NCBI GenBank assembly: GCA_017431785.1
Contig: JAFRKJ010000061.1
Span: 1 to 45,872 of the forward strand
Direction: 5' to 3'
Source: Bacillota bacterium
GTDB taxonomy: Bacteria; Bacillota; Clostridia; Peptostreptococcales; Anaerovoracaceae
Length of the DNA stretch: 45,872 nucleotides
Below the pieces are notes generated by a model, which was given only the letters and a program-made list of their open reading frames with translations, ran no database searches and was not told the DNA's origin. The translations under genes and the position numbers were made by a program. Shown here piece after piece: positions 1 to 45,872 of the stretch. The stretch's first letter is position 1. Each line of letters opens with the position of its first letter.

Positions 1-1
1 C

Positions 2-145
2 GTAGAGATGTGCATGCCTGGAGATAACATCACGATGCAGATCAAGCTGATCACACCGATCGCGATCGAAGAAGGACTGAGATTCGCTATCAGAGAAGGC
101 GGCAGAACAGTAGGATCCGGCGTTGTAACTGAAATTATCGAATAA
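2..145 (+). CDS. tuf: Elongation factor Tu, C-terminal fragment
   Basis: The window opens inside this gene; 47 codons remain before the TAA at 143-145. The residues match the third (beta-barrel) domain of EF-Tu: a VEMCMPGDN segment, then [15 protein letters not shown], then GSGVVTEI near the end. EF-Tu delivers aminoacyl-tRNA to the ribosome in the cytoplasm. Only the C-terminal part is visible, so upstream neighbours are unknown. A strong terminator follows directly. Confidence 0.96.
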
Positions 146-164
146 TTACAGATACGCATAAAAC

Positions 165-200
165 AAAAAGCGTTGGAGCATAAGCTCCGACGCTTTTTTA
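165..200 (+). terminator. Intrinsic terminator after tuf
   Basis: An 11-base stem (AGCGTTGGAGC with GCTCCGACGCT, one G-T pair) closes a four-base ATAA loop at 169-194 and runs into six T residues. An A-rich stretch before the stem lets it also work for the converging minus-strand gene that ends at 233. Confidence 0.9.
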
Positions 201-232
201 TTGCTTTTGTCTGCGCTGCTTTTGCAGTCGTT

Positions 233-1711
233 CTATTTGCTGAACTGGATGGAATCGCTTCCCAACTGCTCCTGATTGCTCTTGTTGTAGATTTTGAACG
301 TCAGCGTGCCTTCCTGGGCAAAGAGTGGAACAGGGTAGGAGAATCGGGCGTAACCCTTTGAGCCGGATGTCCATCCCGTTCCGATCATATCTGTCTGACG
401 TGCTCCCGATGGCCAGGTTGCATCGTAGTAGATGTCAAGGCTTTCTCCGGGAGGACCGCCGCTTACAGACACATGGAAGTATACTGTGTCAGCTCTGCTT
501 GCGGTTCCGATATCGTTGGAATAATCATCCGGACTCAGGTTGGCAACAATGTTGAAATGCCAGGCATAATACTCGTTGTATATTTCATCAACGCCTTCAT
601 AACCGATTTCATGAAGTTCACCGAGGTATTTTTCAAACTTTTCGCCGCCGTCGGATTTGTGTGACTGAACATATCTGTACTTGGCGTTATAGATTTTGTC
701 GGAGAGATCGTCACCGCCCTCAATAGCGGATGCTTTGCTGTAGAACCGCAGTGCCCGTTCATAGCTTTCGCTGTCAAGACTCTGATCTCCGGCAGTCACG
801 TAGCTGTTTCGCAGGAACTCGTTCATGTCTTTTGAACAGACAGGAATATTATTCTGCATGCTCTCTGCGGCAGCTTTTGCAGTGGCGGCCGCTTCTTTTT
901 CCATGTTTGGTACTATGATGTAAAAGTAAGAATAAAGACCCGCCGCCGTTCCGAGAATCACGACGGCTGCAATGGCGATGAGCAGCTTGGCCTTCGTCGA
1001 AAGCTTGTTTTCTTTCACTTCGACGTTGGTATACGAAACGTCCATTCCTTCATACTTCCCAGGTTCGTCACCAGGTTCATGCAGGAAGAACAGAGCTCTG
1101 AGCAGATCACGCTCCAGGCCACAGTTTGAACAGGAGTCACCTTTGTTCAGCTGGCCGCAGGTGCAGTACCAGTGGTCTCCTTGTTCTTTGAACCAGTATT
1201 TTGGCTTAGTGGGATTGGATGACATCTTCTCAATGACTTCCTCATAGTTGTCCATGATGTCATCATATTTCTCATCATTTGGAAGCAAAGGCTGGAGAGC
1301 AAAACCGCTGCTCTCAGGTCCGCTGCCGTCGCTGTCCTCCCCATCGTAATACTCCTGATCTGCGTCTGGTGCAGGAACAGAATCAGCACCGTAGTCCGGT
1401 ACATAATCCGGTTCGGGTTCTGCTGAATAATCCGGCTCCGGGTATGTGTGTTCAGGTTCAGGATCGACCGGTCCGAAGTCACGGACAGCGTTCAGGGCAT
1501 CATAACTGTGAGTACGGCTCATCTGTTCACGGCCGTGGGCATCTTTTTGAAGCCGGGCCATATCTTCCAGATCTGCTGCACCCTGGGTATTGCGGTTCAC
1601 CGGCGCCTCGCCGCGGTCGTATCCTTCCGATCCCTTGGCGATTTCGTCCAGTTCTCCCTGTGATAATGTCTCCGTTGAGAACACTTTTTCCCTGAATTTT
1701 CTGCCTTTCAT
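233..1711 (-). CDS. Zinc-ribbon, single-pass membrane protein of unknown function
   Basis: This 492-residue protein is not recognised as a named family. The first 170 residues are acidic and Pro/Glu/Asp/Tyr-rich, probably disordered. Cys183, Cys185, Cys194 and Cys197 form a zinc ribbon (YCTCGQ..CSNCG). A hydrophobic segment at about 242-267 is the only clear membrane span. The C-terminal 220 residues hold a TPR-like helical pair (SYERALRFYSKASAI, about 316-330) and a beta-rich end with many Gly, Ser and Tyr. The likely arrangement is cytoplasmic zinc ribbon and exposed C-terminal sensor or binding domain, which is inference. The start at 1711 has no Shine-Dalgarno sequence but sits just downstream of a good promoter. 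Confidence 0.8.
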   Translation of the reverse strand: MKGRKFREKVFSTETLSQGELDEIAKGSEGYDRGEAPVNRNTQGAADLEDMARLQKDAHGREQMSRTHSYDALNAVRDFGPVDPEPEHTYPEPDYSAEPEPDYVPDYGADSVPAPDADQEYYDGEDSDGSGPESSGFALQPLLPNDEKYDDIMDNYEEVIEKMSSNPTKPKYWFKEQGDHWYCTCGQLNKGDSCSNCGLERDLLRALFFLHEPGDEPGKYEGMDVSYTNVEVKENKLSTKAKLLIAIAAVVILGTAAGLYSYFYIIVPNMEKEAAATAKAAAESMQNNIPVCSKDMNEFLRNSYVTAGDQSLDSESYERALRFYSKASAIEGGDDLSDKIYNAKYRYVQSHKSDGGEKFEKYLGELHEIGYEGVDEIYNEYYAWHFNIVANLSPDDYSNDIGTASRADTVYFHVSVSGGPPGESLDIYYDATWPSGARQTDMIGTGWTSGSKGYARFSYPVPLFAQEGTLTFKIYNKSNQEQLGSDSIQFSK

Positions 1712-1720
1712 ACCACTTAT

Positions 1721-1749
1721 ATTATAGCAACGGCAAAATCACCAAACAA
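1721..1749 (-). promoter_or_regulatory. Promoter of the zinc-ribbon gene, possibly leaderless
   Basis: On the minus strand TTGTTT (1749-1744), a 17-base spacer and TATAAT (1726-1721) form a good sigma-A promoter. Only nine bases separate the -10 box from the ATG at 1711, leaving no room for a ribosome binding site. Confidence 0.7.
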
Positions 1750-1803
1750 TAAAAGAAACCTTACAATTTGATAAGACTTCTAAGGCCATCATGGTATCCA
1801 TCA

Positions 1804-1812
1804 TGGTATAAT
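1804..1812 (+). promoter_or_regulatory. Extended -10 promoter of hypF
   Basis: TGGTATAAT is a perfect extended -10 element with its TATAAT at 1807-1812. There is no convincing -35. The seventh base after the -10 is the A of the ATG at 1819, so the predicted transcript starts on the start codon. Confidence 0.65.
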
Positions 1813-1818
1813 AAACCC

Positions 1819-4188
1819 ATGGACAACATGAATAAGACGACAATTGAAAACAGTACAGAACGAGCAACAGAGCGCATCAGGCTTTGGGGAATCGTGCAGG
1901 GTGTCGGGTTTCGGCCTTTTGTTGCAAAAATCGCAGACAGACTTTCTATGAAGGGCGAAGTGCTGAACATCGGCGGACTTGTCGACATTACAGTAACTGA
2001 CACTGAGGAGCGGATCGACCGGTTTATTGAAACTCTTGTGAAAGAGAAACCCGGACCTTCTGAGATCGTGCATATCAAGAGACAAAGGCTGCCGCATCAG
2101 GACTTCAGCCGGTTCACAATCATAAAGAGTGATGAAGGTGATGATGAGGCTGCCATGATTCCGGCGGACCTCGCAATCTGCCCGGACTGTCTCAGAGAAC
2201 TCTACGACGAAAGCAATCCGCGTTATCATCATCCGTTTATCAGCTGTCAGTTGTGCGGGCCAAGATATACGATTATCGACAGAATTCCTTACGACAGAGA
2301 TAATACATCGATGATCGACTTTCCGATGTGCGATTTCTGCGAAGGGGAATATACAGATCTGCACGACCGGCGTCATCACGCCCAGACCATATCCTGTCAT
2401 ACCTGCGGACCGAAGCTGATCTGGAAGGATGCTTACGGTATTTTCGAATCCGATGCAGACAGGAGCAGTGACGCGGCGATTCTGGACAAGGCTGCCGGGA
2501 TATTAAAGGACGGCGGGGTCATTGCATTCAAGTCAGTAGGCGGTTACAACCTGGTGGCGGATCCTTTTAATGATGATGCTGTGGCAAAGCTCAGAGAGAT
2601 CAAAGATAGAGAAAACAAACCATTTGCCGTTATGTTCCGCAGCATTGACGAAATACGGGAATACTGCAATGTGAACGAAACAGAGGAAAAGATTCTGCAG
2701 TCTTCCGCCCGTCCAATCATACTGCTTGAGCACAGACTGCGCGAGTTGGAAGAAGAGAAAAGTGCAGTTCAAAACAGGAAACGGTCTTTCACAGATCTCA
2801 AGCGGAGCAGATTCATTGGGTCATTCCTTCCGAGTTTCGCGGCACAGTACATGCTGCTCGACCGTATCAGCCCACTGATTTTCACGAGCGCCAACCCATC
2901 GGACATGCCGATGATCAAAGATGAAGATGGGATCGACCGGTTTTGCGCCAGAGTGGGGAAAATCGATGGCGTCCTCTACAATCTGCGAAGAATCAACGTG
3001 CGCGTGGATGATTCCGTTGTGCGTGTCATAGATGATCAGCCGCAGATGATCAGGAGAAGCAAAGGCTACGCACCAGTGCCGCTCTACCTCAGTGCGGGAA
3101 GCAAAGATGATGAATCGAAGTTCAGCCTGCTCGCCTGCGGAGGACAGCTGAAAAATTCCTTTGCGCTGACAAAGGGACCGTTCGCTTATGTGAGTCAGTA
3201 CTTCGGCGACATGGATACTGTCGAAAACCAACAGATATACGAAGAGAATATAGAGCGTATGGAGGACCTGTTCAGAATCAGCCCGCAGGCTGTGGTCTGT
3301 GATATGCATCCTCTCTATCAGCCGACGCAGTACGCCGAGAAGTACGCTGAGAAGCACGGACTGCCTTTGCTTAAGGTGCAGCATCATCATGCGCATATAG
3401 CTTCTGTCATGGCCGAGAACAATCTGGAAGGGAAAGTCATTGGTGTCGCCTTTGATGGCACCGGATACGGAACGGACGGAGCTATCTGGGGCGGAGAATT
3501 CCTGCTCTGCGAAGGTGGAGAGTTCCAGCGCTTGGCGCACCTGAAGTATGTGGATATGATCGGCGGAGATTCCTCTATGAAGGACGCGCGCAGATCAGCA
3601 CTGAGCTATATGGCAGCCTATCAGAAGGGCTATCTGGATCCGGATGCAAAAGCAATCCAAACAGATGCGAAAGGCGCCGCGGAAATATGTGTGGACATAT
3701 CTGACATCATCGAATTCGGTGCGGCTCAGATTGCAGGGTGTCCGGACAGCCTGCTGATACTAAAGGCATTGGAAAACGGAGTCAATGCGATCAGAAGCTC
3801 AAGCATGGGGCGTCTTTTTGATGGCGTGTCCGCACTGCTTGGCATCAAGGATTACAACGACTACGAAGGTCAGTGCGCAATCATGCTTGAGGATGCTGCT
3901 GCATTTGCACAGAAGAATCCCGGTGCGGACAAAGCATCCGATCTGGCACTTTCCTTCCACAAGAGAATCATAAGTATGATCACCAAGCAGTGTGTTGCAA
4001 TCAGAGAGAAGACTGGAGCGCGGCAAGTGGCGCTTACAGGCGGAACGTTCCAAAACAAGATTCTGATGGAAGGCGTTCTGAAGGAACTGCGAGAAAGGGA
4101 CTTCGAAGTCTACTACAACATCAGCGTCAGTCCGAACGATGGGGGCATAGCCCTTGGGCAGGCGTTTATCGGCATGCACATCATATAG
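1819..4188 (+). CDS. hypF: Carbamoyltransferase HypF, [NiFe]-hydrogenase maturation
   Basis: HypF converts carbamoyl phosphate and ATP into a carbamoyl adenylate and transfers the carbamoyl group to the C-terminal Cys of HypE, the source of the cyanide ligands of [NiFe]-hydrogenase. From residue 1 the order is an acylphosphatase domain (GIVQGVGFRPF), paired zinc fingers (CPDCLREL, CQLCGPRY, CDFCEGEY, CHTCGP), a YrdC-like domain, and a Kae1-like C-terminal half with QHHHAHIASV and AFDGTGYGTDG. The 789-residue length is normal. The frame is open upstream to a TTG at 1768, but the promoter overlaps that stretch, so ATG 1819 (or 1828) is preferred. hypA and hypCDE lie 14-19 kb away. Confidence 0.95.
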   Translation: MDNMNKTTIENSTERATERIRLWGIVQGVGFRPFVAKIADRLSMKGEVLNIGGLVDITVTDTEERIDRFIETLVKEKPGPSEIVHIKRQRLPHQDFSRFTIIKSDEGDDEAAMIPADLAICPDCLRELYDESNPRYHHPFISCQLCGPRYTIIDRIPYDRDNTSMIDFPMCDFCEGEYTDLHDRRHHAQTISCHTCGPKLIWKDAYGIFESDADRSSDAAILDKAAGILKDGGVIAFKSVGGYNLVADPFNDDAVAKLREIKDRENKPFAVMFRSIDEIREYCNVNETEEKILQSSARPIILLEHRLRELEEEKSAVQNRKRSFTDLKRSRFIGSFLPSFAAQYMLLDRISPLIFTSANPSDMPMIKDEDGIDRFCARVGKIDGVLYNLRRINVRVDDSVVRVIDDQPQMIRRSKGYAPVPLYLSAGSKDDESKFSLLACGGQLKNSFALTKGPFAYVSQYFGDMDTVENQQIYEENIERMEDLFRISPQAVVCDMHPLYQPTQYAEKYAEKHGLPLLKVQHHHAHIASVMAENNLEGKVIGVAFDGTGYGTDGAIWGGEFLLCEGGEFQRLAHLKYVDMIGGDSSMKDARRSALSYMAAYQKGYLDPDAKAIQTDAKGAAEICVDISDIIEFGAAQIAGCPDSLLILKALENGVNAIRSSSMGRLFDGVSALLGIKDYNDYEGQCAIMLEDAAAFAQKNPGADKASDLALSFHKRIISMITKQCVAIREKTGARQVALTGGTFQNKILMEGVLKELRERDFEVYYNISVSPNDGGIALGQAFIGMHII

Positions 4189-4217
4189 TTGACAAATCCT
4201 TAAAGATTCGTTATACT
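4189..4217 (+). promoter_or_regulatory. Strong sigma-A promoter of the fatty-acid operon
   Basis: TTGACA (4189-4194), a 17-base spacer and TATACT (4212-4217) give a near-consensus promoter. The -35 begins right after the hypF stop codon. The predicted transcript starts near 4224, about 78 bases before acpP. Confidence 0.88.
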
Positions 4218-4226
4218 TATTGACAG

Positions 4227-4271
4227 TTAGATAATTTAATCATTTGAGCATCTAATCAAGAATGCTTGATT
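4227..4271 (+). promoter_or_regulatory. Operator-like palindromes in the acpP leader
   Basis: AATCAAG (4254-4260) and CTTGATT (4265-4271) form a perfect 7-base inverted repeat with a 4-base centre. A second inverted repeat, TTAGAT (4227-4232) and ATCTAA (4250-4255), overlaps it by two bases, so the two could be alternative structures. Either may be the binding site of the MarR regulator encoded last in this operon. That assignment is inference. Confidence 0.45.
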
Positions 4272-4301
4272 TTAATTGTTGTAAACAAGGAGGAAATGAA
4301 A

Positions 4302-4523
4302 ATGTTATTTGATCAGATTGCAGCTATCGTAGCAGAACACCTGGATTGTGATGTTGAGGAAATCAAGAGAGAGTCAACTTTCGAATCACTGGGAATCGAT
4401 TCACTGGATGCAGTTGAACTGGTTATGAAGATCGAAGAAGAGCTCGGCGTTCAGATGGACCTCGACAGAGATCTGGAAACTGTTGATGAGCTCATCAAGT
4501 TCGTAGAAGAAAAGATGAACTAA
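4302..4523 (+). CDS. acpP: Acyl carrier protein
   Basis: This 73-residue acidic protein carries growing acyl chains on a 4'-phosphopantetheine arm attached to the Ser of GIDSLDAVELV, the family's DSL motif. The AAGGAGG at 4287-4293 is correctly spaced for ATG 4302; the in-frame ATG at 4296 is too close. It is the first gene of the FASII operon and is set apart from fabK by an 87-base gap with a hairpin, as expected for a carrier needed in large excess over the enzymes. Confidence 0.97.
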   Translation: MLFDQIAAIVAEHLDCDVEEIKRESTFESLGIDSLDAVELVMKIEEELGVQMDLDRDLETVDELIKFVEEKMN

Positions 4524-4550
4524 TAACAATATTGAATAAATAAGAAACTG

Positions 4551-4579
4551 AATTGACGGCCGTTTTATGGCCGTCAATT
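4551..4579 (+). promoter_or_regulatory. Intercistronic hairpin between acpP and fabK
   Basis: An 11-base perfect stem (AATTGACGGCC with GGCCGTCAATT) encloses a 7-base loop. No T run follows, so it is not a standard terminator. A role in protecting or processing the acpP message, or partial attenuation of the downstream genes, fits the position. Confidence 0.6.
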
Positions 4580-4610
4580 AGCAATGTGCAAAAAAGCATG
4601 GAGACAGATT

Positions 4611-5555
4611 ATGAAAAGAGGAAGAATAGCTGAGATGCTCGGAATCGAATATCCGATTTTCCAGGGCGGCATGGCATGGATCGCAGACGCTGATCTCGCA
4701 GCTGCAGTATCAAATGCAGGAGGCTTAGGAATCATCGCTGCAGGAAACGCCGATGCGGATTACGTAAGGGGTCAGATTAGAAAGGCAAAGGAACTCACCA
4801 ACAAACCGTTTGGGCTGAACATCATGCTTCTGAGTCCTTTCGCAGATGAAATCGCGCAGATCGTTGTGGATGAGGGAGTGCAGGTTGTCACCACCGGTGC
4901 AGGAAATGCAGGCAAATATATGAGCCTCTGGAATGAAGCCGGCGTGAAAGTCATCCCTGTTGTTCCATCCGTAACATTTGCCAAAATGGCAGCAAGGACC
5001 GGTGCCTTTGCAGTTATCGCAGAAGGCGGAGAAAGCGGCGGTCACATTGGAGAACTGGCCACGATGACACTGGTTCCTCAGGTATGCGACGCAATCGATC
5101 TGCCTGTCATCGCAGCAGGCGGTATCGCTGACGGACGCGGTATTGCAGCAGCGCTCGCTCTGGGAGCAGAAGCAGTGCAGCTGGGGACAAGATTCCTCTC
5201 GGCAACAGAGTGCAATATCCATGAGAATTATAGAAACAAAGTCTTCAAAGCAGGAGATACGGCGACTGTTGTAACCGGCAGAAGACTGGGACACCCTGTA
5301 AGAAGCATTAAGAACCAGTTCGCCAGAGAATACGGAAAGATTGAATATACAGATATTTCCGATGAGGAACTGGATCAGTTTGCAGCAGGCAGGCTGCGCA
5401 TGGCAGTTGTAGAAGGCGATGAGAAGAACGGATGCTTCCTGGCAGGTCAGAGCGCAGGTATGGTTACGAAGGAACAGACATGCGCTGAAATCATAGCAGA
5501 CCTCATGCAGGATGCAGACAGAGTAATAGGAGATCTTAAAAAATGGGAAAAATAG
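4611..5555 (+). CDS. fabK: Enoyl-ACP reductase II, FMN-dependent
   Basis: FabK reduces trans-2-enoyl-ACP with NAD(P)H through FMN, the last step of each elongation round. It belongs to the nitronate monooxygenase-like TIM-barrel group. Visible signatures are PIFQGGMAWIADADLAAAVS at the N-terminus, NAGGLGIIAAGN, the GESGGHIG loop with the family His, and AAGGIADGRG plus GAEAVQLGTRF for phosphate binding. The 314-residue length is normal. ATG 4611 follows GGAG at 4600-4603; the upstream in-frame ATG lacks such a site. The gene overlaps fabD by 13 bases. FabK replaces FabI here, and FabK enzymes are generally triclosan-insensitive. Confidence 0.95.
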   Translation: MKRGRIAEMLGIEYPIFQGGMAWIADADLAAAVSNAGGLGIIAAGNADADYVRGQIRKAKELTNKPFGLNIMLLSPFADEIAQIVVDEGVQVVTTGAGNAGKYMSLWNEAGVKVIPVVPSVTFAKMAARTGAFAVIAEGGESGGHIGELATMTLVPQVCDAIDLPVIAAGGIADGRGIAAALALGAEAVQLGTRFLSATECNIHENYRNKVFKAGDTATVVTGRRLGHPVRSIKNQFAREYGKIEYTDISDEELDQFAAGRLRMAVVEGDEKNGCFLAGQSAGMVTKEQTCAEIIADLMQDADRVIGDLKKWEK

Positions 5556-6463
5556 CATTTGTATTTGCAGGTCAGGGTGCCCAGAGTCCGGGCATGGGCA
5601 AAGACGTTTATGATGCAGTTCCGGCTGCACGTGAAGTGTTTGCTAAGGCCGACGCAGTAAGACCGGAAACCAGTGCGCAGTGCTTCGAAGCGGATGCAGC
5701 TGAACTGATGCAGACAAAAAATACGCAGCCTTGTGTATATACAGTGGATTTGGCTATGGCCGCAGCGTTGGAAGCAGAAGGCATCCACGCTGACATGGCA
5801 GCAGGATACTCACTGGGAGAGCTGGCAGCGCTTACTTATGCAGGCGCCATGACAATTGAAGAAGGAACAAGAGTCGTAAGCGAGAGAGGCAGATTGATGC
5901 AGATTGCATCAGAGGCTCATGAGACTGGAATGGCCGCAGTTCTGAAACTGCCTGATGAAAAGGTAGAAGAAATCTGCAGCAAGTACCCGGATCTTTATCC
6001 GGTCAACTACAACAGTGACGGACAGGTTTCCGTAGCAGGCGATAAGGAACAGATCAAGGCGATGGCTGAGGATGTCAAGGCGGAAAGAGGCCTGGCGAAG
6101 ATCCTTGACGTCAGCGGTGCGTTCCATTCACCATACATGAATCAGGCGGCGGAAGATTTCAGTAAGTTCCTGGAAGGGGCTGAAATTGGAGAAGTGAGCA
6201 TTCCTGTTTACTCAAACCGCACAGCTCTTGCATATGAGGGTGACTACAAACAGCTTCTGGTAGAACAGATCATCAATCCTGTATATTGGAAGAAACTCGT
6301 CAGGAATATGATCGATGAAGGCGTTGATACGTTCATCGAGCTTGGACCGGGCAAGGCGCTGACTTCCATGATCACCAGAATTTCAAAAGATGTAAAGATG
6401 TATCGTGTAAGTGATATGGAAACTCTTCAGAAGACACTGGAAGGAGTGAAGAACAATGGGTAA
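5543..6463 (+). CDS. fabD: Malonyl-CoA:ACP transacylase
   Basis: FabD moves malonyl from CoA to ACP. The 306-residue protein opens with IAFVFAGQGAQSPGMGKD; the nucleophile Ser lies in AGYSLGELAAL, where Tyr replaces the usual His before the Ser; GAFHSPYM supplies the catalytic His and ELGPGKALT closes the fold. It overlaps fabK at its start and fabG at its end, so translation is probably coupled. Confidence 0.96.
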   Translation: MGKIAFVFAGQGAQSPGMGKDVYDAVPAAREVFAKADAVRPETSAQCFEADAAELMQTKNTQPCVYTVDLAMAAALEAEGIHADMAAGYSLGELAALTYAGAMTIEEGTRVVSERGRLMQIASEAHETGMAAVLKLPDEKVEEICSKYPDLYPVNYNSDGQVSVAGDKEQIKAMAEDVKAERGLAKILDVSGAFHSPYMNQAAEDFSKFLEGAEIGEVSIPVYSNRTALAYEGDYKQLLVEQIINPVYWKKLVRNMIDEGVDTFIELGPGKALTSMITRISKDVKMYRVSDMETLQKTLEGVKNNG

Positions 6464-7184
6464 AACAGCAGTCGTTACAGGTGGAGGATCCGGCATCGGC
6501 AGACAGACAGCTCTGAAGCTCGCGGCTGACGGAGCTGACATCGTCATCATCCACATGGATCCGGAAGAAAAAGCAGCAGAAGTTGTCAAAGAAATCGAAG
6601 CTTTTGGCGTCAAGGCAAAAGCAATACGCATGAATGTTGCAGATTTCGAAGCTGTCAAAGAAACAGTAGCAGCGATCGTTGAAGAATTTGGAAGCATCGA
6701 TATTCTCATCAACTGCGCAGGCATCACAAGAGACGGTCTCATCGCAATGATGAAAGAAGAAAACTTCGATGCTGTTATCGGCGTCAATCTTAAGGGAACA
6801 TTCAACATGATCCGCCACTGCACACCTGTATTCATGAAGCAGAGAAGCGGATGCATCGTAAACGTATCATCCGTATCAGGTCTCATCGGAAATCCTGGAC
6901 AGGCAAACTACAGCACCTCAAAAGCCGGTGTTGTTGGTCTTACTAAGTCAACGGCGAAGGAACTGGTCGGAAGAGGCGTTCGCTGCAACGCAGTTGCCCC
7001 TGGATTCATCGCAACTGATATGACGGCAAATCTCAGCAAGAACAATAAGCTGGTTGACATGATTCCGATGAAGAGAATGGGAACGGCAGAAGAAGTTGCT
7101 GACCTGATTTTCTTCCTGGCATCTGATGCAGCAAGCTATATTACCGGTGAAGTCATCAAGGTTGATGGCGGAATAGCAATGTAG
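6456..7184 (+). CDS. fabG: 3-oxoacyl-ACP reductase
   Basis: FabG is the NADPH-dependent short-chain dehydrogenase that reduces 3-oxoacyl-ACP. The 242-residue sequence shows the TGGGSGIG nucleotide-binding loop, INCAG, the catalytic Ser in NVSSVSG, the YSTSK pair (Tyr and Lys) and the VAPGFIATDM segment. It starts at an AGGAG-led ATG inside the last codons of fabD (8-base overlap). A nine-base gap separates it from fabF. Confidence 0.96.
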   Translation: MGKTAVVTGGGSGIGRQTALKLAADGADIVIIHMDPEEKAAEVVKEIEAFGVKAKAIRMNVADFEAVKETVAAIVEEFGSIDILINCAGITRDGLIAMMKEENFDAVIGVNLKGTFNMIRHCTPVFMKQRSGCIVNVSSVSGLIGNPGQANYSTSKAGVVGLTKSTAKELVGRGVRCNAVAPGFIATDMTANLSKNNKLVDMIPMKRMGTAEEVADLIFFLASDAASYITGEVIKVDGGIAM

Positions 7185-7193
7185 GAGAAACAA

Positions 7194-8435
7194 ATGGATA
7201 GAAAGGTAGTAGTAACCGGAATGGGTGTCATCTCACCTGTAGGCAATGACATTGATTCATTCTGGAATAACATCATTTCAGGCGTGAACGGGATCGGGCC
7301 TATCACCAGATTCGACACGACTGATTACGCAGTAAAAATCGGTGCGGAAGTCAAGGATTTTGATCCATCCCAGTACATGGAAAAGGGTGACATCAGAAGA
7401 TCCGACCACAATGTGCATATGGCAGTTGCAGCAGCAACACAGGCCTTTGAGGACAGCGGCATCGAAGGACAGTACGAACCTGACAGAGCAGCAGTATACT
7501 TCGGATCAGGCATCGGCGGCATTGAGACCTTCGAAAACACTTTTGAAAAGCTGCTGGAGAAGGGACCGAGATTTGTATCACCATATTTCATTCCTATGAT
7601 GATACCGAACATGGCCGCTGGCACGATTGCAATCAGATATGGCATGAGAGGCCCTGCGCTTCCTTCCGTATCCGCATGCGCATCAGGAACAAACGCAATC
7701 GGCGAAGCGCTCCGTCTCATCAGACACGGATATGCTGACGTAGTAATCACAGGCGGAACAGAAGCTGCACTGACCCGTTCCAGCGTGGCAGGATTCATCA
7801 AGATGCAGGCGCTGAATCTGACAGATGATGTAAACAGAGCAAGCCTTCCATTCAATAAGGAAAGAGGCGGTTTCGTCATCGGCGAAGGCGCAGGCGCTCT
7901 GGTCGTCGAGAGTGAAGAACACGCTAAAGCAAGAGGCGCTAAGATTTATGCTGAACTGGCAGGATATGGTTCAACTTGTGACGCGCATCACATGACGGCA
8001 CCTGACCCTGAAGCAAAAGCAGGATCAAAGGCAATCAAAGATGCTTATGAAGAATGCTGCAAAGAGGGCATCATAGATCCGTCAAAGGTCTATGTGAATG
8101 CTCACGGAACAGGCACACCGCTCAACGATAAGTCTGAGACCATCGCACTGAAGAAGGTATTCGGCGATGATGCCTACAAGCTGACGATCAGCTCCACAAA
8201 GTCCATGACAGGACATATGCTGGGCGGCACAGGCGCAGTTGAAGCAATTGCTTCCATTCTTACAATCAGAAACGGCATCGTACCTCCGACAATCAATCTG
8301 GATGTTCCGGATCCGGAGTGCGATCTTAACTACACACCGAATGTTGCAGCGGAAGGTGCGTTTGACTGTGCTCTTTCCACTTCCCTCGGATTCGGCGGAC
8401 ACAATGCATGTATAGGATTTAAGAAATATGAATAA
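7194..8435 (+). CDS. fabF: Beta-ketoacyl-ACP synthase II
   Basis: The enzyme condenses malonyl-ACP with acyl-ACP. The 413-residue sequence holds the full catalytic set: Cys in SACASGTNA, His in NAHGTGTPLND, and Lys/His in STKSMTGHMLGGTG. FIGEGAG-like and GFGGHNA motifs are also normal. GTAGGAG precedes the ATG. It overlaps fabZ by eight bases. It is one of two FabF-type synthases in the operon. Confidence 0.95.
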   Translation: MDRKVVVTGMGVISPVGNDIDSFWNNIISGVNGIGPITRFDTTDYAVKIGAEVKDFDPSQYMEKGDIRRSDHNVHMAVAAATQAFEDSGIEGQYEPDRAAVYFGSGIGGIETFENTFEKLLEKGPRFVSPYFIPMMIPNMAAGTIAIRYGMRGPALPSVSACASGTNAIGEALRLIRHGYADVVITGGTEAALTRSSVAGFIKMQALNLTDDVNRASLPFNKERGGFVIGEGAGALVVESEEHAKARGAKIYAELAGYGSTCDAHHMTAPDPEAKAGSKAIKDAYEECCKEGIIDPSKVYVNAHGTGTPLNDKSETIALKKVFGDDAYKLTISSTKSMTGHMLGGTGAVEAIASILTIRNGIVPPTINLDVPDPECDLNYTPNVAAEGAFDCALSTSLGFGGHNACIGFKKYE

Positions 8436-8874
8436 AGAAGAATTAATGACAATACTGCCTCACAGAGACAATATGCTGCTCGTTGAGGAGGCCGAAGTTG
8501 TAACTGAAACAGATAAAGACGGCAATGAGAAGAAAGTATCTCACGGCAAGTACCATGTTCGCGGCGATGAGTTTTTCCTGCAGGGACACTTCCCGGGAAA
8601 TCCTATCGTTCCTGGCGTTATTCTCTGCGAGATGCTGGCTCAGTCCTCCTGCGTTCTTCTGCAGGACGCAATGGAGGAAGGTATGGTATCACTGTTTACA
8701 GGGCTCAAGGATGTGAAGTTCAAAACACCTGTAAAGCCGGGAGACACATTCGAGTCAAAGTGCGAGCTCACCAGAGCAATGCCGCCGTTCTATTTCGCCA
8801 AGGGCGAAGGACGTGTAAACGGCAAGGTAGCTGTCAAGGCTGAGTTTTCATTTGCACTTGTTAAGGAGAAATAA
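8428..8874 (+). CDS. fabZ: 3-hydroxyacyl-ACP dehydratase
   Basis: FabZ removes water from 3-hydroxyacyl-ACP to give the enoyl-ACP that FabK reduces. The 148-residue hot-dog protein begins with the ILPHRDNMLLVEE motif and has the active-site helix GHFPGNPIVPGVILCEMLAQ with its His and Glu. No FabA- or FabM-type isomerase is visible here, so the route to unsaturated chains is not shown by this operon. The stop overlaps the next ATG by one base. Confidence 0.95.
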   Translation: MNKEELMTILPHRDNMLLVEEAEVVTETDKDGNEKKVSHGKYHVRGDEFFLQGHFPGNPIVPGVILCEMLAQSSCVLLQDAMEEGMVSLFTGLKDVKFKTPVKPGDTFESKCELTRAMPPFYFAKGEGRVNGKVAVKAEFSFALVKEK

Positions 8875-10094
8875 TGAATAAGAAACTGGTTATAACCGGC
8901 ATGGGCGCAGTCACTCCTATTGGTATAGGAGTCGCTGAGTACTGGGATAATTTAATGGCCGGTAAAACAGGAATTGATTACATCACTACAATCGATGCGA
9001 GTGATCTGCCGATCAGATTCGCCGGAGAAGTTAGTAACTTCAAAGCAAAGGACCATATTCCGCGTAAAAAAGCAGGCGAAATGGACCGGTTCATGCAGAT
9101 GGCTTATGTCGCCGCAAACGAGGCGCTGTCCGAGGTTGAAATCGAACCTTACAGAACAGGTATTACGGTAGGAACCGCCCTCAACGGAATCAGAACGATC
9201 ACAGATACAGAGAGATCATATCTTGGTTCTGCTCTGAAGCGAGTGGGTCCGAGATTCCTTCCGAAATCCCTCGGCAATGTCTGCGCGTCACAGATTGCGA
9301 TCGAACACGACTTGCATGGTCCAAGCATGACGCTGAACACTGCCTGTGCATCCGGAGGCGATGCGATTTCACTGGCTGCAATGATGCTTCAGTCAGGTTT
9401 CGCGGATATGATGGTTGCAGTTGGCGCTGAATCAGCAACAGAGCCGATCCTGATCCAGTCACTGGCTTCTGCAAAGGCGCTCAGCACCAGAAATGATGAG
9501 CCGCAGAAAGCATGCAGGCCATTTGACATCGACAGAGATGGCTTTGTCATCGGTGAGGGAGCGGGAGCTATCGTCATCGAAACAGAAGAGCACGCAAAGG
9601 CAAGAGGCGCAAAAATTTACGCAGAACTGGCAGGTTGCGGCAATAATACAGATGCCTATCATCCAGTAACGCCTCGTCCGGATGGAGAAGGTGAGATCCT
9701 TTGTATGAAGCAGGCAATTGAAATGGCCGGAATCAATCCTTCAGACATCGGATATATCAATTCCCACGGTACTGCTACGATCAAAGGCGACGTGGCTGAG
9801 ACGGATGCAGTAAAGAATGTGTTCGGAGAAGCCGTGGAGAATCTTGTCCTGAATTCAACCAAAGGTGCGACAGGGCATATGATGGGAGCCGGCGGCATCA
9901 CAGAAGTTATCACATGTATCAAGAGCATTGAGACAGGTCTGATCGCGCCGACACTCAATCTGGAGAATCCGGATCCTCTGTGCGACTTGAATTATGTATC
10001 AAAAGTAACTGTTAAAGAAATTGAGTATGCTATGTCCAACGCCTTCGGATTCGGTGGACAGAACTCAAGTATCATTGTTGGAGCGTACAAATAG
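8874..10094 (+). CDS. Second beta-ketoacyl-ACP synthase of the FabF family
   Basis: This 406-residue paralog retains the catalytic Cys (NTACASGGD), His (NSHGTATIKGD) and Lys/His (NSTKGATGHMMGAGG), so it should be active. It is clearly divergent from the upstream fabF, for example having TIKGD where fabF has TPLND. By analogy with FabF/FabO pairs of Firmicutes such as Enterococcus, the second copy may have different chain-length or unsaturated-chain preference. That is inference. Start TAATG overlaps the fabZ stop; AAGGAG lies just before. Confidence 0.92.
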   Translation: MNKKLVITGMGAVTPIGIGVAEYWDNLMAGKTGIDYITTIDASDLPIRFAGEVSNFKAKDHIPRKKAGEMDRFMQMAYVAANEALSEVEIEPYRTGITVGTALNGIRTITDTERSYLGSALKRVGPRFLPKSLGNVCASQIAIEHDLHGPSMTLNTACASGGDAISLAAMMLQSGFADMMVAVGAESATEPILIQSLASAKALSTRNDEPQKACRPFDIDRDGFVIGEGAGAIVIETEEHAKARGAKIYAELAGCGNNTDAYHPVTPRPDGEGEILCMKQAIEMAGINPSDIGYINSHGTATIKGDVAETDAVKNVFGEAVENLVLNSTKGATGHMMGAGGITEVITCIKSIETGLIAPTLNLENPDPLCDLNYVSKVTVKEIEYAMSNAFGFGGQNSSIIVGAYK

Positions 10095-10095
10095 C

Positions 10096-10560
10096 ATGAG
10101 TGATTATACCAGCAAGTTAAGTGCCATTTTGACAGAGGCATATCATAATGCGCTCCTTGCTGAGGAGACCAAAAGAAAGTACAGCAGCGGGAATTTCACG
10201 TTTAGGGACAGAAACGCTGTAACTTTCATATTGGGTTTCAGAAACGGAACTAATATCAGCAGTGTGGCGGATTACCTGAAGATCACGAGACCTTCCGCAA
10301 CTATGACGATCAAGAAGCTAGAAAAAAACGGTCTTGTCGAGAGGAAGGTGGATCCTTCAAATCACAGAAATGCTATCGTCAAAGTGACGCGCAAGGGCAG
10401 AATATACGCCCGTTACCAACAGACTTATATCGAGGAAATGGCTGAGACACTCAGCGAAGATATGTCAGAAGAAGAAAAGGAAGCACTGCTCAGTGGGTTG
10501 AGGAAGCTGAACCAGTTCTTCGCTGATACGATTGAGGAGTCAAATGAAAAACACAAATAA
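10096..10560 (+). CDS. MarR-family regulator, probable fatty-acid repressor
   Basis: This 154-residue protein has a MarR winged helix: an RDRNAVTFILG helix, the recognition region SVADYLKITRPSATMTIKKL, and the wing ERKVDPSNHRNAIVKVTRKG. It begins one base after the stop of the second fabF-like gene and is followed by a terminator, so it belongs to the FASII operon. FabT of streptococci is a MarR repressor of the same genes and uses acyl-ACP as corepressor; this gene may do the same job. The longer frame starting at 10021 overlaps fabF codons and is rejected. Confidence 0.88.
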   Translation: MSDYTSKLSAILTEAYHNALLAEETKRKYSSGNFTFRDRNAVTFILGFRNGTNISSVADYLKITRPSATMTIKKLEKNGLVERKVDPSNHRNAIVKVTRKGRIYARYQQTYIEEMAETLSEDMSEEEKEALLSGLRKLNQFFADTIEESNEKHK

Positions 10561-10586
10561 AAAATGTGCCGTAAGGCACATTTTTT
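10559..10586. terminator. Bidirectional terminator between the FASII operon and trpB2
   Basis: A 12-base perfect stem (AAAAAATGTGCC with GGCACATTTTTT) surrounds a GTAA loop. The A/T flanks give a U tract on either strand, serving the MarR gene from the left and the minus-strand trpB2, ending at 10609, from the right. Confidence 0.92.
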
Positions 10587-10608
10587 ATTGCGTTTCACGC
10601 GCAGAGTA

Positions 10609-11982
10609 TTATTCAATCGGTGGAAGTGTTTCGAAGTACTTCTCGAGCTCTTCGTCTGTTGGAACATAGTCATCCATGATTCCGTCGTGATACTTTTCGT
10701 AAGCCACCATATCGAAGTAGCCGGTTCCGGTCAGACCGAATACGATGGTCTTTTCTTCACCCGTTTCAATACACTTCTTGGCTTCGTCGAGAGCGACCTT
10801 GATTGCATGGGAGCTTTCCGGAGCAGGGAGAATGCCTTCCACTCTTGCGAATTCTTCCGCAGCTGCAAATACTTCTGTCTGCGGCACAGCGATGGCTTCC
10901 ATAAGACCATCATCGTAGAGCTGTGAGAGAACAGGACTCATACCATGGTATCTGAGACCGCCTGCGTGGTTCGGAGCAGGAATGAATCCGCTGCCCAGGG
11001 TGTACATCTTAGCAAGCGGACAAACCATGCCAGTGTCAGCAAAGTCATATGCGTATCTTCCTCTTGTGAAACTTGGGCAGGACGCAGGTTCTACGGCGAT
11101 GATGCGGTAGTCCGCGTTACCTTTGATTTTTTCACCCATGAATGGCGCGATGAGTCCGCCGAGGTTGGAACCGCCGCCTGCGCATCCGATGATCATATCA
11201 GGGACAATGCCGTATTTATCAAGAGCAGCTTTTGTTTCAAGACCGATGATGGACTGATGGAGCAGCACCTGATTGAGCACGCTTCCCAGGACATATCTGT
11301 AACCTGGTGTTGAGGTTGCGACTTCAACTGCCTCAGAGATCGCGCAGCCGAGACTTCCTGTTGTACCCGGATGTTCTTCCAGAATCTTCTTGCCGATCTG
11401 CGTTGTCTCAGAAGGAGATGGGGTGACGGAAGCACCGTAAGTGCGCATCACTTCTCTTCTGAACGGCTTCTGTTCATAGGACACCTTGACCATGTAGACT
11501 TTGCAGTCAAGATCGAAGTAGGAACAAGCCATCGAGAGGGCAGTACCCCACTGACCGGCTCCGGTTTCTGTCGTCACGCCTTTGAGACCTTGCTGCTTGG
11601 CGTAGTATGCCTGCGCAATAGCGGAGTTGAGCTTGTGACTTCCGCTTGTGTTGTTTCCTTCGAACTTGTAGTAGATTTTTGCAGGAGTGCCCAGCTTCTC
11701 TTCAAGACAGTATGCCCTGACAAGAGGTGAAGGTCTGTACATTTTGTAGAAGTCCCGTATCTCCTGTGGGATTTCAATAAATGGATCTGTATTGTTTAGC
11801 TCCTGTTTGCAGAGCTCCTCACAGAATACAGGAGAAAGATCCTCCAAGGTCATCGGCTGGTGTGTTCCGGGATGGATGAGAGGGGCTGGTTTGTTGATCA
11901 TGTCCGCTCTCAGGTTGTACCAAGCTTTTGGCATCTCATTTTCTTCGAGGTATATTTTATAAGGGATCGTATCTTTAGACAT
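10609..11982 (-). CDS. trpB2: Stand-alone tryptophan synthase beta chain (TrpB2 type)
   Basis: The 457-residue PLP enzyme condenses indole with L-serine to make tryptophan. The Schiff-base Lys is in TSGSHKLNSA, the substrate loop in TETGAGQWG, the phosphate-binding glycines in GCAGGGSNLGG, and FGLTGTGYFD is at the C-terminal side. Its length and the RADMINKPAPLIHPGTHQP entry fit the longer TrpB2 group rather than TrpB1. No trpA or other trp gene is adjacent, so salvage of free indole is the likely role. AAAGGA precedes ATG 11982; the frame continues upstream through 18-base repeats to a GTG at 12045 without a ribosome site and is not used. A Trp-codon leader peptide and terminator lie upstream. 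Confidence 0.94.
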   Translation of the reverse strand: MSKDTIPYKIYLEENEMPKAWYNLRADMINKPAPLIHPGTHQPMTLEDLSPVFCEELCKQELNNTDPFIEIPQEIRDFYKMYRPSPLVRAYCLEEKLGTPAKIYYKFEGNNTSGSHKLNSAIAQAYYAKQQGLKGVTTETGAGQWGTALSMACSYFDLDCKVYMVKVSYEQKPFRREVMRTYGASVTPSPSETTQIGKKILEEHPGTTGSLGCAISEAVEVATSTPGYRYVLGSVLNQVLLHQSIIGLETKAALDKYGIVPDMIIGCAGGGSNLGGLIAPFMGEKIKGNADYRIIAVEPASCPSFTRGRYAYDFADTGMVCPLAKMYTLGSGFIPAPNHAGGLRYHGMSPVLSQLYDDGLMEAIAVPQTEVFAAAEEFARVEGILPAPESSHAIKVALDEAKKCIETGEEKTIVFGLTGTGYFDMVAYEKYHDGIMDDYVPTDEELEKYFETLPPIE

Positions 11983-11997
11983 TTTACTGTTCCTTTC

Positions 11998-12051
11998 TTC
12001 TATCGTCACAAAGTCTTCTATTGTCACAAAGTCTTCTATTGTCACAAAGTC
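11998..12051. repeat. Three tandem 18-base repeats before trpB2
   Basis: Units 11998-12015, 12016-12033 and 12034-12051 share TTCTAT(T/C)GTCACAAAGTC, with one base change in the first copy. The array ends 15 bases upstream of the trpB2 start. The last unit overlaps a 15-base palindrome (CAAAGTC, T, GACTTTG; 12045-12059). Function unknown; protein binding or RNA structure near the ribosome site are possible. Confidence 0.9.
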
Positions 12052-12073
12052 TGACTTTGAATCATGTAATAGT

Positions 12074-12115
12074 TGGTTGTGTAATAATAATTTCTGGTTG
12101 TGTAATAATGATTTC
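12074..12115. repeat. Two tandem 21-base repeats in the trpB2 leader
   Basis: Copies 12074-12094 and 12095-12115 share TGGTTGTGTAATAAT and the closing ATTTC, differing at one base. They sit in an AT-rich part of the transcript between the attenuator terminator and the 18-base array. Confidence 0.85.
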
Positions 12116-12161
12116 TATATATGGTGTTTGTTAGGCGTTTGTTTTATCTTCTTAATCGTTT

Positions 12162-12206
12162 TCATCTTTCGGCGCGGGTGCGCCATGCTTTCGTCAATCT
12201 CATCAT
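12162..12206 (-). CDS. Possible second leader peptide upstream of trpB2
   Basis: A 14-codon reading frame (MMRLTKAWRTRAER) starts six bases after a TAGGAGAA site, directly downstream of the attenuator terminator. It has one Trp codon, followed by a GC-rich hairpin (GGCGC, ACCC, GCGCC). It would be translated only in read-through transcripts. It may be regulatory or accidental; no homolog is recognised. Confidence 0.35.
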   Translation of the reverse strand: MMRLTKAWRTRAER

Positions 12207-12217
12207 CTTGTTCTCCT

Positions 12218-12253
12218 AAATAAAACAGCGGCTCCAGGTCAACCTGTGCCGCT
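12218..12253 (-). terminator. Attenuator terminator of trpB2
   Basis: On the minus-strand RNA, AGCGGC-A-CAGGT pairs with ACCTG-GA-GCCGCT across 12253-12227, followed by GTTTTATTT. It lies about 70 bases after the stop of the Trp leader peptide and 236 bases before trpB2, so it ends transcription before the gene unless an antiterminator forms. Confidence 0.88.
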
Positions 12254-12311
12254 TTTGTTCTGTAATGATATGTGTTGCTTATCAGTTGGTTCAGATCCTC
12301 AGCGTATGCTA

Positions 12312-12339
12312 ACAGGCCTTACATCTTAGATTGTAAAGC
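12312..12339 (-). promoter_or_regulatory. Competing hairpin segments of the Trp attenuator
   Basis: In the minus-strand RNA GCTTTACA (12339-12332) pairs with TGTAAGGC (12323-12316) around the leader stop codon; this is the 1:2 hairpin. The overlapping GGCCTGT can instead pair with ACAGGTT inside the terminator's 5' arm, with extra GC and GCT pairs after bulges. Ribosomes stalled at the Trp codons would cover segment 1 and favour that antiterminator. Pairings were read by eye and not computed. Confidence 0.65.
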
Positions 12340-12388
12340 TGCTGCACCACCAATATCCGTTTGTCATGATTCTTGAAATCGTCATCAT
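12326..12388 (-). CDS. Trp leader peptide (20 residues, Trp-Trp)
   Basis: The minus strand encodes a 20-residue peptide from ATG 12388 (or the adjacent ATG 12385) to TAA at 12328-12326. Residues 13 and 14 are both Trp (codons TGG TGG at 12352-12347), set in NGYWWCSS. AGGAGAG at 12397-12391 is a good ribosome binding site. A promoter lies just upstream and an intrinsic terminator downstream. This is the layout of a ribosome-sensed tryptophan attenuator as in the enteric trpL. It controls trpB2. The peptide itself probably has no other function. Confidence 0.85.
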   Translation of the reverse strand: MMTISRIMTNGYWWCSSFTI

Positions 12389-12419
12389 AACTCTCCTGAA
12401 AAGTCTTCTTTATGAAGAT

Positions 12420-12448
12420 AAAGTAGCACAGCATATTATCATTGTCAA
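12420..12448 (-). promoter_or_regulatory. Promoter of the trpB2 leader transcript
   Basis: On the minus strand TTGACA (12448-12443), a 17-base spacer and TACTTT (12425-12420). Transcription should start near 12412, about 15 bases before the leader peptide's ribosome site. Confidence 0.75.
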
Positions 12449-12480
12449 GAAAAAGTTTTTAAAATGTTTACGTAGGCGGA

Positions 12481-12489
12481 TGATATAAT
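12481..12489 (+). promoter_or_regulatory. Extended -10 promoter of the EamA gene
   Basis: TGATATAAT is a perfect extended -10 element. The ATG at 12497 is eight bases after its last T, and no Shine-Dalgarno sequence is present, so the message is probably leaderless. No -35 is evident. Confidence 0.65.
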
Positions 12490-12496
12490 AACTGAC

Positions 12497-13381
12497 ATGA
12501 AGCACGAACGATTCAGCAGATGGCCTGAGGCTCTGATCATCATGCAGTCCATCATTTACGGGTTTGGTGATCCTATATCAAAAATCGCATTTGAGGTGAC
12601 GCCGGTCTATACGATGATGTCGGTGCGTTATTTGATTGCCTTTGTGGTCTGCATGATTCTCTTCCGAAAGAGGATCATTGAAACCCTCAGGACAGTACCG
12701 GTCAGGATGTGGCTGATTCCGGGCATGTGCATCGGATTGAGCTATCTTCTGAACAATGTGGCGCTTTCGATGACAGATGCTACCTCTGTCGCTTTTCTTC
12801 GGTCTCTGTCGGTGGTCATGACGCCTGCGTTTGCCTTTCTCTTGTACCGTACCAGCTATAAATGGCAGATGATTGTGATTCAGGTGATGGTATTGCCCGG
12901 CATGTATCTGCTGTGCGTACGCGGTGGATTGTCCGGCTTCGGTATTGGTGAGATCATTGCGCTGGCAGCCGCAGCATTGATGGCCGGTGCGCTCGTCTTC
13001 AGCAGGAACTATCTTGATGTAGTCGATCCGGCAAGCATGACGTCACTGCAGGCGGGGTGTTCCGCGATCCTTGCGCTGATCGGGTGCATCTGTTTCGAAG
13101 GAGGACTGCAGCTGGAAACGACGACAGGAACCGCTTGGCTGATCATTCTGTATCTGGCGATCACTTGCACGTTCCTTGGCTATCTGATGCAGAACCTTGC
13201 GCTCACAAAGATATCCGACCGCGCAGTCGCGCTGCTGCAGAGTCTCTGTCCGGTCATGACGGCAGTTTTTGCGTTGCTTTTGCTTGGGGAGAAGCTGTCG
13301 GCAGGGGGCGTCGCAGGCGCGGTGATTATTGTGATCTGTATTGCGGCAGGAGCTATCATAAGAGAAGAGCCTGGTGTATAA
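12497..13381 (+). CDS. EamA/DMT-family transporter
   Basis: A 294-residue integral membrane protein with about ten hydrophobic helices in two homologous halves, typical of EamA drug/metabolite transporters. It opens with a helix containing YGFGDPISKIAF and ends with the family-typical second-half pattern ALLQSLCPVMTAVFALLLLGEKLS. Substrate cannot be told from sequence. It is divergent from trpB2, whose leader promoter begins about 50 bases away, so an aromatic-amino-acid link is possible but only positional. The stop codon overlaps a TATAAT that may start transcription of the next gene. Confidence 0.9.
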   Translation: MKHERFSRWPEALIIMQSIIYGFGDPISKIAFEVTPVYTMMSVRYLIAFVVCMILFRKRIIETLRTVPVRMWLIPGMCIGLSYLLNNVALSMTDATSVAFLRSLSVVMTPAFAFLLYRTSYKWQMIVIQVMVLPGMYLLCVRGGLSGFGIGEIIALAAAALMAGALVFSRNYLDVVDPASMTSLQAGCSAILALIGCICFEGGLQLETTTGTAWLIILYLAITCTFLGYLMQNLALTKISDRAVALLQSLCPVMTAVFALLLLGEKLSAGGVAGAVIIVICIAAGAIIREEPGV

Positions 13382-13400
13382 TGTTGCCGGGAGGAATACT

Positions 13401-14036
13401 ATGAAACGTTGCGTAATCGTTGGAGGTGCTGAAATCAATCGATACGATCTGGTGCAGGAGGCGCTGTGCGAGGATGATTTTTTTGTGTTCTGCGACAGCG
13501 GTCTGAAACACATGCCGGGTCTCGGCATGAAACCGGACCTCATTGTAGGAGATTTTGATTCCTGGGATAATCCCCACATGAAAGTCGAAACCATCGTGTT
13601 GCCTGCAGAAAAAGATGATACGGATACCTTCTTCGCGGCAAAGGAAATGATAAAACGCGGTTTCGATACATTCCTGCTGGTAGGCGTCATCGGCGCGCGC
13701 CTTGATCACACTCTGGCGAACCTTTCAATTCTTCTGATGCTTGATGAAGCGGGCAAAGATGCAAAGGCAATCGATGACTATTCTGAGATGGAAATCATTT
13801 CTGCAAAGGCAGGAAAACCGGGAAGGGCATCCATTGAAGATTCCTTCTCATTCTTCTCCTTGCTGAACATTACAGGAACAGCAGAGGGTATTTCGATTCG
13901 GAACGCCAAGTATCTTCTGGAAGATGGGAAGGTGGACTGCAGCTACCAGTACGCGGTCAGCAACGAAGTCCTGCCCGGAAAGACTGCGGAAGTATCCATT
14001 GCAAAGGGCAGACTGCTGCTCATCAAAGACTATTGA
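13401..14036 (+). CDS. thiN: Thiamine pyrophosphokinase
   Basis: The 211-residue enzyme makes thiamine diphosphate from thiamine and ATP. Signatures are CVIVGGAEIN, FCDSGLKHM, PDLIVGDFDSW, KDDTDTFFAAKE and GARLDHTLANLSIL. GGGAGG precedes ATG 13401; the longer frame from 13374 is not needed. It lies 19 bases after the EamA gene and may be co-transcribed with it or use the TATAAT at 13377-13382. Confidence 0.95.
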   Translation: MKRCVIVGGAEINRYDLVQEALCEDDFFVFCDSGLKHMPGLGMKPDLIVGDFDSWDNPHMKVETIVLPAEKDDTDTFFAAKEMIKRGFDTFLLVGVIGARLDHTLANLSILLMLDEAGKDAKAIDDYSEMEIISAKAGKPGRASIEDSFSFFSLLNITGTAEGISIRNAKYLLEDGKVDCSYQYAVSNEVLPGKTAEVSIAKGRLLLIKDY

Positions 14037-14066
14037 TAAAAATTCGCAGCAGATTATAAAAATGTG

Positions 14067-14105
14067 TTGACAGCCTTTGACAAGTGTGTTAGTTTGGTTT
14101 ATGTA
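14067..14105 (+). promoter_or_regulatory. Promoter region of the aromatic operon
   Basis: Two TTGACA boxes lie ten bases apart (14067-14072 and 14077-14082). The first is 17 bases from TAGTTT (14090-14095) and the second 17 from TATGTA (14100-14105). At least one should drive the leader; which is used cannot be decided here. Confidence 0.6.
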
Positions 14106-14114
14106 ATTAAAGCG

Positions 14115-14133
14115 CTGCAATCTGAAATTGCAG
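14115..14133 (+). promoter_or_regulatory. 5' hairpin before the Tyr/Phe leader peptide
   Basis: CTGCAAT and ATTGCAG form a perfect 7-base stem with a CTGAA loop, ending three bases before the leader peptide's GGAGAG. It may stabilise the transcript's 5' end or keep the ribosome site open. Confidence 0.6.
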
Positions 14134-14146
14134 ACTGGAGAGCCAA

Positions 14147-14245
14147 ATGAGTAAGAGAATGAACATCGCAAACGAATATTACTACTTTTATTTCGGCTTT
14201 ACTGGCGTGGACAGTAGGGTTAATTTGCGATGCTGGAATGATTAG
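14147..14245 (+). CDS. Tyr/Phe leader peptide (32 residues)
   Basis: GGAGAG at 14137-14142 precedes a 32-residue reading frame whose residues 11-18 are YYYFYFGF, i.e. four Tyr and three Phe codons in eight (14177-14200). Codons 6-9 contain CATCGCAAA (14164-14172), which pairs perfectly over nine bases with TTTGCGATG in codons 26-29 (14224-14232). An intrinsic terminator follows 28 bases after the stop. This is the form of an aromatic attenuator like enteric pheA and pheST leaders, placed in front of the SSS-paaK-ACT operon. Confidence 0.87.
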   Translation: MSKRMNIANEYYYFYFGFTGVDSRVNLRCWND

Positions 14246-14279
14246 CTTATTTGGATGAACTAGTTAAGTTTGAAGCGTC
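14164..14279 (+). promoter_or_regulatory. Alternative pairings of the Tyr/Phe attenuator
   Basis: Segment 1 (14164-14172) pairs with segment 2 (14224-14232). Segment 2 also offers GATGCT (14229-14234) to pair with AGCGTC (14274-14279), the first bases of the terminator stem. A ribosome stalled on the Tyr/Phe run hides segment 1 and permits this antiterminator; one that reaches the stop codon at 14243 hides segment 2 and lets the terminator form. The pairings were read by eye. Confidence 0.7.
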
Positions 14280-14303
14280 ACAGGTTAACCTGAGGCGCTT
14301 TTT
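14274..14303 (+). terminator. Attenuator terminator of the aromatic operon
   Basis: The stem starts AGCG (14274-14277) and closes GCGCT (14295-14299), with the inner CAGGT/ACCTG pairing around a short loop, one A-A mismatch and a T-G pair, followed by TTTTT. It lies 38 bases before the SSS gene start. Confidence 0.88.
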
Positions 14304-14341
14304 CTTATTTATATTATTCGTTATAGAGAAAGGAATTATTT

Positions 14342-15901
14342 ATGAACATCACAACAGTGCTGACCTTAGTGCTTATCATCATCTTCTTTGCAGTGATGAT
14401 CACGATAGGCATAAGGACAAGAAGACATGCCAGAAGCGTGGCAGGATTCGTTCTTGGTTCCAGATCCGTTGGCCCGTGGCTGAGTGCTTTTGCATTCGGT
14501 ACTTCATACTTTTCGGCAGTTATCTTCGTAGGATATGCCGGACAGTTCGGATGGAACTTCGGAATCGCTTCTACATGGATCGGCTTGGGAAATGCCTTTA
14601 TTGGATCACTCCTCGCATGGCTGATTCTCGGAAGACGTACCAGGATCATGACACAGCATCTGGACAGCCGTACGATGCCTGATTTCTTCGGATCAAGATT
14701 TGGATCTCAGAGACTCAGAGTTGCGGCATCCGTTATTACTTTCGTCTTTCTGATCCCGTATACAGCGTCTCTGTACAACGGACTTTCAAGACTCTTTGCA
14801 ATTGCATTTCCTGGACTTGACTATGCAGTCTGCGTTGTCGTTATGGCAGTACTGACCTGCATCTATGTAGTTCTCGGAGGCTACATGGCGACGGCAACCA
14901 ATGACTTCATCCAGGGCTGCATCATGTTGATCGGTATTGTTGCGGTCATACTGGCAGTACTGCATGACAATGGTGGTCTGAACGCTGCAATGGAGACACT
15001 GGCTACGGGAGAAAACGGAGGATGGCAGTACACAGCATTTCTTGGCGCAGATCCGGGATTCCTGTTCTTCGTCATCATGCTGACATCCCTGGGAACTTGG
15101 GGACTGCCGCAGATGGTCGGAAAATTCTACGCCATCACAAACGAAGACGCAATCAAGAAGGGAACTGTCATTTCAACATTCTTTGCCCTGATTGTCGCAG
15201 GCGGATGTTACTTCCTCGGAGGTTTCGGCAGACTGTATGATATAGATGTAGAAGCAGAAGGATTCGACGCAGTCATCCCAAGCATGCTTTCTACAGTTTC
15301 ACCGATTATTATTGGTATCATCATCGTGCTGGTTTTATCCGCATCCATGTCCACGCTGTCATCATTGGTACTGACGAGTTCATCCACGATTACACTGGAC
15401 TTTATCGGACCGCTGAAGAAGAATCCTATTGACGAGAGAAAGAAAGTCGTCATCATGCGTGTATTCATCGTCATATTTGTCATCATTTCAGCAATCATAG
15501 CAATCAAGCAGGCACATGCGAAGAGCCTCTTTATTGCACAGATGATGGGTATTTCCTGGGGCGCGCTGGCAGGATCCTTCCTGGCACCGTTCCTGTATGG
15601 GCTGTACACGAAGCACGTTTCCAAGGTGGCCGTTGCCTGCTGCTTCATATGGGCTACCTGCCTTGAGATTCTGCAGTTGTTCATCTCCCTTGGAATGCTC
15701 GATGTTTCAGGAAGCGCACTGCTGGGATTTGTGTTCAGAAATTCGCTCTACTCAGGTGTATTCGCCATGGTTGGAGGGCTCATCATTGTACCGATTGTCA
15801 CAGCGCTCAGCGCCAGGGCGATTCCAAAGAATACAGACGAGATATTCAGTTGCTACGAGTCGAAGCGGACAGTTGGAATCACAGATAATCTGGGTAAATA
15901 G
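14342..15901 (+). CDS. Sodium:solute symporter (SSS family)
   Basis: A 519-residue protein with about 13 hydrophobic helices and SSS-family features: an N-terminal helix followed by FVLGSRSVGPWLSAFAFGTSYFSAVIFVGY, then GLGNAFIGSLLAWLILGRR, VVLGGYMATATNDFIQG and SASMSTLSSLVLTSSS. It would couple uptake to Na+. The substrate is not fixed by sequence; its place behind a Tyr/Phe attenuator and in front of an arylacetate-CoA ligase suggests an arylacetate or aromatic acid, and known phenylacetate permeases (PaaL/Ppa) are SSS members. AAAGGA precedes ATG 14342. First structural gene of the operon. Confidence 0.93.
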   Translation: MNITTVLTLVLIIIFFAVMITIGIRTRRHARSVAGFVLGSRSVGPWLSAFAFGTSYFSAVIFVGYAGQFGWNFGIASTWIGLGNAFIGSLLAWLILGRRTRIMTQHLDSRTMPDFFGSRFGSQRLRVAASVITFVFLIPYTASLYNGLSRLFAIAFPGLDYAVCVVVMAVLTCIYVVLGGYMATATNDFIQGCIMLIGIVAVILAVLHDNGGLNAAMETLATGENGGWQYTAFLGADPGFLFFVIMLTSLGTWGLPQMVGKFYAITNEDAIKKGTVISTFFALIVAGGCYFLGGFGRLYDIDVEAEGFDAVIPSMLSTVSPIIIGIIIVLVLSASMSTLSSLVLTSSSTITLDFIGPLKKNPIDERKKVVIMRVFIVIFVIISAIIAIKQAHAKSLFIAQMMGISWGALAGSFLAPFLYGLYTKHVSKVAVACCFIWATCLEILQLFISLGMLDVSGSALLGFVFRNSLYSGVFAMVGGLIIVPIVTALSARAIPKNTDEIFSCYESKRTVGITDNLGK

Positions 15902-15949
15902 ACAAGACCCTGTGTTATTGATATAGTAAAACCAAGGAGTTTAGGAATT

Positions 15950-17257
15950 ATGACTAGCTATTATCAGAAAGAAATTGAGACCGCATCCAGAGAAGAGATT
16001 CTCAGAATCCAGAACGAGAAGATCCGGAAGCAGGTCAAACACGTTTACGAAAACGTACCCTATTACAGAAATTTGATGGAAGAAAAGGGGCTGACACCTG
16101 AGGATATCCAAGGTGTTGATGACATAAAAAAACTGCCATTCCTGTCGAAGGCAGACCTGAGAGATGCCTATCCATATGGGCTTCTGGGCGTGGACCTGAA
16201 AGACTGCGTACGCATTCAGTCCACCTCTGGTACAACAGGAAAGCGCGTCGTTGCTTTCTACACGCAGCCTGATGTGGATCTCTGGGAAGAGTGCTGTGCG
16301 AGAGCTATCGTAGCGGCAGGCGGAAACGAAGACGATGTTGTTCAGGTCGCTTATGGATACGGGCTGTTCACGGGCGGCGCCGGCCTTCACGGCGGATCCC
16401 ACAAGGTCGGATGTCTGACGTTGCCGATGTCCTCCGGAAACACAGAGCGCCAGATTCAATTCATGATGGATCTGGATGCAACGATTCTTTGCTGCACGCC
16501 TTCCTATGCGGCATTCATAGGAGAGTCCCTTGCAGAGAGAGGATATAAGCCAGAGGATAATAAGCTCAAGGCAGGCATCTTTGGCGCGGAACCTTGGACA
16601 GAAGAGATGCGCCAGAGTATCCAGAAGAGCCTGGGCATCAAGGCATACGATATCTATGGATTAACGGAAACCAGCGGTCCGGGCGTCGCCTTCGAATGTG
16701 AGGCGCAAAGCGGCATGCACATCAACGAAGACCACTTCTACGCAGAGATCATTGATCCGGATACAGGCGAAGTGTTGCCGGAAGGATCCAAGGGCGAGCT
16801 GGTATTCACAGCTCTTGACAAAGAAGCATTCCCGCTTTTGCGTTATCGTACCCGCGATATATGCGTACTCACCCGTGAGAAATGCCCTTGCGGACGTACC
16901 CACGTGAAGATGAGTAAGCCGATGGGAAGAAGCGATGATATGCTGATCATCCGCGGCGTCAATGTATTCCCTAGCCAGATCGAGACAGTGCTTCTCAACG
17001 AGGGATACACGCCGAATTATCAGATCGAGATCGGACGTAAGAACAATACAGATACGCTGGATATCTATGTTGAAGCGGATCCGGCTAAGGTATCCGATAA
17101 GATAGCTGATATCCAGGATATGGAAAATGGACTTGCATCTGCAATGCGTACTATGCTGGGTATCGGGCCTAAGATCCACCTTGTACCGCCTAAGACGATC
17201 ACAAGGAGTGAGGGTAAGGCTGTCAGAGTTATCGATAATCGTAAACTGCATGATTAA
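15950..17257 (+). CDS. paaK: Phenylacetate (aryl-acetate) CoA ligase
   Basis: This 435-residue AMP-forming ligase activates phenylacetate or similar aryl acids with ATP and CoA. The adenylate-forming signature is STSGTTGKRVV, followed by YGLTETSGPG, YRTRDIC with an adjacent CPCGRTH zinc-like knuckle, and DDMLIIRGVNVFPSQIE in the C-terminal domain. In anaerobes such ligases sit beside indolepyruvate ferredoxin oxidoreductase systems, where aryl-CoA can be reductively carboxylated to arylpyruvate and then aminated to Phe or Tyr. No ior gene is in the window. Immediately followed by an ACT-domain gene, as is usual for this ligase group. Confidence 0.93.
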   Translation: MTSYYQKEIETASREEILRIQNEKIRKQVKHVYENVPYYRNLMEEKGLTPEDIQGVDDIKKLPFLSKADLRDAYPYGLLGVDLKDCVRIQSTSGTTGKRVVAFYTQPDVDLWEECCARAIVAAGGNEDDVVQVAYGYGLFTGGAGLHGGSHKVGCLTLPMSSGNTERQIQFMMDLDATILCCTPSYAAFIGESLAERGYKPEDNKLKAGIFGAEPWTEEMRQSIQKSLGIKAYDIYGLTETSGPGVAFECEAQSGMHINEDHFYAEIIDPDTGEVLPEGSKGELVFTALDKEAFPLLRYRTRDICVLTREKCPCGRTHVKMSKPMGRSDDMLIIRGVNVFPSQIETVLLNEGYTPNYQIEIGRKNNTDTLDIYVEADPAKVSDKIADIQDMENGLASAMRTMLGIGPKIHLVPPKTITRSEGKAVRVIDNRKLHD

Positions 17258-17269
17258 GGAGGAACGGAA

Positions 17270-17674
17270 ATGGCTATTACACAATTATCAATATTTCTTG
17301 AAAACAAACCGGGAACGCTGCACGAGACTGTAAAGCGTATTTCGGAGGCTGGTGTCAATATCCGCGCAATGACCATTGCGGAAGTACGAGACTTCGGCAT
17401 ATTGAGAATCATCGTATCGGATGTAGAAAAAGCCATGTCAGTTCTGCAGGACGATCATATTATTACAACAACAGAAGTTGTCTCAGCAGTCATGGAAGAT
17501 AAGGCAGGAGCGCTCTATGATATCCTTCAGGCGCTCGAATCAGCCAATGTAAACATTGAATACATGTATGCATATACTGGTGAGGTCACCGGAAGTGCAA
17601 ATGTTGTATTCCGTGTTGATGACATTGAAGGGGCTGAAGCGAAGCTGAAAGAGGCAGGCGTGCAGGTACTGTAG
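17270..17674 (+). CDS. Tandem ACT-domain amino-acid-binding protein
   Basis: The 134-residue protein consists of two ACT domains. The first begins QLSIFLENKPGTLHETVKRI with GVNIRAMTI; the second has MEDKAGALYDILQALESANVNIEYMYAY. No catalytic domain is present. ACT pairs bind amino acids and often sit downstream of phenylacetate-CoA ligase genes, where they probably sense the aromatic product. AAGGAGG precedes the ATG, 12 bases after paaK, so the two are co-transcribed. Confidence 0.93.
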   Translation: MAITQLSIFLENKPGTLHETVKRISEAGVNIRAMTIAEVRDFGILRIIVSDVEKAMSVLQDDHIITTTEVVSAVMEDKAGALYDILQALESANVNIEYMYAYTGEVTGSANVVFRVDDIEGAEAKLKEAGVQVL

Positions 17675-17678
17675 GAGT

Positions 17679-17896
17679 TTTACTGCAGTGGAGACCGGCG
17701 GACGCAGCACGGCTGGGTCCTCGTCGCAGACAACTGCATAAACTTGTTCATATGAAACAGAACGTCAGGCAAACTCGCAGCAAATGCTGCTCAGACATGC
17801 CTGACGTTTTTCTGTTTCTTTGATTCACTTCGTTTGCAGTTGTTTCTGCTCCTGCGGAAAAGCCGTGCTGCGTCCGCCGGTCTCCGTTGCAGCAAA
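17679..17896. repeat. 218-base nested inverted repeat
   Basis: Two 25-base arms are perfect reverse complements (17690-17714 and 17861-17885). Outside them the pairing continues imperfectly to about 17679 and 17896. Inside are a second block (CAACTGCA at 17731-17738 with TGCAGTTG at 17835-17842) and a third perfect block (17755-17771 with 17798-17817, three-base bulge). The transcript on either strand would fold into one long hairpin. It holds no gene. It may be a MITE-like element, a structured RNA or an oversized two-way terminator between the converging ACT and hypA genes. Confidence 0.88.
17761..17812 (+). terminator. Terminator inside the inverted repeat
   Basis: AACGTCAGGCA (17761-17771) pairs with TGCCTGACGTT (17798-17808) and is followed by a T-rich run. 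It is suited to end the SSS-paaK-ACT transcript and is embedded in the longer inverted repeat. Confidence 0.75.
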
Positions 17897-17904
17897 TATC
17901 TACA

Positions 17905-18246
17905 TTACTCGATTTCTATTGTGTCGATATAGAACTCGCTGCCGACTTCGGATTTTTCACCCTGGCCGCCGCAGTAAGGGCATTCAAAGGTGAAAGGCTG
18001 TTTTTTGAACAGTTTGCCGCATTTGGTGCATCGGAGTTTCGGTTCAACTTTGACGAATTCAAGAGAAGCGCCCTCGCAGAGGGTGCCTTCTGCGATAATA
18101 CCGAAGTAGGTCTGGATGGCTTCCCCGACATAACCGGAGTAGTCACCGATGACCATGTTGACTTTGTGAACGCGTCTGCCGTTGTTTTCACGGCAGAACC
18201 GAGCGGCTGTTTTTACGATCTGTTCTGTGATTGGTAGTTCATGCAT
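17905..18246 (-). CDS. hypA: Hydrogenase nickel chaperone HypA
   Basis: HypA delivers nickel to the [NiFe]-hydrogenase large subunit. The 113-residue protein begins MHEL, with the nickel-binding His2, and has two zinc-binding pairs, CTKCGK and CPYCGG. It stands alone, away from hypCDE and hypF, and no hypB is in the window. There is no Shine-Dalgarno sequence; a TATAAT ends six bases before the ATG. Confidence 0.95.
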   Translation of the reverse strand: MHELPITEQIVKTAARFCRENNGRRVHKVNMVIGDYSGYVGEAIQTYFGIIAEGTLCEGASLEFVKVEPKLRCTKCGKLFKKQPFTFECPYCGGQGEKSEVGSEFYIDTIEIE

Positions 18247-18252
18247 AACAAT

Positions 18253-18261
18253 ATTATATCA
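18253..18261 (-). promoter_or_regulatory. Extended -10 promoter of hypA
   Basis: On the minus strand TGATATAAT with TATAAT at 18258-18253. The seventh base after it is the A of the hypA ATG (18246), so a leaderless message is predicted. It lies back to back with the NSS transporter promoter. Confidence 0.65.
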
Positions 18262-18270
18262 CAGAAACCA

Positions 18271-18299
18271 TTGACACACACTTGTGGAATCAGTATAAT
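18271..18299 (+). promoter_or_regulatory. Consensus sigma-A promoter of the NSS transporter
   Basis: TTGACA (18271-18276), 17 bases, TATAAT (18294-18299): a perfect match to consensus. The leader contains a small hairpin (TTGTG and CACAA around six T, 18316-18331) before the ribosome site. Confidence 0.92.
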
Positions 18300-18368
18300 A
18301 TTTGAGTTCATTATATTGTGTTTTTTCACAAATCGGTATTATTATTTTTTAGAGAGGAAGTGTTTAAT

Positions 18369-19859
18369 TTGAGAGCACAATGGAACAGCAAACTAGGTTT
18401 CATACTCGCTGCTATCGGTTCCGCGGTAGGTCTTGGTAATCTGTGGAGATTCCCATATATCGCAGCAACCAACGGTGGTGGCGCATTCATTTTCCCGTAC
18501 CTGTTTGCCATTCTCACAGCTGGTATTCCTATCCTTATCCTGGAATACACATTAGGGAAAACCTACAGATCAGGTGCTCCTGGTACACTGGCAAGAATCA
18601 ACACGAAGTTTGAGTTCCTCGGCTGGTTCCAGGTATTGATTTCATTCCTGATCACCGTTTATTATTTCGCAATCGTTGTATGGGTACTCTGCTACATCGG
18701 CAAGGCGTTCGGCTGTACCTGGGGCGATGACACGGCCGGTGCGTTCTACGGTATGCTGCAGATCACTGACAGCATCACGCAGGTCGGCGGCATCAACGTA
18801 GGTCTGCTCGCGCCGTTCTTCATCGTATGGATCGTGGTGGCAGCCATCATGTACGGCGGCATCAACAAAGGTATCGACATCGCGTGTAAGATCTGCCTGC
18901 CGATCCTGCTGCTCTGCGTCGTGGTCATCTTCTTCAGAGGTATCACACTGCCGGGCGCGATTGATGGTATCGCTTACATGTTCACACCGGATTGGTCCGC
19001 AATTGCCAAGCCGGATGTATGGGTTGCGGCTTATGGCCAGGTATTCTTCAGCTTGTCCATCGCCTTCGCGATCATGATCAGCTACTCTTCATACCTGCCT
19101 AAGGAAGAAGACGTTGTCAACACCGCGTTCCTGACCGCGTGCACGAACCACGGATTCGAGATCTTCGCCGGCATCGGCATCTTCTCCATCATCGGTTACA
19201 TGGCGTACGCGCAGAACTGCGGCGTGGAAGACGTTGCGGCAGCAGGCGTTGGCCTCGCATTCGTCGTATTCCCGACCGCGATCAGCACGCTTCCTGCACT
19301 GAATTCACTGTTCGGAGTCCTGTTCTTCGTATCATTGTTCACAGCAGGTATCACATCGCTGATCTCCATCATCCAGGCAGTTATCACAGGCGTACAGGAC
19401 AAGTGGGAAATGTCTCATACAAAGGCAGTTACAACAGTTCTGGTTCCTGCCTTCATCGTATCATTCCTGTTTGTCACGAAAGCAGGTCTGTACTTCCTGG
19501 ATCTGGCAGACTACGTTGCCAACAACATCGGCATCGTAGCCAGCGGCGTTATCGAAGTTGTCCTGATTGGATGGTTCTTCAAGCCTGAAAAGATCAGAGC
19601 AGCTGCTAACGAGTACTCCAACTTCAGCATCGGCAAGTGGTGGATATGGTGTCTGAAGATCGTCACTGTAATCGTACTCGGCTACACGACGATTTCCAAC
19701 CTGATTACTTACTTCAGAGATGGATATGATGTATATCCGCTTTGGATCGGCGTCATCTTCATTCTGTTCCTGGTAATCGGCACATTCGTTTTGACTATGG
19801 CAAAGGGCAAGTCGAGCTTCTACAAGAAGCCGGATGATGCTCCTGGATATGATGACTAA
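18369..19859 (+). CDS. Sodium-dependent amino-acid transporter (NSS family)
   Basis: A 496-residue protein with about 12 hydrophobic helices. The start region RAQWNSKLGFILAAIGSAVG and GLGNLWRFPYIAATNGGGAF is the family hallmark, covering the Na+ and substrate sites of helix 1. Later features are FSLSIAFAIMISYSSYL and SLISIIQA. Prokaryotic members import amino acids such as Trp, Tyr, Met or Ala. The start chosen is TTG 18369, led by AGAGGAAG and matching where homologs begin; the frame runs on upstream to 18318 without support. The following small gene supports a two-component importer. Confidence 0.93.
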   Translation: MRAQWNSKLGFILAAIGSAVGLGNLWRFPYIAATNGGGAFIFPYLFAILTAGIPILILEYTLGKTYRSGAPGTLARINTKFEFLGWFQVLISFLITVYYFAIVVWVLCYIGKAFGCTWGDDTAGAFYGMLQITDSITQVGGINVGLLAPFFIVWIVVAAIMYGGINKGIDIACKICLPILLLCVVVIFFRGITLPGAIDGIAYMFTPDWSAIAKPDVWVAAYGQVFFSLSIAFAIMISYSSYLPKEEDVVNTAFLTACTNHGFEIFAGIGIFSIIGYMAYAQNCGVEDVAAAGVGLAFVVFPTAISTLPALNSLFGVLFFVSLFTAGITSLISIIQAVITGVQDKWEMSHTKAVTTVLVPAFIVSFLFVTKAGLYFLDLADYVANNIGIVASGVIEVVLIGWFFKPEKIRAAANEYSNFSIGKWWIWCLKIVTVIVLGYTTISNLITYFRDGYDVYPLWIGVIFILFLVIGTFVLTMAKGKSSFYKKPDDAPGYDD

Positions 19860-19874
19860 GAAGGAGGTAACACA

Positions 19875-20111
19875 ATGAGCGCAAGTGCAATCGTAATGAT
19901 GCTGATCGCATGCATCGGACTGTGGGGCGGTATTGCTGTTTCTCTCGTCATCATGATGAAGAGCAACAGAAAGAAGGCCGAAGCCGCTAACATTGCTGGG
20001 GAGTCACTTACCAAGGAATGGTCAGAAGCGGAAATGCTTCCGGATCAAGATGAACTCAAAAGAGAGAGACTTGAAAAAGAGCTGGAAAAATTGAACCAGA
20101 AGAAGAACTAA
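19875..20111 (+). CDS. NSS transporter small subunit, MetS-like
   Basis: A 78-residue protein with one N-terminal membrane helix (about residues 4-28) and a charged, coiled-coil-like tail rich in Lys and Glu. It resembles the MetS small subunit that pairs with the NSS transporter MetP for Met/Ala uptake in Corynebacterium. AAGGAGG precedes ATG 19875, 15 bases after the transporter. Confidence 0.85.
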   Translation: MSASAIVMMLIACIGLWGGIAVSLVIMMKSNRKKAEAANIAGESLTKEWSEAEMLPDQDELKRERLEKELEKLNQKKN

Positions 20112-20128
20112 CAGGTCAATGAGTAATG

Positions 20129-20168
20129 AAAGACTGACGCGCTTCTATTGTTGCGTCAGTCTTTTTTT
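20129..20168 (+). terminator. Terminator of the NSS operon
   Basis: AAAGACTGACGC (20129-20140) pairs perfectly with GCGTCAGTCTTT (20153-20164), followed by further T residues. Confidence 0.93.
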
Positions 20169-20203
20169 ATTCTTTTGCTGAACGGCCAACCGGAAGGTCT
20201 GCC

Positions 20204-20232
20204 TTTACGAACCTGCGGAAAAGTGTTAGAAT
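20204..20232 (+). promoter_or_regulatory. Probable promoter of ybaK-hypCDE
   Basis: TTTACG (20204-20209), 17 bases and TAGAAT (20227-20232), 22 bases before the ybaK ATG, which has its own GGAGG. Confidence 0.6.
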
Positions 20233-20254
20233 GCGCTATGTATGGAGGTAACAA

Positions 20255-20743
20255 ATGGCAATCGAAAAAGTAAGAGAATATTTCCGTCAGTTCGGAATGG
20301 AAGACAGAGTGATGGAGTTTGATGTTTCCAGCGCTACCGTTGATTTGGCAGCAGAAGCAGTCGGCGTAGAAGGCGCGCGTATCTGCAAGACCATGTCATT
20401 CCTCAAGCCAAATGGGGAAGGTGCCATTCTCGTGCAGATGGCAGGTGATGGAAGAATCAACAACAGAAAGTTCAAGGATCAGTTCGGGTTCAAAGCGAAG
20501 ATGCTGAAACCGGACGAAGTGTTGGAATACACAGGTCACGCCATCGGAGGCGTTTGTGCCTTTGCAATAGAGCGTGATGATGTGGATGTGTACTGTGACG
20601 AGACGCTGAAACGGTTTGAAACAGTATTTCCTGCCTGCGGATCTGACAACAGCGCCATCGAGCTGACCTGCGATGAAATATACAAGTATTCCAACGCGAT
20701 CGGCTGGGTGGACATCTGCAAGCTGCCGGAAGAGGAGGCGTAG
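20255..20743 (+). CDS. YbaK/EbsC-type aminoacyl-tRNA deacylase
   Basis: The 162-residue protein fits the YbaK/prolyl-tRNA editing domain: the conserved Lys in ICKTMSFL, a GDGRINNRKFK segment and the GHAIGGVCAFAI loop. Members hydrolyse mischarged tRNAs such as Cys-tRNA-Pro or Ala-tRNA-Pro. It is the first gene of a run with hypC, three bases away; the link to hydrogenase maturation is probably only transcriptional. Confidence 0.88.
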   Translation: MAIEKVREYFRQFGMEDRVMEFDVSSATVDLAAEAVGVEGARICKTMSFLKPNGEGAILVQMAGDGRINNRKFKDQFGFKAKMLKPDEVLEYTGHAIGGVCAFAIERDDVDVYCDETLKRFETVFPACGSDNSAIELTCDEIYKYSNAIGWVDICKLPEEEA

Positions 20744-20746
20744 ATT

Positions 20747-20962
20747 ATGTGCGTTGCAATCCCCGGAAGAGTCGCTGAAATAAACGGAAGTACAGCCAAG
20801 GTGGACTTCAACGGAAACCTTGTTAACGTAAATATCGGACTGGTGGAGCCTAAGATCGACCAGTACGTTCTGGTGCACGCAGGATGCGCCATTGAAGTCA
20901 TGGAGAAGGAACAGGCTCAGGAGATCATCGATCTCTTTGCCGATCTGGAGGCGATGGCGTGA
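20747..20962 (+). CDS. hypC: Hydrogenase maturation chaperone HypC
   Basis: A 71-residue protein beginning MCVAIPGRV. The conserved Cys2 holds the Fe(CN)2CO precursor that HypC carries with HypD to the hydrogenase large subunit. HAGCAIEVM is also typical. GAGGAGG lies before the ATG. It overlaps hypD by one base (TGATG). Confidence 0.95.
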   Translation: MCVAIPGRVAEINGSTAKVDFNGNLVNVNIGLVEPKIDQYVLVHAGCAIEVMEKEQAQEIIDLFADLEAMA

Positions 20963-22023
20963 TGGAAATCACACAGGTAATTGAGTATCTCAAAAATTAT
21001 GACGGAAGACAGCTTAAGCTGATGGAAGTTTGCGGCACTCACACTGCCGCAATTTTTAAGAACGGTATCCGGGATCTGATCTCGCCGAAGATCAAACTGA
21101 TATCGGGTCCGGGCTGTCCGGTATGCGTGACGCCGACCGCCTTTATCGACAAATGCGTTGCCTATGCAAAGGCACCAAACTGCGAACTGCTGACCTTTGG
21201 TGATATGATGAAAGTGCCGGGGACAGCAGGCAGTCTTTCAGAGAATAAAGCGGCAGGAGAAGATGGTGCGAAGGCAAACATCACCATCATGTACTCACCG
21301 CTGGAAGCCATTGAAAAGGCGAAGGCAAATCCGGAAATCACCTATGCTGTTGCAGCAGTAGGATTTGAAACCACAGCGCCAACTTATGCCCTGCTGGTCA
21401 AAGAGGCGGCCAGACAGGGTGTTGAAAACATCAGGCTTGTAACAGCGCTGAAGACAGCAATACCGGCATTGAAATGGATCTGTGAGAATCAGAATGATAT
21501 CGATGGATTCATCTGTCCGGGACATGTCAGTGTCATCACAGGAATCCATGTATATGATCAGCTGGCGTCGGACTATCATAAACCATTCGTTGTCTCTGGC
21601 TTTGAAGCGGAGCACATTCTCGCAGCAATTTACAGAATCGTGAAGCAGATCGAAGCGGGAGAGGGATGTGTAGAAAACATGTACCCGAACGCGGTGAAAG
21701 AGGATGGCAACCCGAAAGCGCTGCAGGCGATCGAAGAAGTGTTCGCACCTGGAACTGCTGTCTGGAGGGGGCTTGGCCCTATCGATGGTTCAGGACTCTA
21801 TCTGAAGGATGAGTATGAGGTCTATGACGGCGGAAGCCGCGGGCTCGATGATGATATGGAACTTCCGGAAGGCTGCAGATGTGGCGATGTTATCACCGGC
21901 AGAATCAATCCGGACCAGTGTCCGATGTTTGCAGGAGGAAACTGTACTCCAATGGCTCCATTTGGACCGTGTATGGTTTCCAGCGAAGGATCCTGCGGAA
22001 TCTGGTACAGAAACAAACACTAA
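20962..22023 (+). CDS. hypD: Hydrogenase maturation protein HypD
   Basis: The 353-residue iron-sulfur protein assembles the Fe(CN)2CO unit with HypC and HypE. Motifs include MEVCGTHT, SGPGCPVCVTP, GFETTAPTYA, GHVSVI and the C-terminal Cys cluster with CGDVITG, CPMF, GNCTPM and GPCMVSSEGSC. ATG 20962 overlaps the hypC stop. Confidence 0.96.
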   Translation: MEITQVIEYLKNYDGRQLKLMEVCGTHTAAIFKNGIRDLISPKIKLISGPGCPVCVTPTAFIDKCVAYAKAPNCELLTFGDMMKVPGTAGSLSENKAAGEDGAKANITIMYSPLEAIEKAKANPEITYAVAAVGFETTAPTYALLVKEAARQGVENIRLVTALKTAIPALKWICENQNDIDGFICPGHVSVITGIHVYDQLASDYHKPFVVSGFEAEHILAAIYRIVKQIEAGEGCVENMYPNAVKEDGNPKALQAIEEVFAPGTAVWRGLGPIDGSGLYLKDEYEVYDGGSRGLDDDMELPEGCRCGDVITGRINPDQCPMFAGGNCTPMAPFGPCMVSSEGSCGIWYRNKH

Positions 22024-22039
22024 CAATCGGAGGCAAGTA

Positions 22040-23020
22040 ATGAAAATCACAATGGCGCATGGCAGCGGCGGAAAGTCCTCTGCCCAGCTCATGAAAGATA
22101 TATTCGGAAAGCATTTCAGCAACGATGTGCTGAACAAGATGGAAGATGCAGCAGTGCTGGATATCCCGGGACGAATTGCATGCAGCACGGATTCATTTGT
22201 TGTGACACCGTTGGTATTCAAGGGCGGCGACATCGGCAAACTCTGTGTTTGCGGTACCGTAAATGATCTTCTGATGATGGGAGCGCAGCCGAAGTATCTG
22301 ACATGCGGATTCATCATGGAAGAGGGGCTCGATACAGAACTGCTGGATCAGCTTGTCGCATCCATGGCAGCCCAGGCAAAGGAAGCCGGCGTCATCATCG
22401 CAGCAGGAGATACCAAGGTCGTTGAAGGGAACGGCGGTCTCTATATCAATACGACAGGAATCGGTCTGATTCCGGAAGGTCGCGATGTGAGCAGCGCAAA
22501 CTGCAGAGAAGGGGATGTGATTCTCTGTTCCGGAAATCTGGGTGATCACCATGCGTGTATTCTGAGTCACAGAATGGAGATCGAAAATGATATCGTCAGC
22601 GACTGTGCGGCTTTGAATGATGTGGTCGGCGCACTGTTTGACGCGGGAATAGCAGTCAGGACCATGCGCGATGTGACGCGCGGGGGCCTTGGCACAGTCA
22701 TCAATGAAATCGCTGAGAGTTCATCCTGTAAAATCGAACTTGAGGAAGAAGCAATCCCTGTCAGTCCTCAGGTGAAGGGTTTCTCAGATATCTTAGGACT
22801 TGATCCGCTCTACATGGGTAACGAAGGAAAGATGATTGCGGTAGTTCCGGAAGAACAGGCAGAAGCGGCCATTGCCGCCATGCGTTCCACCGAACACGGG
22901 AAAGACGCAGCCCTGATTGGGCGCGTTCTCGATGGGGAAGGGGCATTCATCAAGACACATCTGGGTGCGACACGCAGATTTGATGTGCTCTATGGAGAAG
23001 GTCTGCCGAGAATTTGTTGA
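22040..23020 (+). CDS. hypE: Hydrogenase maturation protein HypE
   Basis: HypE dehydrates the carbamoyl group received from HypF to a thiocyanate on its C-terminal Cys. The 326-residue PurM-like protein begins ITMAHGSGGKSS, contains DSFVVTPLVFKGGDIG, AAGDTKVVE and MRDVTRGGLGTVINEIA, and ends LPRIC with the modified Cys last. CGGAGG precedes ATG 22040, 16 bases after hypD; the longer frame from 21809 lies within hypD and is rejected. Confidence 0.96.
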   Translation: MKITMAHGSGGKSSAQLMKDIFGKHFSNDVLNKMEDAAVLDIPGRIACSTDSFVVTPLVFKGGDIGKLCVCGTVNDLLMMGAQPKYLTCGFIMEEGLDTELLDQLVASMAAQAKEAGVIIAAGDTKVVEGNGGLYINTTGIGLIPEGRDVSSANCREGDVILCSGNLGDHHACILSHRMEIENDIVSDCAALNDVVGALFDAGIAVRTMRDVTRGGLGTVINEIAESSSCKIELEEEAIPVSPQVKGFSDILGLDPLYMGNEGKMIAVVPEEQAEAAIAAMRSTEHGKDAALIGRVLDGEGAFIKTHLGATRRFDVLYGEGLPRIC

Positions 23021-23039
23021 CGTAACGCTTGCCGGCGAA

Positions 23040-23222
23040 TCAGAACCGGCGCATGTTCATCAGACCGATGAGCGCTAGGATGATGCCGATGATCATGCAG
23101 GCATAGGCGCTCATTTCAGAGTGTCCAGGAAAGTACCCGGTCTTGTAAGAGATACCGATGATAGTGATCATCATTCCGCCGCCGGCTAACAGTATATATG
23201 CAAGTCTTTTTCCGTAATTCAT
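23040..23222 (-). CDS. Small two-helix membrane protein
   Basis: A 60-residue hydrophobic protein with helices at about residues 7-24 and 37-55. No family is recognised. AAGGAG precedes ATG 23222, which is better than the upstream ATG at 23261. It lies downstream of deoC on the same strand with a 56-base gap, so probably shares its transcript. Confidence 0.7.
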   Translation of the reverse strand: MNYGKRLAYILLAGGGMMITIIGISYKTGYFPGHSEMSAYACMIIGIILALIGLMNMRRF

Positions 23223-23278
23223 AATAATCTCCTTCAATGATGAATCGCTGCGTCGAATCAATGGATCGCTGCGTCAGT

Positions 23279-23950
23279 TTATTTGGTCTGCCCGTATGCA
23301 GCAAGGATCGCTGCAGTCGCGCTGCAGCCAAGCCGGTCAGCGCCAGCGTCAATCATGGCGCGCGCATCATCTAAGGTACGAATACCGCCGGAGGCTTTGA
23401 CCTTGAGGTCATCGCCGACGGTTTTTTTCATGAGTTCAACAGCGTGGACTGTTGCACCTCCACTGGAAAAACCGGTGGAGGTTTTCACAAAATCAGCGCC
23501 GGCATTTCGAGCAGATTCACATGCATGGATGATTTCGTCATCAGTCAGAAGGCAGGTTTCAATGATCAGTTTCAGAATAACGCTGCTTTCATGGCACATC
23601 TCAGCGATGGTATATACTTCATCTTCGATATAAGCCCAGTTTCCTGTCTTTGCATTGCCGATGTTCATGACCAGGTCGATTTCATCGGCGCCGTCTTCGA
23701 GAGCCAACTGCACTTCGTACGCTTTGGCGTTTGTCGACATGGCGCCAAGAGGGAAACCTGCAACGGCGGCGACTTTTACGTCGGATCCTGCCGCGTCGAT
23801 AAAGCGGCGGACGGAGCGCACATGACATCCGTTCACGCAGACAGCGGCAGTGTCGAGAGCGACAGACTCGCTGACGACCTTGAGGATATCCTGGGGTGTC
23901 GCATCGGGTTTTAACAGAGTGTGGTCGAAATATTTGCTGAATTTATTCAT
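23279..23950 (-). CDS. deoC: Deoxyribose-phosphate aldolase
   Basis: The 223-residue TIM-barrel enzyme cleaves 2-deoxyribose-5-phosphate to glyceraldehyde-3-phosphate and acetaldehyde in deoxynucleoside salvage. Motifs: FDHTLLKPDAT, CVNGCHV, EIDLVMNIG, the Schiff-base Lys in ADFVKTSTGFSSGGAT, and VKASGGIRT. AGGAGG precedes ATG 23950; the longer frame to 24010 crosses the promoter. Confidence 0.96.
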   Translation of the reverse strand: MNKFSKYFDHTLLKPDATPQDILKVVSESVALDTAAVCVNGCHVRSVRRFIDAAGSDVKVAAVAGFPLGAMSTNAKAYEVQLALEDGADEIDLVMNIGNAKTGNWAYIEDEVYTIAEMCHESSVILKLIIETCLLTDDEIIHACESARNAGADFVKTSTGFSSGGATVHAVELMKKTVGDDLKVKASGGIRTLDDARAMIDAGADRLGCSATAAILAAYGQTK

Positions 23951-23968
23951 GGTAACAGTTGCCTCCTG

Positions 23969-23983
23969 TGGTACAATTGTATC
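23969..23983. promoter_or_regulatory. Symmetric divergent promoter for deoC and the GNAT gene
   Basis: The palindrome TACAATTGTA (23972-23981) contains a -10 box on both strands. Each has a TGN extension: TGGTACAAT on plus and TGATACAAT on minus. The plus promoter would start on the GNAT ATG at 23984, and the minus one just before the deoC ribosome site. Confidence 0.6.
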
Positions 23984-24658
23984 ATGAAACCAGAAATTAA
24001 AGAACTGCACAAATTAACAGAAGAAGAGCTTACCAAGTCCTACGATATGATGATCCGCTCTTTCCGGAATTATCCGAAACTCATCGGGACCTTCCCGGAT
24101 TGGGATGACCGTCAGGCTGCCATTGAAATGGTGCTGCGTTACTATTGCCCATTTGATTTCAAATATGGGAGTGCTTATAGTCTTGATGAAACAGTCAGCG
24201 AAGTGCTGATGATCATGTATTCAGAGGAAGTGGATTATTCTGACGAGCGCCTCGCGGCAGCTGGATGTGACAATGAGGAATTCAGAAATGCTGCTTCCCG
24301 GTTGAGTGAGGAGAACGTGAAACGCTGGTGGGATTTCTTTGATGAATTGGACAGAACAGAAGCGGAACTGGAAACGATACCTGAGAGGTATCTGTATGCG
24401 GATTTTCTCTGTGTCAGTGACGAAGTTCAGGGACAGGGCAGAGGCTCGAGAATCATCCAGGCCGCATGCCGCTATGCGGATGAGATTGGTCTGCCGCTGA
24501 TGCTCTTCACCAACGGTGAGGAAGATATTCATTTTTACCAGAAGAACGGGTTCAAAAACATCGGCGTCACCAAATCCGAGGAGTTCGGGCTTGAGAACAC
24601 CTATGTGATGTATGAACCGGAGCACGGAACGCAGGGAGCATCCGATGAATCGCGATGA
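23984..24658 (+). CDS. GNAT-family N-acetyltransferase
   Basis: A 224-residue protein with the GNAT acetyl-CoA-binding core near residues 143-160 (DFLCVSDEVQGQGRGSRIIQ) and the late FYQKNGF motif. The N-terminal 120 residues are divergent. Substrate unknown. The start ATG 23984 lacks a Shine-Dalgarno sequence and lies seven bases from an extended -10. Overlaps the next gene by 14 bases. Confidence 0.85.
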   Translation: MKPEIKELHKLTEEELTKSYDMMIRSFRNYPKLIGTFPDWDDRQAAIEMVLRYYCPFDFKYGSAYSLDETVSEVLMIMYSEEVDYSDERLAAAGCDNEEFRNAASRLSEENVKRWWDFFDELDRTEAELETIPERYLYADFLCVSDEVQGQGRGSRIIQAACRYADEIGLPLMLFTNGEEDIHFYQKNGFKNIGVTKSEEFGLENTYVMYEPEHGTQGASDESR

Positions 24659-25448
24659 ACTGCTTCTCGCACGCCTGGAAGATAAGATCCAGCAGGCGTC
24701 TGACAATTACATGCTGACGGCAGGCGATTTCCTTGATATGCATCAGCGGAAGATCGCATCTGACTACTGCAAAAGCAGAAAGCTCCCGGTGAAATACTTG
24801 TTCTACGGCGGATATCAAGATGCAGAACGCTGTATGCCGGTGTTTTTGCCGGACTATATTGAGATGCCGGGTGCATCAGAGAGCTGGCAGGTGCCGGAAG
24901 AAGTGGCTGACCTCGTGAGAATCGTCAGGGTGACCGCACCGCGGGGCGGACGCATCCTGACTCACAGAGACTATCTGGGCTCACTTCTGGCCCTTGGGCT
25001 GGATCGGGAAGTAACAGGTGATATCCTCGTTCGCAAGCAGGGTGAGAAGACCGGCGGCGGTGCTGATATCATCGTTGAAACAGGCGTTGCACAGTTCATC
25101 GAGATGAATTATGATAAGGCAGGACGCACGAATCTGAACGTAGAGATTCTGCCGATCGACAAGCTTGAGACCGGCGTGCAGAATATCGTGCAGAAGCACG
25201 ATACAGTGGCTTCTCTGCGGCTGGACAACATCGTCTCATCTGCCTTTGCATTATCCAGAGCAAAGGCGGCAGAAGCCATTCGGCGGGGCATCGTTTCGGT
25301 CAACAGCATGGAAGCGCTCAAAGTGGATCAGGAGATCACGGAAGGAGACCGGATCGTCCTGCGGGGCAAGGGCAAAGTTGTCCTTGCAGAAACAGGCGGA
25401 AGAAGCCGCAAGGATAGAATTATCGTAACGTTCCATATTTATAAATAA
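24645..25448 (+). CDS. S4-domain RNA-binding protein, YlmH-like
   Basis: A 267-residue protein with a C-terminal S4 domain (SLRLDNIVSSAFALSRAKAA, VSVNSMEALK, EGDRIVLRGKGK). The middle part (LTHRDYLGSLLALGLDREVTGDI) is typical of YlmH, a ribosome-associated protein in Firmicutes. GGGAG precedes ATG 24645. Confidence 0.9.
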   Translation: MNRDELLLARLEDKIQQASDNYMLTAGDFLDMHQRKIASDYCKSRKLPVKYLFYGGYQDAERCMPVFLPDYIEMPGASESWQVPEEVADLVRIVRVTAPRGGRILTHRDYLGSLLALGLDREVTGDILVRKQGEKTGGGADIIVETGVAQFIEMNYDKAGRTNLNVEILPIDKLETGVQNIVQKHDTVASLRLDNIVSSAFALSRAKAAEAIRRGIVSVNSMEALKVDQEITEGDRIVLRGKGKVVLAETGGRSRKDRIIVTFHIYK

Positions 25449-25483
25449 ACTGCGTGTGTGGCGCAGAGAGTGAGGGTGATGAG

Positions 25484-26362
25484 ATGAAAATCCCGGAGAT
25501 ATATAAGAAAAAGAGGGAAGAAGGAAAACCTGTTTTTTCGCTGGAGGTCTTTCCGCCGAAGCGCAAAAGCAACAGGGATTCAATTTATGAAGCCGTTGAG
25601 ATCCTTAAGGTGACAGAGCCGGATTTCATCAGCGTGACTTACGGAGCCGGTGGAAGCGTCGCAGATTTTTCGACTTGCGAAATCGCGTCGAATATCAAAA
25701 AAGAGTATAAGATAGAGACGTTAGCGCATCTGACCTGCATCAATTCAAGTCAGGAAGATGTCAAGACTATGATCCAGATGCTCAGGGATGCGAAGATCGA
25801 AAACATCATGGCGCTGCGCGGCGATATTGTTCCTGGCGAAGACATCAAGCGAGAGTTCGCCCACGCCAATGAACTGGCCATTGAGATACAGAGAAAATCC
25901 AGAGGCGAGCTGGAAATCATGGGAGCATGCTATCCGGAGGGGCACTATGAGGCCAACTCTTTGGAAGAGGACATCCAGAATCTGAAGTACAAGATCGGCG
26001 CAGGCGTCAGAGTGCTGATCTCACAGTTGTTCTTTGATAACTACAAGTTCTGTAGTTTCCTGGAACGGGTCAGAGAAGATGGCATCCATGTTCCGATTTC
26101 CGCTGGTATCATGCCGATCGTCAAGGCAAAGCAGATCGAGAAGACAGTACAGCTTTCCGGTGCAAGTCTGCCTCATGATTTCACTGAGATGATCGCTCGT
26201 TACCAGCATGAGCCGAAAGCCTTGTACGAAGCGGGAATTGAGTACGCGGTAGGGCAGTGCCGTGATCTGATTGCGCGCGGTGTAGACGGCGTCCATATCT
26301 ATACCATGAACGATCCGAAGGTGGCAGTCAGAGTACACGAAGGAATCAAGGATTTATTGTAA
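25484..26362 (+). CDS. metF: Methylenetetrahydrofolate reductase
   Basis: The 292-residue flavoprotein reduces 5,10-methylene-THF to 5-methyl-THF, the methyl donor used by the methionine synthase encoded 3 kb downstream. Signatures: SLEVFPPKR, SVTYGAGGS, HLTCINSS, IMALRGD and the VLISQLFFDN strand. ATG 25484 has GAGGGTG upstream; the frame from 25454 lacks one. Confidence 0.94.
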   Translation: MKIPEIYKKKREEGKPVFSLEVFPPKRKSNRDSIYEAVEILKVTEPDFISVTYGAGGSVADFSTCEIASNIKKEYKIETLAHLTCINSSQEDVKTMIQMLRDAKIENIMALRGDIVPGEDIKREFAHANELAIEIQRKSRGELEIMGACYPEGHYEANSLEEDIQNLKYKIGAGVRVLISQLFFDNYKFCSFLERVREDGIHVPISAGIMPIVKAKQIEKTVQLSGASLPHDFTEMIARYQHEPKALYEAGIEYAVGQCRDLIARGVDGVHIYTMNDPKVAVRVHEGIKDLL

Positions 26363-26398
26363 GATAACAAAGATCCAGCAACTATAAAGGAAAACAAA

Positions 26399-26881
26399 AT
26401 GCGTATCTTTGTCGTGAGCGATACTCACGGTGACCTGAAAAAAGCAATAGAACTATACGACAGGGCCCTGAAAGGAGGGCCCGTTGATTTCATCATTCAC
26501 TGCGGCGATTTTTACAGTGATGGGGTAAGGCTGTCTCAAATCTGTGGGCAGAGAGTTTTTGCTGTGCACGGCAACTGCGACGGCGGTTGGGGTGAGGAAT
26601 TCAAAATTGCTCAGACACCGGCGGGGAATATCCTTGTCATCCACGGGCATAACGAGGACGTCGGATTCTCACTGGAGAGCGCGGAATATCTGGCTCGCCG
26701 TGAGAAATGCGCAGCAGTCTGCTTCGGTCATACCCACAGGACCGTCGTAAAAGAACGTAACGGTATTCTGTTCGTAAACCCGGGAAGCACACGGCGGCCG
26801 CGCGAGATGAACAGCAAAGGATCCGCGGCGGTAATCACGGCAGATGAAGAAGGATTCGCAGCGGCGATTTTGTATTTGTAA
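26399..26881 (+). CDS. YfcE/MJ0936-type metallophosphoesterase
   Basis: A 160-residue calcineurin-like phosphodiesterase. Metal ligands are seen in VVSDTHGD, HCGDF, VHGNCD, VIHGHNED and CFGHTHR. Members hydrolyse simple phosphodiesters; physiological substrate unknown. AAGG precedes the ATG. Confidence 0.92.
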   Translation: MRIFVVSDTHGDLKKAIELYDRALKGGPVDFIIHCGDFYSDGVRLSQICGQRVFAVHGNCDGGWGEEFKIAQTPAGNILVIHGHNEDVGFSLESAEYLARREKCAAVCFGHTHRTVVKERNGILFVNPGSTRRPREMNSKGSAAVITADEEGFAAAILYL

Positions 26882-26894
26882 GAGGTAGAACGGT

Positions 26895-27827
26895 ATGTTT
26901 TTGTCCATATTCGGATTAGCAGGTGGAATCGGGATGCCGATGCAGACCAGTATCAATGCGCAACTTGGCAAACGTGTTGGCTCACCGTTCACTGCAGCCA
27001 TGATCAATTTTATGGTCGGGCTGGCAGCTCTGCTGATTGTGACATTTCTCGTGGAACATAGTCTGAGACTTCCGTTTGGAAGCATTGCGGCAGCGCCTCC
27101 ATGGGTGCTCTTAGGCGGCGTGTTCGCTGTGGTTTTCGTAACAGGGAACATTCTGCTGATGCCGCGCATCGGCAGCGTTCAGACGGCAATCCTGCCAGCC
27201 ATGGGACAGATCATCATGGGATCTTTGATCGATACTTTCGGATGGTTCAACTCTGCGCAGAAGGACATGACTGCTGCCCGCATTATCGGGGTCATACTGG
27301 TGTTCTGCGGCGTGCTGATCGTGATTATCGCGAAATCCGGAGGAATCAGGAAAATCGGGATCACGCAGGCAGACCAGATTAGACACGTATGGCTTTGGAG
27401 ACTCTTCGGCGTGATCGTCGGTATGTGCATGGCTTCACAGACGGCAGTCAACAGTCATTTGGGAATTGTGGTTGAATCGAGATTTTATGCTGCTGTTGTC
27501 AACTTTACGATTGGCCTGAGCCTGCTTATTATATTGCACTTCCTGCTTTTGAAAACCAAGAAAAAGGGTGTCAAAGAAGGCAGAACACCAATTTGGATTT
27601 TGACAGGCGGACTGTTCGGCGTTCTGTTTGTCGTCGGTAACATCATCACTGCGCAGACAGTAGGGACAGGCATGGCTGTCGTCATACTGCTGACAGGGCT
27701 CATGATTGGCGGCCTGATTGTGGATCAGTTCGGGTTGTTCAGAAGCAAGCAGCGGCAGGTCGGGCTCAGGGAAATCGCAGGTGTTGCTGTAATGGTGGTA
27801 GGTGCAGTGTTGTTCCATATTGTATAA
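26895..27827 (+). CDS. YdcZ-type (DUF606) DMT transporter, duplicated
   Basis: A 310-residue membrane protein made of two homologous halves, each starting with the same pattern (QTSINAQLGKRVGSPF near residue 17 and QTAVNSHLGIVVESRF near 182). Single-domain DUF606 proteins are about 140-150 residues, so this is a fused duplication with about ten helices. Substrate unknown. Confidence 0.88.
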   Translation: MFLSIFGLAGGIGMPMQTSINAQLGKRVGSPFTAAMINFMVGLAALLIVTFLVEHSLRLPFGSIAAAPPWVLLGGVFAVVFVTGNILLMPRIGSVQTAILPAMGQIIMGSLIDTFGWFNSAQKDMTAARIIGVILVFCGVLIVIIAKSGGIRKIGITQADQIRHVWLWRLFGVIVGMCMASQTAVNSHLGIVVESRFYAAVVNFTIGLSLLIILHFLLLKTKKKGVKEGRTPIWILTGGLFGVLFVVGNIITAQTVGTGMAVVILLTGLMIGGLIVDQFGLFRSKQRQVGLREIAGVAVMVVGAVLFHIV

Positions 27828-27854
27828 GGATAGTAATGCACGATGATAAACTTT

Positions 27855-27886
27855 AAAGATGCGCTGTCACAGCGCGTCTTTTTTTG
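27855..27886 (+). terminator. Terminator after the YdcZ-type gene
   Basis: AAGATGCGCTG and CAGCGCGTCTT pair around a three-base loop, followed by seven T. The 97 bases after it up to the next gene hold AT-rich possible promoter DNA. Confidence 0.92.
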
Positions 27887-27983
27887 TGTTTTCAGCAAAT
27901 TAAAGCGCACGTTGACCCCTACATGTAGTATAATATATCCGTATATTTATGCGTGAAACAGGGAGTACTCAGGAGGTACTGTT

Positions 27984-29597
27984 ATGAACGATAATGGGAA
28001 GATTTATTTCGCGAAAAAAGGCCCCGAAGAAAGACCTGATGAGAAGATATATCTGAATCCATCAATGGCCAACCGGCATGGATTCATTGGCGGTGCAACA
28101 GGTACCGGTAAGTCAGTCACACTGAAAGTTCTGGCAGAGTCTTTCTCAGATATGGGAGTTCCGACATTCTTCTCAGATGTCAAGGGAGATATGGCCGGAA
28201 TCGCTGTACCTGGTGAGGACAGCGAAGGGATGCAGAAGCGCCTTGACCGATTTGATATCAGGGATCAGTTCCAGTACAGAGGATTCCCGGTAACCATATA
28301 CGATATCTACGGCGAAAAGGGCATTCCGCTCAGAACCACGGTCAGCGAGATGGGACCGCAGCTCATGGCGCAGATTCTGGATCTGAACGATACGCAGTCA
28401 GACTTGTTAGCCGTTTCCTATAAGATTGCAGACGATCAGCAGATGCTGCTGATAGACACGAAGGATCTGAAGTCCATACTCACGTACATTTCAGAGAATG
28501 CGGCAGAGTTTGAAATGGAGTACGGCCATATCACAAAGACATCTATGGCGACGATTATCCGCTCCATCGTAGCGCTGGAAGCAGAAGGGGCAGACAGATT
28601 CTTCGGAGAACCGGCCATCAACATCACTGACTTCTTCACTCTCGGCCCTGATGGCAGAGGTATGGTCAACATTTTGGATGCGGAGACCCTGATCAGCAAG
28701 CCGAAACTTTACTCGGCATTCATGCTGTATCTGCTCAGTGAGCTCTTTGAGATTCTGCCTGAAGTAGGCGATCTGGAAAAACCGAAGATGGTCTTCTTCT
28801 TTGATGAAGCGCACTTGCTGTTCAACAATGCATCGAAAGCGCTTCTGGAGAAGATCCAGCAGGTTGTCAAGCTCATTCGTTCCAAGGGCATCGGACTCTT
28901 CTTCATCACGCAGAGCCCTGGCGACATCCCGAGTGCAGTCATGGCACAGCTGGGGAATAAGATCGAACATGGTCTGCACGCGTATACACCAGCAGAGCAG
29001 AAGGTCGTGAAGGCAGCGGCAGATTCCTTCCGGGAAAACCCTGATTTCGATACGGAAGATGTGCTGAAGAATCTGGGCACAGGAGAGGCTGTCGTATCCA
29101 CACTGGATGAGAACGGTGCGCCTTCTGTGGCAGAATACGCCTACATTCTTCCGCCTGAGAGCTCCATGGGAGCCATCTCAGATGAAACCAGAGACAGACT
29201 GGTTAAGGAATCGCTGCTGTATACCAAGTACGGAACCATGGTGGATCCTGATTCCGCTTATGAAATTCTGGCGAGGATGAAGGCGCAGGTTACGGAAGCG
29301 CAGGAGCAGGCAGCAGCACTGGCGGCGCAGCAGAAACAGGAAGAAAAAGAAGCAAAGGAACAGGCGAAAGCCGAAGAGAAGGCACAGAAGGAAGCTGAGA
29401 GAGAAGCTGCGAAGAAAGAAAAGGAAGTAAACAAAATCAAGACCAACGTGGCTAAGACAACAGGCAGCTCTGTCGGCAGAGAAGTTGGTAAGATCGTTGG
29501 GGAAGCAGTCCTCGGCAAAAAAGGCAGAACGATCTTCGGCAATATTGGTTCAACCATAGGAAGAAATATTATGGGAACACTCACGAAGAATAAGTAA
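27984..29597 (+). CDS. HerA/DUF853-type ATPase
   Basis: A 537-residue cytoplasmic P-loop ATPase. Walker A is GGATGTGKSVTLKVLAESF near residue 34 and Walker B is PKMVFFFDEAHLLF; the sensor region reads GIGLFFITQSPGDIP. The C-terminal 100 residues form a charged Ala/Glu/Lys coiled coil, then a Gly-rich end. This is the DUF853 group (E. coli YjgR), relatives of HerA DNA-translocating ATPases; its function is unclear. The ribosome site AGGAGG lies in the loop of a short hairpin (AGTAC/GTACT, 27964-27980). Confidence 0.9.
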   Translation: MNDNGKIYFAKKGPEERPDEKIYLNPSMANRHGFIGGATGTGKSVTLKVLAESFSDMGVPTFFSDVKGDMAGIAVPGEDSEGMQKRLDRFDIRDQFQYRGFPVTIYDIYGEKGIPLRTTVSEMGPQLMAQILDLNDTQSDLLAVSYKIADDQQMLLIDTKDLKSILTYISENAAEFEMEYGHITKTSMATIIRSIVALEAEGADRFFGEPAINITDFFTLGPDGRGMVNILDAETLISKPKLYSAFMLYLLSELFEILPEVGDLEKPKMVFFFDEAHLLFNNASKALLEKIQQVVKLIRSKGIGLFFITQSPGDIPSAVMAQLGNKIEHGLHAYTPAEQKVVKAAADSFRENPDFDTEDVLKNLGTGEAVVSTLDENGAPSVAEYAYILPPESSMGAISDETRDRLVKESLLYTKYGTMVDPDSAYEILARMKAQVTEAQEQAAALAAQQKQEEKEAKEQAKAEEKAQKEAEREAAKKEKEVNKIKTNVAKTTGSSVGREVGKIVGEAVLGKKGRTIFGNIGSTIGRNIMGTLTKNK

Positions 29598-29626
29598 CGC
29601 AATCAAGTGAGTGGGGAAGAGATCAC

Positions 29627-32203
29627 ATGAACAGAAAAGGACACAGAACAATCATACTGGACGGCGGCATGGGAACCATGCTCCAGGCCAGAGGAATGAA
29701 AGCGGGAGAAGACTCAACGGCCTTCGCGTACCGTAATCCCGATATCTTGGAGGATGTTGCAAGGCAGTATATTGAGGCAGGGTCACAGGTCGTCTACACA
29801 CCGACTTTCAATCTGACCAGAGACAAGGTGGCAGGCCTGGGAGAAACGGTAGAGTCCCTGTGCCTGAAGCTGACTGCACCGGCACGTAAGCTCCGCGAGG
29901 AGTATGCAGCCAAAGGCAGGAACATCCTGATGGTCTTCGATATGGGACCGCAGGGAGAACTTGTGGAACCTCTTGGAAGGCTGACCTTCGAGGACGCCTA
30001 TGACTTCTATACGTTGCAGGCGAAGGCTGCCGTGGCATGTGGTGCAGATGCTGTCACTATTGAGACGATGACAGACATCTACGATACAAAGGCAGCCGTG
30101 TTGGCTGTTAAAGAGAATACGGATCTTCCGCTCATGGTCACGATGACCTTTGAACAGAACGGGCGGACATTCCTGGGAACAGGTCTTGAGAACATGGCCA
30201 TGATTCTGGGAGGTCTTGGGGCAGATGCCATCGGCATCAACTGCTCCCTTGGACCGGCGCAGATACTGCCGCTTATCAAGGATTTGATGTCATATACAGA
30301 CCTTCCAGTCATCGCAAAACCGAACGCAGGACTGCCGGATCCGGCAACAGGGGAATACGATATCGATGCAGCTGAGTTCATCGAAATTATGAAGCAGTAT
30401 GTGGACGCAGGCGTTGCCATGGTGGGCGGATGCTGCGGTACAACGCCGGATTACATAAGGGGCGTCGCGCAGTACGTTGCGGAAGTGTCCGATAAGCAGA
30501 CCGATATCGAAGAAGGAATCGGTCTTTATACAGGAGAGCATCTCCGTCGTCCGAGAGGTCCGCTCAGCGAGGCAATCGCGGAAGCGCATAAACCGCAGGA
30601 GTTCTCTCTGAAGAGCTTGTTCGGTCTGGAGAAACCGCAGAAACCGCTGAAGGTCTGCAGCGCCAGCAAGGTGGTCACTGTCGATCACGTTACGGTTATC
30701 GGTGAACGGCTGAATCCGACAGGTAAAAAGAAACTGAAGAACGCCCTCATAGACAGGGATTTCGATTATGTCATCGATCAGGCTATGAAACAGATCGACG
30801 CCGGAGCAGAAATCCTGGATGTGAACGTAGGCGTTCCGGGAATCGATGAAGCGGCGCTCATGCCGGAATTGATCAAAAAGCTTCAGGCAGTGACAAACCT
30901 GCCTTTGCAGATAGACTCATCCGATGCGGATGCCATTGAAGCGGCTCTCCGCGTCTACAACGGCAAACCAATCGTAAACTCCGTAAACGGTGATGAAGAG
31001 GTCATGGACCGCATTCTTCCAATCGTAAAGAAATACGGAGCGGCGGTCATTGGTCTGACCTTGGACAGCAGAGGAATTCCGGCAACGTGCGAAGAGCGTT
31101 TTGAAATCGCCCAGCGCATTCTGGCTAAGGCCCAGGAATACGGTATTCCGCGTGAAGATGTGATTATCGACTGTCTTACGTTAACGGCGTCTGCTCAGCA
31201 GAAGGAAGTCGATGAGACACTGAAGGCCGTCCGCATGGTCAAGGAACAGCTGGGGCTGGCGACGGCTCTGGGCGTGTCCAACGTCAGCTTTGGTTTGCCT
31301 TTGCGTCCTGTCGTCAATAGGACATTTATGACAATGGCGCTGGAGAATGGATTGGATCTTCCAATCATCAATCCAAATGATGAAGATATGATGGCATCCA
31401 TCTACGCTTTCAACGTCCTTAAGAACAGGGATGAAGGTGCAGCAGCCTACATTGAAAGATATAAGGATGCAGCTGCAAAAACCACATCAACCACGCGTGG
31501 GGCAGTGGAATCCTCCGGTGCAAAAGCTGCAGCATCCGGTTCCGGAAGAACGGGAGAGGAAGCTGTGGCTTACGCCATCGAAAACGGTTTGGAAGGAGAT
31601 GCTGCAAAAGCAATCGAAAAACTTCTGAAGACAAAGGATCCATTGGACATCGTCAATCAGGATCTGATACCGGCTCTCGACAGAGTCGGCAAAGGATTCG
31701 AGAAAGGAAAAGTGTTCCTTCCGTCCATGCTTCAGGCAGCTCAGGCAGCCCAGGTAGGATTTGACGTAATCAAGAAGCGTATGGAAGAGTCCGGTGTCAG
31801 AGGTGAAAATGCAGGTGATGTGGTGATTGCTACCGTAAAGGGCGACATCCACGATATCGGCAAGAACATCGTCAAGGTCATCATGGAGAACTATGGATTC
31901 AATATGATCGATCTGGGACGCGATGTGCCTGTTGAAGATGTAGTTGAGAAAGTGCGCTCCGAGGGAATCAGACTGGTGGGGCTCTCGGCGCTCATGACGA
32001 CGACACTGGCAAGCATGGAGGAGACCATCAAAGCGATCAAAGAAGAAGACCCTACTGTGAAAGTCATGGTGGGCGGCGCAGTCCTGACAGAAGACTACGC
32101 ATATAAAATGGGAGCGGATTTCTACTGCAGCGATGCGATGAAATCCGTGGAAGCAGCACAGAAGGTTTTCGAGGAACTGGTGCTGGGAATGGAGGAAAGA
32201 TAG
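29627..32203 (+). CDS. metH: Cobalamin-dependent methionine synthase without reactivation domain
   Basis: The 858-residue enzyme transfers methyl from methyl-THF via cobalamin to homocysteine. Order: homocysteine domain (1-300; LDGGMGTMLQ, INCSLGP, GGCCGTTP with zinc Cys pair), pterin domain (about 350-610; VIGERLNPTGKKK), an Ala/Ser/Thr-rich linker (about 610-645), then the cap and B12-binding domain (DIHDIGKNI with the cobalt-ligating His). The C-terminal AdoMet reactivation domain of E. coli MetH is absent, as in many anaerobes. Confidence 0.95.
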   Translation: MNRKGHRTIILDGGMGTMLQARGMKAGEDSTAFAYRNPDILEDVARQYIEAGSQVVYTPTFNLTRDKVAGLGETVESLCLKLTAPARKLREEYAAKGRNILMVFDMGPQGELVEPLGRLTFEDAYDFYTLQAKAAVACGADAVTIETMTDIYDTKAAVLAVKENTDLPLMVTMTFEQNGRTFLGTGLENMAMILGGLGADAIGINCSLGPAQILPLIKDLMSYTDLPVIAKPNAGLPDPATGEYDIDAAEFIEIMKQYVDAGVAMVGGCCGTTPDYIRGVAQYVAEVSDKQTDIEEGIGLYTGEHLRRPRGPLSEAIAEAHKPQEFSLKSLFGLEKPQKPLKVCSASKVVTVDHVTVIGERLNPTGKKKLKNALIDRDFDYVIDQAMKQIDAGAEILDVNVGVPGIDEAALMPELIKKLQAVTNLPLQIDSSDADAIEAALRVYNGKPIVNSVNGDEEVMDRILPIVKKYGAAVIGLTLDSRGIPATCEERFEIAQRILAKAQEYGIPREDVIIDCLTLTASAQQKEVDETLKAVRMVKEQLGLATALGVSNVSFGLPLRPVVNRTFMTMALENGLDLPIINPNDEDMMASIYAFNVLKNRDEGAAAYIERYKDAAAKTTSTTRGAVESSGAKAAASGSGRTGEEAVAYAIENGLEGDAAKAIEKLLKTKDPLDIVNQDLIPALDRVGKGFEKGKVFLPSMLQAAQAAQVGFDVIKKRMEESGVRGENAGDVVIATVKGDIHDIGKNIVKVIMENYGFNMIDLGRDVPVEDVVEKVRSEGIRLVGLSALMTTTLASMEETIKAIKEEDPTVKVMVGGAVLTEDYAYKMGADFYCSDAMKSVEAAQKVFEELVLGMEER

Positions 32204-32596
32204 ATGTTCAACGGAAGATATGGAATGGATGAGCTGGGCAGATTCATGCTCATCGTATCAGCAGCGCTTATGGTGCTGAACATATTCGTAGGGATCAGAG
32301 CACTTTGGGTGGCGGCTGTCATTCTGCTGATTCTTGTGTACAGCAGAGCGTTTTCCAGATTCTATGATAAAAGAAGAGCGGAGAACATGAAGTATCTGGA
32401 GATGAAGAGCAAGTTTACGTCGGGAAAGACAGGCGGCGCTGGCGGTTTCAGCAAACCCGGAAGCAAGCCGAAGAACGACGGCAAGCGTGTTCTCATCTGC
32501 CCATACTGCAAAGAGAAACTGAGAGTGCCTGTCGGCGCAGGAAAGATCAAGATCAATTGTCCTCACTGCCACAATCAGTTTGAAGAGACAGTATAA
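32204..32596 (+). CDS. Small membrane protein with C-terminal zinc ribbon
   Basis: A 130-residue protein with two close hydrophobic helices (about 13-30 and 32-46) and a C-terminal zinc ribbon (CPYCKEKLRVPVGAGKIKI then CPHC). The linker is Gly/Lys-rich. It begins directly after the metH stop codon, so is translationally linked. Function unknown. Confidence 0.85.
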   Translation: MFNGRYGMDELGRFMLIVSAALMVLNIFVGIRALWVAAVILLILVYSRAFSRFYDKRRAENMKYLEMKSKFTSGKTGGAGGFSKPGSKPKNDGKRVLICPYCKEKLRVPVGAGKIKINCPHCHNQFEETV

Positions 32597-32610
32597 CAGC
32601 AGTTCAGAAA

Positions 32611-32625
32611 CAGTTACGTAAACTG
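32611..32625. promoter_or_regulatory. Palindrome before glnA
   Basis: CAGTT-ACGTA-AACTG is a 15-base inverted repeat located just before the glnA ribosome site AAAGGAG. It could be an operator or small hairpin; it does not match the GlnR consensus. Confidence 0.35.
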
Positions 32626-32638
32626 AAAGGAGAATAGA

Positions 32639-34075
32639 ATGTTTAATTCAGTTGCAGAAGTCCAGAAATTCATTAAGGAGTATGATGTGAAGATGGTTGA
32701 CTTCAAGATGGTCGATTTGGAAGGAAGATGGAGACATCTGTCCATCCCGGTGGAACGTTTCACAGAAGACACCATGGTAGAGGGCATCGGTTTCGACGGA
32801 TCAAACTACGGTTACGCTCCAATCGAAAAGTCGGATATGGTATTCATTCCGAATCTGAAGACGGCGATCTTCGATAAGTTCTCAGAGATTCCTACCATCA
32901 CGATGATGGGTGATGTGTTCGTCATCGATGAGCCGGAAAACAGACCGTTCGACCAGTATCCGAGAAATGTTTCCCTGGCTGCGGAGAGATACATGAGAGA
33001 GCAGGGCATCGCGGACCAAATGATTGTAGGACCGGAATTCGAGTTCTATCTCTTTGACAGAGTCGCTTATCAGGTCAGGGAAGAATCTGTATTCTGTGAG
33101 GTCGATACGAAGCAGGCTGAGTGGAATTCTGCAATGGAAGACGACATCAGAAACAAGGGATATCAGGTCGGCCGCAAGAAAGGCTATCATGCTGACATCC
33201 CGCAGGATATCACATACAACTCCAGAGCCAAGATGTGCATGACCATGGAAGACTGGGGCATCAAAGTCAAGTACCACCATCACGAAGTTGGCGGTCCGGG
33301 ACAGGTTGAGATTGAAGTTGAACTCGGCGAGATGACGGAAATGGCTGACGCGGTCATGGCGACAAAGTACATCATCAAGAATACGGCAGTGGAAGATGAC
33401 AGAACAGCAACCTTCCTGCCGAAACCGATCTACGATGAAGCGGGTTCCGGTCTGCATGTGCACATGCATCTGTTCAAGGACGGAAAACCGCTCTTCTATG
33501 ATGAAAACGGTTACTCAGGTCTTTCGGAGCTTGCTCTCTGCTTCATGGGCGGACTGCTCAAGCATGCGAGAAGTCTCTGCGCATTCACAAATCCATCAAC
33601 GAACTCTTACAAGAGACTGGTTCCGGGATTTGAGGCACCTGTTACGATTGGCTTTGCAACTGCCAACAGAAGTTCCGTTATCAGAATTCCGGCATATGCA
33701 AAAGCACCTGACAAGAAACGTTTCGAACTGAGAAACCCTGACGGTACGGCAAATCCTTACTATGCATTCGCAGCGATCCTGATGGCAGGTATCGACGGAG
33801 TAAAGAACAAAATCAACGCCATGGACGGCGGATGGGGTCCATACGACTTCAACCTCTATGATCTCTCAGACGAGCAAAAGAAAGAGGTCAAGGCCCTTCC
33901 AAGAAGCCTGATGGATGCTCTCGACGCGCTGAAGGAGGATCACGATTACCTGACGGCAGGAGGCGTATTCCCGCAGGAACTGATCGACCTGTGGATTGAA
34001 AAGAAAAAGGCGGACTACCAGAAGGTTCATTCGATTCCACATCCGGCAGAATTCTCGCTTTACTACGACCTGTAG
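32639..34075 (+). CDS. glnA: Glutamine synthetase type I
   Basis: The 478-residue enzyme makes glutamine from glutamate, ammonia and ATP. Motifs: GFDGSNYGYAPIEKSDM, VGPEFEFYLFD, GSGLHVHMHLF, NPSTNSYKRLVPGFEAP, NRSSVIRIP and FELRNPDG. A NLYDL segment near residue 408 resembles the adenylylation loop of the GSI-beta group, with Tyr present, and the length fits that group. Confidence 0.96.
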   Translation: MFNSVAEVQKFIKEYDVKMVDFKMVDLEGRWRHLSIPVERFTEDTMVEGIGFDGSNYGYAPIEKSDMVFIPNLKTAIFDKFSEIPTITMMGDVFVIDEPENRPFDQYPRNVSLAAERYMREQGIADQMIVGPEFEFYLFDRVAYQVREESVFCEVDTKQAEWNSAMEDDIRNKGYQVGRKKGYHADIPQDITYNSRAKMCMTMEDWGIKVKYHHHEVGGPGQVEIEVELGEMTEMADAVMATKYIIKNTAVEDDRTATFLPKPIYDEAGSGLHVHMHLFKDGKPLFYDENGYSGLSELALCFMGGLLKHARSLCAFTNPSTNSYKRLVPGFEAPVTIGFATANRSSVIRIPAYAKAPDKKRFELRNPDGTANPYYAFAAILMAGIDGVKNKINAMDGGWGPYDFNLYDLSDEQKKEVKALPRSLMDALDALKEDHDYLTAGGVFPQELIDLWIEKKKADYQKVHSIPHPAEFSLYYDL

Positions 34076-34143
34076 AGCGCGAAATCATAGCGGCAAAAAG
34101 AAATTACTACTAGAATATAGATTACGACAGATAAAGATAGTTA

Positions 34144-35388
34144 ATGGGTAAAATACTGAACAGCGGATACGGCGCGGTCTTCGGGACATACTGGATCATC
34201 TATGCAGTTGTCAGCAGCTTCGCGTCCGTGTTCATGCTGGCAAAAGGATATACAAATTCACAAATCGGAGTGACGCTGGCGGCGGCCAACGTCCTGGCAG
34301 TGATTATGCAGCCGCTCATCGCGGATTTCGTGGATCGGTCCAAGAAACTGGACGTCATCGGAACGACAGAAATCATGACTGTCTGCATGATGGTGTTCAC
34401 CATCGGCATGTTTACATTCAAAGGCGGAAGCCTGGGACTCTGCGTAGTATTCGTGCTGCTGATTGCATTTCATACCGTGCTGCAGCCATTGTTTAACTCT
34501 TTGGCGTTCCGGCTTGAGGAGGCAGGCGTGTCCATCAACTTCGGTATCGCCAGATCCGTCGGGTCACTGGCATACTCGATTTTCGTCGCCATCTTCGGTA
34601 CGATCGTCGAGCACTTCGGAATCAATGTTATGCCGATCGCAAGTGAGATTTCCTGTCTGCTGCTTATTGCAAGTCTTGCCTTCACAGGGTATTACTTCAA
34701 CAAAGGCAAGAAACAGGCACAGCAGCGCAACATTGAGCAGGAGACAGTTGAACAGAGAGCAGAAACAATAGTGGAGGCGGAAGAGTCAATCGAAGAGGAA
34801 GAGGAAATCAACCTCATTCAGTTCATCAAGAGAAACAAGATGTTCTTCATCATGAATCTGGGTGTACTGGGCATCTTCTTCAGCAACGCAGTACTGAATA
34901 ACTATATGGCGCAGATCTGTGACGGTGTCGGCGGAAGTACAGAAGACATGGGACGGATCCTTGGTGTCATGGCGTTTCTGGAGATACCGACTATGGTTTT
35001 CTTCAAGCAGCTGAGAAGGAGGTTTTCCTGTCAGTTCCTGCTTAAGATCGCAGCAATCGGATTCACTGTGAAAATCGCTATCTGCTGGTTGGCGAATTCC
35101 GTCATCATGCTGTACATCGGACAGCTGTTCCAGCCGGTTTCCTTCGCGCTCTTCCTTCCGGGGATGGTGTATTTCTCGGATGAGATGATGAGCAGAGGGG
35201 AAGCGGTCAAGGGACAGGCGCTGTTTACAACTATGATAACTATTACAACCATATTCGCGACCTTGTTCGGCGGGATGATATTGGATGCGAGCGGTTCTAA
35301 GATGCTGACCTTCGTATCGACACTTTTGACGGCCGCGGGAGCGCTGGTTATTATATTCGCAATAGACAGAGTAAAAAGCAATAAGTAA
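34144..35388 (+). CDS. MFS transporter (LacY/nucleoside-symporter-like)
   Basis: A 414-residue carrier with 12 predicted helices split by an acidic loop at about 200-225 (EAEESIEEEEE). The pattern FGTYWIIYAVVSSFASVFML and the GIARSVGSLAYS segment fit the MFS_1-like group. Substrate unknown. No clear Shine-Dalgarno sequence precedes ATG 34144. Confidence 0.88.
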   Translation: MGKILNSGYGAVFGTYWIIYAVVSSFASVFMLAKGYTNSQIGVTLAAANVLAVIMQPLIADFVDRSKKLDVIGTTEIMTVCMMVFTIGMFTFKGGSLGLCVVFVLLIAFHTVLQPLFNSLAFRLEEAGVSINFGIARSVGSLAYSIFVAIFGTIVEHFGINVMPIASEISCLLLIASLAFTGYYFNKGKKQAQQRNIEQETVEQRAETIVEAEESIEEEEEINLIQFIKRNKMFFIMNLGVLGIFFSNAVLNNYMAQICDGVGGSTEDMGRILGVMAFLEIPTMVFFKQLRRRFSCQFLLKIAAIGFTVKIAICWLANSVIMLYIGQLFQPVSFALFLPGMVYFSDEMMSRGEAVKGQALFTTMITITTIFATLFGGMILDASGSKMLTFVSTLLTAAGALVIIFAIDRVKSNK

Positions 35389-35400
35389 AGGAGGGTTCAA

Positions 35401-36141
35401 ATGTACGAGGAACTTACTGAAATCATCAAAGGAAGTGACAATATCGTCTTCTTCGGCGGTGCAGGCGTTTCAACAGAGAGCAATATCCCTGACTTCAGAT
35501 CGGAAGCAGGTCTTTACAGCGCCCAGTCCAACTACGGCATGTCACCGGAACAGATGCTGTCCCACAGCTTCTTCGTGAGAGATACAGAGACCTTCTTTGA
35601 TTATTACAAAAACAACCTGATCTATACTGATGCAGAACCGAACGACGCTCACAAAGCGCTGGCGAAACTGGAGGAGATGGGGAAACTCAAGGCAGTCGTC
35701 ACACAGAATATAGACGGCCTTCATCAAAAGGCAGGCAGCAAAACAGTCTATGAGCTTCACGGATCTGTTCTCAGAAACAACTGTATGCATTGCGGAACCT
35801 ACTACGATTTGGACTACATCATGGATCCGGAGCACTGTGACGGGCTCATTCCAAAGTGTGAAAAGTGCGGCGGCGTTGTAAAACCAGATGTCGTCCTTTA
35901 CGAAGAAGCGCTTGACGAGTATCAGATCAATGGGGCCGTAGACGCCATCAGAAAAGCAGATGTTCTCATTATCGGAGGAACATCACTGGTTGTTTATCCG
36001 GCAGCTGGATTTATCAATTACTTCAGAGGAAGCAAGCTTGTACTGATTAACAAAAGCAGTACATCTTTTGACAACAGGGCAGACCTCGTGATACATGACG
36101 CCATCGGAAAGGTAATGAAAGAGGCGGTGAATGGACTCTAA
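35401..36141 (+). CDS. cobB: NAD-dependent protein deacylase (sirtuin)
   Basis: A 246-residue SIR2 enzyme removing acyl groups from lysines with NAD. Visible: FFGGAGVSTESNIPDFRS, VTQNIDGLHQKAG, the catalytic His in ELHGS, the zinc Cys pairs CMHC and CEKC, and GGTSLVVYPAAG. AAAGGAGG precedes the ATG. It overlaps the TerC gene by 11 bases. Confidence 0.95.
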   Translation: MYEELTEIIKGSDNIVFFGGAGVSTESNIPDFRSEAGLYSAQSNYGMSPEQMLSHSFFVRDTETFFDYYKNNLIYTDAEPNDAHKALAKLEEMGKLKAVVTQNIDGLHQKAGSKTVYELHGSVLRNNCMHCGTYYDLDYIMDPEHCDGLIPKCEKCGGVVKPDVVLYEEALDEYQINGAVDAIRKADVLIIGGTSLVVYPAAGFINYFRGSKLVLINKSSTSFDNRADLVIHDAIGKVMKEAVNGL

Positions 36142-37111
36142 AGAGGACGCTAACTCAACGGGCAGAAGAATATGGGAAGCAATCTGGCAGTATAAGTGGC
36201 TCTACTTCTGGATCCTTATGGCATGCTTTTTTGGCGTGGGCATTTACTTTTGGCAGGGACCATCGCAGGCCATTGATTACTTCAGCGGATATCTGATTGA
36301 GCTGAGTCTTTCTGTGGATAATCTGTTTGTGTTCCTGCTTATCTTCATCAGCTTTGGAATCAATGAACATGCGCAGCACAAAGTGCTCAACTACGGAATT
36401 GCAGGTACCATTGTGCTCAGATTCCTGTTCATATTTGTGGGCATTTCATTGATCAACATGTTTGAGTGGCTCCTCTGGGCTTTTGGTGCACTGCTTGTGA
36501 TCAGCGGCATCCGGATGTTCCGGAAGGATGATGATGAAGATGACCCGCGGGACGGTGTGATCTATAAGATGATCGCCAAGTTCCTGCCCATGAGCGCAGA
36601 CTTTGAAGGCGAGAAGTTCATGGTGGACAACGATGGCACCAATTACGACAAGTCCAGCCTGCTTTCGAAGAGAGCGAAAAAACTGTGTACGCCGCTCATG
36701 GTGGTTATGGTTCTGCTGCTGTTCTCAGATATCATTTTTGCAATTGACTCTGTTCCTGCTGTCATATCCATGACGCGGGATCTGTTCATCGTATATACAT
36801 CGAATATGTTCGCAGTGATGGGCCTGAGGCAGATGTTCTTCGTTCTGGAACACATGCATGAGAGATTCCAGTATGTCAAGTACGGAGTGGCCGTCATCCT
36901 GATGTTCACTGGTGTGAAAATGCTCCTCGACATATTCGATATTCATATCCATAATCTCATTTCTATCGCAGTCATACTGATACTGCTGATTGCAAGTATT
37001 GTCGCATCAGTAATCGTATCAAGCCGTACAAAAACGGAGGATAAGGCAGATAAGCTTGAGAAGAAGAAAGAGATTGAAGCCGCATTTGAGGAGCTCGATA
37101 AGGAATCATGA
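36131..37111 (+). CDS. TerC-family membrane protein, probable Mn exporter
   Basis: A 326-residue membrane protein with TerC motifs ELSLSVDNLFVFLLIF and FSDIIFAIDSVPAV, whose acidic residues line a metal path, and a charged C-terminal tail. TerC relatives such as Alx and MeeF/MeeY are tied to manganese export and metalation of secreted proteins. It is followed by MntP with a four-base overlap, supporting a manganese role. Confidence 0.9.
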   Translation: MDSKEDANSTGRRIWEAIWQYKWLYFWILMACFFGVGIYFWQGPSQAIDYFSGYLIELSLSVDNLFVFLLIFISFGINEHAQHKVLNYGIAGTIVLRFLFIFVGISLINMFEWLLWAFGALLVISGIRMFRKDDDEDDPRDGVIYKMIAKFLPMSADFEGEKFMVDNDGTNYDKSSLLSKRAKKLCTPLMVVMVLLLFSDIIFAIDSVPAVISMTRDLFIVYTSNMFAVMGLRQMFFVLEHMHERFQYVKYGVAVILMFTGVKMLLDIFDIHIHNLISIAVILILLIASIVASVIVSSRTKTEDKADKLEKKKEIEAAFEELDKES

Positions 37112-37725
37112 GTTGGGGAGTGACATTCTTTTTTAACAGCATACTTCTGGGCATCGGCCTGGCGATGGATGCGTTCAGTGTATCTATTGCAGACGGATTA
37201 TTAGAACCGGATATGAGAAGAGGCAGACGTTGGACCATTGCAGGAACCTTCGCCTTCTTTCAGTTCATCATGCCTGTCATTGGATGGTTCTGCGTGCACA
37301 CCCTGGTGTCCCGCTTTGAAATGTTCCAGAAAGCGGTACCATGGATCGCACTCGTGCTGCTTTTGTATATCGGCGGCAAGATGCTCATTGAGAGCATTCA
37401 GCAGGTCCGGGACAAGAGGAATGATAACAGCATTGTTTCAGAAACGGTCGCTGCGACGGCGCGGCTCACAGCGCCGACACTGCTTTTGCAGGGAATCGCA
37501 ACAGCAATTGATGCGCTGTCTGTTGGTTTTGCGATATCCGGCTACGGTTGGATGCAGGCGCTGGTATGTGCGATCATCATTGCTGTTGTGACATATTTCA
37601 TCTGCACCGTCGGACTGCACATTGGAAGGAAGGCAAGTGAAAAGCTGTCCAGCAAGGCAGGAATACTGGGAGGATGTATTCTCATATTCATAGGAATTGA
37701 GATTTTCATAAGAGGAATTGTTTAA
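37108..37725 (+). CDS. mntP: Manganese efflux pump MntP
   Basis: A 205-residue, six-helix protein with the two MntP repeats: GLAMDAFSVSIADG and GIATAIDALSVGFA, containing the Asp residues needed for Mn2+. The last codon overlaps the next gene by one base. No yybP-ykoY riboswitch is seen before this operon. Confidence 0.93.
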   Translation: MSWGVTFFFNSILLGIGLAMDAFSVSIADGLLEPDMRRGRRWTIAGTFAFFQFIMPVIGWFCVHTLVSRFEMFQKAVPWIALVLLLYIGGKMLIESIQQVRDKRNDNSIVSETVAATARLTAPTLLLQGIATAIDALSVGFAISGYGWMQALVCAIIIAVVTYFICTVGLHIGRKASEKLSSKAGILGGCILIFIGIEIFIRGIV

Positions 37726-38699
37726 TGGGAAAGAATGAGTACGATGTACCAAAAATAAGTTTATATGCGGCGGGTGTTGCCTTCACACTTTCCATAGGAT
37801 TTTCTTTTTTCGGAATCAAGCAGTGTGTTCCTTATGCGGATACACTGACGATTCTTTGTTACCGATACGTTGCCGCGCTCATCAGCGTCGCCCTGTGGAT
37901 CGGCATTGCAAAGGCATTAGGAAAATATCCGAAGGCGGAGCCGGGAAGACCGAAAGGAAAACTCTACATGACGGCTGCCTTTTATGTTGCCTTCATGATT
38001 CTGCAGATCCTGTCGATGTTCTTCGCAACATCTATTGAAGGCGCCATTGTATTCGCTATGTCACCGATCTTTGCCAAGATTATCGGCAGGATCGTTTTGG
38101 GCGAGCGGTCCACCAGACTGCAAATGCTCTTTATCGTCATGACAGTGACCGCCCTGATTGTGCTGATTGTTCTGAATGCTACAGATATCACACTGAATGT
38201 TACAGGTCTCATTATTATGACGGTTGCGACAATTTTCATGGGCTGCCAGAACGTTTCAGCAAGATATATCCGAGGCGTTTTCCGTCCGATTGAAATCACA
38301 GCGACTATCGCGGTAGGAGGATCGATTATCTTCATCGGGGCATCCATTGTGCGGGCCATATATACCGGAGACTGGAATGCGCTGATTGAACCGCTGAAAC
38401 ATCCGGATTTCGTGATCTGGGTTTCATTCCTCGGTGTGTTCTGTATCCTGCTTTCCGCTCAGTTTATGGCATATATGCTGGCGCATATGGAAATCATTCA
38501 GTCGACCGTATTCAGCAGCGCATCCACCCTTGTATCGATCATAGCAGGAGCGCTGATACTGGGAGAGCCGCTGCGCTGGTATCACTTTATATGCGGCGCT
38601 ATCATTCTGGCCGGTGTCGTCGGTCTGATGCTGGCTCCGGCAAAAGCAGAAAACGCAGGTAAATCATTAGAAGATGATATGAATAAAGGAGAAGATTAA
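37725..38699 (+). CDS. EamA/DMT-family transporter
   Basis: A 324-residue protein with ten helices in two EamA halves; YRYVAALISVALWIGIAKA and the late LGEPLRWYHFICGAIILAGVVG are typical. It overlaps mntP and the next gene by one base each, so all are co-translated. Substrate unknown. Confidence 0.9.
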   Translation: MGKNEYDVPKISLYAAGVAFTLSIGFSFFGIKQCVPYADTLTILCYRYVAALISVALWIGIAKALGKYPKAEPGRPKGKLYMTAAFYVAFMILQILSMFFATSIEGAIVFAMSPIFAKIIGRIVLGERSTRLQMLFIVMTVTALIVLIVLNATDITLNVTGLIIMTVATIFMGCQNVSARYIRGVFRPIEITATIAVGGSIIFIGASIVRAIYTGDWNALIEPLKHPDFVIWVSFLGVFCILLSAQFMAYMLAHMEIIQSTVFSSASTLVSIIAGALILGEPLRWYHFICGAIILAGVVGLMLAPAKAENAGKSLEDDMNKGED

Positions 38700-39901
38700 T
38701 GAGAGGATCATTCACGTACTGCAATCCGACCAAATTATATTTCGGTAAAAATGCCCTCAAAAATTTGGCTGGAGAACTTGAAAAATACGGACCGAATGTA
38801 CAATTGATTTACGGAGGCGGTTCCATCAAGAAGAACGGCATTTACGATGAAGTCGTGGAAGTGCTTACAGCTTGCGGCAAGACAATCGTAGAAGATGGCG
38901 GTGTTATGCCGAATCCAACGGTAGATAAACTGCGTGAGGGTGTGCAGATCGCCCGTGATCACAATGTCGACTTGCTGCTGGCTGTTGGCGGCGGTTCCTG
39001 CTGTGACTACGCAAAAGCAGTATCCGTTTCCGTAAACTGCGACGACGATCCATGGGAGAAGTACTATGTGCGCTTTGAAGAACCGGATTGCGATATCGTG
39101 CCAGTGGGCTGTGTGCTGACCATGGTCGGAACAGGATCCGAAATGAATGGGGGAGCTGTCATTACCAATCACGAGACCAAGCAGAAGATAGGGCATGTCT
39201 TCGGAACAGAAGTGATGCCGAAGTTCACTGTGCTGAATCCTGTCTATACACTCAGCCTGCCGCATTACCAGATGGTGGCCGGTATATATGATATCTTCAA
39301 CCACATTTGTGAACAGTACTTCAGTGGTGCAGACGACAACGTAAGCGATTATCTGAGTGAAGGGTTGATGCGTTCCCTGATTCACAGTTCACGCATTGCC
39401 AATGAAGACCCTCAGGATTACGAAGCCCGTTCCAACATTATGTGGACGGCGACATGGGCCCTCAACACGCTGCTTTCACGAGCCAAAACCACAGACTGGA
39501 TGGTGCACATGCTCGGACAGGCGGCCGGCGCACACACCGATGCGACACATGGCATGACACTGGCAGCAGTTTCACTTCCTTACTACAGATATCTAGTGAA
39601 ATCGGCAGCAGGGGAGGATGCAGGCCCGACGGGTGAAGCATGCATCGCCAAGTTCGCCCGGTTCGCTACAGAAGTCTGGAAAGTCAGCCCGGATGGACGC
39701 GGCGAGGAAGAACTTGCCTACGCAGGGCTGGAAGCCCTGGAAAACTGGATGAAAGAACTGGGCCTCGTGATGAATCTGACCGAGCTCGGTGCCAGTGAGG
39801 ATATGGTTGAAGGCATCGCTGACAGCACGATTATCCTGAAGGGCGGATACAAAGTTCTCACAAGAGAAGAGGTAGCTGACATTCTCAGACAGAGTCTGTA
39901 A
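38699..39901 (+). CDS. Iron-containing alcohol dehydrogenase (BDH/YqhD type)
   Basis: A 400-residue group III alcohol dehydrogenase. It opens FTYCNPTKLYFGKNAL, binds NAD(P) at VGGGSCCDYAKA, has TMVGTGSEMNGGAVIT, and carries metal ligands in IYDIFNHICEQYF and HMLGQAAGAHTDATHG. Close to butanol dehydrogenases and YqhD; aldehyde substrate unknown. Confidence 0.94.
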   Translation: MRGSFTYCNPTKLYFGKNALKNLAGELEKYGPNVQLIYGGGSIKKNGIYDEVVEVLTACGKTIVEDGGVMPNPTVDKLREGVQIARDHNVDLLLAVGGGSCCDYAKAVSVSVNCDDDPWEKYYVRFEEPDCDIVPVGCVLTMVGTGSEMNGGAVITNHETKQKIGHVFGTEVMPKFTVLNPVYTLSLPHYQMVAGIYDIFNHICEQYFSGADDNVSDYLSEGLMRSLIHSSRIANEDPQDYEARSNIMWTATWALNTLLSRAKTTDWMVHMLGQAAGAHTDATHGMTLAAVSLPYYRYLVKSAAGEDAGPTGEACIAKFARFATEVWKVSPDGRGEEELAYAGLEALENWMKELGLVMNLTELGASEDMVEGIADSTIILKGGYKVLTREEVADILRQSL

Positions 39902-39920
39902 CATAGAAAGGAGACAGAAT

Positions 39921-40694
39921 ATGTTTACTAGAGCAATCACAAGAAAACCATGCCGTGCACTGATCGATGGAATCACAACTGCAATGTTCGGCGAAGGCAC
40001 ACCAGACTACGATCTGGCGGTGCAGCAGCATGACAACTACGTCAAAACACTGAGAGACCTGGGACTTGAAGTTCTGGATCTGGCTGCAGATGAGAGATTC
40101 CCGGATTCTTGTTTTGTGGAGGATCCGGCCGTTGTAATGCCGGAGTGCGCTATTATCACAAATCCGGCAACCGACTCCAGAAACGGTGAAAAGTTTGAGA
40201 TCATCGACGCCATCAAGCAGTTCTACAAAGATGATCAGATTTTCCACATTGAAGCGCCGGGTACCATGGAAGGCGGCGACGTCATGCTTGTTGACAAGCA
40301 TTTCTACGTTGGTCAGTCAGACCGTACCAATGCGGAAGGATTCAAGCAGTTCTCAGACATCGTAGGCCAGTTTGGATACGAGGCAACTGCCGTTCCGGTA
40401 ACAGAAGGACTCCATCTGAAGGACTTCGTCATCTATCTGGAAAAGGGCAATATGCTCGTTTCCCCGAAGATGAATGAAGAGCCAGCCTTCGCAGAGTATA
40501 CGAAATTCGTTATCGATCCGGATGAACTCTATGCCATCAACAGCATGAACATCAACGGTACAGTCCTCGTTCCGGAAGGGTTCCCGAAGACTCTGAAGAT
40601 CATCGAGGACCTGGGTTATCCGACCATCGTATTAAATAACAGCGAGTTCAGCAAAATCGACGGCAGCCTGACCTGCCTGTCACTGAGATTTTAA
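39921..40694 (+). CDS. Dimethylargininase-like amidinohydrolase
   Basis: A 257-residue guanidino-modifying enzyme. FPDSCFVEDPAVV, GTMEGGDVML, the His in GLHLKDFVIYL and the Cys near the end (SLTCLSLRF) match the DDAH active site, which converts methylated arginine to citrulline and methylamines. Arginine or other guanidino substrates remain possible. AAGGAG precedes the ATG. Confidence 0.9.
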   Translation: MFTRAITRKPCRALIDGITTAMFGEGTPDYDLAVQQHDNYVKTLRDLGLEVLDLAADERFPDSCFVEDPAVVMPECAIITNPATDSRNGEKFEIIDAIKQFYKDDQIFHIEAPGTMEGGDVMLVDKHFYVGQSDRTNAEGFKQFSDIVGQFGYEATAVPVTEGLHLKDFVIYLEKGNMLVSPKMNEEPAFAEYTKFVIDPDELYAINSMNINGTVLVPEGFPKTLKIIEDLGYPTIVLNNSEFSKIDGSLTCLSLRF

Positions 40695-40706
40695 AGGATT
40701 GCATCC

Positions 40707-40745
40707 TTGCATCTGCAACGCAATGTGTTATAATATGCGTTGCAG
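40707..40745 (+). promoter_or_regulatory. tRNA-Ala promoter within a perfect inverted repeat
   Basis: TTGCAT (40707-40712), 16 bases and TATAAT (40729-40734, with TGT extension) make the promoter. CTGCAACGCA (40713-40722) and TGCGTTGCAG (40736-40745) are perfect 10-base inverted repeats on either side of the -10. Confidence 0.75.
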
Positions 40746-40749
40746 GCAT

Positions 40750-40825
40750 GGGGTATTAGCTCAGCTGGGAGAGCGCCAGGTTCGCAATCTGGAGGCCAGG
40801 GGTTCGAGCCCCGTATGCTCCACCA
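40750..40825 (+). tRNA. tRNA-Ala (CGC)
   Basis: A 76-base cloverleaf with encoded CCA. The acceptor stem GGGGTAT/ATGCTCC includes the G3-U70 pair that identifies alanine. The anticodon CGC (40783-40785) sits in loop TTCGCAA on stem CCAGG/TCTGG. The D arm (GCTC/GAGC) and T loop (TTCGAGC) are standard; the T stem has one G-G mismatch. Confidence 0.95.
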
Positions 40826-40830
40826 GTAAA

Positions 40831-40857
40831 GGAAGTGTGAAAGCACTTCCTTTTTTC
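40831..40857 (+). terminator. Terminator after tRNA-Ala
   Basis: GGAAGTG (40831-40837) pairs with CACTTCC (40844-40850), followed by six T. Confidence 0.9.
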
Positions 40858-40971
40858 TTGTCTGGCGTTGCAATGACTGGGTTCTAAGCCGTGACCTTTG
40901 CTGTAAAAATCCGCTTGTATTCTTTGAAAAACTGCCCTTTTTTGAACACACCCCCTGAACACAGTGAGGGG

Positions 40972-42258
40972 TCATCCGAGTGCTGCGGCCATTTTCCGTA
41001 CTTTCTCTTCGTCGGTGCTTCGGTCGTAGCAGTAATTGTTGAGTGTTGTCCGCTCGTCGGTGTGTCCGACTATTTTGCGCACTGTATTGATGCTGACGCC
41101 GCCATCCAGCATGGTGGATACGAAGGTTTTTCGCGCCTTGTGCGAACTTTTGGCATCGATGCCAAGTATGTCGCAGTAACGGTAGAATGCCTTCGTCACC
41201 GACGTGTAGAGCAGCGGTCCTTCGTTCATAGAGAAGATGTAGCCGTCGTCTGGTGCATCGTTTTCTTGCTGACATTGTCTGGCCGCATTGATCAGGTTCC
41301 ATGCTTTTGGCACAAGAGGGATCTCCCTGTCACCGAAGGTGCCTTTGGTATCCTCTGTGACCACGTTGTCCGGATGATGTACGGTTCGCCGGATGGTCAG
41401 GTTGTTGCCTTCAATGTCGCTGTACCTGATGCCGCAGATCTCACCGACTCTGGCGCCGGTGTAGAACATGAACATGACAGCGAGCGGTGTCAGCTGATGC
41501 ACGTTGTAGTGCTTCGTCTCAAAGTCCTTCCATGCCAACTCTTCGAGTTTTCTCTGCTCTTCTCTGGTAAACACTTGCGTGCGGTCCGGCTTTTTATGCT
41601 CCGGCACAAGTACTCTCTTCTTATCGACTCTGACATCGCGGAAGGGATTCTTGTCAATGACGCCAAGGTCAACGGCGTAGTCCAGCTCCTGCCGGATGAT
41701 CAGACTGAAGTTGGTGTACTTGTGTTTTGTCATCTCGTGCTCGCGGATCATTTCATGGACCCATCTGTCCAGTTCCAGTTTTGTCAGACTTGATATAGGC
41801 TTGTTCACGATGGCTGTGTTCGCGTAGTAGCGGTCCCAGTCATTCTGAACACGAGCGACGGATGATGCTTTCACGTGCAGTGCCTTGAACTCGAGCCACT
41901 CCTTGTAGAGCGAGGCCATGGTCGTTCTCTTTTTCAGTCTGGTCGTCTTCACACCGAGATAGAAGTCGCACAGGGCATCTTCCAGATCTTCGCGGTTGCT
42001 CTTGACGATCGCCTTGCGCCCATACTTGTTGGTTTCGTCTTTGATATAAGTGCGCCACCGTCCGTCTTTATCCTGATAGATATTGTACGGATGGTTTTCG
42101 AGTATCTGCTGCCTCCTTGATTGTTTCATCTGTGTAGTAACACCGTCCAAGTCGATGCTACCATTGCTGATGAGGAAGTTCAATATTTCTTCTGCAGGGA
42201 GTCCTATGGCAGAAGGCATCGCTGCGGTCGTGTTCAGTTGTACGTTACTTGTGTTCAT
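40972..42258 (-). CDS. int: Tyrosine-type integrase of a mobile island
   Basis: A 428-residue phage/ICE-type recombinase. An N-terminal arm-binding and SAM-like core-binding region (ASLYKEWLEFKALHVKASSV) precedes the catalytic domain with Arg in TGARVGEICG, HKARKTF (His and Arg) and VGHTDERTT, and the nucleophile Tyr in TLNNYCYD. Its 3' end faces tRNA-Ala 150 bases away, the usual arrangement for an island inserted at a tRNA. AAGGAGG lies before ATG 42258; a GTG one codon upstream is possible. Confidence 0.94.
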   Translation of the reverse strand: MNTSNVQLNTTAAMPSAIGLPAEEILNFLISNGSIDLDGVTTQMKQSRRQQILENHPYNIYQDKDGRWRTYIKDETNKYGRKAIVKSNREDLEDALCDFYLGVKTTRLKKRTTMASLYKEWLEFKALHVKASSVARVQNDWDRYYANTAIVNKPISSLTKLELDRWVHEMIREHEMTKHKYTNFSLIIRQELDYAVDLGVIDKNPFRDVRVDKKRVLVPEHKKPDRTQVFTREEQRKLEELAWKDFETKHYNVHQLTPLAVMFMFYTGARVGEICGIRYSDIEGNNLTIRRTVHHPDNVVTEDTKGTFGDREIPLVPKAWNLINAARQCQQENDAPDDGYIFSMNEGPLLYTSVTKAFYRYCDILGIDAKSSHKARKTFVSTMLDGGVSINTVRKIVGHTDERTTLNNYCYDRSTDEEKVRKMAAALG

Positions 42259-42290
42259 CACGCTGCGACACCTCCTTTCTTTCATCCGGG

Positions 42291-42391
42291 GTCTTAGGGT
42301 CTCCCTAAAGTGTGTTTTTCGTTTTTACGGAAAAAGGCTTTGCTTGCTATTACGACTAAGCGTCTCTTAAATCGTCTAAATAAAGTCTAAG
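42291..42391. repeat. GTCTWA repeats and palindrome upstream of int
   Basis: GTCT units begin at 42362, 42374 and 42385, 11-12 bases apart (GTCTCTTAA, GTCTAAATA, GTCTAAGGG). A palindrome TTAGGG-TCT-CCCTAA lies at 42294-42308, with another GTCTTA at 42291. The same motif occurs before the next gene. Integrase arm sites, an excisionase or a repressor site are options. Confidence 0.55.
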
Positions 42392-42400
42392 GGTCATCAG

Positions 42401-43555
42401 TTAGGGCATCTCGAACATGCCTTCCAGAAGACCGTTAAGGTCATCCAGTGACGCAAATGACGATGATGACGATGGATTATCTGCCGTATAAATATCGCCG
42501 TCATAAGCGTCACTATCGTCATTTTTCTCTGCGCATTCTTTGTTTTGTTTAGCGTTTCCCGCATGTGCTGGCGTATAAATGAAGGTCCTTTCGCGGCGTC
42601 CCGAGGATCTTTTGGAAGAAATCTTGATACATTCCGGTGCGAAGACTTCGTAGTAAAACTTCGTTATGCTGGCACTGAATGCATTCGCTGCCATCTCTTT
42701 TTCACCGATCTCTTCGAGCAGTTCCGAGGCGGTGCCGGTCCATTTATGACATTGTTTGATGTACTCAACGACCCGGTAAAGGCAGTCAGGGATGCGTTCC
42801 TTGGCGATTTCTTCTTCGGTTTTTTCCTGCACAAGTTCCCATCTTGGGTGAACAAAACGCAGAATCATTTCCTTCTGCTGTACGTCTCTTCCGGTTAGGA
42901 CCAGCTTTGCGTTGGGGCTGCTGCGATCCTTTTGAAGGACCAAAATGGTGTCTGCTGTGCCGCTGATCGCGGTCGATCCAGAGATCTCATTGAGTGGATC
43001 TGTCCTGTCCTTCATCTTCCGAAGGTGGTGCACCAGGACGATTGCGATGCCATATCGGTCTGCAAACTTTTTCAGTTTTGAGAGTTCTCCATCGTCCCGT
43101 TCATACTGATTGACACTCGATTTACCACTGCCTCCGCCGCGAATCTTCTGCAAAGTATCTACGATTACCAATTTGATCTTGGGGTTTTGTTCCAGGATCT
43201 CTCGCAGCGATGTTTGGAAGCCGGCATCTGTTTTGGGGCATGTTTTGACGAAGTGCAGATGCTCGGAAGGCGCTTCAGCCAGGTCGAGCAGTCTTGCCTG
43301 CAGACGTTCTTCTGTGTCTTCCAGTGCGCAGTACAGAACGCCACACTGCACTGTTTCCTTCCCGAAAAAAGGCCTGCCGGAAGAGACAGCCAGTGCAATG
43401 TCCAGCATCATCCAGCTCTTTCCGGACTTTGGCGCGCCGGCAAGGATGGTCAATCCGAGCGGGATCAGCCCGTCCACGATGTGCTTGGATCTAGTATGAT
43501 CAAGGGGCTGGAAGAACAGATCTTCTGCGCTGATCAGTTTCATATCGTGACTCAT
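42401..43555 (-). CDS. RepA-like AAA ATPase
   Basis: A 384-residue ATPase of the RecA-like RepA/AAA_25 group. Walker A is AGAPKSGKSWMM near residue 40, Walker B LVIVDTLQKI, followed by GSTAISGTADTILVL. Such proteins are replicative helicases or primase partners in plasmids, phages and ICEs. The C-terminal tail is Ser/Asp-rich. AAGGAGG precedes the ATG. It suggests the island can replicate or unwind its own DNA. Confidence 0.87.
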   Translation of the reverse strand: MSHDMKLISAEDLFFQPLDHTRSKHIVDGLIPLGLTILAGAPKSGKSWMMLDIALAVSSGRPFFGKETVQCGVLYCALEDTEERLQARLLDLAEAPSEHLHFVKTCPKTDAGFQTSLREILEQNPKIKLVIVDTLQKIRGGGSGKSSVNQYERDDGELSKLKKFADRYGIAIVLVHHLRKMKDRTDPLNEISGSTAISGTADTILVLQKDRSSPNAKLVLTGRDVQQKEMILRFVHPRWELVQEKTEEEIAKERIPDCLYRVVEYIKQCHKWTGTASELLEEIGEKEMAANAFSASITKFYYEVFAPECIKISSKRSSGRRERTFIYTPAHAGNAKQNKECAEKNDDSDAYDGDIYTADNPSSSSSFASLDDLNGLLEGMFEMP

Positions 43556-43610
43556 ATGTAGGTCCTCCTTTTAAATGTCCTTTCATAGATGAGCCAGGAG
43601 GCCTCTAAGT

Positions 43611-43627
43611 GTCTTAAAACTGTCTTA
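43611..43627. repeat. GTCTTA direct repeats before the ATPase gene
   Basis: GTCTTA at 43611 and 43622 are 11 bases apart, one helical turn, as upstream of int. Flanking CTAAG and CTTAG (43604-43608 and 43624-43628) add dyad symmetry. Confidence 0.5.
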
Positions 43628-43636
43628 GTGCAAGAC

Positions 43637-43668
43637 AAAAAAATCCCTTCTGCCAAAAAGCAGAAGGG
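43637..43668 (-). terminator. Terminator of the DUF1653-like gene
   Basis: On the minus strand CCCTTCTGC and GCAGAAGGG pair perfectly around TTTTTG (43668-43645), then a run of T. It ends transcription 20 bases after the gene at 43689. Confidence 0.92.
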
Positions 43669-43688
43669 GACGTTTAAGATAGCTATCG

Positions 43689-44411
43689 TTATTCGAAATC
43701 CTCTTTTTTGGCCTGCGATAAGCGAGAAATTTGATCTGCCTCATCGCGGCTTTTTAGCTGTTCTGCCAGCAGTGCATAGACCTTTTTTTGCCGGTGTTCA
43801 ACACTGCCGCGGCTCATCTTATGATCAACTGCATACTTGCGGATCGACTTTCTTTCCCAAAACCGCTCTTCGCAAAAGCTTTTGTGATCGCATAGTACTG
43901 TGCCTAGGCATTGCTGCAGGAAGAGCAGATCTTCCTGCAGCATCAGAAATTGTTCTCTGCCAAGTACGCCGACAAACTTCTTTGCCTCAACGCAGAGCTT
44001 GTATTTTCTATAATCTTCCCTGTAGTTATTGAGCATATCTTTAGCATAGCTTTCGTAGGATACCGATGTTCGATATATACGCACTTGCGTTCCAGTCCGT
44101 TCATTATAGGGGTCTTTGCGTATAGGTCCACGCAAATCGTCATTTTCCAGGGTGTCAATCAGCGAATCACCAATGATATAGTTTCTTCGTCTGAACTTCG
44201 CTCTCCTTTTCCCATCGACTTCAACCATCTCGCAAAAGGATCGTTTAGTCATGCATTTGTAAACGCGTTCATTTGCCCACGGAGAGTCCTTGTACAGGAC
44301 CATCATTTCGCCTGTATCCTCATCCGGAACGACCATCACCACATATATCCATTTGTCGTCATATCGCAGGTAATGCCCGGCATATACGCGCTTGTCCTTT
44401 ACTTCTTTCAT
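43689..44411 (-). CDS. Island protein with DUF1653-like and HTH-like parts
   Basis: A 240-residue protein of unknown function. Residues 8-70 resemble DUF1653 (VYAGHYLRYDDKWIYVVMVV, MVLYKDS, CEMVEVDGKRRAKFR). The C-terminal 70 residues look like a sigma region 4 / ArpU-type helix-turn-helix (SIRKYAVDHKMSRGSVEHRQ). It may be a late regulator of the island; this is inference. Weak AAGG ribosome site. Confidence 0.7.
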   Translation of the reverse strand: MKEVKDKRVYAGHYLRYDDKWIYVVMVVPDEDTGEMMVLYKDSPWANERVYKCMTKRSFCEMVEVDGKRRAKFRRRNYIIGDSLIDTLENDDLRGPIRKDPYNERTGTQVRIYRTSVSYESYAKDMLNNYREDYRKYKLCVEAKKFVGVLGREQFLMLQEDLLFLQQCLGTVLCDHKSFCEERFWERKSIRKYAVDHKMSRGSVEHRQKKVYALLAEQLKSRDEADQISRLSQAKKEDFE

Positions 44412-44560
44412 GGTTACTGCCTTAAAGACTGTGCTGCTGTTGTAGATTTATCTATAAAAACATCAAGTGGATGCATAGTGCACTCACAAAATGTAATTAT
44501 ATTTTAACGAAAAGAACATGTGTTCGTCAATTGATTTGTTATTGGCTTGATAAGATACTG
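44412..44560. other. AT-rich gap with possible promoter
   Basis: The 149 bases contain TATAAT on the minus strand (44501-44496) that may serve the 44411 gene, without a clear -35. No gene or RNA is recognised. Confidence 0.4.
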
Positions 44561-44860
44561 CTACTGATGAAGAGTGACAACCTCATCTAGTTGTACTAAA
44601 AACGCACCGATTCTGCTCTGTTCTTCTGCACCGGGGATTGCTATTTCCTGATCATACAAACTTTCCCAATCGATGTTTTTCCTGCACAAACTGGCGCCAA
44701 CTGTAGTCGCTCTGTCGAAAAACCGTTTTGCTTCATCGCGTTTAATCCAAGTTGCTAAGAACTCTGGAGAACAACCAACGATGTGATAAGTCTTGTAAGC
44801 TGGTGAAATAATCCCGTGTTCAAAGCGAAAATTCACATTGGCATTGCCTAGATGAAGATT
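44561..44860 (-). pseudogene. hsdS: HsdS fragment (type I specificity subunit)
   Basis: The minus strand encodes the second part of a specificity subunit half: NVNFRFEHGIISPAYKTYHI, then the conserved run ending IGAFLVQLDEVVTLHQ. A stop follows LHQ, exactly where intact proteins continue RKL. No start or N-terminal target domain is present; the frame stays open to 44962 but without HsdS similarity. It is a remnant or a silent swap cassette. Confidence 0.8.
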
Positions 44861-45872
44861 CTGTGCAGAACAGAAATGTACATGGCGAAGATCCTGGTGA
44901 ACGATGGTATCACTTACGATGAAGCATTCACGGATGACGAGTATCGTCCCGTGGTCGAGCAATGGTCACTTGACCATCTGGGGTATATCATACGTCCGGA
45001 AAACCTTTTCCGCAATTTGATAAGAAAGATCGTTAGATTTGAGAGTGACGCGGACAAATTCAGCATTGAAGACTTTGAGAAAGCCGTCAGCGAGTTGATC
45101 GGCTCCACTATGGGGCATGAGTCAAACAAGGCTTTTGACGGATTGTTCAATGATATGCGTCTTCAGGATCCGGACCTCGGTGATACCGTCTCCGATCGAA
45201 CTGATTTGATCAGCAGGGTCATGACACGTGTTAATGACATCGATTTTGATCTTAAGGATTCTCAGTTCGATGTGCTTGGTACAGCATACATGATATTGAT
45301 TGGATTGTTTGCTTCGGATGCCGGGAAAAAAGGTGGCGAATTCTTCACACCTGCAGGGCCGTCCAAGCTGTGCGCAACCTTGGCTGCTATCGGACTGGAC
45401 GAAGCAAAGACTGTTGGAGACTGTACCTGCGGTTCTGCTTCAATGCTGCTTGAAGTACAGAAGCATCTGTCGAAACAGAGAGTCGGACATTTCTACGGGC
45501 AGGAACTCAATGCTTCCACTTACAATATGGCGCGTATGAATATGATCATGCATGGCGTTAACTGGTCGAACTTTGATATTTATAAGGGCGACACTCTGAA
45601 GGATGACATGTATGGTGATGTAAAGATGACCGTACAGGTATGTAATCCACCGTATTCCCTCAAGTGGTCAGCGGATCCAAAATTTGAGGATGCCCCGAGA
45701 TATTCCGGTGCAGGGAAACTAGCTCCGAAGAGCCATGCGGACTTTGCTTTCTTAGAGCATATGGTCTATCACATGGATGATAGTGATGGCCGTATTGCTG
45801 TGCTGCTCCACCATGGTGTGCTGTTCCGCGGCGGCGCCGAGGAAGCGATTCGTAAGTATATCGGGAAGGATC
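44852..45872 (+). CDS. hsdM: HsdM, type I restriction-modification methylase (5' truncated, runs off window)
   Basis: An uninterrupted frame from ATG 44852 to the window end encodes an N6-adenine methylase. Present are YIIRPENLF, the conserved DVLGTAYMILIGLFASDAGK with GGEFFTPAGPSK, SAM motif DCTCGSASML, GQELNASTYNMARMNMIMHG and catalytic VCNPPYSL. The first 80-100 residues of normal HsdM are missing; a stop at 44849 marks the break, beside the inverted hsdS fragment. So the gene is probably defective or caught in an inverted state. ATG 44882 is another possible start. Confidence 0.85.
   Translation, partial: MKILCRTEMYMAKILVNDGITYDEAFTDDEYRPVVEQWSLDHLGYIIRPENLFRNLIRKIVRFESDADKFSIEDFEKAVSELIGSTMGHESNKAFDGLFNDMRLQDPDLGDTVSDRTDLISRVMTRVNDIDFDLKDSQFDVLGTAYMILIGLFASDAGKKGGEFFTPAGPSKLCATLAAIGLDEAKTVGDCTCGSASMLLEVQKHLSKQRVGHFYGQELNASTYNMARMNMIMHGVNWSNFDIYKGDTLKDDMYGDVKMTVQVCNPPYSLKWSADPKFEDAPRYSGAGKLAPKSHADFAFLEHMVYHMDDSDGRIAVLLHHGVLFRGGAEEAIRKYIGKD

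What the first reader, a model, noticed from the sequence alone, without database searches (positions are those of the whole stretch)
14067..14303. Undescribed Tyr/Phe leader-peptide attenuator before an SSS-paaK-ACT operon
A 32-codon frame with a ribosome site has YYYFYFGF at residues 11-18. CATCGCAAA upstream of the run pairs perfectly with TTTGCGATG downstream of it, whose GATGCT can alternatively pair with AGCGTC at the base of an intrinsic terminator. This is the complete 1:2, 2:3, 3:4 logic of enteric aromatic attenuators. Firmicutes amino-acid genes are better known for T-box or TRAP control, and no T-box signature is present here. The frame is too short for routine annotation.
Basis: partly seen in the sequence, partly recalled or inferred. 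Interest (0 to 1): 0.88.

Follow-up and report, generated by a model that had tools for sequence, protein, structure and literature searches.

The report
Aromatic leader-peptide switch in rumen Clostridia
Just before an uptake-and-activation operon of a rumen bacterium lies a very short gene packed with tyrosine and phenylalanine codons that most probably works as a sensor switching the operon on when these amino acids run short, and sister species use a different kind of sensor at the same place.

Summary
Window 14147-14245 is a 32-codon ORF with a ribosome site and YYYFYFGF at codons 11-18; 0 of 2000 shuffles matched its aromatic density. On 11 sequences the 1:2, 2:3 and 3:4 pairings hold in 90-95% of cells, with compensatory changes. 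The run drifts synonymously, or Tyr to Trp. Of 30 symporter loci read in the genus, 11 carry the leader, 15 a T-box, 4 neither; one of these keeps the terminator without the frame. The T-box specifier reads Tyr in 39 of 44 cores by a strict pattern. Models find similar leaders before aroF in other genera and families, before pheA and paaK (Phe-rich) and a TrpB-like gene (Trp-rich), the last also in this window (12220-12388, minus). Best reading: a ribosome-mediated Phe/Tyr transcription attenuator, one of an apparently undescribed aromatic set in Clostridia, standing where sisters have a Tyr T-box. The mechanism class is known, in Firmicutes too (His, Leu). Nothing here measures expression.

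The parts
14067..14095 (+). Candidate promoter TTGACA-17-TAGTTT
   Evidence: Read in the sequence; the same TTGACA-17-TAGTTT is visible in L162, L163, L164, L166, L167 and L169. The second hexamer is weak and the scan does not list it. Inference.
14137..14140 (+). Ribosome site GGAG, 6 bases before ATG
   Evidence: Sequence; comparable sites in relatives
14147..14245 (+). Leader-peptide ORF, 32 codons, YYYFYFGF at codons 11-18 (14177-14200)
14164..14172 (+). Segment 1, CATCGCAAA, pairs with 14224-14232
   Evidence: 94.8% of cells paired, 3 of 9 pairs with change on both sides
14218..14233 (+). Segment 2, GGTTAATTTGCGATGC, pairs with segment 1 or segment 3
14275..14290 (+). Segment 3, GCGTCACAGGTTAACC, antiterminator partner and 5' side of the terminator
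   Evidence: 89.7% of cells paired, 4 of 15 pairs with change on both sides
14272..14303 (+). Intrinsic terminator (3:4) with U tract
   Evidence: 90.2% of cells paired, 7 of 12 pairs with change on both sides; fold
14342..15901 (+). Sodium:solute symporter (PF00474), first gene of the operon
15950..17257 (+). PaaK-like aryl-CoA ligase
   Evidence: TIGR02155 515.5 bits, below its cut-off of 646.3; PF14535
17270..17674 (+). Double ACT-domain protein (PF19571, PF01842)
12220..12388 (-). Second, Trp-rich leader (MMTISRIMTNGYWWCSSFTI, ORF 12388-12326) and terminator, before the divergent TrpB-like gene
   Evidence: R2 53.6 bits, E 1.6e-8 in the window (R2 was built with two Trp relatives), R1 only 23 bits, E 0.013
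10609..11985 (-). TrpB-like PLP enzyme
   Evidence: NF009057, 683.6 bits over cut-off 366

Best explanation
A ribosome-mediated (leader-peptide) transcription attenuator that senses charging of tRNA-Tyr and tRNA-Phe together. When both amino acids are plentiful the ribosome passes the YYYFYFGF codons and covers segment 2, so segments 3 and 4 form the terminator and the symporter-PaaK-ACT operon stays off. When either is short the ribosome stalls on the run, covers segment 1, segment 2 is free, and 2:3 forms the antiterminator. Without translation 1:2 forms and so does the terminator. Shown: the ORF, the three pairings with covariation, synonymous drift of the run, the gene association. Inferred: stalling, termination and read-through, and the purpose, which is to raise uptake and CoA activation of aromatic amino acids or their precursors when Phe/Tyr are short.
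For: Aromatic ORF beyond chance. Covariation of 1:2, 2:3, 3:4 on 11 sequences, against at most 45%, 43% and 63% of cells when partners are slid by 1-3 columns. Window folds: terminator probability 0.98 without ribosome, 0.10 stalled, 0.97 finished; antiterminator pairing before segment 4 is made 0.23, 0.83, 0.15, with 2 of 60 shuffles as high as the stalled value. Leader in 11 of 30 symporter loci read in the genus. Same layout elsewhere with codons that fit the gene: Phe-rich before pheA and before a paaK, Trp-rich before TrpB-like genes, Tyr/Phe before aroF. Tyr T-boxes before related symporters.
Against: G164 keeps the terminator without the frame. In full-length equilibrium folds 27 of 38 members show no switch, and before segment 4 is made only 15 of 38 gain 0.3 or more on stalling and only 15 of 38 have at most 3 of 60 shuffles as high; L072 goes the wrong way. 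For 2:3 and 1:2 the counts of pairs with double changes and of pair types are not clearly above shuffles (113 and 351 of 500 for 2:3, 37 and 417 of 500 for 1:2). No expression or termination data.
Confidence: 0.9

Rival explanations
1. The short ORF encodes a small functional aromatic peptide, and the terminator only ends the upstream thiamine diphosphokinase transcript or sets a fixed level.
For: The ORF is conserved and the terminator lies between two genes on one strand.
Against: Outside the run the peptide varies in length and sequence (22 to 32 residues among close relatives); the terminator's 5' arm covaries with segment 2 inside or just behind the ORF; the same layout stands before other genes.
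Confidence: 0.05
2. A small-molecule riboswitch or protein-binding antiterminator whose RNA happens to be translated.
For: Strongly folding leader with terminator.
Against: The run keeps aromatic residues while codons change at third positions, and residue choice follows the gene; no Rfam family matches at gathering.
Confidence: 0.03
3. A leader that senses general ribosome stalling (for example by a drug) and not Phe/Tyr supply.
For: Such leaders exist (uORFC-6-1 passage in PMC8632094).
Against: Dense aromatic runs before aromatic amino-acid genes and Tyr T-boxes before related symporters.
Confidence: 0.02

Closest known systems
Enteric Phe/Trp leader-peptide attenuators (pheA, pheST, trp of E. 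coli; recalled)
   Same: Short ORF with tandem codons of the regulated amino acid, mutually exclusive 1:2, 2:3, 3:4 pairings, intrinsic terminator
   Different: No Rfam family matched at gathering; operon with symporter, PaaK-like ligase and ACT protein; Tyr and Phe (at times Trp) codons mixed in one run
His and Leu leader peptides in Firmicutes (PMC2965389, PMC9413887, PMC5794164; passages read)
   Same: Leader-peptide attenuation in Firmicutes, in some cases where relatives use T-boxes
   Different: Other amino acids, genes and sequences; no aromatic case in the passages read
uORFC-13-1 motif before aroF in Acholeplasma (PMC8632094, passage read)
   Same: Proposed Phe-codon uORF with terminator before aroF
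   Different: Described there from Acholeplasma and environmental DNA only; its model was not available here, so kinship with the clostridial aroF leaders is open
Tyr T-box (RF00230)
   Same: Senses tRNA-Tyr charging and stands before related symporters
   Different: Binds tRNA directly, no peptide, one tRNA per element; not found in the window

Membership tests
Ribosome-mediated leader-peptide transcription attenuator | Short translated-looking ORF with tandem codons of the regulated amino acids | tested here: met
Ribosome-mediated leader-peptide transcription attenuator | Mutually exclusive 1:2, 2:3 and 3:4 pairings conserved by covariation | tested here: met
   weak points: double-change counts of 1:2 and 2:3 alone are not clearly above shuffles
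Ribosome-mediated leader-peptide transcription attenuator | Folding switches with ribosome position | tested here: inconclusive
   Clear for the window; seen in 11 of 38 members in full-length equilibrium folds
Ribosome-mediated leader-peptide transcription attenuator | Regulated gene belongs to metabolism or transport of the sensed amino acid | tested here: met
   aroF-type, pheA and TrpB-like genes behind related leaders; for the window operon itself only indirect (PaaK-like, Tyr T-boxes before related symporters)
Ribosome-mediated leader-peptide transcription attenuator | Read-through depends on tRNA charging and on translation | not testable with these tools
   Needs reporter or in vitro work
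T-box | RF00230 fold with core and specifier | tested here: not met
   No match in the window at gathering; the four T-boxes of the genome lie on contigs C2, C13 and C83
Rfam amino-acid leader families (Phe, Trp, His and others; names recalled) | Match over the curated score | tested here: not met
   Only a tRNA matches in the window
uORFC-13-1 (Acholeplasma aroF) | Its consensus sequence and stems | not testable with these tools
   Model not held; only the passage of PMC8632094 was seen
TRAP-type trp attenuator | Series of spaced GAG/UAG triplets | not tested
   Not searched

The most novel reading that the evidence does not exclude
Clostridia carry one versatile lineage of aromatic attenuators, retargeted between Tyr, Phe and Trp by changing the codon run, that controls aroF, pheA, TrpB-like, paaK and transporter operons. 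At one transporter it stands in for a single-tRNA Tyr T-box where the operon also holds an aryl-CoA ligase, giving a sensor that reads several aromatic tRNAs at once and marking the symporter-PaaK-ACT operon as a biosynthetic arylacetate-to-Phe/Tyr route, not a degradative one.
Probability: 0.35. Interest if true: 0.78.

Novelty: new variant of a known kind. Interest (0 to 1): 0.62.

Why it matters
It would add Phe, Tyr and Trp to the leader peptides known in Firmicutes, give a natural comparison in which members of one genus control related transporters by a T-box or by a leader peptide, and bear on the direction of a PaaK operon: genes switched on by Phe/Tyr shortage should build these amino acids. 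Rumen bacteria are reported to make Phe from phenylacetate (Allison 1965, seen only as a citation in PMC7356843); this is a candidate regulated gene set for it.

Tried and rejected
Viral contigs: no relative of the symporter. The sigma-70 scan does not list the candidate promoter, whose second hexamer is weak. No pair count was made on the aroF leaders, because their alignment A7 (14 sequences) is poor in the terminator. The model hit at window 104-201 (E 0.0052 with R1; E 0.00082 with R2 as 124-201; E 0.049 for the genome) has no aromatic frame and is taken as a plain terminator. L029 (G019) was called a leader by eye (MEMKRNFAQLDRYYYSYSATI, terminator readable), but R2 finds nothing in G019 at E 0.05 and my script found no terminator there, so it is weak. 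The first specifier pattern picked wrong sites in several T-boxes and was replaced. Of the 30 aroF loci read in the genus only L212-L224 are counted as leader-type; in the other 17 the aromatic scan found nothing that I accept (a recurring FYFDFE stretch looks like the end of an upstream gene), and three gave no start. The window genome's own aroF-like gene (C55) was not fetched. TRAP repeats were not searched. Literature: ten searches over open-licence PMC papers; 'undescribed' means not found there. Passages, not whole papers, were seen of PMC8632094, PMC2965389, PMC5794164, PMC2494555, PMC9413887, PMC11109978, PMC7356843 and PMC4833913.

Full report
1. Setting. Its symporter is 100% identical over 519 residues to one on a MAG contig labelled uncultured Clostridiales bacterium RUG10876. 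The operon is a sodium:solute symporter (14342-15901), a PaaK-like CoA ligase (15950-17257; TIGR02155 at 515.5 bits, below its cut-off of 646.3) and a double-ACT protein (17270-17674). Thiamine diphosphokinase lies upstream on the same strand; a TrpB-like enzyme further upstream is on the other strand.

2. Observation. The 32-codon ORF is 14147-14245, with GGAG six bases before ATG; codons 11-18 are YYYFYFGF. Segment 1 CATCGCAAA 14164-14172; segment 2 GGTTAATTTGCGATGC 14218-14233; segment 3 GCGTCACAGGTTAACC 14275-14290; terminator 14272-14301 and U tract. 1:2 is 9 of 9 bp, 2:3 is 15 of 16. In 2000 dinucleotide shuffles of 14037-14341 the best aromatic count in 8 residues of a short ORF with ribosome site was 6 (3 shuffles), against 7 observed; no other such ORF with 5 or more exists on either strand of the window.

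3. Conservation inside the genus. Of 49 genomes searched, 48 have a symporter match (most of the weaker ones to other members of the superfamily); the 30 best loci were fetched and read. Of these 30, 11 have an aromatic leader, 15 a T-box core by pattern, and 4 neither (L171, L185, L187, and L184, which has no upstream sequence). The 11 leaders (G000, G178, G153, G152, G181, G182, G154, G166, G150, G163, G165) differ outside the run, for example MAKTVNIAKAYYYFYFGFTADR, MRNELSIANVKKYYYFYFYPSCQMG and MNRVLSIAKYFYFYLSFSGRDNLQCLKQCF. In the nine closest, codons 11, 14, 15 and 16 vary only synonymously, 12, 17 and 18 are invariant, 13 is Tyr in eight and Trp in one. The counterexample is G164 (L171): a terminator but no frame.

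4. Covariation. Alignment A2 has 11 sequences: seven of the genus (four more in-genus leaders, near copies, were left out beforehand) and L072, L069, L078 and L136 from other MAGs. 2:3 is paired in 89.7% of cells, 3:4 in 90.2%, 1:2 in 94.8%; sliding partners by 1-3 columns gives at most 43.0%, 62.6% and 45.4%. Pairs with a change on both sides: 4 of 15, 7 of 12, 3 of 9. For 3:4 no shuffle of 500 reached this count; for 2:3 113 of 500 did and for 1:2 37 of 500, so for these two the support rests on the fraction paired, the covariation score (2 and 1 of 500) and the slides. Examples of 2:3 change: GGTTAA/TTAACC, GGATAA/TTATCC, GGTCGA/TCGATC, GGTTGA/TCAACC. The structure was taken from the first sequence, which favours it in the slide control.

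5. Switching. Free folding of the window leader gives 1:2 and 3:4; the part from 14190 on gives 2:3, the part from 14240 on gives the terminator. Mean terminator pair probability in the window is 0.98, 0.10 and 0.97 for no ribosome, stalled and finished. Of 39 members tried one (L029) failed; 11 of 38 show this pattern in full-length equilibrium folds and 27 do not. With the transcript cut before segment 4, mean antiterminator pairing is 0.47 naive, 0.76 stalled, 0.38 finished and 0.54 for shuffled stretches; 15 of 38 gain 0.3 or more on stalling, 15 of 38 have at most 3 of 60 shuffles as high, and L072 goes the wrong way. The window's own Trp leader has 0.17, 0.91 and 0.99, the last against the simple model. 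So the logic is clear in the window and holds only on average elsewhere.

6. The same kind of transporter under a T-box. Of 138 symporter loci (some of them the same genome twice) 137 gave a protein; by upstream sequence 44 have a T-box core, 20 a leader (L029 and L069 labelled by hand), 69 neither, 4 too little sequence. All ten T-boxes aligned by Rfam match RF00230 (E 1e-17 or better; nine reach gathering) and read UAC in the specifier slot; L073, L074, L075 and L079 pass gathering too. The slot is described as GAA...XXXA in PMC5794164 (legend seen). By a strict pattern UAC stands there in 39 of 44; L019, L084 and L085 read GAAUAC by eye; in L107 and L138 UAC lies two bases further on; 1 of 89 upstream regions without a T-box core has the pattern (L187). 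Slot control in this genome: the T-box before an IleS-like protein reads AUC and that before a LeuA-like protein CUC (both proteins recognised by eye), one before a ferredoxin oxidoreductase subunit (PF01558) reads AUC, and one before an AMP-binding CoA ligase reads UAC. A FastTree tree of 128 symporters (four duplicate loci, L003 and four rows with little upstream sequence left out) needs 2 changes between T-box and leader when 'neither' rows are not counted; the window's clade of 19 (15 leader, 4 neither) is sister to a clade of 7 with three T-box members (fork support 99, clade supports 96 and 90); L029 and L136 form a separate leader group. The tree is unrooted, so which sensor came first is not shown.

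7. Wider set. Model R1 (A4, 10 sequences) finds matches in 15 of 49 genomes of the genus. R2 (A6, 13 sequences, with Phe and Trp members added) finds matches in 30 of 349 genomes and 12 of 92 genera of the family, in 16 of 393 genomes drawn from the order, all of this family, and in 9 of 391 drawn from the class, seven of them in five other families. Large searches use strict filters that lose weak matches. I read all 14 out-of-genus genomes of the family search: each has an in-frame aromatic leader; downstream is an aroF-type gene in 11, pheA (PF00800) in L255, deoxyribonuclease IV in L248, and the contig end in L254. All seven new class-level hits have an aromatic leader before an aroF-type gene. 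Four aroF-type proteins were confirmed by profile (L207, L242, L279, L285), the others by likeness. The models contain the Tyr/Phe codons and so favour such hits; that the frame is open behind a ribosome site and precedes an aromatic gene is not built in. A sample not chosen by the model: of the 13 genus loci of the first aroF type (L212-L224), 12 have an aromatic leader within 420 bases and L214 shows the later part of the element further upstream. The other 17 aroF loci read show none.

8. Codon identity follows the gene. TrpB-like: YWWWRSF or YWWCSSF, including the second element of this window. paaK without symporter (G167): NFTFNFSFFFSF, no Tyr. pheA: KFFFSFTF. aroF: Tyr/Phe, at times Trp (KIWYWYYF, L242). 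L072, with PaaK downstream: YWFWFYF. L069, L078 and L136, with no PaaK motif found downstream: mostly Tyr.

9. Function of the operon. Indolepyruvate ferredoxin oxidoreductase alpha (TIGR03336) passes its cut-off in 43 of 49 genomes of the genus; in this genome one copy (C75:6541-8352) is followed by another PaaK homologue (C75:9002-10216). PaaK and IOR in the reductive direction would make aryl-pyruvates from aryl-acetates (recalled for methanogens; Phe synthesis from phenylacetate in the rumen is cited in PMC7356843). An operon induced by Phe/Tyr shortage fits that direction. This is inference; the symporter's substrate is unknown (its NCBIfam matches are all below cut-off).

10. Verdict. 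A ribosome-mediated Phe/Tyr attenuator, confidence 0.9. The mechanism class is known, also in Firmicutes for His and Leu; an aromatic set in Clostridia and the T-box/leader exchange at this transporter were not found in the ten searches made.

Noticed in passing
window 12220-12388 (minus): A Trp-rich leader (YWWCSSF) with terminator before the divergent TrpB-like gene. Its segment 2 differs from that of G154, G182 and G181, and its folding does not follow the simple model.
   Followed up: partly
window 11985-12120 (minus): Short direct repeats (TTTGTGACAATAGAAGAC and a TTATTATTACACAACCA motif) just before the TrpB-like gene, giving an in-frame VTIEDF repeat if a far upstream start is used.
   Followed up: no
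L190 (G000:C2:21257-21536, minus): A T-box with a UAC (Tyr) specifier before another AMP-binding CoA ligase in the same genome, in line with a Tyr-related role of a CoA ligase.
   Followed up: partly
L248 1501-1651 (G221) and L254 1501-1649 on the reverse strand (G262): Tyr-run leaders (DYYYYYYF, KVYYYYYLF) of one genus; in L248 the next gene is deoxyribonuclease IV, an odd target, and in L254 the contig ends.
   Followed up: no
L078: A MAG contig labelled Spirochaetia carries the symporter (75% identical) with a clostridial-type Tyr leader: transfer between phyla or a mislabelled bin.
   Followed up: no
G000:C75:6541-10216: Indolepyruvate ferredoxin oxidoreductase alpha followed by a second PaaK homologue (44% identical to the window's), a possible partner in arylacetate assimilation.
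   Followed up: partly
window 18318-19859: A neurotransmitter:sodium symporter family gene (PF00209) downstream of the operon behind a perfect TTGACA-17-TATAAT (18271-18299).
   Followed up: no
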